Of a stretch of DNA of 64,000 bases, positions 1 through 64,000 are shown piece after piece (position 1 is the stretch's first letter; the number at the start of each line of letters is the position of its first letter). The stretch is from the NCBI GenBank assembly GCA_016927595.1, contig JAFGMI010000038.1, positions 1 to 64,000 on the forward strand, given 5' to 3'. The notes beneath the pieces were generated by a model. The model saw nothing but the letters and a program-made list of their open reading frames with translations. It was not told the DNA's origin and made no database searches. Origin of the DNA: Melioribacteraceae bacterium (lineage in GTDB: Bacteria; Bacteroidota; Ignavibacteria; Ignavibacteriales; Melioribacteraceae). Position numbers and translations under genes: made by a program.

Positions 1-2463
1 ATTTTGGAGCTTGCCTTCGTGTTCAGAAGTCCGGATGGTAGTATTACGGGAAGAGATATCGGAGGTGGTGATATATTTGTTAATCTTTACGATGATGATT
101 TAACAGCTGAAATAATCGAACCCCCGGCTGATATAAACTTTGCTGAGAAAAATGAAAAATACATTATTACAGTAATCAGTAAAGGCGCATACGAGATTGA
201 ATTATTTGTTGACCAGGTATCTGTTAAAAAAACCACTAACGATACTCTGTATTACGGTTTTAAACCCGTGTCACCGGGGAAAGTAAAAATAAAATCCGTT
301 GCACGAGATAATAATAACAATACAGTATCAGATTCATTATACTACATCGTACGAGGCGAAACGGTGTCTCAGTCTTTACCGGACGGACTCTCGCACGGTA
401 TTAATTATATTGATGATTCAACCGTTACACTTGTATTGTACGCGCCCCTCAAGGAGTTTGTTTATGTTATCGGCGATTTTTCAGATTGGGAGCCCGATCC
501 GGTTTATGAAATGAAACTGGATGATGATCGGTCAACCTTTTGGCTCACTATAGAGGGACTCGAAAAGAATAAAGAGTATGGTTTCCAGTACCTCATTGAT
601 GAATATCTCCTGATACCCGATCCGTATGCGGAAAAGGTGCTCGATCCGTGGAATGATAAGTATATACCAACTTCCGTATATCCGGATCTTAAGGAATACC
701 CGATCGGGAAAACAACAGGCATAGTATCTGTATTCGAAACAGGGGAAAACGATTTCGTTTGGTCTGCTCAAAATTATGACCGGCCCGAAAAAGAAAATCT
801 TGTTATCTATGAATTGCTGGTGAGGGATTTTGTATCAACTCACAGTTACAAAACCCTTATCGATACCTTAGATTACTTTGTTAAACTGGGTGTTAATGCA
901 ATTGAATTGATGCCGGTTAATGAATTTGAAGGGAACGAGAGCTGGGGCTACAACCCGATGATGTACTTTGCACCGGATAAGTACTATGGTACATCACAGG
1001 ACCTGAAAGCATTCATCGATGCAGCTCATACCAAAGGCATTGCAGTTATTATGGATATTGTGCTGAATCACGCTTACGATTTGAATCCGATGGTCAGAAT
1101 GTATTTTGATGATGCCGGTAACAGACCCTCGCCGGATAATCCCTGGTTTAATATAGCCTCGCCAAATACCGTTTACAGCTGGGGCTATGATTTTAATCAT
1201 GAGAGCCAGGCTACTAAAGACTTCGTTGACCGGGTGAATAAATTCTGGTTAACGGAGTATAAGTTCGATGGATTCAGATTCGATTTCACAAAGGGTTTTA
1301 CTAATACACCGGGTGATGGAGGAAGGTACGATGCTTCCCGGATTAATATTCTTAAAAGAATGGCAGATAAAATATGGGAAGCAGATCCCGATGCGTACAT
1401 AATACTTGAACATTTTGCAGATAATAATGAAGAGAGAGAGCTCTCAAATTACGGGATGATGATCTGGGGTAATTTGAATTATAATTACAATGAAGCAACC
1501 ATGGGTTACAATGAGGGCGGAAAATCAAATTTTTCAGGCATATCGTATAAGACCCGCGGATGGACTAATCCTAATTTGGTGGGTTATATGGAGAGTCACG
1601 ACGAAGAACGGTTAATGTACAAGAATATGCAATACGGAAATGCCTCGGATGATTATAATATACAGGATCTTTATACTGCAGTGAACAGAATAAAGCTTGC
1701 CTCGGCTTTCTTTTATACTGTTCCGGGACCGAAAATGTTATGGCAGTTTGGCGAACTAGGCTATGACTATTCGATCGAATATAACGGTAGAGTCGGCAAT
1801 AAACCGATACGTTGGGATTATTACGATGATATCAATAGACTCAACCTGTACAAAACGATTTCTGCTTTGATTTACCTTAAAAGAAATTATGATGTGTTCA
1901 GTACAACAGATTACTCAATTGATTTTACAGGTCCGGTTAAAAAGATAAATCTTAATCACGGTGCTATGAGTGCTACAGTGGTGGGAAATTTTGACGTTGT
2001 TGAACGAAGCATTAATCCTGAATTTCAGTTTGAAGGCACCTGGTATGACTATTTTACCGCTGCATCTGTTTATGTATCCGACACGCAGGCTCCCTTAGTG
2101 TTAATGCCCGGAGAATTTAAAATATTTACAAGTAAAAAATTACCAGCACCCGAAGAGGGTATTCTCACATACATAAGTACCCCAAACAATGGCATTCCCG
2201 GAGATTTTATTCTTCACCAGAATTATCCTAATCCATTTAATCCCGTGACTAATATTATATACTCTGTTGCAGAAATCTCAGCTGTTGACATTAAAATTTA
2301 TGATATACTGGGTAGACAGGTCGTAACTTTGGTTAATGAAATAAAATTGCCAGGTGAATATTCAGTGGAATTTGATGGAAGTAAATTGTCATCGGGCATT
2401 TATTATTATAAATTAAATGCAGGCAGCTTTACTGCCGTAAAGAAAATGATGCTGATAAAATAA
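1..2463 (+). CDS. Secreted GH13 alpha-amylase-family glycosidase with T9SS C-terminal domain (5' end outside window)
   Basis: The frame is open from the first base, so the start lies upstream of the window. Counting from the codon at position 4, an Ig-like/CBM48-type module (about 125-215) precedes a GH13 (beta/alpha)8 barrel (about 260-650). Conserved GH13 regions are visible: DIVLNH at 351, FDGFRFD with nucleophile Asp427, IILEH with acid/base Glu469, and ESHDE with transition-state Asp533. The last 80 residues carry NYPNPFNPVT, the hallmark of a type IX secretion sorting domain, so the enzyme is expected to be exported and surface-bound or released. It probably cleaves or rearranges alpha-glucans; the exact specificity (amylase, pullulanase or branching enzyme) cannot be read from the motifs. 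Confidence 0.9.
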   Translation: MLELAFVFRSPDGSITGRDIGGGDIFVNLYDDDLTAEIIEPPADINFAEKNEKYIITVISKGAYEIELFVDQVSVKKTTNDTLYYGFKPVSPGKVKIKSVARDNNNNTVSDSLYYIVRGETVSQSLPDGLSHGINYIDDSTVTLVLYAPLKEFVYVIGDFSDWEPDPVYEMKLDDDRSTFWLTIEGLEKNKEYGFQYLIDEYLLIPDPYAEKVLDPWNDKYIPTSVYPDLKEYPIGKTTGIVSVFETGENDFVWSAQNYDRPEKENLVIYELLVRDFVSTHSYKTLIDTLDYFVKLGVNAIELMPVNEFEGNESWGYNPMMYFAPDKYYGTSQDLKAFIDAAHTKGIAVIMDIVLNHAYDLNPMVRMYFDDAGNRPSPDNPWFNIASPNTVYSWGYDFNHESQATKDFVDRVNKFWLTEYKFDGFRFDFTKGFTNTPGDGGRYDASRINILKRMADKIWEADPDAYIILEHFADNNEERELSNYGMMIWGNLNYNYNEATMGYNEGGKSNFSGISYKTRGWTNPNLVGYMESHDEERLMYKNMQYGNASDDYNIQDLYTAVNRIKLASAFFYTVPGPKMLWQFGELGYDYSIEYNGRVGNKPIRWDYYDDINRLNLYKTISALIYLKRNYDVFSTTDYSIDFTGPVKKINLNHGAMSATVVGNFDVVERSINPEFQFEGTWYDYFTAASVYVSDTQAPLVLMPGEFKIFTSKKLPAPEEGILTYISTPNNGIPGDFILHQNYPNPFNPVTNIIYSVAEISAVDIKIYDILGRQVVTLVNEIKLPGEYSVEFDGSKLSSGIYYYKLNAGSFTAVKKMMLIK

Positions 2464-2488
2464 AACCATCACAATTCTGTTTAGAGTT

Positions 2489-2944
2489 ATGAAAAGTTAT
2501 TTTCTTGAATTGTTTCAGTATAATGACTGGGCAAACGAACAACTGATTTCGGTAATGGAAAAATATGAACAGTTTCCCGAAAGGTGTTTGCAGTTATTCT
2601 CACATATTATTTCAGTTCAGGATGTATGGTTCGAAAGAATTAATGAAAACCATGACTGGAATATTGATATCTGGGATCTTTATTCAATTCAGGAATGCAA
2701 GGTATTGTCGGGTCAAAGCTCTGTTAACTGGCTTAAATTTATAAGAAATACGAAAGAGAAAGATTTTGATAAACTTATTAAGTATAAAAGCACAAAGGGT
2801 AACAATTACGAATCTCCAGTTTTTGAAATCTGTGCCCATGTAATAAACCATTCAACCTATCACAGGGGTCAGGTAAACCAACTCCTTGCACAAAATGGTA
2901 TTGAAGTGCCGGGCACGGATTTTATATTCTATACAAGAATTTAG
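2489..2944 (+). CDS. DinB/YfiT-family putative metal-dependent protein
   Basis: A 151-residue protein of typical DinB-superfamily length. It starts with the family-like FQYNDWANEQL helix. It has the three spaced histidines expected for a metal site: one in LFSHIIS (about residue 39) and two in HVINHSTYHRGQ near residues 117-125. Members are four-helix bundles, some acting as thiol-dependent transferases with bacillithiol or mycothiol; the substrate is unknown here. The gene lies 25 nt after the glycosidase and its stop overlaps the stop of the convergent methyltransferase gene by 4 nt. Confidence 0.8.
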   Translation: MKSYFLELFQYNDWANEQLISVMEKYEQFPERCLQLFSHIISVQDVWFERINENHDWNIDIWDLYSIQECKVLSGQSSVNWLKFIRNTKEKDFDKLIKYKSTKGNNYESPVFEICAHVINHSTYHRGQVNQLLAQNGIEVPGTDFIFYTRI

Positions 2945-3699
2945 AAAGTCAGCTGCGATAGGATAACGGCTGCGGAGCTGGCAACATTTAAAGATTCTGC
3001 CTTGCCTTTACCCGGTATGGTAATATACGTATCGGTTGCGCTTCTTGTTGATGCCGACGGTCCGTGGGTTTCGTTGGAAAAAACGATTACTGACTTTTCT
3101 TTAATGTTATAATTGAATACGTTTTCTCCATTCAAATCAGCGGTTAATATTTTATAACCATTTTCTTTTAAGAGATTAAAATTTTCCGGAAGATTCTTCC
3201 TATAATCAAATCTGATATGAAACACGGAACCCATTGTAGCTCTCAAAACCTTAGGATTGTAAATGTCCGCGGTGTCATCGCTCAGTAAAATGTCAGATAC
3301 ACCGAACCAATCACAAGTTCTTATAATGGTACCCAGATTTCCCGGATCATTGATATTATCAAGAGCTACTATAATCTTTGATTCATACCGGTTTTTTTCA
3401 CTCATCGAAGGGAAATGAAATACGGAAGCAATTCCCTGCGGATTCCTGGTGTCGGAGAGTTTCTGGAATTCATGGTTTTTGATTACTTCGAGCCGGATTT
3501 TTTTATTATCTAATGACCTGATAAAAACCTGATTGTTCTGGAAAAACTGGTTGGTACAAATAATAATTTCGCTCTTATAATTACTTTGCAAGCCTTCTTC
3601 GGTAAGTTTTTTCCCTTCGATAATAAATTTCTTTTCAGCAGCTCTGTGCTTCTTTTCAATTAGTAATGAGTAATACTTTAATTCATTTTTTGTGAGCAT
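2941..3699 (-). CDS. TrmH/SpoU-family RNA 2'-O-methyltransferase
   Basis: A 252-residue SPOUT methyltransferase. The N-terminal ~95 residues resemble the substrate-binding domain of TrmH-type enzymes. The catalytic knot carries all three SpoU motifs: DNINDPGNLGTIIRTCDWFG (motif 1, with the catalytic-type Asn and Arg), VIVFSNETHGPS (motif 2) and ITIPGKGKAESLNVASSAA (motif 3, SAM binding). It likely methylates a ribose in tRNA or 23S rRNA; which nucleotide cannot be told. It lies 11 nt downstream of the coiled-coil gene on the same strand. Confidence 0.87.
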   Translation of the reverse strand: MLTKNELKYYSLLIEKKHRAAEKKFIIEGKKLTEEGLQSNYKSEIIICTNQFFQNNQVFIRSLDNKKIRLEVIKNHEFQKLSDTRNPQGIASVFHFPSMSEKNRYESKIIVALDNINDPGNLGTIIRTCDWFGVSDILLSDDTADIYNPKVLRATMGSVFHIRFDYRKNLPENFNLLKENGYKILTADLNGENVFNYNIKEKSVIVFSNETHGPSASTRSATDTYITIPGKGKAESLNVASSAAVILSQLTF

Positions 3700-3710
3700 T
3701 TATTAGAACA

Positions 3711-5573
3711 CTAATTCTGATCCTTATTCCCGATTATATTTATTACTTTTTTGTCTAATTCCTCCCTCTCTTCATCTTTTGTCGTATAATTTTTAATATC
3801 ATCAAGCTCACGTTTATAATCGTCAACTTTCTTCTGAAAAGACTTCTCAAGGCTGATCAGCTGCGATATTTTGGTAGCATATTCCTCTCTTTCAATTTCC
3901 GCTTTAGACAGCTGTTCATTAATTTTTATTAATTCATCATTCTTTAATTCAATTTCTTCGTTAAGCTCATGCAAATTGCTTTCAAGCTTAATTATGGACT
4001 CGGATAACTCCTTGTTCTTAATCGTCATTTCATTGAAGCTTGAATTGGATTTGTTCAGTAACTCAGCTATTTCTTTTTCAACATGTGTTTTCTTTGAGTG
4101 AATAAGTTCATGTTCGCTCTGCATTTCTTTTATACTCAGCTTAAGACGATTATTCTCATCCTTTACCACCGATATCTGATTAAGCAGTCCGTCCCTCCTT
4201 TCGGTAAGTTTGGTTACTGTATTTTCGAGACCTTCTTTTTCTTTTCTTAGAACTTTAACCATACCGGTGTATTCGGAAATCAATGTTGATTTCTCCAGGA
4301 ACTGATGCTCAATATGTTTAAGCTCCTTATTCTTGTTCAGCAATAATTGTTTATAGTTTGTAATCTCAACTTTTAGTTCCTTTAACTCATCCTCAAAGTT
4401 GTCGATTGTCTCAACAAATTTTTTTTCTATCTTAAGATTGTTGTCCTCGATCTCGAATTTTCTCTCTTCAAGTGTATTGGTTTTGCTTCTCAGAATACTA
4501 AGCTGTGTTTTCAGTGCATCCTCTTCTTCACGTTTCATTATTACTACAGTTTCAATGTCGTTTTTCAGAGACTCCAGCGATTCTGTTTCTTTCACAATAC
4601 TTTCTTTCTTTCTCTCAAGTTCTTTCATCTCAGTAATCAAGTCATCAACAATCAGCATGTTTGTCTGAACATCATGTTTAACATTTTCTAATTCTGTTTT
4701 TTGAGTCATTATTTCCGCAGTCAGCTCGTCTTTTTTGAGAGAATACTCATTGTAAATTTTGTCCTTTTCGGTTAATTGTTTTGCCAGGTTAGATAAGCTT
4801 GCATCGAGATTGCTCTTAACTTCCTGGTTTGCCGATATTGTATCGTTAATGTCTTTTAATTCCTTTGTCTTTTTTGAATGATTTTCTCTCAACTGCTCAA
4901 GCTCATTGGCAACATTTAGTTTCTGTACTTTCAGCTGATCTATTTCGGAAATTATCTTCTGCAGCATTTGCTGTTTCTTTGTATTTTCAGCCTCGAGGCT
5001 GAGGGAACTTTCTTCGATCATCTCAAGTTCATTATTACTTCTTTCAATTTTATCTACAAGCGAGTCATGCTTTCGATTTGTTTCTTCAAGAGTTTTTTCA
5101 AGTTCCGATAATTGTTTGCTGAGAGCAGATACACTTTCCATACGGCTGTTTAGCTCCGTTTCAAGTTCCTTACGGGTCTGCTCTTTTACTGATAAGTTGT
5201 TTAACATTCTTTCAATGTCAATACTTCGTTCGCTTTTCAATTCGTCAAGATCTTCTATATCGCGGTTGTACCTGTCTATTTGCATCTCAAGCCGGTTTTT
5301 AGTGTTCTCCAGCTCTCTTATTTTCTTATCGAGTTCGGATATAAAAAACGACTTGTTGACTTTATCTTCATTTGCTTTGTGCAGAAATTCCTCGATAGAT
5401 TTTTCTTCTTTGGACAGTTCCGATAATTTATTGCGTGCATCACTTATTTTAGACTCTAGTTCGGACAGACTTTTCTGTCCTTCCAAAGCTTTATGTAATG
5501 AGTTTCTCAGCTCATCATTTTCCTCTAAAAGGCGGTTTAATTCGCTTTTTGTGCTGGATTTAAAAAGTGCCAT
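3711..5573 (-). CDS. Long coiled-coil protein of unknown function
   Basis: A 620-residue, strongly charged protein that is heptad-like almost from end to end (repeated E/K/L-rich runs such as RELENTKNRLEMQIDR). No ATPase head, signal peptide or membrane segment is visible, so it is not an SMC protein despite the resemblance of the arms. The ATG at 5573 is supported by an AGGAG ribosome binding site 9 nt upstream (5583-5587 on the minus strand). The first residues (MALFKSSTKSELNRLLEEN) are short and non-helical. It could be a cytoskeletal or scaffold protein, but this is only inference from composition. A 154-codon open frame on the opposite strand is a by-product of the repetitive codons. Confidence 0.75.
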   Translation of the reverse strand: MALFKSSTKSELNRLLEENDELRNSLHKALEGQKSLSELESKISDARNKLSELSKEEKSIEEFLHKANEDKVNKSFFISELDKKIRELENTKNRLEMQIDRYNRDIEDLDELKSERSIDIERMLNNLSVKEQTRKELETELNSRMESVSALSKQLSELEKTLEETNRKHDSLVDKIERSNNELEMIEESSLSLEAENTKKQQMLQKIISEIDQLKVQKLNVANELEQLRENHSKKTKELKDINDTISANQEVKSNLDASLSNLAKQLTEKDKIYNEYSLKKDELTAEIMTQKTELENVKHDVQTNMLIVDDLITEMKELERKKESIVKETESLESLKNDIETVVIMKREEEDALKTQLSILRSKTNTLEERKFEIEDNNLKIEKKFVETIDNFEDELKELKVEITNYKQLLLNKNKELKHIEHQFLEKSTLISEYTGMVKVLRKEKEGLENTVTKLTERRDGLLNQISVVKDENNRLKLSIKEMQSEHELIHSKKTHVEKEIAELLNKSNSSFNEMTIKNKELSESIIKLESNLHELNEEIELKNDELIKINEQLSKAEIEREEYATKISQLISLEKSFQKKVDDYKRELDDIKNYTTKDEEREELDKKVINIIGNKDQN

Positions 5574-5680
5574 GGTATAATTCTCCTATGGCTGTTTGGA
5601 AAATTGTAAAAAATTATCATTTGCAGGTTGTATTAAAAGCAAATATATCTATTTTTGGCGAAAAATCAATTAGACAGTGT

Positions 5681-6103
5681 TTATTTAACGGTTTTAAGAG
5701 AAAGGATATAGGTGCTTACACTAAGTCCGATAAGCAGTAAAACTATTTTCAGCCATAAATCTTCGGCTACAAAAACACCCGAGTAACCCAGTACCAGAAG
5801 CATCATTGTAACGGCATATATTTTTGATTTGACCGTCATGCCTCTTTTTTCGCGATAGTTCAGTATAAACTTTCCCAGATATTTATTTGTTAAGAGCCAC
5901 ACATAAAATTTTTCGGAACTTCTTGCGAAGCAGGCAGCCGCTATCAGTAAAAAAACCGTTGTGGGCATCAACGGTAGGAAAGCACCTATAATTCCCAGTA
6001 CAACATTAACCCACCCGATGAAAATCAGTGTTGCTTTCAGAGAAGAACTTGTGGTTATTTTTATTTGCGACTTGTCTATATTGTCAAATTTCGGTTTCTT
6101 CAT
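5681..6103 (-). CDS. YbaN-family (DUF454) inner-membrane protein
   Basis: A 140-residue membrane protein. About four hydrophobic stretches and the conserved core VLGIIGAFLPLMPTTVFLL followed by AACFARSS and YREKRGM are typical of the DUF454/YbaN family. Function in the family is unknown. The first ~20 residues are a short polar cytoplasmic tail. The gene sits 7 nt downstream of rmlA and is probably co-transcribed with it. Confidence 0.85.
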   Translation of the reverse strand: MKKPKFDNIDKSQIKITTSSSLKATLIFIGWVNVVLGIIGAFLPLMPTTVFLLIAAACFARSSEKFYVWLLTNKYLGKFILNYREKRGMTVKSKIYAVTMMLLVLGYSGVFVAEDLWLKIVLLLIGLSVSTYILSLKTVK

Positions 6104-6110
6104 CTGTAAA

Positions 6111-6974
6111 TTAATCTTCGAGTACTCTTTTTAAATAATTCTTATAGAAACAGTCCGGAAGAGATTGTACCAAATCTTCGAACTGAGAGTGCGATATAAA
6201 CTCTTTTTTATACGCTATCTCTTCGAGGCATGCTACTTTCAAACCCTGTCTTTCTTCAATAACACCGAAAAAGTTCGAAGCCTGCAGCAATGCTTCCGGA
6301 GTTCCCGTATCGAGCCAGGCAACTCCTCGTCCTATCATTTGTACATTCAACTGATTTTTCTCGAGATAAGTTCTGTTTACATCCGTAATTTCCAACTCGC
6401 CTCTGGCTGATGGTTTTAGTTTCTTTGAAATTTCAACCACCTGATTGTCATAAATATATAGCCCGGGCACCGCAAATTTCGATTTAGGTTTCCGAGGTTT
6501 TTCCTCTATTGATATCGCTTTTCCGTCTTTATCGAATTCAACTATTCCGTAACGCTGGGGATCGTTGACCTGGTAAGCGAAAATAGTGCCTCCGCTTGTA
6601 TGATTGTTAAACGCATCGTATAAAAAGTTAAACTTACCGTAGAAAATATTATCACCCAGAACCAGTGTTACTGAATCATCCCCGATGAATTCTTCACCCA
6701 AAATGAAAGCCTCGGCAATTCCGTTCGGAGCAGGTTGAACTTTGTATTCAATTCTTAATCCGATCTGACTTCCGTTGCCGAAAAGCTGTTTGTATAAGGG
6801 TATTGTTTCGACGTTTGAAATTATTAATAATTCCTTTATTCCTCCCAGCATGAGAAGTGATAAAGGATAATATATTAATGGTTTGTCGTATATAAGGGTT
6901 AGCTGTTTGCTGTAAACCTTAGTGATCGGATACAGCCTGCTCCCGGCTCCGCCCGCAAGTACTATGCCTTTCAT
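6111..6974 (-). CDS. rmlA: Glucose-1-phosphate thymidylyltransferase
   Basis: A 287-residue nucleotidyltransferase that makes dTDP-glucose from dTTP and glucose-1-phosphate, the first step of dTDP-L-rhamnose and related sugar synthesis. It opens with MKGIVLAGGAGSRLYPITK (pyrophosphorylase signature), followed by KQLTLIYDKPLIYYPLS. Further on are LGDNIFYG (catalytic Asp), IEEKPRKPKS and WLDTGTPEALLQASNF, all characteristic of RmlA rather than GalU. Length agrees with the family. No rmlBCD partners lie in the window; neighbours are a DUF454 membrane protein and a secreted protein of unknown role. Confidence 0.93.
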   Translation of the reverse strand: MKGIVLAGGAGSRLYPITKVYSKQLTLIYDKPLIYYPLSLLMLGGIKELLIISNVETIPLYKQLFGNGSQIGLRIEYKVQPAPNGIAEAFILGEEFIGDDSVTLVLGDNIFYGKFNFLYDAFNNHTSGGTIFAYQVNDPQRYGIVEFDKDGKAISIEEKPRKPKSKFAVPGLYIYDNQVVEISKKLKPSARGELEITDVNRTYLEKNQLNVQMIGRGVAWLDTGTPEALLQASNFFGVIEERQGLKVACLEEIAYKKEFISHSQFEDLVQSLPDCFYKNYLKRVLED

Positions 6975-6985
6975 TTTAATTTCCC

Positions 6986-7786
6986 TTAATCATATACTGT
7001 AAAAAATCCGGATTTAATCAGTACTTCGTCTTCGTTATAGACCGAAAATTTATAATCGCCCGGTTGTGTGAATGTATAACTGAAGAACGCATCATTCCAA
7101 TCGGGATTCAAACTGTACTTTTTCGATTCCACGAATTCATCGTACTGGAATGCACGGTTCTTTTTTCTCCAGACATCTACCAGAAATTTGGATGTGTTAA
7201 GTGGCTTGTAATTATTTAACTGAATAAATACTTTGTTGCCGCCTCTGCTGATTGAAGTTGATCTCATAACACCGAGTGTTTCGCCGCCGACTAAGATTTT
7301 TTTACAGAATGTAATTTTACAATCATCATAGTAGGCGCTGCTTGTATTTCTGACCGGGTTTATAAATGATTCTTCGAATTTAATAGTTACCTGTTCGCCA
7401 GCGATTCTTGTCTGATCGGCAGCAATAAAATAAACTTCATATTTGCCGGTTTTGGTAAACTTATAATTATATGCAACGAATTTTCTTCCGTAACCGATAT
7501 TTATGGCTTTACTGTCGAATGGTTCGTATGAGTCACCCTCAAGTCTGTCGACGAAAAGATAAATAATATTTCCCTTAATTCTTGTTTCCTCGGGATCAAG
7601 CAGGACGTAAACAAAACTTCCCCAGGGTTTGATTTCCCACTCGTTTTTAGCCCCGATTGGTTCTCCGTCTTCAGTAAAACTGTCTGCAAAATAAACCTGC
7701 TGCGCTGATATGGTAGCGCTGATTATCAGAAAAAATAATATTGATGAAATAAATTTAATCACGCCGTTAGATTTTTTTGTTTTCAA
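6986..7786 (-). CDS. Exported protein of unknown function with two beta-sandwich-like repeats
   Basis: A 266-residue protein with an N-terminal signal peptide (hydrophobic run around residues 11-27, cleavage plausible after ISAQ). The mature part seems to contain two related halves: each has a stretch about a protein's response or posture (WGSFVYVLLD... and NKVFIQLNNY...) followed by a closing strand of the type FTKTGKYEVYFI or FTQPGDYKFSVYN. This suggests tandem Ig-like modules. It lies 11 nt upstream of rmlA on the minus strand. No function is recognised. Confidence 0.7.
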   Translation of the reverse strand: MKTKKSNGVIKFISSILFFLIISATISAQQVYFADSFTEDGEPIGAKNEWEIKPWGSFVYVLLDPEETRIKGNIIYLFVDRLEGDSYEPFDSKAINIGYGRKFVAYNYKFTKTGKYEVYFIAADQTRIAGEQVTIKFEESFINPVRNTSSAYYDDCKITFCKKILVGGETLGVMRSTSISRGGNKVFIQLNNYKPLNTSKFLVDVWRKKNRAFQYDEFVESKKYSLNPDWNDAFFSYTFTQPGDYKFSVYNEDEVLIKSGFFTVYD

Positions 7787-7849
7787 ATATACAGATTGTG
7801 GTTTTAAGATGTGAATGCAATTATGATGTCGCTTCAGGAATTATAAAAT

Positions 7850-9298
7850 TTATGATTTCCAGAAAGAAGGACTGAATATCAGCAGGATTGTAAATAATTC
7901 AAGTCTTCCCATAAGCATCAGCAATGAAAGAAACCATTTACCGAAACCGGGAATATGTGCAAAATTATAACTTGGTCCCACGCTCCCGATTGCAGGACCT
8001 ACGTTTCCAAGTGAGGTTGCTACCGAACCCATTGCCGAGAGGAAATCCATACCCACCAGCGACATCACAATCGTACCCAGAACAAAAATGAAAATATAGA
8101 AGAGGAAAAACGCCAGTATGTTTGATATTATGTCGCCTGGGACCGAAGATTCATTAAATCGGACCGGTATAATTGCCCGGGGATGTATTAAACGTTTAAG
8201 CTCCGAAAAACTGTTTTTGATAAGCAGAAGGTGACGTACTATCTTTACACCGCCGCCTGTAGAACCTGCACATCCGCCGATAAATAGTATCAGGAAGAAA
8301 ATTATCTGATATGATGATCCCCAAATTTCATAATCGGCAGTAACGTAGCCAGTGGTTGTTACCATCGAGACAACCTGAAATAAAGCATCCCTGAATGAAG
8401 TTTCCGGATTTGCATAGCCTTTAATAAACAGCGAAACGGCAATTACAATTGTGATAGTAAAAATTACTTTAAGGTAAAATTTGAATTCTTCGTTCGTCTT
8501 TAACACTGAAAATTTACCATGTAAAACATAATAATGCAGCGTAAAGTTAGTTCCTGCCAGCAACATGAATACTATTATTACATAATGAATAAAAGGCGAA
8601 TCGAAGTGTGCAATGCTAGCCTGCTTTGTTGAAAATCCCCCGGTTGCCATTGTTGTAAAAGCATGATTTACCGAATCGAATAAATCCATGCCGCCGGTCA
8701 TAAGCAAACCGATTTCAGCAATCGTTAATAAAAAGTAAATTATCCAGAGCCTCTTTGCAGTTTCGCGGATCCGCGGATGAATTTTATCCTTGGTCGGACC
8801 CGGCACTTCGGCAACAAAAAGCTGCATACCTCCTATGCCGAGTATGGGAAGAATAGCAAGTGAAAGCACTATTATACCCATGCCTCCCAGCCATTGGGTA
8901 AGACTTCGCCAGAGCAGCAGTCCGTGCGGCAGCGATTCGATATCATTAAGAATAGAAGCGCCAGTAGTTGTAAAACCCGACATTGTTTCGAAGAATGCAT
9001 CCGTGTAATTTGGAATCGAACCGTGAATTACAAACGGTATGGCGCCGAATAAAGACATAACTATCCAGCCGAGCGATACTACAATATATCCATCCCTTTT
9101 GCGAATTTCCTTTTCATGCCTGCGGGTCAGAAGGTAAATTATTAATCCGATGAGTGCTGTTGCTGATCCCGTGCTCAGCAAGATGTTCACATCGTTGTCG
9201 CTGTAGTATAATGAAAAAGGAATGCCCGCCATCATTGCCAGACCGTCCAGCATGATCAGGAAGCCAATAATATTTGCTATTAGTTTATAATTAAGCAT
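7850..9298 (-). CDS. trkH: TrkH/KtrB-family potassium uptake channel subunit
   Basis: A 482-residue membrane protein with the four-fold M-P-M layout of K+ translocating subunits. Selectivity-filter-like segments end in TTTGAS, MATGGFS, TTTGYV and LGNVGPAIGSVGP, each with the key glycine. Loops such as RSLTQWLGGMGIIVLS are typical of TrkH. Its start overlaps the trkA stop in a TGATG arrangement, so the two are translationally coupled. It should take up K+ across the inner membrane under control of the TrkA ring. Confidence 0.93.
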   Translation of the reverse strand: MLNYKLIANIIGFLIMLDGLAMMAGIPFSLYYSDNDVNILLSTGSATALIGLIIYLLTRRHEKEIRKRDGYIVVSLGWIVMSLFGAIPFVIHGSIPNYTDAFFETMSGFTTTGASILNDIESLPHGLLLWRSLTQWLGGMGIIVLSLAILPILGIGGMQLFVAEVPGPTKDKIHPRIRETAKRLWIIYFLLTIAEIGLLMTGGMDLFDSVNHAFTTMATGGFSTKQASIAHFDSPFIHYVIIVFMLLAGTNFTLHYYVLHGKFSVLKTNEEFKFYLKVIFTITIVIAVSLFIKGYANPETSFRDALFQVVSMVTTTGYVTADYEIWGSSYQIIFFLILFIGGCAGSTGGGVKIVRHLLLIKNSFSELKRLIHPRAIIPVRFNESSVPGDIISNILAFFLFYIFIFVLGTIVMSLVGMDFLSAMGSVATSLGNVGPAIGSVGPSYNFAHIPGFGKWFLSLLMLMGRLELFTILLIFSPSFWKS

Positions 9299-10638
9299 CA
9301 GCTAAAAAATTTTTCAACTTTCGAGATGGCATCGGGAAGGGTAAAAACAACAACTTTGTCATCAACTTTAAACACCGTATCGCCTTTAACAATGTGTCCT
9401 GTATTATCACGGACGTATCCGCCGAGAATTGAATTGCCGGGAAATTTTAATGTACTTACGGGACCCTTTAAAATCTGACTTTTGGGTTTAACAACATATT
9501 CAAGCACTTCTGCATCAATCCCCTGTAAAGTTGCCAGTGATACAATGTCGGCTTTTCGGATAAAACGGGTAATATTGTTCGCAGTAATCAGTTTTTGATT
9601 TATCAGCGAATCGAGTCCTATGGTTTGCGTCAGTGGAATATAATCCACATTATCAACCTGTGCTATTGTTTTTGAAACGCCTAGGTGCTTAGCCATAAGG
9701 CAGGTAATTATGTTGGTTTCAGCGTCGTTAGTAACGGCAATAAACGCATCCATGTCGATGATGCCTTCCTGAGCCAGCAGGTCAATGTCACGTCCGTCGC
9801 CATGAATTACGAGTGTGCGTTGCAGATAGTCTGCCAAATCTGCGGTTTTGTCCGAATCGGACTCAATAAGTTTTATATTAACAACATTTTCAAGCAGCTT
9901 AGCGGTCTTTCTCCCGATTTTTCCACCTCCCAGAATCATAATGTTCTGAAGTTTTGTGTCCTCCTTTCCTGATAGTTTGATCATCTCATCAACACCTTCG
10001 TGGGTAGTAATTACGAACACCTGGTCGTTTGGGAGAAAAATATCCTCTCCGCTTGGGATAATAGTTTTCATACCCCGGTGGATGGCGACGATTCTGAACT
10101 CGGTGGATCCGAATTTTTCGGAAGCTTCCTTCATCGACATACGGAGAACCGGAACCGATTTGTCCAGCTTGATTCCGATAAGTGAAAGTCTGCCGTCCTC
10201 GAATTCCAGCACATCCGTCGCAGCGGCGCGTTCAATTAGTTTAACTACCTCAAAAGCTGCAAGCTCTTCCGGATAAATTAAATGATCAATTCCAATTGAT
10301 TTAAACATCTGCCTGTAATCTTCCGAAACGTATTCAGCACTGCTTACTCTGGCAATGGTTTTTTGGGCACCCAGCTTTTTAGCAATAATTGCCGTGTTTA
10401 TGTTAACCGATTCAGAGGATGTAACCGCTACCACTAAATCGGTTTTTTCGACTTTAGCCTTCTCCAGGATTCTGATAGAGGTGGAACTACCAAGTATGGT
10501 CATAACATCCGTGGTGGAGTTAGTTCTGTCTAAATGTGCCGGATCGATATCGATTACGGAAATATCATGAGCTTCACTTGAAAGCTGCTTGGCTAAATGA
10601 TAACCTACTTCTCCGGCTCCTGCTATTATAATCTTCAT
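9298..10638 (-). CDS. trkA: Trk potassium uptake system NAD-binding regulatory subunit
   Basis: A 446-residue peripheral membrane protein made of two RCK_N-RCK_C units. The first Rossmann fold begins MKIIIAGAGEVGYHLAKQLS and the second MILGGGKIGRKTAKLLE, each with the GxGxxG nucleotide-binding loop and a downstream acidic residue. RCK_C domains follow at about 140-225 and 365-446. It gates TrkH in response to bound NAD(H) or ATP/ADP. The ATG at 10638 gives the expected full length; the gene is divergent from the DUF72 gene with a 119-nt spacer. Confidence 0.93.
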   Translation of the reverse strand: MKIIIAGAGEVGYHLAKQLSSEAHDISVIDIDPAHLDRTNSTTDVMTILGSSTSIRILEKAKVEKTDLVVAVTSSESVNINTAIIAKKLGAQKTIARVSSAEYVSEDYRQMFKSIGIDHLIYPEELAAFEVVKLIERAAATDVLEFEDGRLSLIGIKLDKSVPVLRMSMKEASEKFGSTEFRIVAIHRGMKTIIPSGEDIFLPNDQVFVITTHEGVDEMIKLSGKEDTKLQNIMILGGGKIGRKTAKLLENVVNIKLIESDSDKTADLADYLQRTLVIHGDGRDIDLLAQEGIIDMDAFIAVTNDAETNIITCLMAKHLGVSKTIAQVDNVDYIPLTQTIGLDSLINQKLITANNITRFIRKADIVSLATLQGIDAEVLEYVVKPKSQILKGPVSTLKFPGNSILGGYVRDNTGHIVKGDTVFKVDDKVVVFTLPDAISKVEKFFS

Positions 10639-10757
10639 AAATCAGTAACAGTAATAATTTAACATACTAAGTTAAACTTGTTTTGATAATTATGCCAGAG
10701 CTTGATATTTTGAAGTACTTTTAATTTAGTTGTTTTCATTCAAAAGAGGCATTTATA

Positions 10758-11615
10758 ATGGCAGAATTAAGAATCGGGACGTGCAGCTGGAAATACGAAT
10801 CGTGGAAGGGAATCGTTTACAGCGGAAGTGCCGGAAAAAATTATCTGGCTGAATATTCTGAAAGATACAACACTGTTGAGATAGACCAGTGGTTTTGGTC
10901 GCTCTTCGGTGAAAAGAAGGTTAGTCTGCCTGATTCGAAGGTAATTGGTGAATACGTTGAATCGGTGCCGGATGATTTCAAGTTCACTATTAAACTTCCC
11001 AACAGTTTGTCTCTTACACATTTTTACAAAAACAATAAAAACGAAATGATAAAAATAAATCCATATTTCCTGAAGAAGGAATTATATATACAGTTGCTCG
11101 ATATTTTCAGGACGTTCGGCGCTAAGCTCGGTCCATTAATGCTGCAGTTCGAATACATGAACAAGCAGAAGATGAGTTCACAGAAAGATTTTCAGATGCG
11201 TCTGAAAAATTTTTTTGAAGAAATCGGCAATACAAAAAACCTTGCGCTTGAAATAAGGAATCCGAATTACTTAAACGACTCGTTGTTCCGGTTTATTGAA
11301 AATGAAAAAATTATTACAGTTCTACTTCATGGTTACTATATGCCGCCTGTTTTTGAAGTGTATGAAAAGTATAAAGATTACATACTCGGAACAGTTGTAA
11401 TAAGACTGCACGGACCCGACAGAAGGGGAATTGAAAAAACAACAGGGGGCGACTGGAGCAGGATTGTAGCACCAAAAGATAACGAACTGCAAAAAATTGT
11501 TAATATGATAACCGATCTCTTAAACAGGGAAGTTGACGTATACCTGAATGTGAACAACCATTATGAGGGCAGTGCGCCGCTTACGATAAATAAAATTAAA
11601 AAGTTGATGAAGTGA
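10758..11615 (+). CDS. DUF72 family protein
   Basis: A 285-residue protein of the DUF72 (YecE-like) TIM-barrel family. Diagnostic segments are RIGTCSWKYESWKGIVY at the N-terminus, YSERYNTVEIDQWFW, FKFTIKLPNSLSLTH, ALEIRNPNYL and the C-terminal DVYLNVNNHYEGSAPLT. The family's biochemical role is not established. An AAGAGG-type ribosome binding site precedes the ATG. Ends 17 nt from the end of the convergent lamin-tail gene. Confidence 0.87.
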   Translation: MAELRIGTCSWKYESWKGIVYSGSAGKNYLAEYSERYNTVEIDQWFWSLFGEKKVSLPDSKVIGEYVESVPDDFKFTIKLPNSLSLTHFYKNNKNEMIKINPYFLKKELYIQLLDIFRTFGAKLGPLMLQFEYMNKQKMSSQKDFQMRLKNFFEEIGNTKNLALEIRNPNYLNDSLFRFIENEKIITVLLHGYYMPPVFEVYEKYKDYILGTVVIRLHGPDRRGIEKTTGGDWSRIVAPKDNELQKIVNMITDLLNREVDVYLNVNNHYEGSAPLTINKIKKLMK

Positions 11616-11631
11616 CTTATAAAAACCTATA

Positions 11632-14600
11632 CTAAAACTTTCTGGCAACAACAAATACCTTTTTGTGCTTTTCCGAAGAATACCCGCCTGTACCGCTGCT
11701 TTCAAAGAGAAGAATATACATTCCGATAATCATTGGATTACCATTATCATCCAAGCCGTCGAATATTATGGAACCTGTTGAAGATGACGGCATGTTGTTC
11801 GCTAAAGTTCGTACCTTCCTGCCTTTGTCGTCGTAGATAGTTATTTTAATCTGAGCTGAAGGACTTTTCAGTTTGTAACTGATAACCGTAAAATCCTCGT
11901 ACCCGTCGTTGTCGGGGGAGAACGGATTAGGAGAGATTTCGATAACTGAACTTGTTTTCTTTACCGGAGTGTAGATTGAATTAGCCGAGCCTGGCGTCGC
12001 CCCTTCAGCTGCAACACTGGAGCTCCAGTTGAAAGAATCGTTAGTATAAACCGACGGATTAATTCTCTCCAGTGAAATGTTTTTTGTAACACCAATATTT
12101 TTGTTGTGCCACTTTGCTTTATAAAATACTGAGTCGATTGTATTACCGAAGGCATCGGTCAATCGTATTGACTCACCTTCATTTGATAAACTTTGCCAGG
12201 AGCGGTTAAGAATTACTACTTTATCTTTATTCAGCATATAATTCGTCAGCATTAAAGAATCAGAGGATAGAACAAGAAACTCGCCGGAAGACAAATAGCG
12301 ATTAAAGCTGCTTATAATGCTCGCATTACCGTTTGCATCTTTAAGCTTCCATTGCCCGGTATTTATTTCCATGTCAGATATATTCAGCAGTTCAATGAAC
12401 TCGGAGTTGTTTGCAGCAGGATCATACAATATTTCATTAATTATTATGTAACTATTTTTATACTCTGACAACTCACTTGCAGAGTTTTTTCTGCCCGGAG
12501 TTCCGTAGCTAAGATCAAGCGAGGGCATCCAGTTTTCGGGATCGTTGACTGAATCGTTAAATTCGATTCTCTCCAGAGAATGACCAGCGAGCATATTCCA
12601 ATCGTTCGTGTAAAATATGCTGTCTATAATTGCGTTTCTGAAATCATAAAGAACAATACCATCTTGTGAGTTCCCCAGTCCGCCGAAACTCTGATAAAAG
12701 ACCGGCGCCTTAATATTGAAAAATAATTCGGTGCTGTCTCTGGCAACAATAAAGTAGTCGCCGGGATTAATAATAAAATCATCATGAGTAATTGTCCCTG
12801 GGAGGGGAGTTGAAATTACATCACTTATTGACCAGTTTTTAATATTAATTATGTTTTCGGATTTGTTGAACAACTCGATCCATTCAGTCATCCCCGGCGG
12901 CGGATCGCTCATAAACTCGGTGATGATTATTGAATAACGCTCATAACCCGGTGATAGTGACTTCTGAATTGTGTTGTTGAGCTGATTGTTGTCGGACGCA
13001 TAAATGATGTTTATAATCATTGTAACGTCATGCAGCAATTGAAAACCATTTTTGGTCTTCACCTTAACCGAATCACCAGTTGATAGACTGAGTCCTTCAA
13101 TCGTCTCAAGCGTATGAAGTATTCCTTCGGACAAATATAAAAACTGAACTGAGAAGTTCTGCGCATGATTTTTACCGATGTTCTTCACGACTGCGCCAAT
13201 AAATACCTGATCATTAAGAACGGGGAATAAAGGATCACTGAAAATCTCTGCAACCGTTAGATCAAATTCCTTTATTACAACACTATTAACTCTTCCGGGG
13301 CTACTGCCGAGGGCATCTGCAGAATAAAGCCAGTTGTTCGGATCGCTGCTGCTGCTCTTAATGTTTACTCTTTCATACGATTTCCCGACCTGTTGTACGG
13401 ACCGGTAAAAGACGGAATCAATTATATTATTATATATGTCTTTAATTATAAGTCCGTCAATATCGTTGTTTAAATTTGCAAATCCTGCCGTTATCATTCC
13501 GCAAGGAATATTATTGTGATAATCATAAATTGATGAATCCCTGGATACTACTAAAAAACCGCCGGATTCAAGTTCAACCAAACGTTTTATTACATATGTC
13601 TTCGGCGTATTGTAAATATCGCTAACCGACCAGCCGGAAATATTAACAGTGTAATCCGCATTGTTGAATAACTCAAACCACTCTGGCTCAGTATCAGCAG
13701 GATTAAATTGTATCTCGTTTATTATTATCGAATTATATGGATAACCCAAATCAAGTGTTCGTGATAAAAAATTATTTTGCGTGTCCTGATCGTCTTTGAA
13801 GTGCGCTTCAACCGTAAATTCGACATTGTTGGCTGTTTCGAAGAAAGTGTAAACGAATGTTATTATGATGCTGTCTGCGGATACCAGGTAAATGTTGTTT
13901 ATTTCCTCAACAGAAATTCCCGATCCGGTAATATCGTTATTATTCCGGAGCAGTTTCAAATTGAATGCTGCATCTTCACGACCTTTGTTTTTTACCAGTG
14001 CTGATATAAAAACACTATCACCAATAACCGGTTCATACGGGTTGAAATAAATAGCCTCAATTTTCACATCAAAATTCTTTTGGGAAACCGAATTAATTCT
14101 TCCAGGAGTTCCACTTATATACTCACGTGCACATGACCAGTTGGCGGAATCTCCGGAGGGATTGTTATAACTGATTCTTTCCAGAGACAAATTATTACCC
14201 GAACCGCACCAGGTGTCTTTGTAAGTAAGACTGTCCACCATATTACTCAGATTGTCGGTTAATATAATTTTATCACCGGAATTATTGAGGGTAGGAATAT
14301 CTGACACCAGAATTTCAGACGGTATATTGTAGAACTGAATAAGGCTTTCATCGGAACTCAATACAACATAGTCACTAGCATCAATAAAAAAATCATCATT
14401 AATTAATATTGTGCTGTCCTTTTTGTCGCATATCATCCAGTTCTTGAGATTAAGTCTGTCGGCACTTTTGTTGTATAGCTCAATCCATTCGGGTTCATCA
14501 TCGGGCGGATTATACATTATTTCGCTGATCACAATATCGTTGAAAGCAGGCGGTTCATCGTACAGATGCTGATTTAAGACAATTCTGTTATCCTCTCCAA

Positions 14601-16284
14601 ATTCATCGCCTGAGAATTCCGCTTCAATTATGATTTGGAGGGAATCGCTGTTTTGGTTTTTTATTGCCCAACTAAATTCGAGTGAATCGCCGGGAGAAAT
14701 ATTGTATGAAAATCCGGAGTTATATAGTTCCGATGCAAGTGCGGTTGAATCATAATCTGCATCAATATAAAATTTAATCTCAACAGTTTCGGCTGTTTCC
14801 GATCCATTGTTCTTAAGAAGAACAGAAACAATAATATCTTTATCCTTAATGAGTATTTCCGGATCGGTATTTAAACGATACAATTTAACGTCGTACATTT
14901 TCGGAGAGATTGAATTGATTGAACCGGGAGTCGCATTGTGAATTGATATGGAAGGTCCCCAGCCTGCAGAATCGAGTCCGTTAAAAGCAGGAGAGATTTT
15001 TTCAATTGATGCGTTCACGTAATTAAATGACCAACCGGATTTATAGTTTACGCTGTCTATAACTCTGTTGAGTGAATCAAGCAGTTTTAAATTATCACCG
15101 GAATTGTTGAGTGAAGGCAGATTCACAACAATCAAACGTGAGTTAATTTCATAATAATCGTACAATACATCATCGTCACTTACAACCAGATACTCGCGGG
15201 GATTGATGAACAGTTCTTCCCTGCTCAAGCTGACCGAGGATGAAAGATCGGATATACGCCAGTTTTTAAGCTTTACGGGTATACTTGTATTGTTAAATAA
15301 TTCAATCCATTCCGGTTCGCCGGGTTTAGGCTTATACATAATTTCATTTATTACGATTTCACCGTAGTTGTTTAGTCCGGGCAGTATATTAATTAATAAA
15401 TACGCATTGTTATTTGATACGTTTTCATCTTTATCCGATTTAATATAAATAATGAAGGAATACTCTTTGTTTGTCAGATTTTCCAACCTGAAAGTAACAA
15501 ATGCCGAATCACCAGGTGTAATTTGCGGAAGATATTTCTGATTTAATAATTCCGATATTTGTACCAATGAATCTTTGTCTCTGTCTTCGTACAACTCCAT
15601 GCTTGTAGAGTCTGCAGCACTTAATCCTAGGTTTTTTATCAAGACGCTGATATCAAACGCATCTCCGGCATAAATTGTTTCCGGAATAAAAAATACTTTA
15701 CTGATTTCGAGATCATAATTTCTTGGAGAAACCGAGTTAATACTGCCTGGCGTACCATTAATGACCAGACTGTTGCTCCAATTAAAGCTCTGACTTTCAG
15801 ATGACAAATATATTTTTTCGTCTGAGACACCTTTCTGATTATCTGCTGTATAAGTATAAACATCCAGCGTATCATCAAAACTGTTTAGCAGACATATCTT
15901 ACGGTCAGATGAGTTCGACATGCCGGAACTTCCGAATGAGTTGTTATCCAGCTTAAGAACAAGTGCATCAGCGGGAATCAAGTTGTTATAGACGCCTTCG
16001 GAAAAATTGTAATCGCTTTCCAGAATAACTGCAAAGGAATGCGGCAACAATTTAGTTCCGTAACCGGCATCACTAATTATATCCGGGGAAGAAGTGTAGT
16101 AAATAATTTTGCAGTCTTTTAAATCGATTGTATCCGTTGCAGAAAGGTTATATAATTCTACAAATTCGTTATCGGAACCTTCCGGCGCAAACATCACTTC
16201 CGAAAATACCAGCGACGAAACAGGCTGCTGAGAATAATAACTGACTGCAATCGTGATGAAAAATATAATTGCTTTTCGTCTCAC
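11632..16284 (-). CDS. Giant secreted protein with six lamin-tail domains, CARDB-like repeats and a FlgD-like C-terminus
   Basis: A 1550-residue exported protein with a hydrophobic N-terminal signal (about residues 5-25) and a GTG start. I count six lamin-tail-like units, each starting like IINEIMYKPKPGEPEWIELF or a variant. Four are followed by a CARDB-like adhesion unit of the form DVKIEAIYFNPYEPVIGDSV. Junctions share a TPGSINSVSP-type linker. The last ~100 residues (ISPNPFSPDNDGYEDF ... GMYILLF) form a FlgD-Ig-like/gliding-motility-type C-terminal domain commonly found on surface proteins of this phylum and likely an export or anchoring signal. It is probably a cell-surface adhesin or matrix protein. 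Enzymatic residues are not apparent. The repeats make this locus prone to recombination. Confidence 0.82.
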   Translation of the reverse strand: MRRKAIIFFITIAVSYYSQQPVSSLVFSEVMFAPEGSDNEFVELYNLSATDTIDLKDCKIIYYTSSPDIISDAGYGTKLLPHSFAVILESDYNFSEGVYNNLIPADALVLKLDNNSFGSSGMSNSSDRKICLLNSFDDTLDVYTYTADNQKGVSDEKIYLSSESQSFNWSNSLVINGTPGSINSVSPRNYDLEISKVFFIPETIYAGDAFDISVLIKNLGLSAADSTSMELYEDRDKDSLVQISELLNQKYLPQITPGDSAFVTFRLENLTNKEYSFIIYIKSDKDENVSNNNAYLLINILPGLNNYGEIVINEIMYKPKPGEPEWIELFNNTSIPVKLKNWRISDLSSSVSLSREELFINPREYLVVSDDDVLYDYYEINSRLIVVNLPSLNNSGDNLKLLDSLNRVIDSVNYKSGWSFNYVNASIEKISPAFNGLDSAGWGPSISIHNATPGSINSISPKMYDVKLYRLNTDPEILIKDKDIIVSVLLKNNGSETAETVEIKFYIDADYDSTALASELYNSGFSYNISPGDSLEFSWAIKNQNSDSLQIIIEAEFSGDEFGEDNRIVLNQHLYDEPPAFNDIVISEIMYNPPDDEPEWIELYNKSADRLNLKNWMICDKKDSTILINDDFFIDASDYVVLSSDESLIQFYNIPSEILVSDIPTLNNSGDKIILTDNLSNMVDSLTYKDTWCGSGNNLSLERISYNNPSGDSANWSCAREYISGTPGRINSVSQKNFDVKIEAIYFNPYEPVIGDSVFISALVKNKGREDAAFNLKLLRNNNDITGSGISVEEINNIYLVSADSIIITFVYTFFETANNVEFTVEAHFKDDQDTQNNFLSRTLDLGYPYNSIIINEIQFNPADTEPEWFELFNNADYTVNISGWSVSDIYNTPKTYVIKRLVELESGGFLVVSRDSSIYDYHNNIPCGMITAGFANLNNDIDGLIIKDIYNNIIDSVFYRSVQQVGKSYERVNIKSSSSDPNNWLYSADALGSSPGRVNSVVIKEFDLTVAEIFSDPLFPVLNDQVFIGAVVKNIGKNHAQNFSVQFLYLSEGILHTLETIEGLSLSTGDSVKVKTKNGFQLLHDVTMIINIIYASDNNQLNNTIQKSLSPGYERYSIIITEFMSDPPPGMTEWIELFNKSENIINIKNWSISDVISTPLPGTITHDDFIINPGDYFIVARDSTELFFNIKAPVFYQSFGGLGNSQDGIVLYDFRNAIIDSIFYTNDWNMLAGHSLERIEFNDSVNDPENWMPSLDLSYGTPGRKNSASELSEYKNSYIIINEILYDPAANNSEFIELLNISDMEINTGQWKLKDANGNASIISSFNRYLSSGEFLVLSSDSLMLTNYMLNKDKVVILNRSWQSLSNEGESIRLTDAFGNTIDSVFYKAKWHNKNIGVTKNISLERINPSVYTNDSFNWSSSVAAEGATPGSANSIYTPVKKTSSVIEISPNPFSPDNDGYEDFTVISYKLKSPSAQIKITIYDDKGRKVRTLANNMPSSSTGSIIFDGLDDNGNPMIIGMYILLFESSGTGGYSSEKHKKVFVVARKF

Positions 16285-16419
16285 CAGGTGAAACCGCTTA
16301 AAATATAATCCAATCTAAATATAAAAAACATAGAATATTAATACTATAAATTATAATAATTAATATTTATTAGTAATTTCAGAAACCTTAAACAAACACA
16401 GACAGTCATTTATATTGCG

Positions 16420-16440
16420 TTTGTTCATGGAATGAACAAA
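16420..16440. repeat. Perfect 9-bp inverted repeat, possible operator
   Basis: TTTGTTCAT, a 3-nt GGA spacer, then ATGAACAAA. The symmetry and the short spacer look like a binding site for a dimeric regulator. It is about 140 nt upstream of the lamin-tail gene start. No regulator is assigned. Confidence 0.5.
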
Positions 16441-16713
16441 TCGATGAACCTTATTAAATTCTTAATAGTGTCTTTAAATCTCGCTGTATTTTATCACCGG
16501 ATGATCATTGCTATTTCAATTTTCATGTACCACAATGCGTTTTCCTTAAGACTCGGTATAAGGAAAACAGGCTTGAAACATATCGAATATGAATAGATCC
16601 CACAGCTATTTACAATCTGCATAATGAAGCTGATATTTAACTGAAGGGTTGCTCATAAATATTTTCAGGAACTCATACTCAGATATGTGATTTTAAATAA
16701 TAAGCTGCAGTTA

Positions 16714-16760
16714 CGCATCAGATTGAACCGGCGCTACGGTTCAGATAGGTCGCATCAGAT
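16714..16760. repeat. Hairpin flanked by 10-bp direct repeats
   Basis: CGCATCAGAT occurs at 16714-16723 and again at 16751-16760. Between the copies lies a 7-bp stem, TGAACCG / CGGTTCA (16724-16730 and 16737-16743), with a 6-nt loop. It sits about 120-165 nt upstream of the SpoIID-like gene. There is no U-tract, so it is not an obvious terminator. Confidence 0.45.
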
Positions 16761-16878
16761 ATCATCCTCTTCTGAAAAAGCGGATTAAAATTATTAAACG
16801 TATATATAAATCACTTAACTATAGATTTTCTAATTATTATATTGCAAGCCTTAATAATAACAGTGTAATAGTGCGGAT

Positions 16879-18222
16879 ATGAAAGAGCCCGGCATCAGTG
16901 TATGCATAATGCACTCAAACGAAATAAGGTTTGATCTTTACGGAGAATACAGACTGGCTGGATCGAAAAAAAAATTCAGTGGCAAGCTTACCGCATCTCT
17001 TGCAGAAGGTAAAATCCTTATCGATGACGGCAAAGTCAAGTTCGGAATAGAGAACGGAGCGGTATTTAACGCCGGAGATATTGACACGGATTCATTTCTT
17101 CTTAGAGATGTTACAATCGGGATTCAATTCCACTGGCAGAAAAAGGAAAACCAGAGATTTGCCGGATCACTCAAATTTCTTATTGAAGACAATCAGCTGG
17201 CAGCTGTAAACATAGTCCCGATAGAACATTATTTAACAAGTGTTATATCATCCGAGATGTCGGCAACAAGTTCGCTCGAACTTCTTAAAGCTCACGCAAT
17301 CATTTCGCGAAGCTGGGTTCTTGCTCAGATTGAAAAAGGAAAGGAGATCAGAGCCGCCGAAAGAGTATATGAATCCGGCGAGACAAGTGACAATGAAATC
17401 ATCAAATGGTATGACCGCGAGGATCATACTTTATACGACGTTTGCGCTGATGATCATTGCCAGAGATACCAGGGCGTTACCAGACTTCACGCTCATAATG
17501 CAAAAACGGCAGTCGACCTGACACGCGGTCTTGTGCTGATGTATAACAGAAAAATATGTGATACGAGGTTTTCAAAATCTTGCGGCGGCATAAGTGAATC
17601 ATTCGAAAATGTATGGGAACCAGTTAAACATCCGTATCTCAGAAGTATTATCGATTATAAGTTTGAACCGGAAGATTACGACTTGGACTTAAGAAAAGAA
17701 GAGAATGCAGAGAAATGGATTATGGGAAATCCGCATGCTTTCTGTAATACCAGCGATCAAAAGATACTGAAACAAGTGCTGGTGGATTATGATCAGAATA
17801 CGAAGGACTTTTTCAGGTGGACTGTTGAATACACGCAGGATGAAATTGCAACGATGATTGAGAAGAAATCCGGCATCAATTTTGGGAATATACTTGACCT
17901 TGTTCCTGTTGAACGCGGCGATTCAGGAAGGCTCATAAAACTTAAAATCGTCGGTTCAAATAAAACAATGACTATAGGCAAGGAGCTTGAAATCAGAAGA
18001 TTCCTTTCCGAATCGCATTTATACAGTTCGGCAATAATAATTGAAAAGAAAGATATTAATAACGGCATCCCTCAAAAGTTTATACTGCACGGAGGCGGCT
18101 GGGGACACGGTGTGGGCTTGTGCCAGATAGGTGCCGCCGTTATGGGGGAAATGGGATATGTGTTCGATGAAATTCTTCTGCATTACTTCAGAGGCGCAGT
18201 TATTAAAAAATATTATGATTGA
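16879..18222 (+). CDS. SpoIID/LytB-domain protein
   Basis: A 447-residue protein of the SpoIID/LytB family, which covers peptidoglycan lytic transglycosylases and amidase enhancers. The core signature is IEHYLTSVISSEMS followed by LLKAHAIISRSWVLAQ, and the C-terminus has HGGGWGHGVGLCQIGAA. The central region holds FSKSCGGISE, another conserved family block. Interestingly no signal peptide is visible at the N-terminus (MKEPGISVCIMHSNEIR), so export is uncertain. It is followed 29 nt later by the BatA/VWA gene. Confidence 0.85.
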   Translation: MKEPGISVCIMHSNEIRFDLYGEYRLAGSKKKFSGKLTASLAEGKILIDDGKVKFGIENGAVFNAGDIDTDSFLLRDVTIGIQFHWQKKENQRFAGSLKFLIEDNQLAAVNIVPIEHYLTSVISSEMSATSSLELLKAHAIISRSWVLAQIEKGKEIRAAERVYESGETSDNEIIKWYDREDHTLYDVCADDHCQRYQGVTRLHAHNAKTAVDLTRGLVLMYNRKICDTRFSKSCGGISESFENVWEPVKHPYLRSIIDYKFEPEDYDLDLRKEENAEKWIMGNPHAFCNTSDQKILKQVLVDYDQNTKDFFRWTVEYTQDEIATMIEKKSGINFGNILDLVPVERGDSGRLIKLKIVGSNKTMTIGKELEIRRFLSESHLYSSAIIIEKKDINNGIPQKFILHGGGWGHGVGLCQIGAAVMGEMGYVFDEILLHYFRGAVIKKYYD

Positions 18223-18251
18223 TAAGTTTATATTAATTCGCAGAACGGTTT

Positions 18252-20339
18252 ATGATATTTCTTAATCCCGCGGTATTACTGGGGCTGATTGCTTCTTCCA
18301 TTCCGATTTTAATTCATCTGCTGAACCTCAGGAAATTAAAGAGAATAGAATTCAGCACTCTTGCATTTCTGAAGGAACTTCAGAAGACAAAAATCAGACG
18401 GATAAAACTCAAGCAGTGGATACTGATGATTCTGAGAGTGCTGATAATAATGTTTCTGGTAATGGCTTTTGCCCGACCTGCACTTAAGTCGGTTTCATTC
18501 GGTATGTCAGCCGGTGCAAAGACCACCGGTGTGATAATTATTGATAACAGTTTCAGCATGTCTGCCGTTAATGAACGGGGTTCGCTGCTTAATCAGACTA
18601 AATTACTTGCTAAACAAATCCTTGATGAATACAGCGAGGGAGATGAATTAGCGGTTTTGGATTTCAGCAGCTTAAATGAACCGTTAGCTGCAGTTACTAA
18701 AAGTGTTATTGCAGAGGAAATGATTGACGGGATTGATTTTACATATCTCGCCGGGGATATTTATGAATTGATTGTGAAAGCCTTGCCGGTATTGAATAAT
18801 TCACAGAACTATAATAAAGAACTTTATATACTATCGGATCTGCAGCAATCCGGATTTCTTTTAACCAATGATACAACACGAATACCAGTTTTCCGGAGCA
18901 TGAAAATTTATATTGCTCCGATTGTGAAAGAGAATATAAATAATCTTTCAGCTGCAAATCTTGTGTCGAACAACCAGATTTTCGAATTGAATAAAAACAT
19001 TACATTCAGCGCAGATATATTCAATCCATCATCATACAATATAAGCAACAGTGTTGTTTCACTATATGTTAACGGGAAAAGATCAGCTCAGAGCAGTGTG
19101 AATATTACTCCGGGCGAAACGATTCAAACAGAATTCGAAACGGTTATACAATCCACAGGTTTAATTGATATCTTTGTTGAACTTGAGGACGACGATATCA
19201 ATTTCGACAACAGACATTATCTGAACATTTACGTTCCCGAAAAAATTAATATCCTTTTACTTACTGATATTAAAAGTGACGCGGAATATGTTAGCACAGC
19301 ACTCCAAAGTGTTTCAGAGGATTATTTCAAGGTAACTGAAGACATGGCGAACAGGCTGAACAGCTACAATATCAGCAGTTATAACGTCGTTATATTAATC
19401 GGTTCTTCGTATCATTCAAATTCCGAAAAGGTGAAAACTTATCTGGAATCGGGCGGGAGTGTTATTCTTTTTCCGGGCAGCAGTTCGGACAATACAGATT
19501 TCAACAGAATCTGCAGGGAGCTTAATCTTCCGCAGGCAGAAAGGATAGTTACTTTTGATGATCCTCAATCTTTTTCTTCTTTCGAAGGAACTGATCTTAA
19601 TCATCCGGTGTTTTCGGATTTATTTGAAAGCGGCAAACGGGAGTATGAATCGCCAAGACTTTATAAATATTATAAAACGGAAAGCAGTGGTAAAGGAAGA
19701 AGTATTATATCACTTATTGACGGTTCTGAATTTCTGAGCGAGTACAATTATAAAGCTGGTAAAATATTTCTTTTTAATACATCACCCGTGTTAAGCTGGA
19801 GTGATTTTCCACTTAAGGGAATATTCGCACCAATGCTTAGTAAATCGGTTTATTATCTGCTCAATTCGAACAAACCTAATAAAAATTATATTGCCGGCGC
19901 CGATCTTATGATTAATGCAGGCAATGTAGTACGACCGGATATTAAAGTAATAAGACCTGATAATACAGAGGAATATATCAATCCGGATATTTCAGGGTTC
20001 AACAACACGTTCAGTTATTCACCGGCGGATTTTATCGGTACTTATAAATTTTATTCGGGCAACAAATTATTCGACTATGCTACAGTTAATTTTAATCCCA
20101 TTGAATCTCAGACAAAATACCTTGGATTTTCAGAAGCCGAAGAGAAAATAACACCTCTATCACAAGACACGGAAATAATCGAACTGAAACCGGGAGAAAA
20201 TGTTGCGGCAACCATATCAAGCGCAAGATTCGGTACTGAATTGTGGAAATATTTCCTGATAATTGTTTTATTACTGGCACTGATTGAGATGTGGGTTGCA
20301 AAAAATACTAAAAAAGACTTAAGTGAGATAACCAATTAA
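18252..20339 (+). CDS. BatA/VWA-domain membrane protein
   Basis: A 695-residue protein. The N-terminus (FLNPAVLLGLIASSIPILIH, LRKLKRIEFSTLAFLKEL, QWILMILRVLIIMFLVMAFARP) is the two-helix BatA/aerotolerance-regulator N-terminal domain. A von Willebrand A domain follows with a MIDAS-like DNSFSMS at about residue 97. A middle glutamine-amidotransferase-like stretch and a C-terminal membrane helix (about 665-685) complete the layout. Members take part in envelope stress or aerotolerance complexes, but their biochemistry is unsettled. The stop lies 2 nt before hflX, suggesting co-translation. Confidence 0.83.
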   Translation: MIFLNPAVLLGLIASSIPILIHLLNLRKLKRIEFSTLAFLKELQKTKIRRIKLKQWILMILRVLIIMFLVMAFARPALKSVSFGMSAGAKTTGVIIIDNSFSMSAVNERGSLLNQTKLLAKQILDEYSEGDELAVLDFSSLNEPLAAVTKSVIAEEMIDGIDFTYLAGDIYELIVKALPVLNNSQNYNKELYILSDLQQSGFLLTNDTTRIPVFRSMKIYIAPIVKENINNLSAANLVSNNQIFELNKNITFSADIFNPSSYNISNSVVSLYVNGKRSAQSSVNITPGETIQTEFETVIQSTGLIDIFVELEDDDINFDNRHYLNIYVPEKINILLLTDIKSDAEYVSTALQSVSEDYFKVTEDMANRLNSYNISSYNVVILIGSSYHSNSEKVKTYLESGGSVILFPGSSSDNTDFNRICRELNLPQAERIVTFDDPQSFSSFEGTDLNHPVFSDLFESGKREYESPRLYKYYKTESSGKGRSIISLIDGSEFLSEYNYKAGKIFLFNTSPVLSWSDFPLKGIFAPMLSKSVYYLLNSNKPNKNYIAGADLMINAGNVVRPDIKVIRPDNTEEYINPDISGFNNTFSYSPADFIGTYKFYSGNKLFDYATVNFNPIESQTKYLGFSEAEEKITPLSQDTEIIELKPGENVAATISSARFGTELWKYFLIIVLLLALIEMWVAKNTKKDLSEITN

Positions 20340-20341
20340 AT

Positions 20342-21610
20342 ATGATAGAAATAGATAATAATAGGATAGAAAATGCAATTCTCGTCGCAGTCAGAAAACC
20401 CGATGAATCAAAACAGGTAATCGAAGAGCATCTTAACGAACTTGAAATGCTTGGTGAAACAGCCGGTGCCCAGACGATTATTAAAGTAATTCAGGACAGA
20501 GCTAAATACGACTCTGCTTATTTTATCGGTAAGGGAAAAGCTGAAGAACTTGCCGAACTGGTTGAGTTAAATGATATAACCCTCGTTATATTTGATGAGG
20601 ATCTTAATCCGACACAGGTCCGGAATCTTGAAAAACTGATCAACAAAAAAATTTTAGACCGCAGCGGACTAATTCTCGATATTTTCGCTTCACATGCAAA
20701 AACAAAACAGGCAAAGACCCAGGTAGAGCTGGCACAGCTTCAATATATGCTGCCGCGGCTGACACGTGCATGGACACACCTTTCGAAACAATTCGGAGGT
20801 ATTGGTACCAAAGGACCCGGCGAGACACAGATTGAAACGGACAGAAGAATTATTCGTACAAGGATAAGCAAGCTGAAAGAAAATCTGCGTAAAATCGAAT
20901 CGCAGAATATTACAAAGAGTATAAACAGGAAGAGTTTTCTTAATGCAAGTCTTGTGGGATACACGAACGCTGGTAAGTCCACATTAATTAATCTGCTTAC
21001 AAATTCGGAACTTTTAGCGGAAGATAAACTTTTTGCAACACTCGATTCAACAACAAGATCGCTTGAACTGGATAAAAACAGACAAATTATGATCAGCGAT
21101 ACAGTGGGATTTATAAGAAAACTGCCGCATAACCTTGTAGAGTCGTTTAAAAGTACGCTTCAGGTTGTAAACGACGCTGATATAATACTGCACGTGGTTG
21201 ATATCTCGCATCCGTTTTTTGAAGATCATATCAAAGTGGTTGCCGATACATTGAAAGAACTCCATTGCGATGGGAAGCAGCAGGTGAAGGTTTTCAACAA
21301 GGTTGATTTGCTTGAAGATAATACACGAATTGATTATGTGCTTAATAAGTATCCCGACGGTATTGTTATATCAGCGCAGCGCGGTATAAACATCACACAA
21401 TTGAAAAATAAACTTATGAGTATGTATGAAGAGAACTTCCGCGAACATACTCTCAGGCTGAATATAAATGACGGCAAAACTGTTGCGTTCATACATTCGA
21501 TAGCAGAAGTGATATCGACAGTTTATGAAGAAGACTACGTGGAGATTAAATATAAAGCCGATAAGGATAATCTGAGTAAAATTGAAAAGCTTACAGCAGG
21601 TCGTGCATAA
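20342..21610 (+). CDS. hflX: Ribosome-associated GTPase HflX
   Basis: A 422-residue GTPase. The N-terminal HflX domain (about 1-195) contains the diagnostic GGIGTKGPGETQIETDRR. The G domain has the P-loop GYTNAGKST (G1), DTVGFIRKLP (G3) and FNKVDL (G4). HflX splits or rescues stalled 70S ribosomes, especially under heat stress. It directly follows the BatA/VWA gene. Confidence 0.94.
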   Translation: MIEIDNNRIENAILVAVRKPDESKQVIEEHLNELEMLGETAGAQTIIKVIQDRAKYDSAYFIGKGKAEELAELVELNDITLVIFDEDLNPTQVRNLEKLINKKILDRSGLILDIFASHAKTKQAKTQVELAQLQYMLPRLTRAWTHLSKQFGGIGTKGPGETQIETDRRIIRTRISKLKENLRKIESQNITKSINRKSFLNASLVGYTNAGKSTLINLLTNSELLAEDKLFATLDSTTRSLELDKNRQIMISDTVGFIRKLPHNLVESFKSTLQVVNDADIILHVVDISHPFFEDHIKVVADTLKELHCDGKQQVKVFNKVDLLEDNTRIDYVLNKYPDGIVISAQRGINITQLKNKLMSMYEENFREHTLRLNINDGKTVAFIHSIAEVISTVYEEDYVEIKYKADKDNLSKIEKLTAGRA

Positions 21611-21617
21611 CCCGGAA

Positions 21618-21648
21618 TGTTTGTACAATCGGACGGCACATACAAACA
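21618..21648. repeat. 8-bp inverted repeat downstream of hflX
   Basis: TGTTTGTA (21618-21625) and TACAAACA (21641-21648) enclose a 15-nt loop, 8 nt after the hflX stop. No U-run follows, so it may be an operator or an mRNA 3' stem rather than an intrinsic terminator. Confidence 0.4.
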
Positions 21649-21746
21649 AAACAGTTCTTCGTCTTGCTCAGAATGTTTTTGCAATGAACCGGCAGGCTTG
21701 TCGGAGTGGTGTGAACAGAATAATAAAATAAAAAAAGTGCGGCATC

Positions 21747-22568
21747 ATGACTAAATACAGTCTCTCCGAAATATATATTTATCCTGTTAAATCACTTGGC
21801 GGAATTTCATTACTTGAAGCAGAAGTAACCGATAAAGGACTTAAACACGACAGGCGGTTTATGCTGGTTGATAACGAGGGAAAATTCTTAAGTCAGAGAC
21901 GCATACCTGAAATGTCGCTTCTGCAATGCGGAATATCCGGCAGCCAATTAGAAATTTTTCACAAGCATTTGAAAGACAAACAGATCGTTATCTCATTGAC
22001 GGATAATTTCGTCCGGTCAGGTAAATTTCTGGATGTTTTCATGTGGAATGAAACTATTAAAGTCTATGAATGCAGCCTGGCAATAAGCAGATGGTTCAGT
22101 GATATACTGAATGTTGAATGCAGACTGGTTTACATGCCTGATAATTCGTTAAGACCGGTCGATAGAAAATATGCACACAAGAACGAGAATACAAGTCTGT
22201 CTGACGGTTATCCTTTTCTGATAATCGGGCAGGAGTCGTTAAATCTGCTTAACTCGAAGCTTGATAAAAAAGTTTCAGTAAACCGGTTTCGTCCTAATTT
22301 CGTTTTTACAGGAGGTAATCCGCATGATGAAGACAAGTGGGAACAGTTCAAAATAAAAGATATAACTTTCAGACCGGTAAAGCCCTGCGCACGTTGTTCT
22401 ATAACCACAGTTAATCAGGATACTGCAGAACTAGGGAATGAACCTCTTAAAACACTTTCTTTCTACCGCCGTTCCGAAAACAATAAAGTTCTGTTCGGAA
22501 TGAATTTGCTGCACGAAGGAAGAGGAGTTGTTGTTGCAGGAGATACATTGGATGTTTCGATTTTTTAG
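21747..22568 (+). CDS. MOSC-domain protein
   Basis: A 273-residue protein with the MOSC N-terminal beta-barrel (LSEIYIYPVKSLGGISL, GLKHDRRFMLVD) and the MOSC domain proper. The latter contains RFRPNFVFTGG and KPCARCSITTVNQDT; the cysteine in PCARC is the persulfide or molybdenum-cofactor-binding position of mARC/YcbX-like proteins. It may act as a molybdenum-dependent N-hydroxylate reductase or sulfur carrier. Redox partners are not adjacent. Confidence 0.87.
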   Translation: MTKYSLSEIYIYPVKSLGGISLLEAEVTDKGLKHDRRFMLVDNEGKFLSQRRIPEMSLLQCGISGSQLEIFHKHLKDKQIVISLTDNFVRSGKFLDVFMWNETIKVYECSLAISRWFSDILNVECRLVYMPDNSLRPVDRKYAHKNENTSLSDGYPFLIIGQESLNLLNSKLDKKVSVNRFRPNFVFTGGNPHDEDKWEQFKIKDITFRPVKPCARCSITTVNQDTAELGNEPLKTLSFYRRSENNKVLFGMNLLHEGRGVVVAGDTLDVSIF

Positions 22569-22682
22569 AAGTCCGACTCCATAAAAAACGGGTTTCCTTT
22601 GGTTTCCACCTAAAGAGATGTTGATCTCAATTATCATTAAATTACAATATTGAAAATCCTCACTGTATTAAAGGACAAATTT

Positions 22683-24239
22683 ATGATACTACGAATCGAC
22701 GGCAGATCGTTAACGCTTGAAAAGATCGAACACTTTGTGTTTAATAATGATAAGGTAATACTTAGTAAAAGTACAAAGGATAAAGTACTAAGGGCGAGAA
22801 AGCTCATTGATCAATGGGTTAAAAAGGATGAAGTTGTTTATGGTGTAACAACCGGATTCGGCGAGTTCTCAAATGTAAAAATCTCACATGAAAATCTAGA
22901 AAAGCTGCAGGAAAATTTAATTTATAGTCACTCAGCCGGCGTGGGTGAAACGCTGCCGCTGTATATCGTAAAAATAATGATGTTACTCCGTGCTAATGCA
23001 CTGGCTGCAGGTCATTCGGGTATTAGACTGGAAACTCTTCAGATGCTTGTCGGTATGATTAACAACAATATAATTCCGGTAATACCTTCGCAGGGTTCGG
23101 TAGGTTCGAGCGGCGATCTGGCACCGCTTGCGCATTTAGTTCTTGCAATGATAGGGAAGGGAAAAGTCCGGGTTGTTAAAGATGTAAACAATCCTGCTGC
23201 GGAACTGATTAAACCGGTTAGTTCTGATCGGGCGTTGAAAAAATACGGTCTCAACCCGGTTAAACTTGGAGCGAAGGAAGGACTGGCTCTTATAAACGGT
23301 ACGCAGATGATGACAGCCTACGGCGCATTTGTCTGCATACATGCAAGACGTCTCGTTAAATATACCGATATAGCTGCGTCGTTATCGCACGAAGCTTTAA
23401 GAGCTACCGACAGGGCTTACGATAAAAGGCTTCATGAACTGCGCCCTTTTAAAGGTCAGCTGGATACAGCAGCAAATATGCTTGCAATGATAAAGAACAG
23501 CGAGATACGTGTATCGCATCTTGAGAACGACATACGCGTTCAGGACTCATACTCGATGCGTTGCATCCCTCAGGTACACGGCGCATCACGCGATGCAGTT
23601 GATTATGTCTGTTCAAGAATTGAAATTGAATTGAACTCTGTAAATGATAATCCTCTTATATTCCCTGCTGAAGGCGATCATATTGAAGGCGGTAATTTTC
23701 ACGGACAGCCTATTGCACTTGCAATGGATTTTATGGGAATTGCTCTTTCGGAACTTGCCAACATTTCTGAACGGAGAACCGAGCGTCTGACAAACGGATC
23801 ACTCAGTCAGCTGCCGAGGTTTCTTACAAAGCATGGTGGATTAAACTCGGGGCTGATGATCGCGCAATACACAGCGGCGAGTCTTGTTTCTGAGAACAAA
23901 GTGCTTGCTCATCCAGCATCTGTTGATTCAATACCGACATCGGCTAATCAGGAAGATCATAATTCAATGGGTTCGATTGCCGCAAGAAAATGCCACCAGA
24001 TTCTGAAAAATGTACAGAAAGTGATAGCAATAGAAATGTTAACTGCTGCGCAGGGGATTGAATTTTTAAAACCGTTAAAGTGCGGAATTGGTACTTCGAT
24101 AGCATATAATTATTTGCGTAAATTTGTTAAACCGCTGGAAGTGGACAGAGAATTACATAAAGACATCGGGAAAATTGTAAAACTGATCGAAGGAAGAGAA
24201 TTACTTGAAGTGGTAGAAAAGAAAATTAATTTAAAATAA
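22683..24239 (+). CDS. hutH: Histidine ammonia-lyase with unusual Ser-Ser-Gly MIO tripeptide
   Basis: A 518-residue aromatic amino-acid lyase that deaminates L-histidine to urocanate. I use the ATG at 22683 because AAAGGA lies 7 nt upstream and the N-terminus then matches the family; an upstream TTG at 22650 is less likely. Catalytic Tyr53 (YGVTTGFG), His83 (YSHSAGVG) and the Glu in NQEDHNSMG all favour histidine over tyrosine or phenylalanine. The residue numbers coincide with the Pseudomonas putida enzyme. The cofactor-forming tripeptide reads GSSGDLAPLAH (Ser142-Ser143-Gly144) where most family members have Ala-Ser-Gly. No hutU, hutI or hutG is nearby. Confidence 0.9.
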   Translation: MILRIDGRSLTLEKIEHFVFNNDKVILSKSTKDKVLRARKLIDQWVKKDEVVYGVTTGFGEFSNVKISHENLEKLQENLIYSHSAGVGETLPLYIVKIMMLLRANALAAGHSGIRLETLQMLVGMINNNIIPVIPSQGSVGSSGDLAPLAHLVLAMIGKGKVRVVKDVNNPAAELIKPVSSDRALKKYGLNPVKLGAKEGLALINGTQMMTAYGAFVCIHARRLVKYTDIAASLSHEALRATDRAYDKRLHELRPFKGQLDTAANMLAMIKNSEIRVSHLENDIRVQDSYSMRCIPQVHGASRDAVDYVCSRIEIELNSVNDNPLIFPAEGDHIEGGNFHGQPIALAMDFMGIALSELANISERRTERLTNGSLSQLPRFLTKHGGLNSGLMIAQYTAASLVSENKVLAHPASVDSIPTSANQEDHNSMGSIAARKCHQILKNVQKVIAIEMLTAAQGIEFLKPLKCGIGTSIAYNYLRKFVKPLEVDRELHKDIGKIVKLIEGRELLEVVEKKINLK

Positions 24240-24253
24240 GAATAAAGCAAAAA

Positions 24254-24278
24254 TCATGCTGAGCCTGTCGAAGCATGA
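24254..24278. repeat. REP-like palindromic element
   Basis: TCATGCT, an 11-nt loop GAGCCTGTCGA, then AGCATGA. It lies between hutH and the DUF2721 gene. The same sort of short palindrome with a GAGCCTGTCGA-like loop recurs in intergenic DNA of many unrelated environmental bacteria (from memory). There is no T-tract. Confidence 0.5.
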
Positions 24279-24302
24279 TGCCCGGGAAAAAGGAACAAAT
24301 AA

Positions 24303-24794
24303 ATGGAAGCACAATTATTTAAAATGTTTTCACCCGAACAATTAATTCAGCTGATGCTGGCTCCGGCTATTATGATAAGTGCATGCGGACTACTTCTGCT
24401 CGGAATAAACAATAAATACTCGCTGGTAGTAAACAGAATAAGAATGCTCAATCAGGAGCAGCGCTCAATCAGGCAGAAGATAGTAAATAACAGTTTCACC
24501 ACCGATGACAATATCCGGCTCGAAAGCATTGTTAAACAAATTAAGTTACTGATGTTCCGGCTGATTCTGGTCAGGAATACGGTGCTGTGTTACGCAGTCA
24601 GTATAGGATTGTTTGTATTAACTTCTTTGCTGTTGGGGATTGCTTATCTATCTGAAACAAACACATTGAATATGTTTATCATCGCCCTGTTTCTGCTGGG
24701 TATGATTAGCGTACTAAGCGGTGCGGTATTTACAGGGGCAGAAACGTATAAGGGTTTTGAAATAGTCACTTACGAAGTTGAAGCAGAACAGTAA
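24303..24794 (+). CDS. DUF2721 membrane protein
   Basis: A 163-residue inner-membrane protein. An N-terminal helix (LMLAPAIMISACGLLLLGI) is followed by a polar helix with the family block YSLVVNRIRMLNQEQ. Two more helices lie at about 100-120 and 125-150. This agrees with the DUF2721 family, whose function is unknown. The stop is 1 nt from the end of a convergent small membrane-protein gene. Confidence 0.82.
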   Translation: MEAQLFKMFSPEQLIQLMLAPAIMISACGLLLLGINNKYSLVVNRIRMLNQEQRSIRQKIVNNSFTTDDNIRLESIVKQIKLLMFRLILVRNTVLCYAVSIGLFVLTSLLLGIAYLSETNTLNMFIIALFLLGMISVLSGAVFTGAETYKGFEIVTYEVEAEQ

Positions 24795-24795
24795 A

Positions 24796-24975
24796 TTATT
24801 CCTCTACTTGGTTTTCCGGTTTAACAGGTTTCTTCTTTTTAAGGTAAGCGGAATATCCCATTCTGTTTCTCATGTCAATTTTCTTATCAATCCACATGAC
24901 GAAGAAGAGGACTCCGATAATTATTCCCACCATCAGCAGGGCAAATCCTATAAATACTATTGTATAAAGGTCCAT
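24796..24975 (-). CDS. 59-residue single-pass membrane protein
   Basis: A short frame in the gap between the DUF2721 and ClC genes. Its translation starts MDLYTIVFIGFALLMVGIII, continues GVLFFVMWIDKKIDMRNRMG and ends in a lysine-rich tail with KKKKPVKP and VEE. A single hydrophobic helix (about residues 5-28) followed by a positive juxtamembrane region is what a real small membrane protein looks like. No strong ribosome binding site is visible. It could be a conserved small protein of this lineage; function unknown. Confidence 0.6.
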   Translation of the reverse strand: MDLYTIVFIGFALLMVGIIIGVLFFVMWIDKKIDMRNRMGYSAYLKKKKPVKPENQVEE

Positions 24976-25050
24976 AATTGCATTCTAAATTTAATGTTTA
25001 GATGATGTTGTCAGAACATAGTTGTCAGATGTACAAAATATGTAAATAAA

Positions 25051-27135
25051 TTAATTTATCAGGTCGATGCTGCTGATCTTATCGTCCGATCCGAACAAGA
25101 CAAGTGTATCGTCGGCTTTTATTCTATAAGTTGCCTCAGGGAATGTAATATCTTCATCATCATCCTCGAGGAACGACTTTTTTGTTTTTATCATTAGTAC
25201 TTCCAGACCGAACTTGTTCCTGATTTTTAATTCTGCAAGTGATTTACCTACAAAGTCTACTGGAGCCTTTTTTTCAAGTATCGAATAACCATCTGCAACT
25301 TTGGATATTGAAAACTTTTCGAGCGAACGTAATTCATTTGCCAGTCCGTCTGTAATATTGTATTTCAAACTTGCCCTGTTATAGGCAGTCATTGCATCAT
25401 GCCTTCGAATAGTGCCTACAACCTGCTTACCGTCTTCACCTGATAAAACCGGGAACTGATCAAGATTTGTCTTTTCAAACAGTTTGAACACTTTCTCGAG
25501 GGTGTCATCTTCATTTACAAAAATAACTTCAGGTCGGGCGATATCGCTGGCAACAACCATTTCTCTTAATGAATCGTACTCGGTTATAATAGGGCGAAGT
25601 TCGTTCTCCGTAATCGTCCCGATAATTTTACCATCATCATTCACAGTGTAAAAAACACTGTGAGGCGAATTAAGCAGCTGTGCCACAAGCTTAGGTAAAT
25701 CTGTCTCAGCTTTGATTAATGTAAGACCGGGTGTCATTGCTTCCTTAACCAGGATTGATCCGAGTAAATTCATTTCGCGACCGCTCGACAGATTATAACC
25801 TTCCCGTTCAAGATGCTTGGTATGAATTGAACCCTTTATAACAAGCTGAACAAGCATCGTACTTATAATAACCGAAAGCATAAGCGGAAGTATAAAACTA
25901 TATTCTTTTGTCATTTCGAATATTATAAGAATAGCTGAAATAGGGATAGAATTTATACCGCCCAGTACAGCACCCATTGATACAAGAACGAATGTTGTCG
26001 TGTCCAGGTTCAATCCCCAAACGGAATTAACTGCTGTTGAAAATATGTATCCGAACATCGCACCCATGAATAAAGAAGGAGCAAACACTCCTCCGAAACC
26101 TCCCGAATGGAGAATAATAGGGACAAGAATAAATTTCATTACGAGCAATACTGCCGCTATCTGCCATGTAAGATTTTTTGCGAGCACTTTATTTATTGCC
26201 GCATAACCGATGCCGAATATATCGTTATAAAAGTAGCCGCATATTCCTACAATCAATCCTATCGCAGCCATCGATAACCATTGGGGTATCTTTTTAAATT
26301 GCTTTTTTCTGAATAATTTGGAAACCGACTCCGAGTAGTTTATATAAGCGATAGATATCAAACCAGCTAGAATTCCTACTATCACAAAAATATAATACTG
26401 ATCGTAGTGACCGACATCGGGAATGGCAAACTGAAAAGCGGGATTGTCACCCAGAAATATTCTTGAAACGGCGCTCGCGCTTACCGATGCCAGTATCAAT
26501 GCTGAAAATGTTGCAGTCTGAAAATCGTTAAGAAGAATTATTTCCAGAGCAAAAAAAACTCCTCCCAGCGGTGTATTGAATACCGCAGATATAGCTGCTC
26601 CGGCACCGGCAGCTGTAAACATTCTTCTGCGCGAATCTGTTAAGAATAAAAACTGACCAAGTTTACTTGCAACGCCGCCACCGAGTTGTGCTGCAGGACC
26701 TTCAGGACCAACCGTGGCGCCGCTTCCCATTGATATAACAGGCGCTAAAAAATGAAACATCGTGGTCCTGAACGGTATATACCCTCCGCGAGTTGCAACC
26801 GCTTTGATAACCTCCGGTACACTTCTCCGCTTGGCTGTTTTCGGCGCCAGGTATATCATAATGCTCTGTATTATCATTCCTATTGCCGGTATAATTATTA
26901 CCAGAGCAGCTCCGAAAGATGAGAACGATTTTGCACTGTGTTCAAAAAACAACCTTCTTAAAAATTCGATTGATTCATGAAAAAGCACAGCAGCCAAACC
27001 TACCAACGCCCCTGTTATTATAGCATATATACTAAACAGTGTATAATCGGGCATAGAAAACTTTTCAAGCTTTTGCTGAATTATCCCGATTAATCTCTGT
27101 GGTAGAAATCTGTTCTTCGCAGGTTTTTCTGTCAT
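25051..27135 (-). CDS. ClC-type chloride channel or Cl-/H+ antiporter with CBS pair and TrkA_C domain
   Basis: A 694-residue membrane protein. The ClC core (about 30-445) includes GSGATVGPEGPAAQLGGG (the GPEGP loop keeps the gating glutamate), GGVFFALEI and GGFGGVFAPSLFMGAMFG. A CBS pair spans about 465-590 and a TrkA_C/RCK_C-type domain about 605-690. CBS domains sense adenine nucleotides. It should move chloride across the inner membrane; whether it is a channel or a coupled antiporter is not decided here. Confidence 0.92.
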   Translation of the reverse strand: MTEKPAKNRFLPQRLIGIIQQKLEKFSMPDYTLFSIYAIITGALVGLAAVLFHESIEFLRRLFFEHSAKSFSSFGAALVIIIPAIGMIIQSIMIYLAPKTAKRRSVPEVIKAVATRGGYIPFRTTMFHFLAPVISMGSGATVGPEGPAAQLGGGVASKLGQFLFLTDSRRRMFTAAGAGAAISAVFNTPLGGVFFALEIILLNDFQTATFSALILASVSASAVSRIFLGDNPAFQFAIPDVGHYDQYYIFVIVGILAGLISIAYINYSESVSKLFRKKQFKKIPQWLSMAAIGLIVGICGYFYNDIFGIGYAAINKVLAKNLTWQIAAVLLVMKFILVPIILHSGGFGGVFAPSLFMGAMFGYIFSTAVNSVWGLNLDTTTFVLVSMGAVLGGINSIPISAILIIFEMTKEYSFILPLMLSVIISTMLVQLVIKGSIHTKHLEREGYNLSSGREMNLLGSILVKEAMTPGLTLIKAETDLPKLVAQLLNSPHSVFYTVNDDGKIIGTITENELRPIITEYDSLREMVVASDIARPEVIFVNEDDTLEKVFKLFEKTNLDQFPVLSGEDGKQVVGTIRRHDAMTAYNRASLKYNITDGLANELRSLEKFSISKVADGYSILEKKAPVDFVGKSLAELKIRNKFGLEVLMIKTKKSFLEDDDEDITFPEATYRIKADDTLVLFGSDDKISSIDLIN

Positions 27136-27182
27136 GTTTAATTAAAAAAATAAAAAAATAATTAATTAAAGCCGGATGAACC

Positions 27183-28889
27183 TTATTTTTTAAATAAAAT
27201 TTTACCAGCAACTATTGTCATTAGAACTTCAGTATTTTTTAAGATTTCATCTTCTGCAGTCAGAAGGTTTTGTGACAGCACAGTCAGATCCGCCAGTTTA
27301 CCTTTTTCAATTGATCCTTTAATATTTTCCTCGAATGCAGCATAAGCGCCATTAATGGTATATGACTTCAGAGCTTCAAGCCGGCTCATTTTCTGATCAG
27401 GGAAAAATACGCTGCCGTCATTCAGTTTCCTTGTTACAGTTGAGTAGTAACATTGAATGGGACTGATATCTTCAACTGGCGAATCAGTTCCGTTGCATAT
27501 TACAGCCCCCGAGTCAATAAGTTTTCTCCAGACATAAGCCCCTTCTTCCGCACGTTTATAACCAAGCCGCTTAATAACAAATGTCGCATCTGATGTACAA
27601 TGAACTCCTTGCATTGAGGCAACAACTCCGAGTTGTGCAAATCTTCCGATATCATTTTTCGACAGATGCTGTGCATGTTCAACACGCCAGCGTTTATCCG
27701 ATTTGGTTGTATCCGAAGAAATCACCCTTTCATAAATGTTTAATATTTCCCGGTTGCCTCTGTCGCCGATAGCATGAGTACATAACTGAAATCCGTTGAG
27801 TAATGCAATTTCAGCAGTCCGCTTAATCTCTGGAAGCGGTGTTAGATTCAAACCGGTATACCCGGCTAAATCCTCATAAGGTTCAAGCATCCATGCTCCA
27901 CGGGAACCGAGCGCACCATCTATATAAGTTTTAACAGAGCGGACGGTTAAATGATTATTTCCGTATCCTATAATTCTGTATTCTGGAAGTTTTGCTTTCA
28001 AATTAGCGAAATCATCACCGATCATTACATTTAGTCTTATTTTCAAACTGTTTTCATCTGCAAGCTTTTTATAATAGTCGATTACATCAAAGGGCTGACC
28101 TGCATCGTGAAAAGTTGTTATTCCGTTTTCGAGGCACTTATCTATGGCTGCAAAGATTCTTTGCTTGAATATTTCTTCCTTTTCCTTTTCTGTTTTACTG
28201 CTATAATCTTCTATGTACCTGATGTTTATTAATTCTTCTGCAGTTTCTTCGAATACGCCTATCGCTTTACCGTTTTCGTCGCGCACTATTCGACCGCCGG
28301 CGGGATCCTTTGTTGAGTCAGTAATCCCCGCTATATCCATCGCTTTTGAATTTACAAATACTGCGTGCCCGCTGGCATGAGTAAGCATTACAGGATGAAA
28401 CGGTACGGCATCGCTTAACACATCATGAACCGGATATCCTTCGATGTTTGGCACCGGAACAGGATCCCATTTCTCCTGATGCCAGCCTCGTCCGATTATC
28501 CATTCCCCCGGCTTCAACTTATGAGATTCGGCAGCAACCAAAGCGATTATTTCATCCCAGTTTTTGGCGTCGCCTAAATTAAGAGTTAATAATGAATTCC
28601 CCAGTCCTGTTAAATGTGCATGACTATCAATAAAGCCGGGAATAACAGTTTTACCTTCAAGATCTATCACTTCAGTTGAGGGTCCTATAAAACTTTGAAT
28701 ATCATCATCGGTACCGACGAACATAATTGTATCGGATTTAACCGCCACAGCTCTGAAATCCTTACTGTCGTCGGTAATTGTTATTATGTTTCCATTAAAC
28801 AGTACAAGCGAAGCTTCTTCTTTTTTGTCTTCACAACCTGATAGGAAAAAAATCATTAAAAACGGCAATACTTTAACAAATAATTTCAT
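27183..28889 (-). CDS. YtcJ-like amidohydrolase lipoprotein
   Basis: A 568-residue metal-dependent hydrolase with an N-terminal lipoprotein signal (MIFFLSGCEDKK, lipobox cysteine near residue 19). Features of the amidohydrolase superfamily, YtcJ/NfdA branch, are GKTVIPGFIDSHAHLTG (first metal His pair), LCTHAIGDRGNREIL, WRVEHAQHL and VICNGTDSPVEDISPI (metal Asp). The natural substrate is unknown, often N-substituted amides. It is divergent from the M28 peptidase. Confidence 0.87.
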   Translation of the reverse strand: MKLFVKVLPFLMIFFLSGCEDKKEEASLVLFNGNIITITDDSKDFRAVAVKSDTIMFVGTDDDIQSFIGPSTEVIDLEGKTVIPGFIDSHAHLTGLGNSLLTLNLGDAKNWDEIIALVAAESHKLKPGEWIIGRGWHQEKWDPVPVPNIEGYPVHDVLSDAVPFHPVMLTHASGHAVFVNSKAMDIAGITDSTKDPAGGRIVRDENGKAIGVFEETAEELINIRYIEDYSSKTEKEKEEIFKQRIFAAIDKCLENGITTFHDAGQPFDVIDYYKKLADENSLKIRLNVMIGDDFANLKAKLPEYRIIGYGNNHLTVRSVKTYIDGALGSRGAWMLEPYEDLAGYTGLNLTPLPEIKRTAEIALLNGFQLCTHAIGDRGNREILNIYERVISSDTTKSDKRWRVEHAQHLSKNDIGRFAQLGVVASMQGVHCTSDATFVIKRLGYKRAEEGAYVWRKLIDSGAVICNGTDSPVEDISPIQCYYSTVTRKLNDGSVFFPDQKMSRLEALKSYTINGAYAAFEENIKGSIEKGKLADLTVLSQNLLTAEDEILKNTEVLMTIVAGKILFKK

Positions 28890-29031
28890 AGGTTTCTCTT
28901 TAGTTCCGAAATCATTTTATTTATGATGCTAAAGATAATATATTTGAGCTGTATATGAAGAATTATCAAGCAATATTTAACCGGAATTTAAGTTTGGGAA
29001 ATCTGATTGTCAGAAATAATTCTACTGAAAG

Positions 29032-30669
29032 GTGAATAAAATTTTAAAATATTATTTATTCCTGCTGTTCATACCGTCGGCAGTATTTTTGCAGACCGAC
29101 CGGGACAAAGAAGAATTCCTGTCAATTTCCGGGAATGTGATGCAGCACTTGAAAATACTCGGAAGTGATATATTCGAAGGCAGAGGCACAGGGACAATCG
29201 GTTCAGCCCTGGCGGCAAAATATCTTGCACTAAGATTGGAAGAATATGGTTTGATACCAGCCGGAAATAACAGTACGTACTATCAGTATATACCAATGCA
29301 CGGAAACCGTCCGCTTCAATCCACTGAATTAATTCTCTACAGCGATAACCAGATTAAACAACTTCAGCTTTATAAGGATTACTTTATTGACGGCGCCGGG
29401 GACAGGTCGATAATTCCAGCCAAAACAGAACTCATCTTTGCAGGCTATGGAATTATTGCCCCCGAGTACGACTATAATGATTATGAAAATATTGATGTTG
29501 AAGACAAGATTGTTGTTTTTATTGACGGTGAGCCCAACTCGGATAATGAGGATTACTTTACAGGACCCGATCCAACTGTTTACAGCTATCCCGGTTCAAA
29601 GCAGAGACTCGCCCGGTCAAGAGGTGCCATAGGAACCATACATCTGCCATTAACGGCAGATTCAAAAGTATGGGAAAAAATGATAAGCGAATTTTATTTT
29701 GAAGACGTTAGACTGGCATATTCGGTCAGTTCATCATTAAATCTCTTTTTTAACAACTCAATTGCGGATTGGATTTTTAATGGATCGGCAGCAGTATGGG
29801 ATGATATTTTAAAGATGCATTTAACAAATAAATTAAAAAGTTTTCCTCTTAATAAATCTCTTACTTTTAAAGGCGAGTTTAAGCGAAGGGATTTTATCGA
29901 TCAGAATGTTCTGGGATTGATTGAGGGATCAACCCGGAATGATGAACTGATTATTGTTTCGGCGCATTACGATCATCTGGGTATAGGGCTCCCCGCCGAG
30001 GGTGATTCCGTTTACAACGGCGTATTCGATAATGCCATCGGTTGTGCAGCAATGCTCGAGGCTGCCAGATTAATTACTGAGGGCAATACCCCGCTGAAAA
30101 GATCCGTCCTGTTTTTGTTTGTAACGGGTGAAGAAAAGGGTTTGCTGGGTTCGCGTTATTATACCGATCATCCGTTCGTACCATTACATAAAACCGCTGC
30201 AAATATCAATATTGACGGCGTACCCTTTATAGATGAATTTAAATCTATCGTGTGTTTCGGTTATGATTTGTCCACTTTAAAAAATAATGTTGACCGTACA
30301 GCTGCCGCATTGAACCTTTCTGTAAAAGAAATTCCACAACAGTTCTCCACTTCAGAAACCTTTAATCGTTCAGATCAAATAGCATTTGCTAATGCGGGCA
30401 TCCCTTCGATATTGATTATGGACGCTGCCGATTATGTTAACACCGATACGGAAGCAGGCATGGCTAAATTGATTGAATATTCTGAGAACATATATCATAC
30501 TCCGTTCGACGATTTATCTCAGAAGATAAATTATAAAGCTGTTGTGCAGTATGTTGAGCTTATTAAAAATCTTATTGTCGATATTGCCAATGATGATAAT
30601 ACACCGGAATGGAATAAAGGTATAAATTTCAGACTTATACGTTTAAGAACAATTGCGGAAAAAAGGTAA
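29032..30669 (+). CDS. M28-family metalloaminopeptidase, exported
   Basis: A 545-residue di-zinc peptidase with a signal peptide (LFLLFIPSAVFLQ). A PA insert domain (about 125-260) precedes the M28 catalytic part. Metal and catalytic residues are visible: SAHYDHLGIG, FDNAIGCAA (bridging Asp), VTGEEKGLLGS (Glu base and ligand), NINIDG and IYHTPFDD (last His). The start is GTG with an AAGG just before it. It probably removes N-terminal residues from peptides in the periplasm and lies 2 nt ahead of the pstS-like gene. Confidence 0.88.
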   Translation: MNKILKYYLFLLFIPSAVFLQTDRDKEEFLSISGNVMQHLKILGSDIFEGRGTGTIGSALAAKYLALRLEEYGLIPAGNNSTYYQYIPMHGNRPLQSTELILYSDNQIKQLQLYKDYFIDGAGDRSIIPAKTELIFAGYGIIAPEYDYNDYENIDVEDKIVVFIDGEPNSDNEDYFTGPDPTVYSYPGSKQRLARSRGAIGTIHLPLTADSKVWEKMISEFYFEDVRLAYSVSSSLNLFFNNSIADWIFNGSAAVWDDILKMHLTNKLKSFPLNKSLTFKGEFKRRDFIDQNVLGLIEGSTRNDELIIVSAHYDHLGIGLPAEGDSVYNGVFDNAIGCAAMLEAARLITEGNTPLKRSVLFLFVTGEEKGLLGSRYYTDHPFVPLHKTAANINIDGVPFIDEFKSIVCFGYDLSTLKNNVDRTAAALNLSVKEIPQQFSTSETFNRSDQIAFANAGIPSILIMDAADYVNTDTEAGMAKLIEYSENIYHTPFDDLSQKINYKAVVQYVELIKNLIVDIANDDNTPEWNKGINFRLIRLRTIAEKR

Positions 30670-30671
30670 TT

Positions 30672-31505
30672 ATGAATTTTATAAAAGTCTATTCATTAGT
30701 ATTACTCGTGTCTCTTTTGCTAAGCTGTTCATCATCGCGTGTGGAAGTTGCAATCATCAAAATAAAAGGCTCGGATACAATGCTTCCGCTAACACAAATA
30801 CTTGCTGAAGAGTACATGGTTAATAACCCCGGTATATCAATTTACGTCGAGGGAGGCGGGACAAGTTCGGGAGTTAAATCCTTAATCCGCGGAGAAACAG
30901 ATATATGCTCAGCTTCAAGAGGATTGAAATCCGATGAAGCACGCGAACTTGCAGATTACTATGAATCGCTTGGCATGTACTATCTGATCGCAAAAGACGC
31001 TCTCTCAATCTATGTAAATCCCGATAATCCGGTCAATAATCTGTCTATCGGTCAGTTAAGGGATATATTTACATGCAGGATTAACAACTGGAAGCAGGTA
31101 GGCGGAAAGGATTTACCTGTAAAACTTGTCGGCAGAAACTATAACTCCGGAACATTTTTTTACTTTAAGGAACATGTGCTCGAAGGGGAAGAATACTGCA
31201 AAAGTATTGAGATTGAACCAACTACAGCAGACGTTATTGAATATGTGCTGAAGAATCCGAATGCTATAGGTTATGGCGGATTGAATTACGGAGCAGATGT
31301 TAAAATGATTTCGGTTGATAACGTAAGACCTGAAGAAGAGAATGCCCGGAATGATAAGTATCCCATAACACGCTACCTGCATTTCTTTACGCAAAGGTCC
31401 CCGAGCGGTGCCGTTAAAAATTTTATCGACTGGACGTTGTCCCCCGAGGGTCAGAAAATAATCAAGAAAGCGGGATTTATTCCATTATGGCAAATAAAAA
31501 CATGA
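30672..31505 (+). CDS. Phosphate ABC transporter substrate-binding lipoprotein (PstS-like)
   Basis: A 277-residue periplasmic binding protein with a lipobox (LVSLLLSCSSS). Phosphate-binding motifs of the PstS type are visible: IKGSDTMLPLTQILAEEY, VEGGGTSSGVKSLIRGE, DICSASRGLK, and GRNYNSGTFFYFKEHVL (the Arg-x-x-x-Ser-Gly-Thr motif). The shorter length is usual for PstS-like proteins of this phylum. No pstCAB genes follow, so its transporter must be elsewhere. Confidence 0.85.
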   Translation: MNFIKVYSLVLLVSLLLSCSSSRVEVAIIKIKGSDTMLPLTQILAEEYMVNNPGISIYVEGGGTSSGVKSLIRGETDICSASRGLKSDEARELADYYESLGMYYLIAKDALSIYVNPDNPVNNLSIGQLRDIFTCRINNWKQVGGKDLPVKLVGRNYNSGTFFYFKEHVLEGEEYCKSIEIEPTTADVIEYVLKNPNAIGYGGLNYGADVKMISVDNVRPEEENARNDKYPITRYLHFFTQRSPSGAVKNFIDWTLSPEGQKIIKKAGFIPLWQIKT

Positions 31506-31539
31506 TGACCGGATAGTAATTGGCTCCAGTCATGCATGT

Positions 31540-32433
31540 TTAAAATGTTAATGTAATACCTAACTTGAACTGCTCATATGCTAAAGGTTTTGCAGTATCA
31601 AAAGGCCAGTTCATATTATCCTTTTTAAGCAGGAAAAATACGTATTGGTATGCGCCTCTTAAGGCAACATTCATAATTGGACCTGCAGCGGGCACTCGAT
31701 CCATTATTTCTTCGATAAACTCGCCAAGAGCGTGGTAACCCGAATGTTCAATCGCGAAACTTCCCAGCCACTTCCAGAACAAAACCCTCGGGTAAATAAC
31801 CGAACCCTCATAGGATAAATTGAAGGCAATCATGCTTGCGATTTCGAGTTTAGCGCCCACCTCGGATAATGATCCGAATCTGATTGAATTTCCATAATAA
31901 TCAGCAATTTTCTGAGGACCTTTTATCAATGATGCCGGGCTATTCGTATTAACGGGTTCAAGCCTGTTGAACTTCGACCACTGTACTGCAGTCTGATTAT
32001 AAGGTATAAACGCTACCGGTCCTATTTTAAATCCGTATCCTTTTCTGTTTCCGAATCCGAATCTGTAAAGCTCACTTGCAAACTGATGTTCACCAGGTGA
32101 ATTTTCCGATCTTAACGTGTTACTAATTTTAGAACCGAAAATATAGCGGCTGTCTAAATCAAGAATTAAATCATCGTAATCGGAATCAATTTCACTGTAT
32201 CCGAGTTTAAGTTCAATAGAACCGATATCAGCAAAACTATCTTCATAACTTTTGTGAATTAAGATCCCGGTTCCGTAATTGAATTCGATCATCGGACGTG
32301 ATTCACCATACCACTCGAAAAAATCGTCATCCCAATCATCCCAGCCTCTCGATTTCTTTTTCCCCTGAGCTATTAATAGTGAAAACGACAGGAGAATCAG
32401 AATCAGAATCATAAATGATTTTTTTAACTCCAT
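31540..32433 (-). CDS. Exported protein of unknown function, probably outer membrane
   Basis: A 297-residue protein with a signal peptide (residues 1-22, ending SLLIAQ). A strongly charged linker (KKKSRGWDDWDDDFFEW) is followed by alternating beta-strand-like segments and a terminal phenylalanine (KLGITLTF), which is typical of outer-membrane beta-barrels. No family is recognised. It ends 35 nt from the convergent pstS-like gene. Confidence 0.68.
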   Translation of the reverse strand: MELKKSFMILILILLSFSLLIAQGKKKSRGWDDWDDDFFEWYGESRPMIEFNYGTGILIHKSYEDSFADIGSIELKLGYSEIDSDYDDLILDLDSRYIFGSKISNTLRSENSPGEHQFASELYRFGFGNRKGYGFKIGPVAFIPYNQTAVQWSKFNRLEPVNTNSPASLIKGPQKIADYYGNSIRFGSLSEVGAKLEIASMIAFNLSYEGSVIYPRVLFWKWLGSFAIEHSGYHALGEFIEEIMDRVPAAGPIMNVALRGAYQYVFFLLKKDNMNWPFDTAKPLAYEQFKLGITLTF

Positions 32434-32527
32434 GATTTCCCCTCGATTAAATAATTTGAAATCGAATATTTAGACGGGATTAACTGCCGGGATGTTACAG
32501 ACTTTCACAATTTTGTTCGGAAAGAAA

Positions 32528-32914
32528 TTACTTTTTCTGTTCAAGTGCCTTTAATAGAGTATCCATCAGAACATCATTCTGTACAGGTTTTGTAAGAAAT
32601 ATATCTATACCTGCATTATAGGCATTGTCCTTGTCTCTTTGAAATGCGTGGGCTGATAAACCAACTATAGGAATGTTTTTATATTTCTCTTTCTGACGAA
32701 GTTCGCGGGTTAACTGAAGTCCGTCTTTTTTTCCCTTCAGGGAAATATCCATTAAAATTATGCTGAAATTATTTTTATCTATTTTTTCGTAGAATGAATC
32801 TGAGTTGTCACATATTTCAAGATCGAATTTCCTTTTCAGGAAAATCTGTAAAAACTTTTGGTTCTCATAATCATCTTCAACGACTAATAGTCTCGGTTTT
32901 TTCTCTTCGGACAT
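32528..32914 (-). CDS. Stand-alone response-regulator receiver protein
   Basis: A 128-residue CheY-like receiver with no output domain. The acidic pair is in LVVEDDYENQ, the phospho-acceptor Asp is in IILMDISLKGKKDG (about residue 58), and the conserved lysine is in FLTKPV. The Ser of VGLSAHAF takes the Thr/Ser switch position. No histidine kinase is nearby, so it probably acts within a phosphorelay encoded elsewhere. Confidence 0.87.
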   Translation of the reverse strand: MSEEKKPRLLVVEDDYENQKFLQIFLKRKFDLEICDNSDSFYEKIDKNNFSIILMDISLKGKKDGLQLTRELRQKEKYKNIPIVGLSAHAFQRDKDNAYNAGIDIFLTKPVQNDVLMDTLLKALEQKK

Positions 32915-32987
32915 ATCTAAATCTCATTGTTGATTTAACTAGCGTGTCAAAAATAACTAAATGTACTTAGAAACAAAATAGTAAAAT

Positions 32988-33656
32988 TTACTTAAAACTT
33001 GCAACATCAACGAATTTCTTTCTGTTAATATCAGGTACACAGCAATTCATTGCAGGAAAACCGGTTACCAGAATTAAAAAAGGCTTTTCATTTGCAGGGC
33101 GGTTTAATATTTTATTAAGGAAATTCATCGGACTCGGTGTATGAGTTAAAGTTGCCAGACCCGATAAGTGCAGTGAGGTTATTAATATACCGCAGGCAAT
33201 TCCTACCGACTCCTTTGTATAGTAATGTTTTATTACTTTCTTATTGATATCCGCACTGTATTTCTGTTCAAAAATAACTATAAGATAAGGTGCAGTTTCC
33301 AAAAAAGGTTTAAACTGGTTTGTATCGAAGGGCTTTAAGGCTTTCAGCCAATCAGCAGGAGCTTTTTTCTCGTAGAATTCCTTTTCTTCTTCCTCCGCCT
33401 TAATCCTTATTTCTTTCTTTATCTCCGGGTCGGACACGATTACAAAATGCCACGGCTGCATATTGGCTCCGCTTGGTGCTGTGCAAGCAGATTTAACAGC
33501 GTTTTCTATTAGAACAGCCGGTACTTTTTTAGCAGAAAAATCACGAACTGTCCTGCGAAGCGAGACCTCCCGATAAAATGATTCGGATCTTTTTATCATT
33601 TCTTCTTCGGGAAACTGAAGTCTGTTTATGTAAGGTGTGAATCTGTCTTTTGACAT
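32988..33656 (-). CDS. Iodotyrosine-deiodinase-like flavoprotein (nitroreductase superfamily)
   Basis: A 222-residue FMN-dependent protein. The block RRTVRDFSAKK and TAPSGANMQPWHFVIVSDPE match the IYD branch, as do ATLTHTPSPMNFLNKIL and RPANEKPFLILVTGFPA. The lid triad that binds the amino-acid zwitterion in iodotyrosine deiodinases appears with the same spacing, Glu91, Tyr95 and Lys116. It could reductively dehalogenate halotyrosines, or act on a related aromatic amino acid. It lies 18 nt downstream of the permease gene on the minus strand. Confidence 0.83.
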   Translation of the reverse strand: MSKDRFTPYINRLQFPEEEMIKRSESFYREVSLRRTVRDFSAKKVPAVLIENAVKSACTAPSGANMQPWHFVIVSDPEIKKEIRIKAEEEEKEFYEKKAPADWLKALKPFDTNQFKPFLETAPYLIVIFEQKYSADINKKVIKHYYTKESVGIACGILITSLHLSGLATLTHTPSPMNFLNKILNRPANEKPFLILVTGFPAMNCCVPDINRKKFVDVASFK

Positions 33657-33674
33657 ATTTCAGATAAAAGTTAA

Positions 33675-35762
33675 TTACTGATCAAATTGAATTCTTAACT
33701 GGGATATGGTTTTAATATCCCCGATTATAGTCAGTCTGTCCCCGACTTCAAGAACGGTTCTGCCTTTTGGGACAATAATTTTATTTTCTCTTCTTAATAA
33801 AGCCACCAGGCAGTTCTCGGGTAATTTTACTTCATGTAAAGCTTTTCCGATAAGCACGTTAGATTTCGTATTATTGCTTATAAGCAGTGAATAAAAACTC
33901 TCATCATGAAGCAATGATTCTTTAAGTTCCTGCTCATCCTTTGCGAGCTGCCATTCGTTCATAAAGTTTTCATCGTCAACTCTTCCGGCAATCTGGGCAA
34001 GTATTCTTAAATGCTGTGTCGGATCTTTCTCCGGACTGATCAGAAAGAAGATGGCATTTACTATTTCTTCTCCTTCGGTTTCCTGCGTCAAAGGGTTGAA
34101 AATACATGTTCTTATTCCCGCAGATGATCTCACCAAAACCATTTCAGGATGATCAATTCCATCAACCCTGAAGTGAGGGAGAGCAACTCCTCTTGTAACA
34201 GGTGTAGCACCTATACGGGTTCCATCCATTATCTGTTTGCGGATCTGTTCTTTGGAAAGAGGAAGTATTATTTCGAGCCATTCGGATACCTGAAAAACGA
34301 CTTCATCAAAATCCATTTTATCTTTGAATTCGAAGACTTTACTGCGCAGTACAATTTCATCGAACGGATCGCCTTTTCTCAACCCTTTTTCTTTCAATAT
34401 GCCGCGAAGCTCACTGTCAAGTCCAACAAATCTCTGTCTGCCAAGTCTTTCAAATATATGATATATAGCGCCGGACCTTTCGGTTCGTTTGCGTGCGTAA
34501 TACCAGTACCAAAAAATTCCTAAAAGTATTAAAACAAGTGAAAAGACAACCGGCAGTGCACCCATCTGTAGAATAAGAAACAGTGAAGTTACTATTCCGG
34601 CAATCTGAGTCCAGGGATAAAAAGGCGATTTATATCCCGGATCATACGAAGTAATTTTACTTTCGCGCATAACTATTACTGCAACAGATAGGAGTGCGAA
34701 TATCAGCAGTTGAAAGGCACTCGCCAGTTTTGCGATCTTTATAGGATCGAATACCAGCAGATTTACTATTATAACCAACACGGTAATAATTAAGGAATTT
34801 ACAGGTGTTCCGTTGCTCGAAATTTTTCTGAAGAATGTCGGAATGATATGATCCCGGCTCATTGCCAACGGGTATCTTGATGCACTTAAAATACCGGCGT
34901 TTGCAACCGAAATAAAAGACAAAAATGCTGCAACGGTAATAACGATAAGTCCGACTTCACCGGATATATATTTTGCGACAGTTGCAGGTACTGTGAGATT
35001 GCCAGTAATTTTTTCCAAAGGAAGGACTCCTACCATTACCACGGTACCCAGCAGGTAAATTATGAATGCAGTACCCAATGAATAAAAAATTGATAAGGGA
35101 ATGTTCCTCTCAGGATTTTTAATTTCCTCCGAAAGGCTTGCAACTTTGGTAACACCGATGTAGCTGATGAACACTAAACCGGTAGTCGCAAAAAAAGATG
35201 AAAACTCAATTTCAAAAACTCCGGAAAGGTTTTCTTCAGAAATATTTAACGTACCATTGCCTATAAAAAGCATCAGGATAATTAATAATCCGCTTACAAG
35301 GAGCGATTGAACTTTTCCACTTTTTTTTGCTCCAAGCATATTTACAACCCCGAGCAGTATAGCGATAAAGACTGCGATAATCGTCATGTCGAAATCAGGT
35401 ATAAATAATAAAGTATAGGCACTGATCCCGATCAATGCGAAGGCAACTTTAAGAATCAGAAGAAGCCAGACACCAATTCCTCCGATTGCCCCGGTCATCG
35501 GTCCCAGTGACCGGTCAAGGAAATAATATACACCGCCGGCACGTGGCATGGCTGTGGACAGCTCAATGTTGCTAAGAACCGATGGAATCAGAAGTAATAC
35601 TGCCATTGCATAGGCTAAAATGAAAGCCGGACCGGTCATTGAAGCAGCGAGACCCGGCAAGAGAAAAAAACCGCCGCTAATAGTTGATCCGGTTGCTATG
35701 GCATAGACATCAAACAGACCGAGTTCTTTTTTGAGTCTTGCTTTTTTATCGGCTTTTGGCAT
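33675..35762 (-). CDS. APC-family amino-acid permease fused to PTS EIIA and RCK_C domains
   Basis: A 695-residue fusion. The N-terminal ~430 residues are a 12-helix APC-superfamily transporter (AIATGSTISGGFFLLPGLAA; SRYPLAMSRDHIIPTFF). Residues about 465-615 form an EIIA-type-2 domain with the phospho-acceptor histidine in TRGVALPHFRVDG. The last ~70 residues look like RCK_C/TrkA_C (LPENCLVALLRRENKIIVPK). The appended domains probably regulate transport by phosphorylation and ligand binding. Start lies 4 nt after the S46 peptidase stop, so peptidase and permease may work together on peptides and amino acids. Confidence 0.87.
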   Translation of the reverse strand: MPKADKKARLKKELGLFDVYAIATGSTISGGFFLLPGLAASMTGPAFILAYAMAVLLLIPSVLSNIELSTAMPRAGGVYYFLDRSLGPMTGAIGGIGVWLLLILKVAFALIGISAYTLLFIPDFDMTIIAVFIAILLGVVNMLGAKKSGKVQSLLVSGLLIILMLFIGNGTLNISEENLSGVFEIEFSSFFATTGLVFISYIGVTKVASLSEEIKNPERNIPLSIFYSLGTAFIIYLLGTVVMVGVLPLEKITGNLTVPATVAKYISGEVGLIVITVAAFLSFISVANAGILSASRYPLAMSRDHIIPTFFRKISSNGTPVNSLIITVLVIIVNLLVFDPIKIAKLASAFQLLIFALLSVAVIVMRESKITSYDPGYKSPFYPWTQIAGIVTSLFLILQMGALPVVFSLVLILLGIFWYWYYARKRTERSGAIYHIFERLGRQRFVGLDSELRGILKEKGLRKGDPFDEIVLRSKVFEFKDKMDFDEVVFQVSEWLEIILPLSKEQIRKQIMDGTRIGATPVTRGVALPHFRVDGIDHPEMVLVRSSAGIRTCIFNPLTQETEGEEIVNAIFFLISPEKDPTQHLRILAQIAGRVDDENFMNEWQLAKDEQELKESLLHDESFYSLLISNNTKSNVLIGKALHEVKLPENCLVALLRRENKIIVPKGRTVLEVGDRLTIIGDIKTISQLRIQFDQ

Positions 35763-35766
35763 TTTG

Positions 35767-37917
35767 TCAGATGCCTAATTCTGTTAGTATATAATCGGCG
35801 CCACCCAGTTTCTGTGTAATCCAGAGCACATATCTTATATCGACCCCAATCGATCTGCTGTACGATTCATTCCAGGCGTAGTCATTAATAGTCGCTTCAT
35901 AAGCACGGTCGAAGTTAACACCTATTAATTCACCGTATGCATTAAGAATAGGGCTGCCTGAGTTTCCGCCTGTTGTGTCGAGATTATACAATATTGAAAC
36001 CGGCACACTTCCGAGTTTTTTATTATAAAACTGTCCGAAGTCTTTCTGGTTATATAATTCATAAACTTTTTCAGGCAGTGTGTAATCGCCTTCCATATAG
36101 CTTTTTTCTATAACTCCGTTGAGAGATGAAATTGGCGAATAGTAAACTGCATCTGCAGGAGTATATCCTTTTACATAACCGTATGTTAATCTTAATGTCC
36201 CGTTTGCATCGGGAATGAATGAAGTGTTGTTGTATATTCGTTTTACTTCAGCCAGTTGCGGCATCAGTCTGCTGAAAGCTCCTTCAATTCTATTAACCTC
36301 GTGCTCAAGCCGCTCATCCTGCACGTTAAGCATTAATATAAGCTTAATTAAAGGATCACTGGTTTCCAGAAGTTCGGAATAAGTTAATTCGAACAGTTTC
36401 TCAAATTCATCCTTATTCTTCAATTTGGTGTTCAGCAGAAGGTATTCCACATAACCTTCTATATCAAATTCATCATCATTAAATATTTCGTCAATTGCTG
36501 TAATTCTGTTTGATTCATCGAACCCGAGTGCATCCTCAAACATTTTAACCAGAACGTTAAACTCGACATCCTCATTCAACAACTCGAATGAGCCTTCAAC
36601 TCTTCTTTTAGCGGATTCTATATTTGCATCTCTGAAACTGAAACTTCTTTCTTCATCAGGTTTTTCTTTCTCAATTGCACTTCTGACCAGAAAGTCACCA
36701 ACATTCATTAATCCCGATACTCTGGGAAATCTGTTGAACCACAGCAAAGCCTCCGCAATTTTAAATTGATTCTGACTCACGTTCTCAATTTCATCGAACA
36801 GCATACCATATTTATCGTTCAACTCCTTATTATTATATACAAATTGTTTCAGTAATTCTTCCTCGCTTTGTTTCTTTTCGATCAGTTGTATAGTTCTTAT
36901 ACCTTTAATCTTCCCTTTATAATTCTTCATAGTATTAGCGTAGCCTTTAATTGTAGAAGCATATTTTAACTGCATTGCTTCATCTCCGGATGAAACATCT
37001 TCAATAAGATCGATCATCCATTCATATAATTCCGACACATACGGAAGCATATAGTTATACTGCCACTCCAGGAATTGTGAAGGCTGATGGCGGTATGTTC
37101 TTCCGGGGTAACCCAGTATAAATACAAAATCTCCCTCCTCAACTCCATTCGGATTAACTTTCAAATATTTTTTTGGCTTAAATGGAACATTGTCTTCGGC
37201 GTAAGGCGCAGAGCTTCCGTCAGGGGCAACATAAGCACGCATGAATGTGAAGTCGCCTGTGTGCCGGGGCCATATCCAGTTATCCGATTCACCGCCGAAT
37301 TCTCCGATTGCTCTCGGAGGAGCATAAACTAGTCTTACATCCTCGATAATTCTGTATTTGAAAAGTACATAGGACTGACCAGCAAACATCTCGGAGACCT
37401 GTGCTTCTATTGAATTTTCCTTGTCCGAATACTTCTCACCAAGCTCGCTCATTTTACGTGAAATAAGTTTCTTTCGTTCTGCAAGGTCATCAACACCTTC
37501 TACAGCGTCAAGAATAATATCCGAAACATCCTCATAAGACTCCGTAATTCTGCACTTATATCCCCGTGCCGGTATCTCATTCGATTTATCCGCAGCTAAA
37601 AATCCGTTTTCCAGATGATTATTCTCCGGGCTGCTTGCCATATTAATAGCTCTGAACGCACAGTGGTGATTTGTTATTATTAAGCCCTGGTCCGATACAA
37701 AAGAGCCGGTACATCCACCGACTTTTACAAGTGCATCGATAAGGCTTATTCCTTCGGGATCGTAGATATCTTTGGGAGTGATTTTCAGACCGGCTTTCAC
37801 AAGATCAACTTTTTGAATTTCACTAAGCGGATACATGCCTTCTTCAAGTTCAGGAGATATCATTCCGGTTGTAGAAATTATAAGCAGAAGTGTCAGAATA
37901 AATCTTTTAATTTTCAT
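35767..37917 (-). CDS. S46-family dipeptidyl-peptidase, DPP11-like
   Basis: A 716-residue periplasmic serine exopeptidase with a signal peptide (about residues 1-20). The triad can be placed: His85 in ITNHHCAF, Asp in SDNWIWPRHTGDF (about 222), and Ser653 in TGGNSGSPIL. In S46 enzymes the residue 18 after the serine sets specificity: Gly for hydrophobic P1 (DPP7) or Arg for acidic P1 (DPP11). Here it is Arg671 in GVNFDRAYE, so Asp/Glu-Xaa dipeptides are the likely products. It is upstream of the permease on the same strand. Confidence 0.92.
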   Translation of the reverse strand: MKIKRFILTLLLIISTTGMISPELEEGMYPLSEIQKVDLVKAGLKITPKDIYDPEGISLIDALVKVGGCTGSFVSDQGLIITNHHCAFRAINMASSPENNHLENGFLAADKSNEIPARGYKCRITESYEDVSDIILDAVEGVDDLAERKKLISRKMSELGEKYSDKENSIEAQVSEMFAGQSYVLFKYRIIEDVRLVYAPPRAIGEFGGESDNWIWPRHTGDFTFMRAYVAPDGSSAPYAEDNVPFKPKKYLKVNPNGVEEGDFVFILGYPGRTYRHQPSQFLEWQYNYMLPYVSELYEWMIDLIEDVSSGDEAMQLKYASTIKGYANTMKNYKGKIKGIRTIQLIEKKQSEEELLKQFVYNNKELNDKYGMLFDEIENVSQNQFKIAEALLWFNRFPRVSGLMNVGDFLVRSAIEKEKPDEERSFSFRDANIESAKRRVEGSFELLNEDVEFNVLVKMFEDALGFDESNRITAIDEIFNDDEFDIEGYVEYLLLNTKLKNKDEFEKLFELTYSELLETSDPLIKLILMLNVQDERLEHEVNRIEGAFSRLMPQLAEVKRIYNNTSFIPDANGTLRLTYGYVKGYTPADAVYYSPISSLNGVIEKSYMEGDYTLPEKVYELYNQKDFGQFYNKKLGSVPVSILYNLDTTGGNSGSPILNAYGELIGVNFDRAYEATINDYAWNESYSRSIGVDIRYVLWITQKLGGADYILTELGI

Positions 37918-38000
37918 CTTAATTATCCCGGATTTATCTTATTAAATAATTATAAATGTAAAAAAATAGTCAGTAATAACAAACCGCATCAGGCGGATGG

Positions 38001-38030
38001 AAAAAACCCCGGCAGAGTTTACAGCCGGGG
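38001..38030 (-). terminator. Rho-independent terminator of the DUF4920 gene
   Basis: Read on the minus strand, a 7-bp GC stem CCCCGGC / GCCGGGG (38030-38024 and 38013-38007) with a 10-nt loop is followed by six T (38006-38001). It begins about 30 nt after the stop at 38061. Confidence 0.8.
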
Positions 38031-38060
38031 TATATAAACTTGCATTAAATATTTTAATGG

Positions 38061-38540
38061 TTAGATAACAGCACCTGATCCTTTGATCTGATATACTTTT
38101 TTCACCTTTTTTTCCTTTGAGCAGCAGGAGGCTTCGGCTGTTTCTTTTGTTTCTTCAGCGCTGCACGACTCACCCGTATGTCCTGAACATTCAGGTTCGA
38201 GTTCTACATCAAAGGAGTATACTTCGCCTTCAACGAGTGCCGTTTCGCCTTTGGTTTCCATCGGGAATACAATTTCCCCGTCGTTGACTTTTATGCGGAT
38301 AGACTGAAATTTCTGATCACCTGCAACTTCTATCCAGCAGCCTCTTTTTGAGCATACATCTACAACGAGACCCTCAACCAGGACTTTTTTGCCCACAAAG
38401 CTTTCAGGATTTTCCAGGATTTCCGAAATTTTTGTTTTTGCATCTATAGTAATTTCAGCTCCGTATTTTTTCCCTTCAGAAGCAGTTAAAAGTACGGAAC
38501 ATAAAATAAAAATTGCGATTGTTAAAATATACTTGCGCAT
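38061..38540 (-). CDS. DUF4920-domain exported protein with Cys-rich insert
   Basis: A 159-residue protein with a signal peptide (about residues 1-20). The DUF4920 core shows VGKKVLVEGLVVDVCSKRGCW with a CxxxxC pair typical of the family. Near the C-terminus a stretch from about 115 to 145 is unusually rich in Cys and His (PECSGHTGESCS, ASCCSKEKK) and interrupts the expected strand before the closing YQIKGSGAVI. It may bind metal such as copper or zinc. An intrinsic terminator follows. Confidence 0.8.
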   Translation of the reverse strand: MRKYILTIAIFILCSVLLTASEGKKYGAEITIDAKTKISEILENPESFVGKKVLVEGLVVDVCSKRGCWIEVAGDQKFQSIRIKVNDGEIVFPMETKGETALVEGEVYSFDVELEPECSGHTGESCSAEETKETAEASCCSKEKKVKKVYQIKGSGAVI

Positions 38541-38647
38541 TGTTTACATTCCTTTATTATTTTTTGGGATATGAACTTGAGGGGTAAAATTAGTGAACTC
38601 CTGTTATAATTCAAACTATATTCCGTAATCATTAAAAAAGAGTAAAG

Positions 38648-39706
38648 ATGAAGAGAAGAAAATTTTGTAGCACTTCCGCTATGTCGGTTGTCGCACTGTC
38701 GTTTGCGGGATGTACGCAGGCAACTTTTATTTCTGAAAAGCGGTCAGTCCCTAAATTAAAAGCCCCCAAATTGAGAGAAGGAGATAAGATCGGCTTAATC
38801 TCACCCGGCAGTTTTATTACCGAAGAATCTCTTAAGGAGTCCATTAACAATATCGAAAAGTTGGGTTTAAAAACTTACTATACCGATAATGTACTGGCAA
38901 AAAACGGTTATCTGGCAGGTACCGATAAACAGCGGGCAGATGATATTAATCATATGTTCGCGAACCCGGATATAAAAGGCATATTTTGCACAAGAGGAGG
39001 TTATGGCTGCAACCGGATTCTTCCTTTTATAGATTACGAATTAGTAAAAAACAGCCCCAAAGTTTTGTGCGGTTACAGTGATGTTACCGCACTTCATTAT
39101 GCGCTTTATGCCAAAACGGGAGTGGTTTCGTTCCACGGTCTGGTAGGCATTTCTACATTTAATGATTACTCAGTGCAGTATCTTAAAGAAGTTTTAATGA
39201 AGAAAAACGACTATCTCGATCTCTTATCATTCGATGAAACAAGCAGGAGAGATGATAACGCATATGACAGGTATATAATAAGCGGCGGAATTGCCGAGGG
39301 TGAGCTTGTCGGAGGCAATCTTTCAATAGCGGTAACTTTGTTAGGCACACCATATGATGCAGACTATAGCGGTAAATTAGTGTACTTTGAGGATATTGGT
39401 GAGGAACCTTACAGAATTGACAGAATGCTTACCGAACTGCTTTTAGCCGGCAAACTTCAAAATGCTGCGGGTATAATACTCGGAGTGTTTGTGGACTGTG
39501 AGCCGGATAAGGATGATCCGGAGTTTGAAAACTCATTCAGACTCAGAGAAGTGCTGAAAGACAGACTGGGTAATTTGGGAATTCCGGTTGGTTACGGTTT
39601 GTCGTTCGGTCATATTTCAAACAAGTTTACACTTCCGTTCGGAATATATGCAAGATATAATGCAGAAGAGATGAAAATTACTTTGCTTGAACCAACTGTT
39701 TTTTGA
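38648..39706 (+). CDS. LD-carboxypeptidase (S66 family)
   Basis: A 352-residue peptidase cleaving L,D-bonds in muropeptides. A twin-arginine-like start (MKRRKFCSTSAMS) leads to a lipobox-like SFAGC, suggesting a Tat-exported lipoprotein. The S66 triad is visible: Ser in LCGYSDVTALH, Glu in YFEDIGEEPYRIDRML, and His in LSFGHISNKFTLPFG. It acts in peptidoglycan recycling or remodelling, here on the periplasmic side. Confidence 0.88.
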   Translation: MKRRKFCSTSAMSVVALSFAGCTQATFISEKRSVPKLKAPKLREGDKIGLISPGSFITEESLKESINNIEKLGLKTYYTDNVLAKNGYLAGTDKQRADDINHMFANPDIKGIFCTRGGYGCNRILPFIDYELVKNSPKVLCGYSDVTALHYALYAKTGVVSFHGLVGISTFNDYSVQYLKEVLMKKNDYLDLLSFDETSRRDDNAYDRYIISGGIAEGELVGGNLSIAVTLLGTPYDADYSGKLVYFEDIGEEPYRIDRMLTELLLAGKLQNAAGIILGVFVDCEPDKDDPEFENSFRLREVLKDRLGNLGIPVGYGLSFGHISNKFTLPFGIYARYNAEEMKITLLEPTVF

Positions 39707-39725
39707 TTATAATTTAATAACTGTT

Positions 39726-42191
39726 ATGCACGCACAAGTAGTATTTCCAATGCCGTTTAGAAACCCGTTTACTTACAGGGTGCCGGATGATTTTGTGGAT
39801 TCGGTAAAGGTGGGTGTGAGGGTTGTTGTTCCGTTCGGAAAAAGAATTCTGACGGGATTTGTAATCGGAGTGAGCGATACTACAGATGTAAAAGACAAAC
39901 TTAAAAATGTGCTTTATGTTTTGGATGAGAATCCGATATTCTCGCCCGCATCATTAAAGTTTTACGAATGGATTTCCGAATATTATCTCTGTTCTCTCGG
40001 TGAGGCGCTTCGTAATTCGGTTCCCTACGGATCGGAGGTGGAGTCAAAAAGAAAAGTTGTTTCCGATACTGATTTCTGCGGGCAACTGCTTAAAGACGAA
40101 AAGAACCCGAAATCATTAAAGGCAAAATTACTTGAGATTTTAGCTGTTAAAGAAACGCATACCGTATCTCAACTTCAGAAAATACTGAAGAAAAAAAATA
40201 TTTATTCAGCGCTTAAATCACTCGAAAAAGCAGGCGCTGTGTCTGTTCTTGATATAATTGAAGATGCGAAAGTAAAAGTCAAGATGGTTAAGCATGTAAG
40301 ATTAGCGAAAAGTATTGATGACGTTTATGAGCAAATTCCGCAAATCGAATCGAAGTCGCCAAAACAACTTGTTATTCTGCTGGAACTGATTTCTTGCGGA
40401 GATAAACCGGTACAGATGAGCTACCTGTTGAATAAAACGAAAACTCATCAAACCTCTCTGAACTCGCTAACAGAAAAAGGACTGGTTGAGATATTTGATA
40501 GGGAAGTGGAAAGGGTGTATGAGGAAACTTATTCGGAAGCAAAGAAAAACGTAAAACTTACTCCCGCTCAAAAAGAAATCGTTGATCTTCTGAAAGATGA
40601 TATAACCGGAAGAAAATTCAACTCCTATCTTCTCTACGGCGTAACAGGAAGCGGAAAAACGCAGGTATATATAGAACTTTCAAAGATCGCAATAAAAAAG
40701 AATAAAGCAGCATTAATTTTAGTACCTGAAATATCATTGACTCCGCAGATAACCTCACGTTTCTACAATGTGTTCGGCAGTCTTACAACCGTTATTCACA
40801 GCAGGTTGTCCTTAGGCGAAAGATTTGATGCGTGGCGCGGAATAATAAAGGGAAAGTATAGAGTTGTAATCGGTCCGAGGTCTGCTTTGTTTGCTCCTCT
40901 CAAAGATATCGGAATAATCGTGGTGGATGAGGAACATGATTCCAGCTACAAGCAGAATGAGGTTGTTCCGAAGTATAACGCGAGAGATGCGGCTATTGTA
41001 AGAGCAAGTCAATCGGCATGTCCCGTCTTATTGGGCAGTGCAACTCCTTCGATGGAAAGCATGCACAATGCGAGAACCGGTAAATATAAGCTGCTTAGGC
41101 TGGAAGAACGGGTTGATAATGCGAAAATGCCCTTTATTAAACTAGTGGATATTACTGCTGAAAAGAGAGAGGGCGGGGTTGAAAGAATATTCTCCAGGCT
41201 TCTGATCGATGAAATTGGCAAGCGGCTTACTAAAAAAGAAAATGTTATAATTCTTCAAAACAGGAGAGGCTTTTCTACGCAGGTATACTGCGAGGATTGT
41301 TCGCACGTGGAAATGTGTCCAAATTGCGACGTTTCACTTGTTCACCATATAAATAAGAATATGCTTCAATGTCATTACTGCGGATTCACCGAAGCAGTTC
41401 CAAGAGCATGCAGAAATTGCGGTTCGCTCTCACTAAAATATTTCGGCACGGGAACTCAGAGAGTCGAGGATGAGCTTGCGTTTTACTTCCCGGAAGCAAA
41501 AATAGAAAGGATCGATTCAGACAGCACTGCACAAAAAGGACAGCTGGGATTGATACTTAACAGTTTCCGAAAGGGTGAAATTGATATTCTTGTCGGGACT
41601 CAAATGGTGGCTAAAGGGCTGGACTTTGCCAATGTTACGCTCGTGGGTGTTGTCTCCGCCGAAACAACATTATGGCTTCCGGATTTCAGGGCAGACGAAA
41701 GAACTTTTCAGCTTCTTACTCAGGTCGCGGGAAGATCGGGAAGAAGCGAAACACACGGAGAGGTTATAATTCAGACCCGTAATCAGAAGCATTTTGTTCT
41801 TCAGAAGGTAATGTCATCCGACTATGAAGGATTTTATAACAATGAAATCGCACTGAGGGAGAAAAACTTTTATCCTCCGTTTACCCGAATTGCATTGATC
41901 GAATGTAAAGATCAGGTAGAGCAAGATGCAAGGCAGGCTATAAATGATTTTTACAAATATCTGAACGCATATAAGAATCAGGTTGATGTAACTCCACCGG
42001 CTCCGGCTTTGATTTCAAGAATAAAAGGCTTTTATAGATTTCATTTAATGGCAAGGACATTCAAGACAAAAGATCCTGCCGGGCACATTTTAAGAACCGC
42101 AATTACAAATGCACAGAGTGAGTATTATCAAAAAAGCAGGTATAAAGAAATAAAATTAATTGTTGATATAGACCCGGTGAATATTATATGA
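39726..42191 (+). CDS. priA: Primosomal replication-restart helicase PriA
   Basis: An 821-residue superfamily-2 helicase. I start at the ATG 39726 (MHAQVVFPMPFRNPFTYRV), the usual PriA N-terminus; an upstream in-frame TTG would overlap the S66 gene. It contains the DNA-binding domain, Walker A GVTGSGKTQVYIE, Walker B IIVVDEEHDSS, and an eight-Cys zinc module (CEDCSHVEMCPNCD, CHYCGF, CRNCGS). It reloads DnaB at collapsed forks. Confidence 0.94.
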   Translation: MHAQVVFPMPFRNPFTYRVPDDFVDSVKVGVRVVVPFGKRILTGFVIGVSDTTDVKDKLKNVLYVLDENPIFSPASLKFYEWISEYYLCSLGEALRNSVPYGSEVESKRKVVSDTDFCGQLLKDEKNPKSLKAKLLEILAVKETHTVSQLQKILKKKNIYSALKSLEKAGAVSVLDIIEDAKVKVKMVKHVRLAKSIDDVYEQIPQIESKSPKQLVILLELISCGDKPVQMSYLLNKTKTHQTSLNSLTEKGLVEIFDREVERVYEETYSEAKKNVKLTPAQKEIVDLLKDDITGRKFNSYLLYGVTGSGKTQVYIELSKIAIKKNKAALILVPEISLTPQITSRFYNVFGSLTTVIHSRLSLGERFDAWRGIIKGKYRVVIGPRSALFAPLKDIGIIVVDEEHDSSYKQNEVVPKYNARDAAIVRASQSACPVLLGSATPSMESMHNARTGKYKLLRLEERVDNAKMPFIKLVDITAEKREGGVERIFSRLLIDEIGKRLTKKENVIILQNRRGFSTQVYCEDCSHVEMCPNCDVSLVHHINKNMLQCHYCGFTEAVPRACRNCGSLSLKYFGTGTQRVEDELAFYFPEAKIERIDSDSTAQKGQLGLILNSFRKGEIDILVGTQMVAKGLDFANVTLVGVVSAETTLWLPDFRADERTFQLLTQVAGRSGRSETHGEVIIQTRNQKHFVLQKVMSSDYEGFYNNEIALREKNFYPPFTRIALIECKDQVEQDARQAINDFYKYLNAYKNQVDVTPPAPALISRIKGFYRFHLMARTFKTKDPAGHILRTAITNAQSEYYQKSRYKEIKLIVDIDPVNII

Positions 42192-42206
42192 AACTTCAGG
42201 CTGATA

Positions 42207-43940
42207 TCAGTAATTGATCTTTAGTTTTTTCATTTTCCTCCACAAAGTTGAAGTATTGATTCCAAGATAATCAGCCGTTTGTTTTCTGTTCCATTTGTTT
42301 TTATCGAGTGCGGATATAATAACTTCCCGCTCCGTATTATTAATTTTAGATAGAATCCTGCTTGATTCCGATTCGACTACCGGAACCGTATTGAGTCTGA
42401 GTCTTTTAGGCAAATGCTCGGGTTGAATAATGTCGCTGCTGCATAGTATAAAACAATGTTCAATTACGTTTTCAAGTTCTCTGATATTTCCTTTCCAGTC
42501 GTATTCAAGTAAAACATCGTAAGCTTTTGAGTTAAATTGCTTTATGTTCTTGCCGAACTTTTTGTTAAAGTGTTCGATAAAATGGTTTATGAGTAACGGC
42601 AGGTCGTCCCTCCTCTCTCTGAGAGGGGGAAGGTGAATATTTATAACATTGATTCGATAATATAGGTCATCCCTGAATCGTCCTGCAAGTATTTCATCCG
42701 TTAGATTTTTATTTGTTGCGGCAATTATTCTTGCATCGGTTTTAATGTTCTTTGTTCCTCCGACTCTCTCGAATTCGAGGGTTTCAATTACCCGAAGAAG
42801 TTTAGTTTGTACGCTCGGTGTCAGGTCGCCGATTTCATCAAGAAAAATTGTTCCGCCACGGGCGAGTTCAAACCGCCCAATTTTAGTCGTTATCGCTCCG
42901 GTAAAAGCGCCTTTTTCATGTCCGAAAAGCTCGCTCTCAATAAGAGATTCAACAAAGGCGCTGCAATTAACGGTTACAAAAGGTCCGTTGCGGCGCAGAC
43001 TGTTCAAGTGAATAGCTCTTGCGGCAAGTTCTTTCCCCGTACCGCTTTCACCTGTTAAAAGAACTGTGCTATTCGTATTAGCAACACTTTCAAGCACTGC
43101 TACAACCTGATTTAATTCCTTGCTCTTGCCGATTATGTTTTCAAACTTGAATTTTTCGATTAAATGGTCGGATAAATTTTTCAGCTCAGTGATATCCATA
43201 AAAGTCTCAACAGCACCGCACTTTTCATTTTTATCATTTGCAAGTACGGACGAGTTAACCTTTATCGGTACCTTTCTTCCCGACTTATGAATTATTTCCA
43301 ATTCGTTTCCTATACTTGCTCTTCCGTTGTGCATGGTGCTCTCCATGTGACAGCCGTTACGGCATTTGTTGGATCTGAATATTTCCCAGCATTTCCTGCC
43401 TATAGCTTCGGACTTATTGTAACCGGTTATCTTCACTGCTGAATTGTTGAAAGAAGTTATAGTCCAGTTCTTATCTATAGTGAAAGTACCTTCTATGTTG
43501 CTGTTAAATATTGCATCGAGTTTATTTCGCTCGATGATAAGTTCCAGTGTTTTAGCTTCAAGATTTTCGTACATGGTTATCATTTCCTTGGTATCCCTGA
43601 AAGTCAGAACGGCACTTATCGGTTTATTTTCTTTTCGTATCGGATTAATGGAAGCCAGAACATTTTTTTTAGTATTGTTTGCGCATGTAATATTGATTGA
43701 CAGATTTGAAAACGAACGGTTTTCAAGAAGACATTCTGAAATAATTCCCTTATCCTCTTCGGAATGTCTGAATAATACATCGTAATTACCGCCCAGTATC
43801 TCTTCTTCGGTAAATCCGGTTATTCGTGATGCGGCTTCGTTAAACACAATAACATTTAAATCCTTACCGATTACAACAATAGCGTCGGGAATTACCATTA
43901 CTTCTTTGTTTTTATCAATTAAGCCAACAACATCTTTCAT
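42207..43940 (-). CDS. PAS-domain sigma-54-dependent transcriptional activator
   Basis: A 577-residue enhancer-binding protein. Two PAS domains (about 15-130 and 140-250) precede an AAA+ core (about 270-495) with [15 protein letters not shown] (Walker A), [12 protein letters not shown] (sigma-54 contact loop) and [11 protein letters not shown] (Walker B). A Fis-type helix-turn-helix lies at the end ([20 protein letters not shown]). The second PAS carries [17 protein letters not shown]; the clustered cysteines could hold a redox-sensing metal site. It is divergent from the DUF89-headed operon, whose upstream region has sigma-54-type sites, so that operon is its likely target. Confidence 0.93.
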
Positions 43941-43970
43941 TCTGGTTTCAAATTAGTTGGAAAAATTATA

Positions 43971-44035
43971 TTGCAAAATAAGAATAATATTGCAGGAAAG
44001 AAACTAAATGCAACATATAATTGCATTAATGCAAT
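43971..44035. promoter_or_regulatory. Cluster of TTGCA/TGCAA half-sites, possible enhancer for the sigma-54 activator
   Basis: Five half-sites occur in 65 nt: TTGCA at 43971 and 43990, TGCAA at 44009, TTGCAT at 44021 and ATGCAA at 44029. The last two form a perfect 16-bp palindrome, ATTGCATTAATGCAAT (44020-44035). They lie 50-115 nt upstream of the -24 element, the usual place for sigma-54 enhancer sites. A dimeric Fis-type helix-turn-helix protein such as the divergent regulator is the natural candidate to bind. Confidence 0.6.
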
Positions 44036-44083
44036 ATCTCCAAAAGAATTATTTGATTATTCACTAATAAAAAACAGAAAATA

Positions 44084-44099
44084 TGGCACTTCTCTTGTT
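44084..44099 (+). promoter_or_regulatory. Sigma-54 (-24/-12) promoter
   Basis: TGGCACTTCTCTTGTT compares with the consensus TGGCACGNNNNTTGCW: the -24 GG element is exact, and the -12 element has GT where GC is usual. Transcription would start near 44110, and a GGGAG ribosome binding site (44120-44124) and ATG (44130) follow at the right distances. The divergent sigma-54 activator supports the call. Confidence 0.65.
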
Positions 44100-44129
44100 G
44101 TAATTAGAATTCTAAATACGGGAGAACTA

Positions 44130-44993
44130 ATGTTTTTTGATCCGGCGTGTATTCCATGTATTATCAATCAGGCACATAAAACAGCATTATTATTTACAAA
44201 TGGCAACAAGGATTTACAGCTCAGCATATTGAAAAAAGTATGCAGAGAAGTTGAAAAGGTTGGTGATGAATGTACCGCTCCGCAATTTTCCAGGACATTA
44301 CAGGAAATAGTTGAAGAGAGTTTGGGAATATTCAACCCTTACAAAGAAATCAAAGAGAAAAACCTGGCAGCTGCAAAGAATTATATTCCTTTTCTTCAAT
44401 CGCCGCTGAACAACATAAATGATAAAATAGAAATTGCTGTCCGGATTGCAATAGCGGGGAATATAATCGATATAGGAGCCAATCCTGGATTTAATCTGGA
44501 AGATGAGATAAGCAGAATTACTTCAAATAATATTGATTTACTGATGCTGCCGAAATTCAAGAGGGATCTTGAGAAGGCAGAGTCGATATTATACATTGGT
44601 GATAATTACGAAGAAGCATTATTCGATAAATTTCTTCTGAATGAATTGAGACCGAAAAAAGTAGTCTTTGCCGTCCGTTCAAAACCTATCTTAAATGACA
44701 TTACACTCGAAGATGCATACAGACTTGAAATAGATAAAATTTGCGACGTGATGGAAAGCGGCAGTAAAATTGCCGGTACAGATTTGAATGCATGTACCGA
44801 TGAATTTATGAAAGTATATAAAAATGCCGATATGGTTATAGCAAAAGGTCAGGGCAATTATGAAACATTAATAAATGCAGAAAGACCCATTTATTTCCTT
44901 TTTAAAGTAAAATGTGATGCAATCGCAGCTAAATCAGGTTACCGGAAAGGAATGGGGGTATTATTATATAAACGACGAATTAACGAGGTTTAA
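44130..44993 (+). CDS. ARMT1-like DUF89 protein (AF1104-type damage-control phosphatase family)
   Basis: A 287-residue protein starting MFFDPACIPCIINQA. I choose ATG 44130 because GGGAG sits 5 nt upstream and because the frame 5' of it overlaps the promoter and enhancer sites. DUF89 motifs are YIGDNYEEALFDKFL (metal-binding GDN), VRSKPILNDITLEDA and MVIAKGQGNYETL. Family members are metal-dependent phosphatases acting on damaged metabolites or sugar phosphates; the substrate here is unknown. A CxxC near the N-terminus is typical of this subgroup. It is the first gene of the sigma-54 operon, with 1 nt to the next. Confidence 0.85.
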   Translation: MFFDPACIPCIINQAHKTALLFTNGNKDLQLSILKKVCREVEKVGDECTAPQFSRTLQEIVEESLGIFNPYKEIKEKNLAAAKNYIPFLQSPLNNINDKIEIAVRIAIAGNIIDIGANPGFNLEDEISRITSNNIDLLMLPKFKRDLEKAESILYIGDNYEEALFDKFLLNELRPKKVVFAVRSKPILNDITLEDAYRLEIDKICDVMESGSKIAGTDLNACTDEFMKVYKNADMVIAKGQGNYETLINAERPIYFLFKVKCDAIAAKSGYRKGMGVLLYKRRINEV

Positions 44994-44994
44994 A

Positions 44995-46344
44995 ATGAAA
45001 CATTATGATATTGCAATTATCGGAGGCGGTCCAGCGGGAGTTGCATGTGCCATTTCAGCAAAGAATACTCATCCCGACAAAGAAGTTGTATTGATACGGA
45101 AGGAAAGTAAACCGATGGTACCATGCGGTATTCCGTACACACTTTTTACACTGAATCAAGTCAGCGATAATATTCTACCCGACACACCATTAGAAAAAAA
45201 TAAAATAAATGTTATTGACGATGAAGCAGTAGGCAGAACTGACCATAAAATACTATTGGCTGATAATGGTGAGATTGAATTTGAAAAACTTGTGCTTGCA
45301 ACCGGATCAAAAGCTGTACTGCCGAATATCGAAGGAGTCGATAAGGAAAATATTTTCTTAGTCCGTAAAAATATGGAATACCTCGAGAATCTGAAATTAA
45401 AGCTAAAAGATGCAGAAAATGTTGTAATTCTTGGAGGCGGGTATATTGGAGTTGAAGTTGCAGACGAATTATTGAAAAGCGGAAAAAAAATTACAATTGT
45501 TGAAATGATGGATTTTTTACTGCCTTCGATGGATAATGAATTCGGCGAAAAGGTTGAGGAAATTATTAAAGGCAAAGGCGGCAGAGTTATCACAGGAAAA
45601 AGTGTTCAAAAAATATTAGGAAGTAATAAGGTAAGCGGTGTTGAGTTAAATGATGGTTCGGAGATCGGATGCGACCTGTTGATAATTTCTTGCGGTTATA
45701 AACCCAGTATCGAGTTGGCTGAAAAATTTAACCTTGTGTGTGAAAAAGGTAAAGGGATACTGGTCGATGATTATTTACGGACTTCTGAAAAAGATATTTT
45801 CGCCATTGGCGACTGTGCAGCAAAATACGATTTCTTTACTGGTGAATTCTCGAATATAATGCTTGCTTCAACTGCAATGGCTGAAGGACGTTTAGTCGGC
45901 TCCAATATTTACTCAATTAAAGTTATAAGAAAATACCAGGGCGTATTAGGTACGTTTTCAACAAAAATAGGGGACACTGCTTTTGCATTAAGCGGAATTA
46001 CAGAAAGGCGTGCAAAGGAAAGGGGACTGGAATATACAGTCGGTTTTGCAAAAGCGGTAGACCGTCATCCTGGCAAACTTCCCGGAGCAGCCGAGATGAC
46101 AGTAAAACTCCTTTTTTCTACTTATTCACATCAACTGCTCGGCGCCCAGGTTATGGGTGGTGATTCAGTCGGTGAATTAATTAATATGGCTTCGGTAATG
46201 ATATTAAATAAAATGACAGATACGGATATTGATACGCTGCAAATAGGTACTCATCCTTTGCTGACGCCGTCGCCAATTGCATACCCGGTAATTAATGCAA
46301 CTGCCGATGCAATAAAAAAATGGTATAAATATCAAAGCGCTTAG
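44995..46344 (+). CDS. CoA-disulfide/persulfide-reductase-like FAD-NAD(P) oxidoreductase
   Basis: A 449-residue flavoprotein. ATG 44995 is favoured by GAGG 7 nt upstream and gives the FAD motif IIGGGPAGVACA right at the N-terminus. The active-site Cys44 lies in MVPCGIPYTLF, the signature of CoA-disulfide reductase, NADH oxidase and NADH persulfide reductase. NAD(P) binding is in VVILGGGYIGVEVADELL and the second FAD motif in DIFAIGDCA. The C-terminal dimer domain is complete and lacks the rhodanese extension of some persulfide reductases. Within this operon it probably reduces a disulfide or persulfide. Confidence 0.88.
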   Translation: MKHYDIAIIGGGPAGVACAISAKNTHPDKEVVLIRKESKPMVPCGIPYTLFTLNQVSDNILPDTPLEKNKINVIDDEAVGRTDHKILLADNGEIEFEKLVLATGSKAVLPNIEGVDKENIFLVRKNMEYLENLKLKLKDAENVVILGGGYIGVEVADELLKSGKKITIVEMMDFLLPSMDNEFGEKVEEIIKGKGGRVITGKSVQKILGSNKVSGVELNDGSEIGCDLLIISCGYKPSIELAEKFNLVCEKGKGILVDDYLRTSEKDIFAIGDCAAKYDFFTGEFSNIMLASTAMAEGRLVGSNIYSIKVIRKYQGVLGTFSTKIGDTAFALSGITERRAKERGLEYTVGFAKAVDRHPGKLPGAAEMTVKLLFSTYSHQLLGAQVMGGDSVGELINMASVMILNKMTDTDIDTLQIGTHPLLTPSPIAYPVINATADAIKKWYKYQSA

Positions 46345-46345
46345 G

Positions 46346-46756
46346 ATGACTCCGGACAGAAAAAAAACACTATCGGTTATATTGGTGATTACGGCAGCCC
46401 ATTCTTTAGCAGTCGGTATAGGCTTGATAATAATGCCGGCTGCATTAATAAATTTTTTCGGGTTTGCAGAGGTGACCGAAAGATTTTTCCCTTCGCAGGG
46501 AGGTGTGTTTCATATTGTTATGGCGGCAGGTTATGCGATGGCTGCTTATAATTCAAACAAATGCGATTGCCTGATACAGTTCTCAGTTTTTGTAAAATTC
46601 TGCGCTACGTTTTTTTTACTGATTTATTTTTTGTTTTTTCTACCGGTGTGGCTTGTGTTGGTATCATGTGTAACCGATTTTATTTTAGGCTCCGCTATAT
46701 TAATTGCCTATCGTTCGAATAAAAATTTATTGGTACGCGGTAATATCATTGAATAA
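46346..46756 (+). CDS. Four-helix membrane protein of unknown function
   Basis: A 136-residue protein, 1 nt after the flavoprotein. About four membrane segments are visible (around 8-30, 48-66, 76-97, 98-120) with few polar residues between them. A conserved-looking FFPSQGGVFHIVMAAGY recalls small DUF4345-like membrane proteins, but I cannot make a firm assignment. Its place inside the operon points to a link with the redox system. Confidence 0.6.
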   Translation: MTPDRKKTLSVILVITAAHSLAVGIGLIIMPAALINFFGFAEVTERFFPSQGGVFHIVMAAGYAMAAYNSNKCDCLIQFSVFVKFCATFFLLIYFLFFLPVWLVLVSCVTDFILGSAILIAYRSNKNLLVRGNIIE

Positions 46757-46760
46757 AAAC

Positions 46761-48383
46761 ATGGTAAAAATAGTGATTACGGGAGCTTCCGGTTTTGTAG
46801 GTCGCTATGTGATCGACAACCTGAAAGAAGAATACATTTTGTATGCTGTAGCCCGGCGTTCAAGAAAAGAAGCTGATATTCCGTATCATCAGAATTTAAA
46901 CTGGATACAATGTGATGTTGCCAAAACAGATTGCCTTAATGAGGTTGCAGGTTATTTAAAATCAGAAGGAGGTGCCGATTTAGTTATACATCTGGCAGCT
47001 TACTATGATTTTACAAATCAATATAATCCGGAATATGACCGGACTAATGTCGGCGGCACTAAAAACGTTCTTGAGTTTGCAAGAACAATCGGTGCAAGCC
47101 GTTTTATTTTTGCCAGTTCTCTCGCAGCCTGTGAATTTCCGAAAAAGGGTGAATCTATTAATGAAGACTCGTTGCCGGATTCCGAATGCGAATATGCCAG
47201 AAGCAAAAGAAAAGGGGAGTTGCTGGTCCGGGAATATTCAAAATATTTTCAGTGCGTTGTGGTGAGACTTGCTGCAGTTTATAGCGACTGGTGCGAATAC
47301 GCTCCTCTGTATAAATCTCTTTCAAAATGGTTGTCGAATGATATGGATTCCCGAATTCTTGCGGGCAGGGGAGAATGGGCAGTTCCATACATTCATGTTC
47401 ACGATGTCTGTTCATTCATAAGAAATATTATTAGGGGAGAAAACCTAGCTGGTTTTAATATTTACAATTGCAGCTTCGACGGATCAACATCTCATAAAGA
47501 ACTATTTGCAATTTCTACCAGGTACTATTTCGGTGAAGCCGTTAATCCCTTTTGCCTGCCTAAAATTATTTTATATCCGGGGCTGTTTTTAAAATATCTT
47601 ATGAAATATCTGCACATCTCATGCGAGCTGCCGTTCGAAAAATTCTGGATGATGGAATATATAGACCGGAAGCTGGAGGTTGACTCTTCACGCACAAGAC
47701 AGGAACTGAACTGGGAGCCTGCTCCCCGATATCATATTAAAAGGAGATTATTATTTCTTCTTGAAAAAAGAAAAAGTCATCCGGATGTATGGAAAATTAA
47801 AAATGAAGCTGCTTTAAAAAAGGTAACCAGAAGAATTAACCTTCTTATTTATGAAGAGCTTCTGAAACAGAAGGAATCTGTACTAAATAAAATATCGGAA
47901 AGAATTCTTGATGAAAACAAAAACAATTTCTTTTCATTATATAAAAAACTGGACCGTGAAGATTTTTTATGCTACATGAGTACATTATATCATCTGATAA
48001 TGGCGTCGGTTAGAAGCGGTGACAGAAGTTTGATGCTGAAATACATAGATGATATTGCCATAAGAAGGTTTGCAGAAGGTTTTGAGCCGGATATATTAAT
48101 AGGAACGCTGAATGTATATAAAGAAATAATTTTCGAACACCTTATATTAAATGAAGAACTGCTCAAACTAAAGCGTGAAATTTATAATTATATCGGGTTG
48201 AGTTTACAGATAGCACAGGATGAGATTGAGGATCTTTATGAGGAACTGATCAGAAAAATGTCTCTGGAAAAATTAACCGAATCCTCTCTGTTGCCTGATT
48301 GTGCAGAGCTGAGAAAGATGATTCGCCAGTTAAGTGCCTTCTATCAAATTTCACCGGATAATGAAAAGCTCAATGATAATTAA
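46761..48383 (+). CDS. NAD-dependent epimerase/dehydratase fused to an RsbRD_N-like domain
   Basis: A 540-residue protein. The first ~310 residues are an extended short-chain dehydrogenase: VITGASGFVGRYVID (NAD-binding), FIFASSLAACE and YARSKRKGE (the YxxxK catalytic pair). The last ~190 residues are all-helical and resemble the RsbRD N-terminal (RsbT co-antagonist-like) domain: ISERILDENKNNFFSLYKKL, SVRSGDRSLMLKYIDDIAIR and RFAEGFEPDILIGTLN. This is a rare combination. An ATG at 46704 in frame is possible, but it would overlap the previous gene by 53 nt, so I prefer 46761. It lies 4 nt after the membrane-protein gene. Confidence 0.78.
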   Translation: MVKIVITGASGFVGRYVIDNLKEEYILYAVARRSRKEADIPYHQNLNWIQCDVAKTDCLNEVAGYLKSEGGADLVIHLAAYYDFTNQYNPEYDRTNVGGTKNVLEFARTIGASRFIFASSLAACEFPKKGESINEDSLPDSECEYARSKRKGELLVREYSKYFQCVVVRLAAVYSDWCEYAPLYKSLSKWLSNDMDSRILAGRGEWAVPYIHVHDVCSFIRNIIRGENLAGFNIYNCSFDGSTSHKELFAISTRYYFGEAVNPFCLPKIILYPGLFLKYLMKYLHISCELPFEKFWMMEYIDRKLEVDSSRTRQELNWEPAPRYHIKRRLLFLLEKRKSHPDVWKIKNEAALKKVTRRINLLIYEELLKQKESVLNKISERILDENKNNFFSLYKKLDREDFLCYMSTLYHLIMASVRSGDRSLMLKYIDDIAIRRFAEGFEPDILIGTLNVYKEIIFEHLILNEELLKLKREIYNYIGLSLQIAQDEIEDLYEELIRKMSLEKLTESSLLPDCAELRKMIRQLSAFYQISPDNEKLNDN

Positions 48384-48429
48384 AACTAATTTGGTTATTA
48401 GGAATTAATAAAAAAACACAGGTAACAAA

Positions 48430-49251
48430 ATGGACGAACATGAAAAACAAATTGCATTAGAAGAAGAAAAGATCGATAAAACTATAAGTAAAATTAAACA
48501 CAGGATTGCCGTATTCAGCGGTAAAGGCGGTGTGGGTAAAACTACCGTCAGCGTTAATCTTGCTGCAGGTTTTCAATCACACGGAAGTTCTGCAGGAATT
48601 TTGGATGCCGATATTACAGGACCGAATGTAGCTAAAATGTTGGCAATACACGATGATGCAATAGTCCTTGACGGCTCGATTATTCCATTCGAAAAATACG
48701 GTTTGAAGGTCATTTCAATAGCCAGCATGATAAAATCAGGTCAGCCGGTTATCTGGCGTGGTCCTATGCGTTCTAAAGTAATAAACCAGTTCCTGGCTGA
48801 TGTGATGTGGGGCGACCTCGATTATCTTATAGCTGATCTGCCTCCTGGTACAGGTGATGAAATACTAACAATTGCTCAGAAAATGAAACCCGATTGCGCA
48901 GTAATTGTAACTACTCCTCAGGAAGTTTCTGTAATTGATGCTGAAAGAGCCGTTAATATGGCAAAAAAAATGGAAATTCCTTATATAGGAATTGTGGAAA
49001 ATATGGCAGGTTTTACTTGTCCTAGTTGCGGTGAAAAAATTGACCTGTTCGGTACCGGAGGCGGTGAAGAATTGGCATCGAAGGAAAATGTTCATTTTCT
49101 CGGTTCAATTCCGATTGATATAAATGCACGTATTCTCGGCGATAAAGGAATACCGGTAGTACTGCATCAACAGGATTCAGATATGGCAAAAACTTTTACT
49201 GGTATAACGGGTTTAATTGAAGATCATTATAAAATATCTCAGCAAGTATGA
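48430..49251 (+). CDS. Mrp/NBP35-family Fe-S carrier ATPase
   Basis: A 273-residue P-loop ATPase with the deviant Walker A FSGKGGVGKTTVSVNLAAG, LDADITGPN, and LIADLPPGTGDE. The C-terminal Cys pair is in TCPSCGEKIDLFGTGGG and bridges a [4Fe-4S] cluster at the dimer interface. The N-terminal MIP18-like domain of some Mrp proteins is absent. Mrp of this sort is the partner ATPase of the NifX-like Orp proteins in sulfate reducers. In this context it probably assembles or delivers a metal-sulfur cofactor. Confidence 0.9.
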   Translation: MDEHEKQIALEEEKIDKTISKIKHRIAVFSGKGGVGKTTVSVNLAAGFQSHGSSAGILDADITGPNVAKMLAIHDDAIVLDGSIIPFEKYGLKVISIASMIKSGQPVIWRGPMRSKVINQFLADVMWGDLDYLIADLPPGTGDEILTIAQKMKPDCAVIVTTPQEVSVIDAERAVNMAKKMEIPYIGIVENMAGFTCPSCGEKIDLFGTGGGEELASKENVHFLGSIPIDINARILGDKGIPVVLHQQDSDMAKTFTGITGLIEDHYKISQQV

Positions 49252-49288
49252 AAACCATAACCTTTAATTAAGATTATAAGGAGTAGAA

Positions 49289-49945
49289 ATGAACACAGAT
49301 GAAGAAAAAACAGGGATACCATTAATCGGCGACAAAATGCCAAGCATGAAGGTTCAAACAACACACGGAATGAAAAACATTCCGGAAGATTACAAAGGCA
49401 GATGGATAGTATTATTCAGTCACCCGGGCGATTTTACACCGGTATGTACAACGGAATTTTATGCATTTGCAAAGAGGAACGAGGAGTTTAAAAAATTAAA
49501 CGCAGAACTTATTGGGCATTCGATAGACCAAATCTTTTCTCATATTAAGTGGGTGGAATGGATAAAAGACAATTTGAAAATGGAAATACCATTCCCTGTA
49601 ATTGCGGACGATATGGGAAAAGTAGCACTTAAACTTGGAATGATACACCCTGGTAAAGGCGCCAACACCGTGCGTGCGGTATTTCTGATAGATCCAAACG
49701 GAATAGTAAGATTGATGATCTATTATCCCCAGGAAATTGGAAGACAGGTTGACGAAGTGCTGAGAGCGTTGAAAGCTCTTCAAATTTCAGACTCACAAAA
49801 AGTTGCAATGCCCGAGAATTGGCCGAACAACGAATTGATTAAGGATAAGGTTATTATACCTCCTCCTAAAGACGTTACGGAAGCGGAAAAAAGGATGAAA
49901 CCTGAAGAAGGTTACGACTGGTGGTTTACTTATAAATCTTTATAG
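49289..49945 (+). CDS. 1-Cys peroxiredoxin (Prx6 type)
   Basis: A 218-residue peroxiredoxin preceded by an AGGAG ribosome binding site. The peroxidatic Cys53 is in [15 protein letters not shown]. The long C-terminal extension and the closing DWWFTYKSL match archaeal-type Prx6 proteins, but the usual second Cys of the WWFCY motif is a Thr here. No other Cys occurs in the sequence, so it is a genuine 1-Cys enzyme. It removes H2O2 or organic peroxides, fitting protection of oxygen-sensitive clusters. Confidence 0.92.
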
Positions 49946-49987
49946 AATTTTTTAGAATATATCCCGGACCTATAAATAGGAGAACCT

Positions 49988-51361
49988 ATGATTAATAAAA
50001 TACTACTGCTTGTGATAACTGCTTTTATAGCATTAGCAGCTCAGACTCATAAGGAGTTAATAACCGATCCTTTCAGTTCACCCCAGGAAGTAACCGGTAC
50101 ATGTTTAACATGTCATGAAACTTCCGCACAAGAGGTAATGAAAACAAATCACTGGACATGGCTGGATGAAAAGTTTACGGACGAAGAAGGCAGCGAAGTC
50201 CAGAGAGGTAAGATTAATTTTATTAACAATTTTTGTATTGCTGTTCCTTCTAATTATCCCCGTTGTACCAGCTGCCATGTAGGGTATGGCTGGAAGGATC
50301 CGGACTTTGATTTCAGCAACGAGGAAAATGTAGATTGCCTGGTTTGTCACGATCAAACCGGCACGTATAAAAAAGTTCCCACCGGTGCTGGTTCACCGGC
50401 TTCAGATGTTGATCTTTTATATGTAGCGCAAAATGTGGGTGCGCCTTCAAGAAAGAATTGCGGAATATGTCACTTCGACGGCGGCGGCGGTACGGGGGTC
50501 AAGCATGGTGATCTTGACGACAGCCTTTACGATCCGGAGCCTGAAACAGACGTACATATGGGCGAACTGGGATTTGAATGTACAGAATGTCATACCACAA
50601 ATGAACATAAAATAATGGGAGCCAGCCATGGTTCGATGGCTTCGGGCGCCAATCATATTTACTGTACGGACTGTCACGAAGGTATTCAGCATAAGTATAA
50701 AACAATAGACAAACATATGAACTCGGTTGCATGTGAAACTTGTCATATTCCCGAATTTGCAAGAGTTGAACCTACTAAGACATGGTGGGATTGGTCAAAA
50801 GCAGGTGAAGACAGAAGTCCTGAAACAGATGAATTCGGCAAGGAAACATACAGTAAACTTAAGGGTGAATTTAAATGGGACAAAAATGTTATACCCACAT
50901 ACAAGTGGTATAATGGTAAAGCTTCATATTACACTTTCGGCGATAAGTTAAATCCCGGCGATGTACTTGAGCTGAATAAACTTGATGGCGACATATCCGA
51001 TCCGAAGGCAAAAATTTATCCGTTCAAAGTAATGCGAGGCACCCAAATTTACGATGCTGTAAACAACTATTTAATTATACCTAAACTATTCGGACCTGAC
51101 GGCTACTGGAAAACTTTCAACTGGGATGAGGCTTCACGGCTGGGAATGAATGAAATTAATCTGCCGTATTCCGGTGAATATTCCTTTGTAGAAACCGAAA
51201 TGTACTGGCCGATAAACCACATGGTTGCTTCCAAAGAGAAAGCACTGAAATGTAATTCATGTCACGGTGAAAACGGAAGAATGGATTGGGAAGCTTTGGG
51301 CTATTCCGGAGATCCGAGAAAAGTAAAGGGCAGAAATATCAGCAGTAACCAGACGAAATGA
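49988..51361 (+). CDS. Octaheme cytochrome c, tetrathionate-reductase-like
   Basis: A 457-residue exported protein (signal peptide residues 1-19, AGGAG ribosome binding site). I count eight CxxCH heme sites: CLTCH, CTSCH, CLVCH, CGICH, CTECH, CTDCH, CETCH and CNSCH. Arrangement and length match the octaheme tetrathionate reductase (OTR) family, which reduces tetrathionate and, in vitro, nitrite or hydroxylamine. The stretch MGELGFECTECHTTNEHKIM is a typical OTR region. Its position in an Orp-like operon with a persulfide-reductase-like flavoprotein hints at sulfur-compound reduction, but other substrates are possible. Its electron donor is not evident here. Confidence 0.88.
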   Translation: MINKILLLVITAFIALAAQTHKELITDPFSSPQEVTGTCLTCHETSAQEVMKTNHWTWLDEKFTDEEGSEVQRGKINFINNFCIAVPSNYPRCTSCHVGYGWKDPDFDFSNEENVDCLVCHDQTGTYKKVPTGAGSPASDVDLLYVAQNVGAPSRKNCGICHFDGGGGTGVKHGDLDDSLYDPEPETDVHMGELGFECTECHTTNEHKIMGASHGSMASGANHIYCTDCHEGIQHKYKTIDKHMNSVACETCHIPEFARVEPTKTWWDWSKAGEDRSPETDEFGKETYSKLKGEFKWDKNVIPTYKWYNGKASYYTFGDKLNPGDVLELNKLDGDISDPKAKIYPFKVMRGTQIYDAVNNYLIIPKLFGPDGYWKTFNWDEASRLGMNEINLPYSGEYSFVETEMYWPINHMVASKEKALKCNSCHGENGRMDWEALGYSGDPRKVKGRNISSNQTK

Positions 51362-51387
51362 TATATGATAAATCAAGAGAGGCAGAA

Positions 51388-51822
51388 ATGAAAATCGGAA
51401 TAATAATCTGTGACAGATACAAAACTTGTGCTGCCGGGAAATGTTTAAGAGCGATGCGCGAAAGAGAGGGAGCATTTGATATTTACAAGGATGTAGATGT
51501 TGAACTTGCCGGATATACCACCTGTGGTGGTTGTCCGGGGGGTAATATTGAATACGCTCCTGAGGAAATGAAGAAGAATGGTGTGGAAGTTATTCATTTT
51601 GCTACAGGAATGGTTGTGGGATATCCGCCTTGTCCATATATTAAACAATTTAAATCGTTTATTGAAACCAGATACAAATTGAAAGTGGTTGTAGGCACAC
51701 ATCCGATTCCCGAAAAATATTTTATTACGCATTCCAAACTTAATACCTGGGATTCGGAAACATGGGAAAATCTGATTGCCCCTACTTTAAAAGAAAAAGC
51801 GGTAAGAGAAGCCTATGATTGA
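51388..51822 (+). CDS. CGGC-domain protein
   Basis: A 144-residue protein with the CGGC signature in AGYTTCGGCPGGN and two more cysteines in CAAGKCLRAM. I choose ATG 51388 (AGAGG 5 nt upstream) over the ATG at 51358, which overlaps the cytochrome stop. The family is found in anaerobes and is presumed to bind metal or an Fe-S cluster; its function is unknown. Confidence 0.82.
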   Translation: MKIGIIICDRYKTCAAGKCLRAMREREGAFDIYKDVDVELAGYTTCGGCPGGNIEYAPEEMKKNGVEVIHFATGMVVGYPPCPYIKQFKSFIETRYKLKVVVGTHPIPEKYFITHSKLNTWDSETWENLIAPTLKEKAVREAYD

Positions 51823-51876
51823 ATGACATAAAAAGTTTCCAATTTCAAAAAGAAATTTAAATATGGGATACCAGAA

Positions 51877-52134
51877 ATGGCAAAAGTTGAATTATCGGTT
51901 CCGGTATATAAGCTGGCTCTTCTGCAGGCTTATTTATACGAGATTTTTAGTCTTGAGAATAAATGCGATATGAACTTCAATCATACGATATGGTATTTAA
52001 AACAGAACTTTACAGAGAAGGAAGCCGATATGATAATTTCATTCCTGAGAAGCAAGGGTGTGAATTGTGACTGCGACATACTACGGAAACTGGATCTTAG
52101 TGTTTTAGCCGCGCATGAATTGAATTTTCATTAA
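51877..52134 (+). CDS. Small DUF2695-like protein
   Basis: An 85-residue protein. The second half matches the DUF2695 pattern: a Cys/Asp-His start (CDMNFNHTIWYLKQNF) and a C-terminal CDCDILRKLD. The first ~25 residues resemble a short helix (VYKLALLQAYLYEIF). Function is unknown. It lies between the CGGC and NifX-like genes and is likely co-transcribed. Confidence 0.65.
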   Translation: MAKVELSVPVYKLALLQAYLYEIFSLENKCDMNFNHTIWYLKQNFTEKEADMIISFLRSKGVNCDCDILRKLDLSVLAAHELNFH

Positions 52135-52423
52135 TGGGTGAAAATATGTCGATTGTTTCTTTTACGGAAACACAGGAGAAACAGTGAAAAACTTCGGGAG
52201 TGAATTGTATAAAATTCAGAGTTGCAGTTATTCCTTTAAATATTGTCAGGTTGTATAAACGGTTTTAGTGATTAATAAAATTTCTGCTGGCGGTGACTGA
52301 TTTATAACTGATATGTCCGAAATACAGATGCTGGAAACAGAAAGAGATACAACGAATGTAATAAAAGAGTACTGATTTAAATTAAAACAGCGAAGTAAAT
52401 TTTTAAATAGATTTTAACCATAA

Positions 52424-52801
52424 ATGAAGATTGCAGTAGCTGTTAACAGTCCTTCCGTTAATTCGGAAATATCCGATGTATTTGGAAGGAGTGATTATTT
52501 TGTTTTATGGGACACTCAGAGTATTTCAAAAGAAATAATCTATAATCCCTTTTCCAAAACGTTCGATGAAGCCGGCATCCAATCAGCCCAACTGCTGATA
52601 GAAATTGGCGCCGATGCAGTGCTCATTAGAAAAATAGGTTTAAATGCACAAAGAATATTCGACTCTGCAGGAACTAAAATTTTTTTATGTCCCTGTGAAA
52701 AGCCGGAGACTGTTTTTAAACTTTTCATTGATAACAAACTTGAAATCTATAAGTCAGCCGAAGATAATTATAAGCTGAATAATCAAACTGAGATTGAATA
52801 A
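52424..52801 (+). CDS. NifX/NafY-like dinitrogenase-cofactor-binding family protein (paralogue 1)
   Basis: A 125-residue protein of the NifB/NifX (DIF-Mo cofactor) fold: MKIAVAVNSPSVNSEISDVFGRSDYFVLW, shortened here as AVAVNSPSVNSEISDVFGRS, then EAGIQSAQLLIEIGADAVL. The last ~25 residues are a charged tail. Relatives such as the Desulfovibrio orange protein bind a Mo-Cu sulfide cluster in this fold, with no nitrogenase involved. No nifHDK is visible in the window. It is preceded by 289 nt without a clear gene. Confidence 0.85.
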   Translation: MKIAVAVNSPSVNSEISDVFGRSDYFVLWDTQSISKEIIYNPFSKTFDEAGIQSAQLLIEIGADAVLIRKIGLNAQRIFDSAGTKIFLCPCEKPETVFKLFIDNKLEIYKSAEDNYKLNNQTEIE

Positions 52802-52841
52802 TCTTTTTAATTACCAATTACTCGTTAAATAAAGAGGAAAC

Positions 52842-53219
52842 ATGAATAGGCGAATCGCAGTAGCTATTGAAGAAAAAAATTCGGGAGTTGAACACGTTGC
52901 GGAGCATTTTGGCAGATGTTCCAAAATTATTATATGCGAACTTGGAGAAAATAACGAAATAATTAAGAAGGAAGTTTATCATAACCCGTTGAATGGTCAT
53001 CACGGTGGTGTTTGTCAGCTTCCCGCTTATATAAGCCAATATGGAATTCAAGTAATTATTGCAGGTGGAATGGGAGCAAAGGCAGTTGCTAATTTCCATT
53101 CTTACGGAATAGATGTAATTACCGCACCGGGCTTAGAATACGAATATGCACTTGAAAAGTTCAGATCCGGTAATCTTAGCGGATACGAGGAATGCGCCGG
53201 ACACTCTCACGATTGTTAG
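52842..53219 (+). CDS. NifX/NafY-like protein with His/Cys tail (paralogue 2)
   Basis: A 125-residue member of the same family: RRIAVAIEEKNSGVEHVAEH, then FGRCSKIIICELG, and AGGMGAKAVANFHSYGIDVI. Extra potential ligands are HHGGVCQ in the middle and ECAGHSHDC at the end. These resemble the metal-ligand positions of cofactor-binding Orp proteins. It lies 40 nt after paralogue 1. Confidence 0.87.
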   Translation: MNRRIAVAIEEKNSGVEHVAEHFGRCSKIIICELGENNEIIKKEVYHNPLNGHHGGVCQLPAYISQYGIQVIIAGGMGAKAVANFHSYGIDVITAPGLEYEYALEKFRSGNLSGYEECAGHSHDC

Positions 53220-53232
53220 CAGCGGGGTACAT

Positions 53233-54090
53233 GTGGTAATTACAGTAGCATCAGGTAAAGGTGGAACGGGTAAAACAACAGTTGCTGCGAGCATGGCGGA
53301 TGTCTTGAATGACTGTGTTTATATGGATGGAGACGTTGAAGAACCTAACGGGCATATACTCCTTAATCCTGAAATAAAACTTACGGAGAAAGTTTTTAAA
53401 ACACTGCCATCTATTGATTTCGGGAAATGCGATTTCTGCGGTAAGTGTATTGAAGTATGCGAGTTCAATGCTCTGATTAATCTGAAATCTGAAATTATCC
53501 TTTTCGAAGAGATGTGCCATAGCTGTGGGGCATGCATTTATTTTTGTCCTCAGAAAGCAATAAGCGAGGTACCGAAGGAAATAGGAGTTTTAAGGTATGG
53601 AACAGCGAAGGATAATATAACTTTTTTTGATGGAATATTAAGAATAGGAGAACCTTCAGCCGTCCCGTTGCTAAAGCGATTGAAGAGTAAAATAGAAAAC
53701 GGGAAAATCACCATAATCGACTCTCCTCCAGGCACATCATGTTCTATGGTAGAAGCAGTGAAGGATTCCGATTACTGTGTGCTCGTTACCGAATCTACAC
53801 CCTTCGGACTGAATGATTTAAAACTTGCAGTTGATGTTCTTAAAATAATAGGAATACCTTTCGGTATTATCATCAATAAATATCAGCCGGAATTCCGGCA
53901 ACTAGAAGAGTATATAACTGCAAACGGGTTTGATCTGCTTCTCAAGATACCATTCGAAAGAGAAATTGCAGAAGCATATTCAAAGGGAATTCTTCCGGTT
54001 ACTTATAAACCTGAACTGAGAAATCACTTTAAGAAACTGATGACCGAAATATCAGGAAAAATTAAACCGGAAAAAGTTAATGCCGGATAA
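53233..54090 (+). CDS. MinD-superfamily ATPase with inserted 2[4Fe-4S] ferredoxin (first of pair)
   Basis: A 285-residue ATPase. I choose GTG 53233 with GGGG 5 nt upstream; an ATG at 53146 would lie inside the previous gene. Walker A is ASGKGGTGKTTVAASMA near the start, and the switch aspartate is in DGDVEEPN. A ferredoxin insert follows with CDFCGKCIEVCEF and CHSCGACIYFCPQ, eight Cys for two [4Fe-4S] clusters. This two-part design is the ferredoxin-MinD protein of Orp and related operons. It probably couples ATP hydrolysis to electron delivery onto a cofactor. It overlaps the second ATPase gene by 11 nt. Confidence 0.9.
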   Translation: MVITVASGKGGTGKTTVAASMADVLNDCVYMDGDVEEPNGHILLNPEIKLTEKVFKTLPSIDFGKCDFCGKCIEVCEFNALINLKSEIILFEEMCHSCGACIYFCPQKAISEVPKEIGVLRYGTAKDNITFFDGILRIGEPSAVPLLKRLKSKIENGKITIIDSPPGTSCSMVEAVKDSDYCVLVTESTPFGLNDLKLAVDVLKIIGIPFGIIINKYQPEFRQLEEYITANGFDLLLKIPFEREIAEAYSKGILPVTYKPELRNHFKKLMTEISGKIKPEKVNAG

Positions 54091-54949
54091 GTCTTACAAA
54101 CAAATCGTTGTCTTAAGCGGTAAGGGCGGTACGGGAAAAACCACCATCTCAGCTGCATTCACAGGTTTGATAAAATCTAAGGTTATTATAGACTGTGATG
54201 TTGATGCGGCGAATCTTCATCTTCTGTTAAAGCCGGAGAGAATTACCTCACACGACTATTACGGAGGTAAAAAAGCATCGATAGATAAAACCCGCTGCGA
54301 CGAGTGCGGCTTATGCGAAAGCGTTTGCAGTTTTGACGCGATAAATAATTTTGATGTTGATCCGATAAGCTGCGAAGGATGCGGATTCTGCTTTAGAATT
54401 TGCCCGCTCAATGCAATCAGCTTTAATCAGGTAAAAACTGGTTCATACTACGAATGTTTACTTGAGGATGGAACGAAGTTTTATTTCGCAAAATTAAGTC
54501 CCGGTGAAGGTAATTCGGGTAAGCTGGTAACAGAAATAAAAAAGAACGCGTTGGATAATCTGCCCGGAGATCTTAAATGGGTAATCGTAGACGGACCACC
54601 GGGAATAGGATGCCCTGTAAATGCCAGTATATCGTCTGCCGATATTGTCGTGATTGTAACTGAACCGACTCTATCGGGAATTCATGACTTAAAGAGGCTG
54701 GTTGAGCTAATCGGAAAATTTAATTTGAAAAGCGGAATTATAATTAATAAATACGATCTTAATCAGGATGTCACTTCTCAGATATACAGTTTCTCCGAGG
54801 AATGTAATATTCCGGTTATCGGAAAAATTAGGTTCAGTAAAAAATTCACGAATGCGATTATTGAAGGCAAGAGCATCATTGAAACTGATGAAAACATTCG
54901 CAACGAATTTATAAATATCTGGGAGCAAATTTCTATGTGGGGAAAATAG
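54080..54949 (+). CDS. MinD-superfamily ATPase with inserted 2[4Fe-4S] ferredoxin (second of pair)
   Basis: A 289-residue paralogue of the preceding protein. Walker A is LSGKGGTGKTTISAAF, with DCDVDAANLHLLL. The ferredoxin insert carries CDECGLCESVCSF and CEGCGFCFRICPL. VIVDGPPGIGCPV is the Walker-B-like loop. The pair probably forms a heterodimer, as the tandem arrangement and 11-nt overlap suggest. Confidence 0.9.
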   Translation: MPDKSYKQIVVLSGKGGTGKTTISAAFTGLIKSKVIIDCDVDAANLHLLLKPERITSHDYYGGKKASIDKTRCDECGLCESVCSFDAINNFDVDPISCEGCGFCFRICPLNAISFNQVKTGSYYECLLEDGTKFYFAKLSPGEGNSGKLVTEIKKNALDNLPGDLKWVIVDGPPGIGCPVNASISSADIVVIVTEPTLSGIHDLKRLVELIGKFNLKSGIIINKYDLNQDVTSQIYSFSEECNIPVIGKIRFSKKFTNAIIEGKSIIETDENIRNEFINIWEQISMWGK

Positions 54950-54995
54950 AACTTCAAGTAAATAATCGGTTATTAACTGATCGGAGATAAATTAC

Positions 54996-55370
54996 ATGAA
55001 CAGTTTTAATTCAACAAAGGAAATTAGTATACCCGGGAAAATAGCTGTAACATCAACCGGCGGATCGATGGATTCACTTGTCAGCGAACAATTTGGGCGC
55101 TGTCAGTATTTTTTATTCATTGTTCCCGAAACAATGAAGTTTGAAGCTGTCTCGAATCTCGGAGAACAAATGCAAAACGGTGCCGGACCGAAAGCTGCAG
55201 AACTTATAATCAAATACGGAGCTGATGTATTGCTGACAGGGCACGTTGGTGACAGAGCAGAAGAAGTTCTTAAACGTGGGGGTGTAAAAATCGTAGATGG
55301 TTATAATGGAACAGTGAAAGTTAAAGATGCTGTAAATATATATTTGTCGAATAAAAGCAAGGAACAGTAG
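54996..55370 (+). CDS. NifX/NafY-like protein (paralogue 3)
   Basis: A 124-residue member of the family with a short N-terminal extension: GKIAVTSTGGSMDSLVSEQF, then FGRCQYFLFI and GPKAAELIIKYGADVLLTGH. The Gly-Arg-Cys after the Phe is shared with paralogue 2 and may touch a metal centre. It is 1 nt before the Dps-like gene. Confidence 0.87.
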   Translation: MNSFNSTKEISIPGKIAVTSTGGSMDSLVSEQFGRCQYFLFIVPETMKFEAVSNLGEQMQNGAGPKAAELIIKYGADVLLTGHVGDRAEEVLKRGGVKIVDGYNGTVKVKDAVNIYLSNKSKEQ

Positions 55371-55371
55371 A

Positions 55372-55815
55372 ATGAAGAATCACAAACTAATAGGACTTTT
55401 AAACAACAACATTGCAAATCTTCAGGTATTATACGTAAAACTTCATAACTATCATTGGAACGTAAAGGGAATCAATTTCATGTCGGTGCATGAGTTAACA
55501 GAGAAATACTATGATTATTTCGCCGAGCAATACGACGAGGTTGCCGAAAGAGTAGTCCAGCTTGGAGCTAAACCTCTTTCGTCTTTACAGGAATATCTGA
55601 AGAATGCCAGGATACAAGAGGAAAAAGGTAACGTGTTTGATAGTAAGACTGTTATTGAATCGGTTCTTGCAGATTTTGAAATGCTTAATAAAGATTATAA
55701 GGAGATAGCACAAACAGCCGGTGAAATAGACGATGCTCCGACTTCAGCGCTGGCAGAAGGCAATATCGCCTGGCTTGAAAAACAAATATGGATGCTTAAG
55801 GTCTCAATTGCCTGA
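55372..55815 (+). CDS. Dps-family ferritin-like DNA-protection protein
   Basis: A 147-residue four-helix protein. Its ferroxidase residues are visible in KLHNYHWNVKGINF (His), HELTEKYYDYFAEQYDEVAERV (Asp/Glu) at typical Dps spacing. Dps dodecamers store iron and protect DNA from peroxides. As the last gene of the operon, it complements the peroxiredoxin in guarding iron-sulfur proteins. Confidence 0.88.
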   Translation: MKNHKLIGLLNNNIANLQVLYVKLHNYHWNVKGINFMSVHELTEKYYDYFAEQYDEVAERVVQLGAKPLSSLQEYLKNARIQEEKGNVFDSKTVIESVLADFEMLNKDYKEIAQTAGEIDDAPTSALAEGNIAWLEKQIWMLKVSIA

Positions 55816-55995
55816 TCGGATCAGTTAAGCCGGAGGTAAAAATAAATTGATAGAAAATTACAAGGCAAATAATAAATCTGACATTATAACACCCAGAATA
55901 AAATAACTAATAGAAAAAAGTTTAGAAATTTTGATATAGCTCATAGCCATGTAAAGTCATTTATATTTTTAATAATAAATCAGCAAGAATAGAAA

Positions 55996-56442
55996 ATGAG
56001 GCGGGAGAACAGTTTTAACATCGGATTATTATCAAATGTGAATATTGTTAAACTTCCTTTTACGGTAAATACATATGACATCGACATCGCCGGACATGTG
56101 AATAATATAGTTTATGTCAGGTGGCTCGAAGAATTAAGGAATAAACTTTTTAAGAGCATGTTCGATTACCTGAAGGTCTTTAATGGAGACTACTACCCGT
56201 ATGTTATATCGACTGAAATAAAATATAAGAAGGAAATAAAAATTTCAGATAACCCCATCGGAATTATGGAATTGGTTGAATTGAGTCACGGAATTCTAAA
56301 ATTAAACGCTTCGGTAGAATTGAAAAATAAAACTGCTGCAACGGCAGTTCAGAGATGCGTGTTTATGAATCTCGGTGAATCAAAAATTTTAAAGCAAAAG
56401 GAGGTTCTTGAATTATTTAATAATAACAATTCGGATTATTAA
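55996..56442 (+). CDS. Hotdog acyl-CoA thioesterase (YbgC/4-HBT type)
   Basis: A 148-residue hotdog-fold protein. The 4-hydroxybenzoyl-CoA thioesterase signature is visible in TYDIDIAGHVNNIVYVRWLE, where the Asp (DIAGHVNN) is the catalytic position. The acyl substrate is unknown. It is separated from the Dps gene by 180 nt without a recognisable feature, so it likely starts a new transcript. Confidence 0.82.
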   Translation: MRRENSFNIGLLSNVNIVKLPFTVNTYDIDIAGHVNNIVYVRWLEELRNKLFKSMFDYLKVFNGDYYPYVISTEIKYKKEIKISDNPIGIMELVELSHGILKLNASVELKNKTAATAVQRCVFMNLGESKILKQKEVLELFNNNNSDY

Positions 56443-56590
56443 ATTAAATGTGAATCTTATTAAACATTTCTATATTACATTTCATATGAATTCAATTTCA
56501 GCACGGATGTATGGAAATGAATCTAAAATTCAAAATCCGGCATCTAACTTAACTGGTTAATTAACTTATCTATTATAATACAGGAATATA

Positions 56591-57241
56591 TTGCAACGTA
56601 ATATGAAAAAGCAGCTCGATAAAAGGCACTGGTATGACGGTTATATCTATGACATATTTATAGCACCCAACCAGGATAATGCTTACAGATTGATAAATTC
56701 GATTATAAAAGACAATGCAGTTGTGCTGGATGCGGGCTGCGGTACCGGAAGGCTGGCGGTAAAACTCTCGGGTAAGTATTCAAAATATATCGGCATTGAT
56801 CCCTCAATTCGCAACGTGGAGGTTGCAAATAAATATCTCAAAACAGAGTTGTCTGATAAAATTTCATTTCATCACTCGGATGTACAATCATATCTCCTAG
56901 AGAATAATGCGCATATCGATTATGCAGTACTGTCATATGTAATTCATGAGATTGATAAAGAAGAAAGAGTTAACATATTAAAGGACCTTTCCGCAGCAGC
57001 TGATTTCATAATAGTAGTCGATTACCTTTATCCACGCCCGAAAGGATTCTGGACGCTACTGAATGAAGTTGTTGAATTCGTTGCGGGAAAAGAGCATTAC
57101 AGAAACTTCAAAACATATTTAGATGGAAAAGGTATCCGGGGTCTTGCACATAGTGCAAAGTTGAAGATTGTTAAAGAGATAAAAAACAAACCGACTACTT
57201 CGCATATAGCCGTAATGGTTAAACCGGATAAAAGTGAATGA
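56591..57241 (+). CDS. Class I SAM-dependent methyltransferase
   Basis: A 216-residue methyltransferase with motif I VVLDAGCGTGRLAVKL, followed by YIGIDPSIRNVEVA (acidic loop) and DYAVLSYVIHEIDKEERV (motif of UbiE-like enzymes). The substrate is unknown. The start could be TTG 56591 (AGGA 5 nt upstream) or ATG 56603, four codons later. Confidence 0.83.
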   Translation: MQRNMKKQLDKRHWYDGYIYDIFIAPNQDNAYRLINSIIKDNAVVLDAGCGTGRLAVKLSGKYSKYIGIDPSIRNVEVANKYLKTELSDKISFHHSDVQSYLLENNAHIDYAVLSYVIHEIDKEERVNILKDLSAAADFIIVVDYLYPRPKGFWTLLNEVVEFVAGKEHYRNFKTYLDGKGIRGLAHSAKLKIVKEIKNKPTTSHIAVMVKPDKSE

Positions 57242-57264
57242 TTGCAGAATAGACGGACCTCAAA

Positions 57265-57557
57265 ATGACATTAAGAGATTTAAAACTTCGTAACAACTTT
57301 ATTATGGCGGCTGTAAAAACCTGGTAAGGTGATAGCGATGGTAACGTTAGCGAAAGGCAATTAGTTTTCTGGGATAAGCGTTCCGGATATGGCTCCATAG
57401 TTGTATTTGAACCATTCTTCATAGATAAGCGTGTTCGTGAACTGCCCATTCAGATCGGGATAGACAATGATAAAAATTATTGAAAGAAGGTGCTGCCGAT
57501 AAAATTGGAGATGCTTCGGCAATTCAGAGTGGTTATTTTACCGCTAAGGAGCTATAA
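57265..57557 (+). pseudogene. Remnant of an old-yellow-enzyme-family NADH:flavin oxidoreductase
   Basis: A decayed gene. From the ATG at 57265 the frame reads RDLKLRNNFIMAAVKTW, then an in-frame TAA, then GDSDGNVSERQLVFWDKRSG and VRELPIQIGIDNDK before a TGA. This is the N-terminus of an OYE/2,4-dienoyl-CoA-reductase-type oxidoreductase. After a frame change, IGDASAIQSGYFTAKEL (ending at TAA 57555-57557) matches that family's C-terminal tail. The ~550 residues between the two ends are gone. So a large internal deletion plus a nonsense mutation disabled it. It now fills the 334-nt gap between the methyltransferase and thioesterase. Confidence 0.75.
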
Positions 57558-57575
57558 AAATTTTCAGGAGAAAAG

Positions 57576-58052
57576 ATGGAAAAAATTGCAATCCAGGATT
57601 TATACCCCGAAGATTTGAGCTACTGCTACGGCTGCGGGAGATTGAATGAACACGGACACAGAATAAAAAGTTATTGGGAAGGGGATAAAACAGTTGCACG
57701 CTTCACTCCCGAATCATATCATATTGCCATTCCGGGTTATGTATACGGAGGTTTAATCGCGTCTCTTATCGACTGTCACGGTACCGGTACAGCTGCACTG
57801 GCAGTGCAAAGATATGGAGAAGATAAAAATGCTTCACGGGAAGCGGCACGCTTCGTGACCGCTTCGCTCAAAGTGGATTTTATCAAACCTACACCTCTGG
57901 GTCCGGAACTTCAGCTTCAGGGAGAAATTCTGGAAATGAAGGGCAGAAAAGTAATATCGGAAATTAAAGTGATTGCTGAAGGTAAAGTAACGGCTATCGG
58001 AAAGGTAGTTGCTGTGCAAATACAGAAAGGATTAACTGACACGAATAATTAG
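57576..58052 (+). CDS. PaaI-type hotdog thioesterase
   Basis: A 158-residue hotdog protein with an AGGAG-type ribosome binding site. The N-terminal Cys-rich LSYCYGCGRLNEHGH is the pattern of PaaI-like thioesterases, and IPGYVYGGLIASLIDCHGTG holds the catalytic region. Acyl-CoA specificity is not known. It is separated from the next NifX-like gene by only 12 nt. Confidence 0.82.
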   Translation: MEKIAIQDLYPEDLSYCYGCGRLNEHGHRIKSYWEGDKTVARFTPESYHIAIPGYVYGGLIASLIDCHGTGTAALAVQRYGEDKNASREAARFVTASLKVDFIKPTPLGPELQLQGEILEMKGRKVISEIKVIAEGKVTAIGKVVAVQIQKGLTDTNN

Positions 58053-58064
58053 AAAGGGAAAATT

Positions 58065-58433
58065 ATGTTAATATTAATTGGTTCCGACGGCAGAAATTTA
58101 GAAGATAAGGTGGCGAAACGATTCGGACACTCGGAGTTTTTTATTCTTTACAATACCGAAACGAAGACTTTCGGAGCGCACGAAAACATAGACGAGGATC
58201 ACAGCCACAGCAATATAAATGATTTTATCGAAGACGGTGTGGAAGTTTTTATAGTGGGAAATATCGGACCGCATTCATTCAAAGTTATTAATTCCAGAGG
58301 GAGCAGAATTTTTCTGGCAAGAAACATGTCAGTCGGCAATGCAATTGATTCATACTTAAACGGCGGGCTTAAATTATTAACACAGCCAACAGCATTGAAA
58401 AGTATAGGGCATATTCATAACAGTGATCACTAG
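58065..58433 (+). CDS. NifX/NafY-like protein (paralogue 4)
   Basis: A 122-residue member of the NifX/NafY-like family: MLILIGSDGRNLEDKVAKRF, then FGHSEFFILYNTETKTF and a GVEVFIVGNIGPHSFKVI block. It diverges from the three copies at 52.4-55.4 kb: it has His where they have Arg after Phe-Gly (FGH versus FGR), and it carries His-rich segments (DEDHSHSN, GHIHNSDH) but no Cys. It may bind a different metal. The MFS gene starts directly after its stop. Confidence 0.8.
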   Translation: MLILIGSDGRNLEDKVAKRFGHSEFFILYNTETKTFGAHENIDEDHSHSNINDFIEDGVEVFIVGNIGPHSFKVINSRGSRIFLARNMSVGNAIDSYLNGGLKLLTQPTALKSIGHIHNSDH

Positions 58434-59693
58434 ATGAGAGCAGATAAAAATTTTTCAGCGTTTGTGTGGCATGCTTTCTGGCTTGCTTTAGCATCAGCCT
58501 TTACCGATAAAAATACAATTATACCGGCAGTAATACTCCTGGTGGGAGGAACCCGGGGCGATATAGGTATTATAGCAGCTATAACTATAGGTGTCCCTTT
58601 TGTAACACAAATATTTTTTGCGTCTTTTCTTACAAACAAACGGAAAAAAAAACCTTTCTTGCTTTTGGGAATAATAATTAGAGTGGTTTCGCTGTTCGGA
58701 GTTGCAATTTCAATACTGCTCTTTCAGAAGGATAACGTTTTTTCGATTGTTCATATAATATTTTTCTGGATGTTGATATTTTCTCTCAGCGGAGCTTTCG
58801 CAGGCATATCTTACACTGACATTATCGGGCGAAGTTTCAGCAGCAGCATACGTAAGAAGTTTTTTGTTTTAAAGCCCCTTTTGGCAAGTGTAGCCATCCT
58901 GATATCAGCAGTCGTTGTTAAGGGAATATTCTCTTCATACGTATTTCCCGACAACTATATCATTGTCTTCGGAGGCGGTGGTTTGCTTCTTTTTATCGGC
59001 GCTTTGGGTTTTATTATCCTTGATGAAAAGCCTCAGAATGAAAAGAAAGACAAAGAATTGTTTTTTGAAATTATTAAAAGCATTCCCGGTATATTATCAA
59101 AAGATGCAACCTTCAGATATTTTATAATTATTGCGAATCTTGTAGGAGTTTCATTCACACTTATTCCTTTCTATATGGCTTTCGTAAAAGAACGCTTTGA
59201 GCTGACCAGTTCGATAATTGGTAACTTACTGCTTATCCAGATAACGGGGATGATAATCTCGAACTTTATCTGGAAAAGATTTCTCCTGAAACATTCCTAT
59301 AAGGGAATGCTTAAGGCAACAATTCTGTCAGTTGGTTTGCTGCCTGTAGTTATTTATTTGTTTTCACTATCTGAATCCCCGGGTGTCTTCAGTTCGGTCT
59401 TTCTTATAAATGGAGCTGCTGTCAGCGCTTATCTGATTACTCTGGAGGGAATGCTTATTGAAATATCGACTGAGCGAAACAGGGCGTTATATGCGGGAAT
59501 ATACGGAACCCTTAGTATAAGTCTGGCGATCTTTCCAGTTATTACCGGATGGTTAATCGGTCTTATTGGATTCGAACTCATTTTTATTGGATATTCATTT
59601 ATCACTCTGTCAGGGATTTTTTTACACAAGAGAATAATCTGTCCGGCAGATGATGAAAACTATTTTGAAAAACTAGGGTTCGGTGAATATTAG
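58434..59693 (+). CDS. MFS transporter
   Basis: A 419-residue membrane protein with about 12 hydrophobic segments, the usual size for the major facilitator superfamily. The substrate is not evident. The start abuts the stop of the NifX-like gene, so the two are translationally coupled and may be functionally linked. Confidence 0.78.
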   Translation: MRADKNFSAFVWHAFWLALASAFTDKNTIIPAVILLVGGTRGDIGIIAAITIGVPFVTQIFFASFLTNKRKKKPFLLLGIIIRVVSLFGVAISILLFQKDNVFSIVHIIFFWMLIFSLSGAFAGISYTDIIGRSFSSSIRKKFFVLKPLLASVAILISAVVVKGIFSSYVFPDNYIIVFGGGGLLLFIGALGFIILDEKPQNEKKDKELFFEIIKSIPGILSKDATFRYFIIIANLVGVSFTLIPFYMAFVKERFELTSSIIGNLLLIQITGMIISNFIWKRFLLKHSYKGMLKATILSVGLLPVVIYLFSLSESPGVFSSVFLINGAAVSAYLITLEGMLIEISTERNRALYAGIYGTLSISLAIFPVITGWLIGLIGFELIFIGYSFITLSGIFLHKRIICPADDENYFEKLGFGEY

Positions 59694-59836
59694 AAGCAAA
59701 TGTTTTATCCGGTTTATCTGACCGACAATCATATCTTATCGCGGCATAAACTCAAAAAAATGAAATATTGGGATCAGTACGAGGGAATACTTATTTTTCA
59801 TATGTACATAATATTAATTGTTATAAAAGGTGTTTA

Positions 59837-62227
59837 GTGAATTTGTCTTTTATTAAAACCGTAATAATAATAAGCTGCTCGTTGCTCTTCGTTAATGATT
59901 TAACGGCTCAGTACTATAATTTAGAGGGAAAGGTATACGACCAGGAAAACAGTTCTCCGGTATATAATGCTGAGATTATTCTCAGTAACGGTATGCAAGC
60001 AAAATCCGAATCTGATGGTAGCTTTAAGTTTATTAATCTGGAATTGGGGTATTACACCATTGATTTTACTCATGTTAATTACCACGCAAAAAGTGTATCT
60101 GTTGAACTGATTTCGGATTCGGCTATAACGGTTGTTCTTCATCCGAAACTGTTTAATCTCGAAAATGTGATCGTTACTTCAGGCAAATATGAAAAAAATA
60201 TTAATGATTTATCATTTCCCGTATCCTATATTACCAGTACTCAGGTGCTTAAAAATCCTTTCAATACTGTGCCTGAATTACTTCAGTACGAACCCGGTAT
60301 TTCACTGATGAAAGACGGGATGTGGGGGACTGAAATAAGTATACGGGGTTTAAGCCGCTCGAACATTGTAACCCTTATGGACGGCAACCGGATAGAAACA
60401 GCAAACGATTTAGGCGCAAGACTGTCTATGATTGATATGAATGATATTGAAAGAATAGAAGTTGTTAAAGGTGCTGCTTCTTCACTCTATGGAACCGGGG
60501 CGACGGGGGGAATTGTAAATATTATTTCAAAGTCGGGAACATATCAGGATGATTTTTACATAAAAGGAAATTTTACAGGTGGTTATAATTCCGTAAACAA
60601 CCTGGCTACGGGTGGAATTAATGTTTTTTCAGGCGACCAGAGCTGGAGTGCCAAGCTTTCGACTTTTTACAGGGAAGCTGAAAATACAAAGACACCATCC
60701 GGGACATTAGATAACAGCCAGTTCAAAGATTATTCATTCAGCTCTTTAGTGCAGATTAAAACATTTGAAAATCAGGAACTGAAATTCAACTATCAGCAGT
60801 TTAAAGCGGAGGATGTAGGTATTCCCGGAGCATCCGACTTATTTCCCGTTAATGCAACAGTACGGTATCCTCTCGAACTCCGCAGAATGATTGATGCTGA
60901 GTACAGCATAAACAGTATATCATCACTCTTTAATAAATTGTCTTTGAAATACTTTAACCAGTTTATCCGGAGAGATGTAGAGAATATACCTCATATTACC
61001 CAGACTATTCCTGGTGCAGGCGGTCAGCCGGCTAAACGTGTTTCAGTGCTTGAAATATCTCCCGGTGCGGATCATAACACAAACGGATTACAAGTTCAGT
61101 CGAATATTACTTTTGACAAGAACCATTTCATGATAGCTGGTATAGACTACTGGCAAAGATCATATAAGGGTGAAAGAAGTAAAATTCAAAAAATAGAAAT
61201 GATTAACAATTTGTCCGGTGAAGTTATTAAAACCATAAATAAAACTATTGTTGAGAAACCTCTGCCCGATGCCGAATTCAATAGTGCCGGTATTTTTATT
61301 CAGGATGATTTACAACTAATTGATCAGAAGCTAAGTTTGACAATTAGCGGAAGGTTTGATTATATCTGGGTAGGAAACAAAGAAACTAAAAATCCCATTT
61401 ATGAAATAACTGATGGCTTTGTGGATAGTAGTCCGGCATCACAAGTAATTATCTGGAATTCCGGGGACGCTGTTAATAACTCCTATTCATATAGTGCGGG
61501 AATAATCTATTCATATAACGATTTATTAAAATTAAGTTTTAATGCGGCTCGTTCGTTCAGAGCACCTTCCCTTGAAGAACGTTACCAGTATATTGACCTG
61601 GGCAGCCTGGTAAGACTTGGCGATCCGCAGCTTGAGCCTGAAACCGGTAATTATTTTGATGCCGGTATTAAATTCCAGAAAGGATCATTCAGGCTAAACT
61701 CAAATTTATTCTTAAATGTTATGGATAATCTTGTAAGCGAGATACCAGGATTGTACGAAGGACGAAGTGCGCTCATTAAAACCAATGTAAGTTCTGCACG
61801 CTTTTACGGCTTCGAAATTAATTTTGACTATCAGCTTTCCTACAATTCTCTTCTTTACGCAAACGCTTCTTATGTACGTGGCAGGAACACTTCAGACGAA
61901 AGCGACTTACCGCAGATACCGCCGTTAAATGGTTTGCTCGGTGTTAAAACGAAATTATTTGATTTGTTTGAAATCGATTTTTCAGGGATAGCGTTTGACT
62001 CGCAGAAATTTGTAGCCGAATCTGAAATACCTACTCCGGGATATGTGTACTTTAATCTGTTCTGCAACTCGAATATTTATAAAATCGGATTGTTAAACTT
62101 CCGGTTTTCTTTCGGCATTGAGAACCTGCTGAATAAGGAATACAGAAATCATCTTTCAACTTCAAGAGGATTAATAAAAAGCGAACCCGGAAGAAATGCA
62201 TTTCTGAGAGTAAATATTCAATGGTAA
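59837..62227 (+). CDS. TonB-dependent outer-membrane receptor
   Basis: A 796-residue receptor. I favour GTG 59837 (AAAGG 6 nt upstream), which puts the signal peptide at the N-terminus (FIKTVIIISCSLLFVNDLTAQ). A carboxypeptidase-regulatory-like domain (about 22-100) precedes the plug (LQYEPGISLMKDGMWGTEIS, IRGLSRSNIVTLMDGNRI, VKGAASSLYGTGATGGIVNI) and the barrel ending FLRVNIQW. The ligand (iron chelate, vitamin, sugar or metal) is unknown. Confidence 0.9.
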   Translation: MNLSFIKTVIIISCSLLFVNDLTAQYYNLEGKVYDQENSSPVYNAEIILSNGMQAKSESDGSFKFINLELGYYTIDFTHVNYHAKSVSVELISDSAITVVLHPKLFNLENVIVTSGKYEKNINDLSFPVSYITSTQVLKNPFNTVPELLQYEPGISLMKDGMWGTEISIRGLSRSNIVTLMDGNRIETANDLGARLSMIDMNDIERIEVVKGAASSLYGTGATGGIVNIISKSGTYQDDFYIKGNFTGGYNSVNNLATGGINVFSGDQSWSAKLSTFYREAENTKTPSGTLDNSQFKDYSFSSLVQIKTFENQELKFNYQQFKAEDVGIPGASDLFPVNATVRYPLELRRMIDAEYSINSISSLFNKLSLKYFNQFIRRDVENIPHITQTIPGAGGQPAKRVSVLEISPGADHNTNGLQVQSNITFDKNHFMIAGIDYWQRSYKGERSKIQKIEMINNLSGEVIKTINKTIVEKPLPDAEFNSAGIFIQDDLQLIDQKLSLTISGRFDYIWVGNKETKNPIYEITDGFVDSSPASQVIIWNSGDAVNNSYSYSAGIIYSYNDLLKLSFNAARSFRAPSLEERYQYIDLGSLVRLGDPQLEPETGNYFDAGIKFQKGSFRLNSNLFLNVMDNLVSEIPGLYEGRSALIKTNVSSARFYGFEINFDYQLSYNSLLYANASYVRGRNTSDESDLPQIPPLNGLLGVKTKLFDLFEIDFSGIAFDSQKFVAESEIPTPGYVYFNLFCNSNIYKIGLLNFRFSFGIENLLNKEYRNHLSTSRGLIKSEPGRNAFLRVNIQW

Positions 62228-62252
62228 GTAACTTAAGGTACAGTCCGATATC

Positions 62253-63128
62253 ATGACATGGTTTTTGATTGCATTATTATCTTCCGTGCTTTCTGCGCTG
62301 GCGGCAGTTACACAAAAAAAAGTACTGTTTGAATTAGAGGCGCTTGCGTTCTCTTATTACCTTTCCATTGCCAATCTTTTATTCTCGCTACCATTGTTTT
62401 TATTTATAGATTATGGTGAAATTAACCTGTTGAATTTAGGAGTATTGTTTATCAAGTCAGTTTTTGGAGTAGCGGCTTTCTGGTGTGTAATGATCTCTCT
62501 CAAAAATCTGGAAATCAGCAAAGCTTTACCGCTTCTGGCTTTAACTCCGGGATTTGTAGCCATATTTGCATTTATATTTTTAAATGAAGCATTAACAGGT
62601 ATTGAAATTACCGGTCTTATGTTGCTGTTGGCCGGCACATATATTCTGGAAAGCAGGAGTCTGAGGGAAATATTTTCCCCGGTTCAGAACATGATCAAAT
62701 CAAGATATCACCGGTATATTCTTATTGCCTTATTGCTTTTTACAGCATCCTCGGTAATGGATAAACTCCTGGTGGCAGAACTAAAATTATCTCCATTAGC
62801 ATTCACCGCATTTCAACATCTGGCATTTGCTCTTCTGTTCGGTTTATTATATTTCGTGAATGGTACAACGGACTCAAAAGGTGGTAATAAACTTAACAAA
62901 GGAAATATTATTTGGATCGCAATTATTGCCATCTTAACAATCGGCTACCGTTATACACATATATATGCAGTCAGCCTGGCATCGGTTGCTTTGGTACTTG
63001 CCGTTAAGAGAACATCTGTATTTTGGGCAACTATAATCGGCGGAAGAATATTTAAAGAATCAAACCTGGTAAAGAAAAGTATTGCCGTTTTGCTTATTGT
63101 AGGTGGATCAATCCTGATACTTAAATAA
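62253..63128 (+). CDS. EamA/DMT-family transporter
   Basis: A 291-residue membrane protein with about ten helices in two EamA repeats. The internal repeat is seen by comparing KALPLLALTPGFVAIFAF with SLASVALVLAVKRTSVFWAT. It probably exports a metabolite or amino acid; the substrate is unknown. It follows the TonB receptor after 25 nt. Confidence 0.82.
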   Translation: MTWFLIALLSSVLSALAAVTQKKVLFELEALAFSYYLSIANLLFSLPLFLFIDYGEINLLNLGVLFIKSVFGVAAFWCVMISLKNLEISKALPLLALTPGFVAIFAFIFLNEALTGIEITGLMLLLAGTYILESRSLREIFSPVQNMIKSRYHRYILIALLLFTASSVMDKLLVAELKLSPLAFTAFQHLAFALLFGLLYFVNGTTDSKGGNKLNKGNIIWIAIIAILTIGYRYTHIYAVSLASVALVLAVKRTSVFWATIIGGRIFKESNLVKKSIAVLLIVGGSILILK

Positions 63129-63154
63129 ATTGATGCAAATTTGCAGAAGTAAGA

Positions 63155-63178
63155 GGCAGCACCTTTTGTAGTGCTGCC
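63155..63178. terminator. Hairpin between convergent genes, possible bidirectional terminator
   Basis: An 8-bp stem GGCAGCAC / GTGCTGCC with an 8-nt loop lies between the stops of the EamA gene (63128) and the minus-strand barrel gene (63189). U-runs on both sides are weak, so termination efficiency is uncertain. Confidence 0.55.
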
Positions 63179-63188
63179 CGTGAAGATT

Positions 63189-63719
63189 TTATAATTTAAA
63201 TTTCACACCGGCTCTTATACCAAGATAATTTAAATCCGATATCAATTGATAAATTGCATTTACATCCAGAACCAAATTCCCCACTTTAAACTCATATCCA
63301 GCACCGGCTCCAATACCGAACTCCGAACTGCTTTCACTTTCTGATACTTTTCCCAGCCAACCCAAATCAGCTTCAAATTCCCAGCTGAAAAGATTTAAGC
63401 CAGTCTGTGCGATACCGTATACATTTTTAGTGAAGAAATATTTTGCTCCTACTAAAACCGGAATATTTGAATAAGAATATTTGAATCCCAGGTCTTCTTT
63501 CTCACCCCAGGTAATGTATCCCAATTCTGCTATTGCGACCAGCTTTTCATTCAAAGGATATTCTCCTCTTACACTTCCTCCGAATCCAGTGCCTGCAATA
63601 TCACCGAAATCTCCCATCGGTAGTGCTACAATCGGTCCGGCACTCAGAGAAATTTTTTGAGCATTTGTGGTTATGGAAACAAAAAACAGAAACATTAAGG
63701 CTGGGAATATTTTTTTCAT
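63189..63719 (-). CDS. Small outer-membrane beta-barrel protein
   Basis: A 176-residue protein with a signal peptide (ALMFLFFVSITTNAQ). The mature part is made of alternating strand-like segments (EYPLNEKLVAIAELGYITWG, VLVGAKYFFTKNVYGIAQ) and ends in an aromatic/hydrophobic strand (RAGVKFKL). This is the OmpW/porin-like 8-strand barrel layout (outer-membrane beta-barrel family). An AGGTG-like ribosome binding site precedes it. Function is unknown. Confidence 0.8.
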   Translation of the reverse strand: MKKIFPALMFLFFVSITTNAQKISLSAGPIVALPMGDFGDIAGTGFGGSVRGEYPLNEKLVAIAELGYITWGEKEDLGFKYSYSNIPVLVGAKYFFTKNVYGIAQTGLNLFSWEFEADLGWLGKVSESESSSEFGIGAGAGYEFKVGNLVLDVNAIYQLISDLNYLGIRAGVKFKL

Positions 63720-63917
63720 AACACCTCCGTATAATGAATAATTGTGAACGCCAACGCGTTCTTTGTGATTAAAAAATGTTTTTTGGATTTGTTAATTTAT
63801 AGCTTTCTCATCAAAATCGGAGTGATGCAGGATATATAACTTTTGATTTTGGAAATATTAATAGAATTGACCGGGAAAATGTCTTAGGGTGAAATCCAAC
63901 ATGTGTCCATCAGCCGT

Positions 63918-64000
63918 TTACTGACTTCCTTTCCTGCTTTTCAACTTTACTTCATAAAGGTCAACTCTTCTGTCCTGCCAGTTCAACGTTGTGCCCGACC
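63918..64000 (-). CDS. C-terminal fragment of a minus-strand protein cut by the window edge
   Basis: One minus-strand frame is open from the edge for 26 codons, reading NWQDRRVDLYEVKLKSRKGS near the end, and stops at 63918-63920. The charged and aromatic composition looks coding, but the fragment is too short to name. Confidence 0.35.
   Translation of the reverse strand, partial: SGTTLNWQDRRVDLYEVKLKSRKGSQ

Follow-up and report, generated by a model that had tools for sequence, protein, structure and literature searches.

A recurrent bacterial protein family joining an extended short-chain dehydrogenase to an RsbRD_N-like domain of predicted globin fold

Can one bacterial gene encode a short-chain dehydrogenase (SDR) and, behind it, a domain related to the sensory module RsbRD_N, and what would such a protein do? 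The question is raised by a gene in a 64,000-nucleotide stretch (hereafter the window) of contig JAFGMI010000038.1 from a Melioribacteraceae bacterium. The original prediction, made from the letters alone, placed an SDR half and an RsbRD_N-like half in a single gene. This is confirmed by the reading frame, which is free of internal stops in translation, by the PF01370 match of the first half and by profile–profile alignment (hhalign) of the second, and the two-domain architecture can be regarded as secure (Table 1). An alternative TTG start at 46704 would add 19 residues. Full-length relatives with 57–63% identity are found in four of 38 related genomes (own genome aside), and in one of the four an in-frame TAG interrupts the gene. 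In the orthologue recorded as L005, L034 and L039, a single in-frame TAG lies between the SDR and C-terminal halves, and because of it the halves appear as separate frames.

Table 1. Coordinates of the SDR–globin gene, its parts and its neighbours in the window
Feature	Position	Strand	Basis or remark
Whole gene, SDR plus RsbRD_N-like	46761..48383	+	open frame and translation: 540 residues and stop
Extended SDR domain, residues 1–335	46761..47765	+	PF01370 and AlphaFold model
Cofactor motif GASGFVG (G8, G11, G14)	46782..46802	+	alignment of 69 family members
Catalytic YxxxK, Y145 and K149	47193..47207	+	both in 69/69 family members
RsbRD_N-like sensor-globin domain, predicted haem-less, residues 342–499	47784..48257	+	hhalign and globin-fold matches of the model
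RsbRD_N-type signature R..EGF...[E], residues 436–445	48066..48095	+	alignment of 69 family members
C-terminal tail, residues 500–540	48258..48380	+	SLLPDC and QLSAFYQ stretches kept in alignment of four close relatives
PAS plus sigma-54 activator, divergent	42207..43940	-	PF00158, E 5.2e-69
ARMT1-like damage-control phosphatase	43971..44993	+	PF01937, E 2.5e-55
FAD/NAD(P) pyridine-nucleotide disulphide oxidoreductase	44914..46344	+	PF07992, E 1.8e-63
Small hydrophobic protein, 136 residues, QGGVFH motif	46346..46756	+	recurrent partner family
Mrp/NUBPL-type Fe-S carrier ATPase	48430..49251	+	PF10609, E 8.6e-94

Judged by its motifs, the first half is an intact extended SDR with complete cofactor and catalytic motifs, as had been predicted. 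Residues 4–236 match PF01370 at E 6.5e-31, and the AlphaFold model made from 69 family members (the window protein included) shows the extended-SDR fold with a mean pLDDT of 88.6. Among the matches listed, UDP-glucose 4-epimerase and RmlB-type structures align with the SDR model over ~300 residues (Z ~31). These enzymes have fold and motifs in common with the window protein at only about 15–22% identity, and the window protein adds the globin-like extension. Both hallmarks of extended SDRs, GxxGxxG and YxxxK, are present in the family alignment: G8 is kept in 68 of the 69 members, G11 and G14 in all, S119 in 67 and S120 in 68. Arginines after strand 2 of the SDR fold generally favour NADP(H). 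Two such residues, R32 and R33, are kept in 67 to 69 of the 69 members and, by this rule, the enzyme probably prefers NADP(H). None of the 25 listed NCBIfam models (45 gave a match) reaches its cut-off, the best being HpnA with 61 versus 367.65 bits; therefore NCBIfam provides no substrate assignment.

The C-terminal ~190 residues are all helical in the model, with helices between residues 326 and 529. Their best Pfam match is RsbRD_N (PF14361), yet the segment stays below the curated cut-off (16.7 versus 24.3 bits, E 0.012), and so do four relatives (18.3, 15.7 and 18.9 bits, and one without a match). In full-length scans, a single one of the 69 family members, not the window protein, reaches E 0.01 for RsbRD_N. 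The second domain tends to escape annotation because its scores fall below standard cut-offs. The relationship appears when profiles are compared. A PF14361 scan of 39 genomes gave 18 places, of which L121 had no usable stretch, leaving 17 RsbRD_N domains. Aligned with these by hhalign, the 69 family members score 62.5 (probability 96.6%, E 4.7e-10; 100 columns aligned). The controls stay far lower: none of 60 column shuffles exceeds 16.5, and reversing the profile gives 14.0. A second run with other cuts gave a probability of 97.1% and E 7.3e-11. In the reciprocal direction, a search of 164 genomes from the order with the C-terminal-domain profile recovers six of the 18 PF14361 places. A simple model of the 17 domains returns rows for 50 of the 69 family members, 25 of them at E ≤0.001 (set size 20,000), and none for the window protein. 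The family also carries an RsbRD_N-type signature, R..(E)G....E, with R436 in 65, G440 in 57 and glutamate at position 445 in 58 of the 69 members; the corresponding R and E never vary among the 17 RsbRD_N domains, and the window protein itself has isoleucine at 445. RsbRD_N usually comes before its output domain, STAS or another, whereas here the domain is C-terminal and ends the protein. Searches of PDB sequences with the segment or with profiles gave nothing credible. Taken at the profile level, the C-terminal half is a homologue of RsbRD_N, with a resemblance well above chance. The predicted likeness to RsbRD_N thus stands on hhalign and reciprocal matches, and fails by Pfam score.

Structure prediction gives this half a globin-type sensor fold. 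A model of residues 342–531 alone (mean pLDDT 81.8) matches globin-fold proteins, namely phycobiliproteins, the haem-less sporulation inhibitors 3pmc and 3pmd and the stressosome sensor 3zta; the globin-type helical fold of non-haem sensor globins is seen in it. The values include Z 14.2 for 3pmc (rmsd 2.5, 131 aligned) and Z 13.9 for 3zta (rmsd 2.5, 127 aligned), the three haem-less structures spanning Z 13.9–14.2 among the best-ranking matches listed, in a range near 14 that can occur by chance in helical folds. Foldseek found no match of the C-terminal model in the PDB at E 0.001. At the end of the protein, confidence drops below 50 from residue 530 on. Haem binding was considered and judged unlikely. 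In the alignment columns of the globin core, no histidine is conserved, the maxima being 18 of 69 (position 475) and 17 of 69 (position 411). A family-wide haem sensor is unlikely because no core histidine is present in more than 18 of the members. Ahead of the core, position 345 is histidine in 32 of the 69.

Globins of this kind have precedents. According to PMC6614362, the RsbR N-terminus is a non-haem globin, and the RsbR-type entry 2BNL is named there. PMC11617747 describes the N-terminal domain of MabR (Rv2242; PucR family) as a sensor globin without haem and reports phycocyanins, RsbR and pXO1-118 as its nearest structures, a set very similar to that of the window domain; MabR joins its globin to a transcription factor, whereas the window protein joins it to an SDR. 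Stressosome sensors of the RsbR type (3zta) have the haem-less globin fold and the RsbRD_N-type profile in common with the C-terminal domain, but in them the domain precedes STAS and in the window protein it comes after the SDR. A haem form of the sensor globin occurs in Vibrio RsbR, as reported in PMC9237108. The haem globin-coupled sensors DosC, BpeGReg and AfGcHK have the overall fold in common with the window domain (Foldseek rows), place the sensor before the output domain and, unlike the window domain, bind haem. Among the open-licence papers listed, none was found on an SDR united with an RsbRD_N-type or haem-less globin, or with a hydrogenase; the photoglobin survey PMC8717448 may mention it, and in PMC5701242 the two components stand in separate gene tables.

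The pairing is a recurrent family, not a one-off fusion. A single-sequence scan of genome contigs with the window protein found no relatives; an alignment-based scan succeeded. Seeded with two SDR peptides, the scan of contigs gave 289 relatives, and the analysis covered the best 80 by a ranking that favours longer matches. Though the seeds were SDR peptides only, the C-terminal domain is present in 77 of these best 80 of 289, and both halves share one frame in 76, the halves of L039 occupying two frames because of the TAG. The three exceptions end at a contig edge (L088), are disrupted (L093) or consist of the SDR half alone (L112). Thus, the original prediction, which knew of no such standard architecture, is qualified by the domain survey: both halves recur in 77/80 of the best relatives. 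By record titles and tree labels, the best 80 of 289 come from about ten phyla, and include Ignavibacteriota, Bacteroidota, Neomarinimicrobiota, Desulfobacterales, Zixiibacteriota, Calditrichota, Acidobacteriota, Myxococcota, Krumholzibacteriota, Planctomycetota and others. Pairwise distances of the two halves correlate (r 0.86), which is consistent with old joint inheritance, and the C-terminal half diverges faster (mean distance 0.67 versus 0.52 for the SDR half). Strong matches to the C-terminal domain (E <1e-32) occur in 20 of the 164 genomes of the order, and 17 of these 20, selected by that domain, have frames of at least 447 residues. A sample of the phylum has the domain in six of 296 genomes, and presence is patchy overall. 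Plasmids gave no match to the gene pair. In Neomarinimicrobiota (L073, L078–L086 and L097), two SDR-globin genes stand in tandem, and first and second copies fall on separate tree branches.

A recurrent companion of the gene is a small membrane protein. In the window, the SDR-globin frame begins four bases past the stop of its gene, and the protein, without a Pfam family at E up to 1, probably has four transmembrane helices, counted by eye. Leaving the window aside, 74 loci could be judged (those with a target frame recognized, among the best 80 of 289), and in 49 of them a member of this membrane protein's family directly precedes the gene in the same orientation; of the remaining 25, four start within 400 bases of a contig edge. 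Other members of the same-strand run encode a peroxiredoxin, a multihaem cytochrome, a CGGC protein, FeMo-cofactor-like proteins, an Fe-S ATPase and a ferritin-like protein. The predicted redox operon is a fair description of gene content; most of the genes scanned around it are of redox or Fe-S type. The further proposal, that the protein may feed a signalling module, finds no support in the neighbours scanned: no STAS or RsbT-type kinase domain is among the families listed for the 12 scanned window neighbours, and the nearest regulator, the PAS/sigma-54 activator, is on the opposite strand. As a whole, the predicted interpretation is partly supported, in its SDR, its RsbRD_N homology and its redox neighbours; the link to a signalling pathway stays a proposal.

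Other lineages offer another context. Hydrogenase or formate-dehydrogenase genes ([NiFe] large subunit, hydrogenase protease, [FeFe] hydrogenase, formate dehydrogenase or FdhE) lie in 36 of the best 80 of 289 loci, a count neither complete nor made of independent cases because many contigs are short and the loci are related. Sequence clusters gave 34/80; a profile search confirmed L096 and added L046 and L108. Cluster names come from Pfam on one member each, and the catalytic gene of formate dehydrogenase was named by eye. With groups assigned from record titles (for a few records by similarity), such genes occur in 16 of 16 loci of Bacteroidota, 11 of 14 of Neomarinimicrobiota, five of eight of Desulfobacterales, one of one of Anaerolineales (the SDR-only locus L112), one of three of ‘Deltaproteobacteria’ (L096) and one of six of Acidobacteria (L108), and in only one of 17 of Ignavibacteria, the window's own group (L046). 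In this last locus, an Ignavibacterium record whose hydrogenase was missed by the first cluster count, a membrane, complex I-like hydrogenase lies at 16322–21515, ~7 kb downstream (PF00374 E 1.7e-20; PF00346 E 2.9e-67). In L108, an Acidobacteria record, the hydrogenase genes near the family were found by profile (locus 6372–8000). The gene order in Neomarinimicrobiota is small subunit, Fe-S protein, NrfD, large subunit, protease and membrane protein, followed by the two tandem copies. No [NiFe] hydrogenase was found in the window's own genome, which has four [FeFe]-hydrogenase places, all on other contigs; for the window gene itself, a hydrogenase link would be an analogy with other lineages.

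In 13 Bacteroidota loci (L053, L054, L056–L058, L060, L062, L063, L065–L068 and L111), the SDR, the globin-like domain and an [FeFe] hydrogenase form one frame of 1103–1119 residues, convergent with genes for a hydrogenase protease and [NiFe] hydrogenase. The sole fused protein scanned by Pfam (L053) matches PF02906 at E 3.7e-95, and all 13 intact fused frames match stand-alone HydA; two further Bacteroidota fusion loci are split (L055) or damaged (L093). All 13 fusions have the H-cluster motifs TSC.P.W and MPC..K..E, and 11 of them have the third motif by a strict pattern. The first reads TSCSPxW in 12 of the fused frames and TSCCPAW in L060; proton transfer is the role of the second cysteine. 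The fusion likely arose once, because the 13 fusion rows of the 69-row tree (12 intact fusions and L055) are set apart from all others by a single branch (support 95/78). Within these proteins, the globin-like domain directly precedes the hydrogenase, thus keeping the order usual for sensor globins, sensor then output. The fusions contain the HydA part of HydABC-type enzymes, and NuoE/NuoF-type genes and a stand-alone HydA are close by in nine fusion loci; in contrast, HydA of HydABC is without the N-terminal SDR and globin-like domain, and the window gene is without the hydrogenase part.

What, then, may the protein do? We lean, tentatively and at rather less than even chances, towards an SDR that depends on NADP(H) and is coupled to a haem-less globin, for sensing or for docking, in the service of anaerobic redox enzymes. 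The extended SDR would bind NADP(H) in its intact active site; the globin domain would sense a small ligand or dock a partner, altering SDR activity or assembly; the membrane protein would anchor the SDR-globin protein near the membrane; and the module as a whole would tune a system of anaerobic redox enzymes to the state of the cell's NADP(H) or membrane. Substrate, signal and direction of this coupling are what we infer. RsbRD_N homology, the predicted globin fold, catalytic residues kept in at least 67/69, the C-terminal domain in 77/80, the upstream partner in 49/74, hydrogenase or formate genes in 36/80, the fusions to hydrogenase and sigma-54 activators in 25/80 speak for such a module; the sub-cut-off RsbRD_N score, the missing row for the window protein with the RsbRD_N model, the absence of a Foldseek match at E 0.001, Z values that chance can produce, the single locus of 17 in Ignavibacteria, the window genome's lack of a [NiFe] hydrogenase, the SDR-only L112 and an NADP preference read from a general rule speak against it. 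For the sigma-54 activators, the density in 13 related genomes would predict ~6.6 of 80 loci, a rough guide as thresholds and taxa differ. A wider version of the coupled module, rather unlikely in our estimate, is a cross-phylum regulator of anaerobic redox enzymes, in which the SDR would read or set the cofactor state and the globin would relay it to hydrogenase or formate dehydrogenase with the membrane partner, all joined in the hydrogenase polypeptide in Bacteroidota.

The main competitor, doubtful yet a serious possibility, is an ordinary metabolic SDR acting on a sugar-nucleotide, lipid or quinone, with a globin-like domain that dimerizes or docks and senses nothing. Conserved catalytic residues are expected of any enzyme, the C-terminal half diverges faster (0.67 versus 0.52), and the membrane partner, present in 50 of the best 80 of 289 loci, is more constant than sigma-54 regulators with 25; yet the relatives of the domain are sensor domains, redox genes surround the window gene and hydrogenase or formate genes accompany the family in 36/80 loci. 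Should signalling be all that the protein does, the SDR would be a catalytically silent sensor that reads the redox state of NAD(P)(H), and the globin would signal to a kinase, a sigma-54 regulator or a hydrogenase. Such a role would fit the direct fusion to hydrogenase and the regulators nearby (sigma-54 activators in 25/80 by phmmer and histidine kinases in 27/80, best 80 of 289). The kinase count, however, is a sequence cluster with one Pfam-checked member, and Y145 and K149, unchanged in 69/69, would not be needed by a pure sensor; we find this improbable. Nearly negligible, finally, is the chance that the C-terminal half is a generic helical bundle with an accidental likeness to RsbRD_N. 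Sub-threshold Pfam scores, Foldseek without a significant E-value and the missing row for the window protein with the small RsbRD_N model would suit a bundle; these are countered by the profile–profile score of 62.5 against a shuffle maximum of 16.5, by reciprocal matches, by the R..EG....E signature in common and by consistent globin-fold matches.

If the coupled SDR-globin module is real, a nicotinamide enzyme has a stressosome-type sensor domain wired straight to it, as does a hydrogenase in one lineage, and a connection of cofactor state with hydrogen metabolism could be tested in anaerobes that have received little study. The plain result alone establishes a family of two conserved domains whose membrane partner recurs.

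Several minor observations concern regulators and relatives of the family. A strict motif search for sigma-54 activators found 10 loci and was replaced by the phmmer count; a cluster-based count of 35 was dropped because short response regulators were mixed in. In the Neomarinimicrobiota loci and also in L107 and L117, a gene from a cluster of 14 loci stands beside a kinase and a sigma-54 regulator, and the one member scanned matches peptidase family M54. In the phylum sample, stand-alone proteins of ~150–185 residues (L161–L163, L165–L167, L170 and L172) match the C-terminal-domain profile and have a similar ending around a G.GK..LA..YVSLAS stretch.
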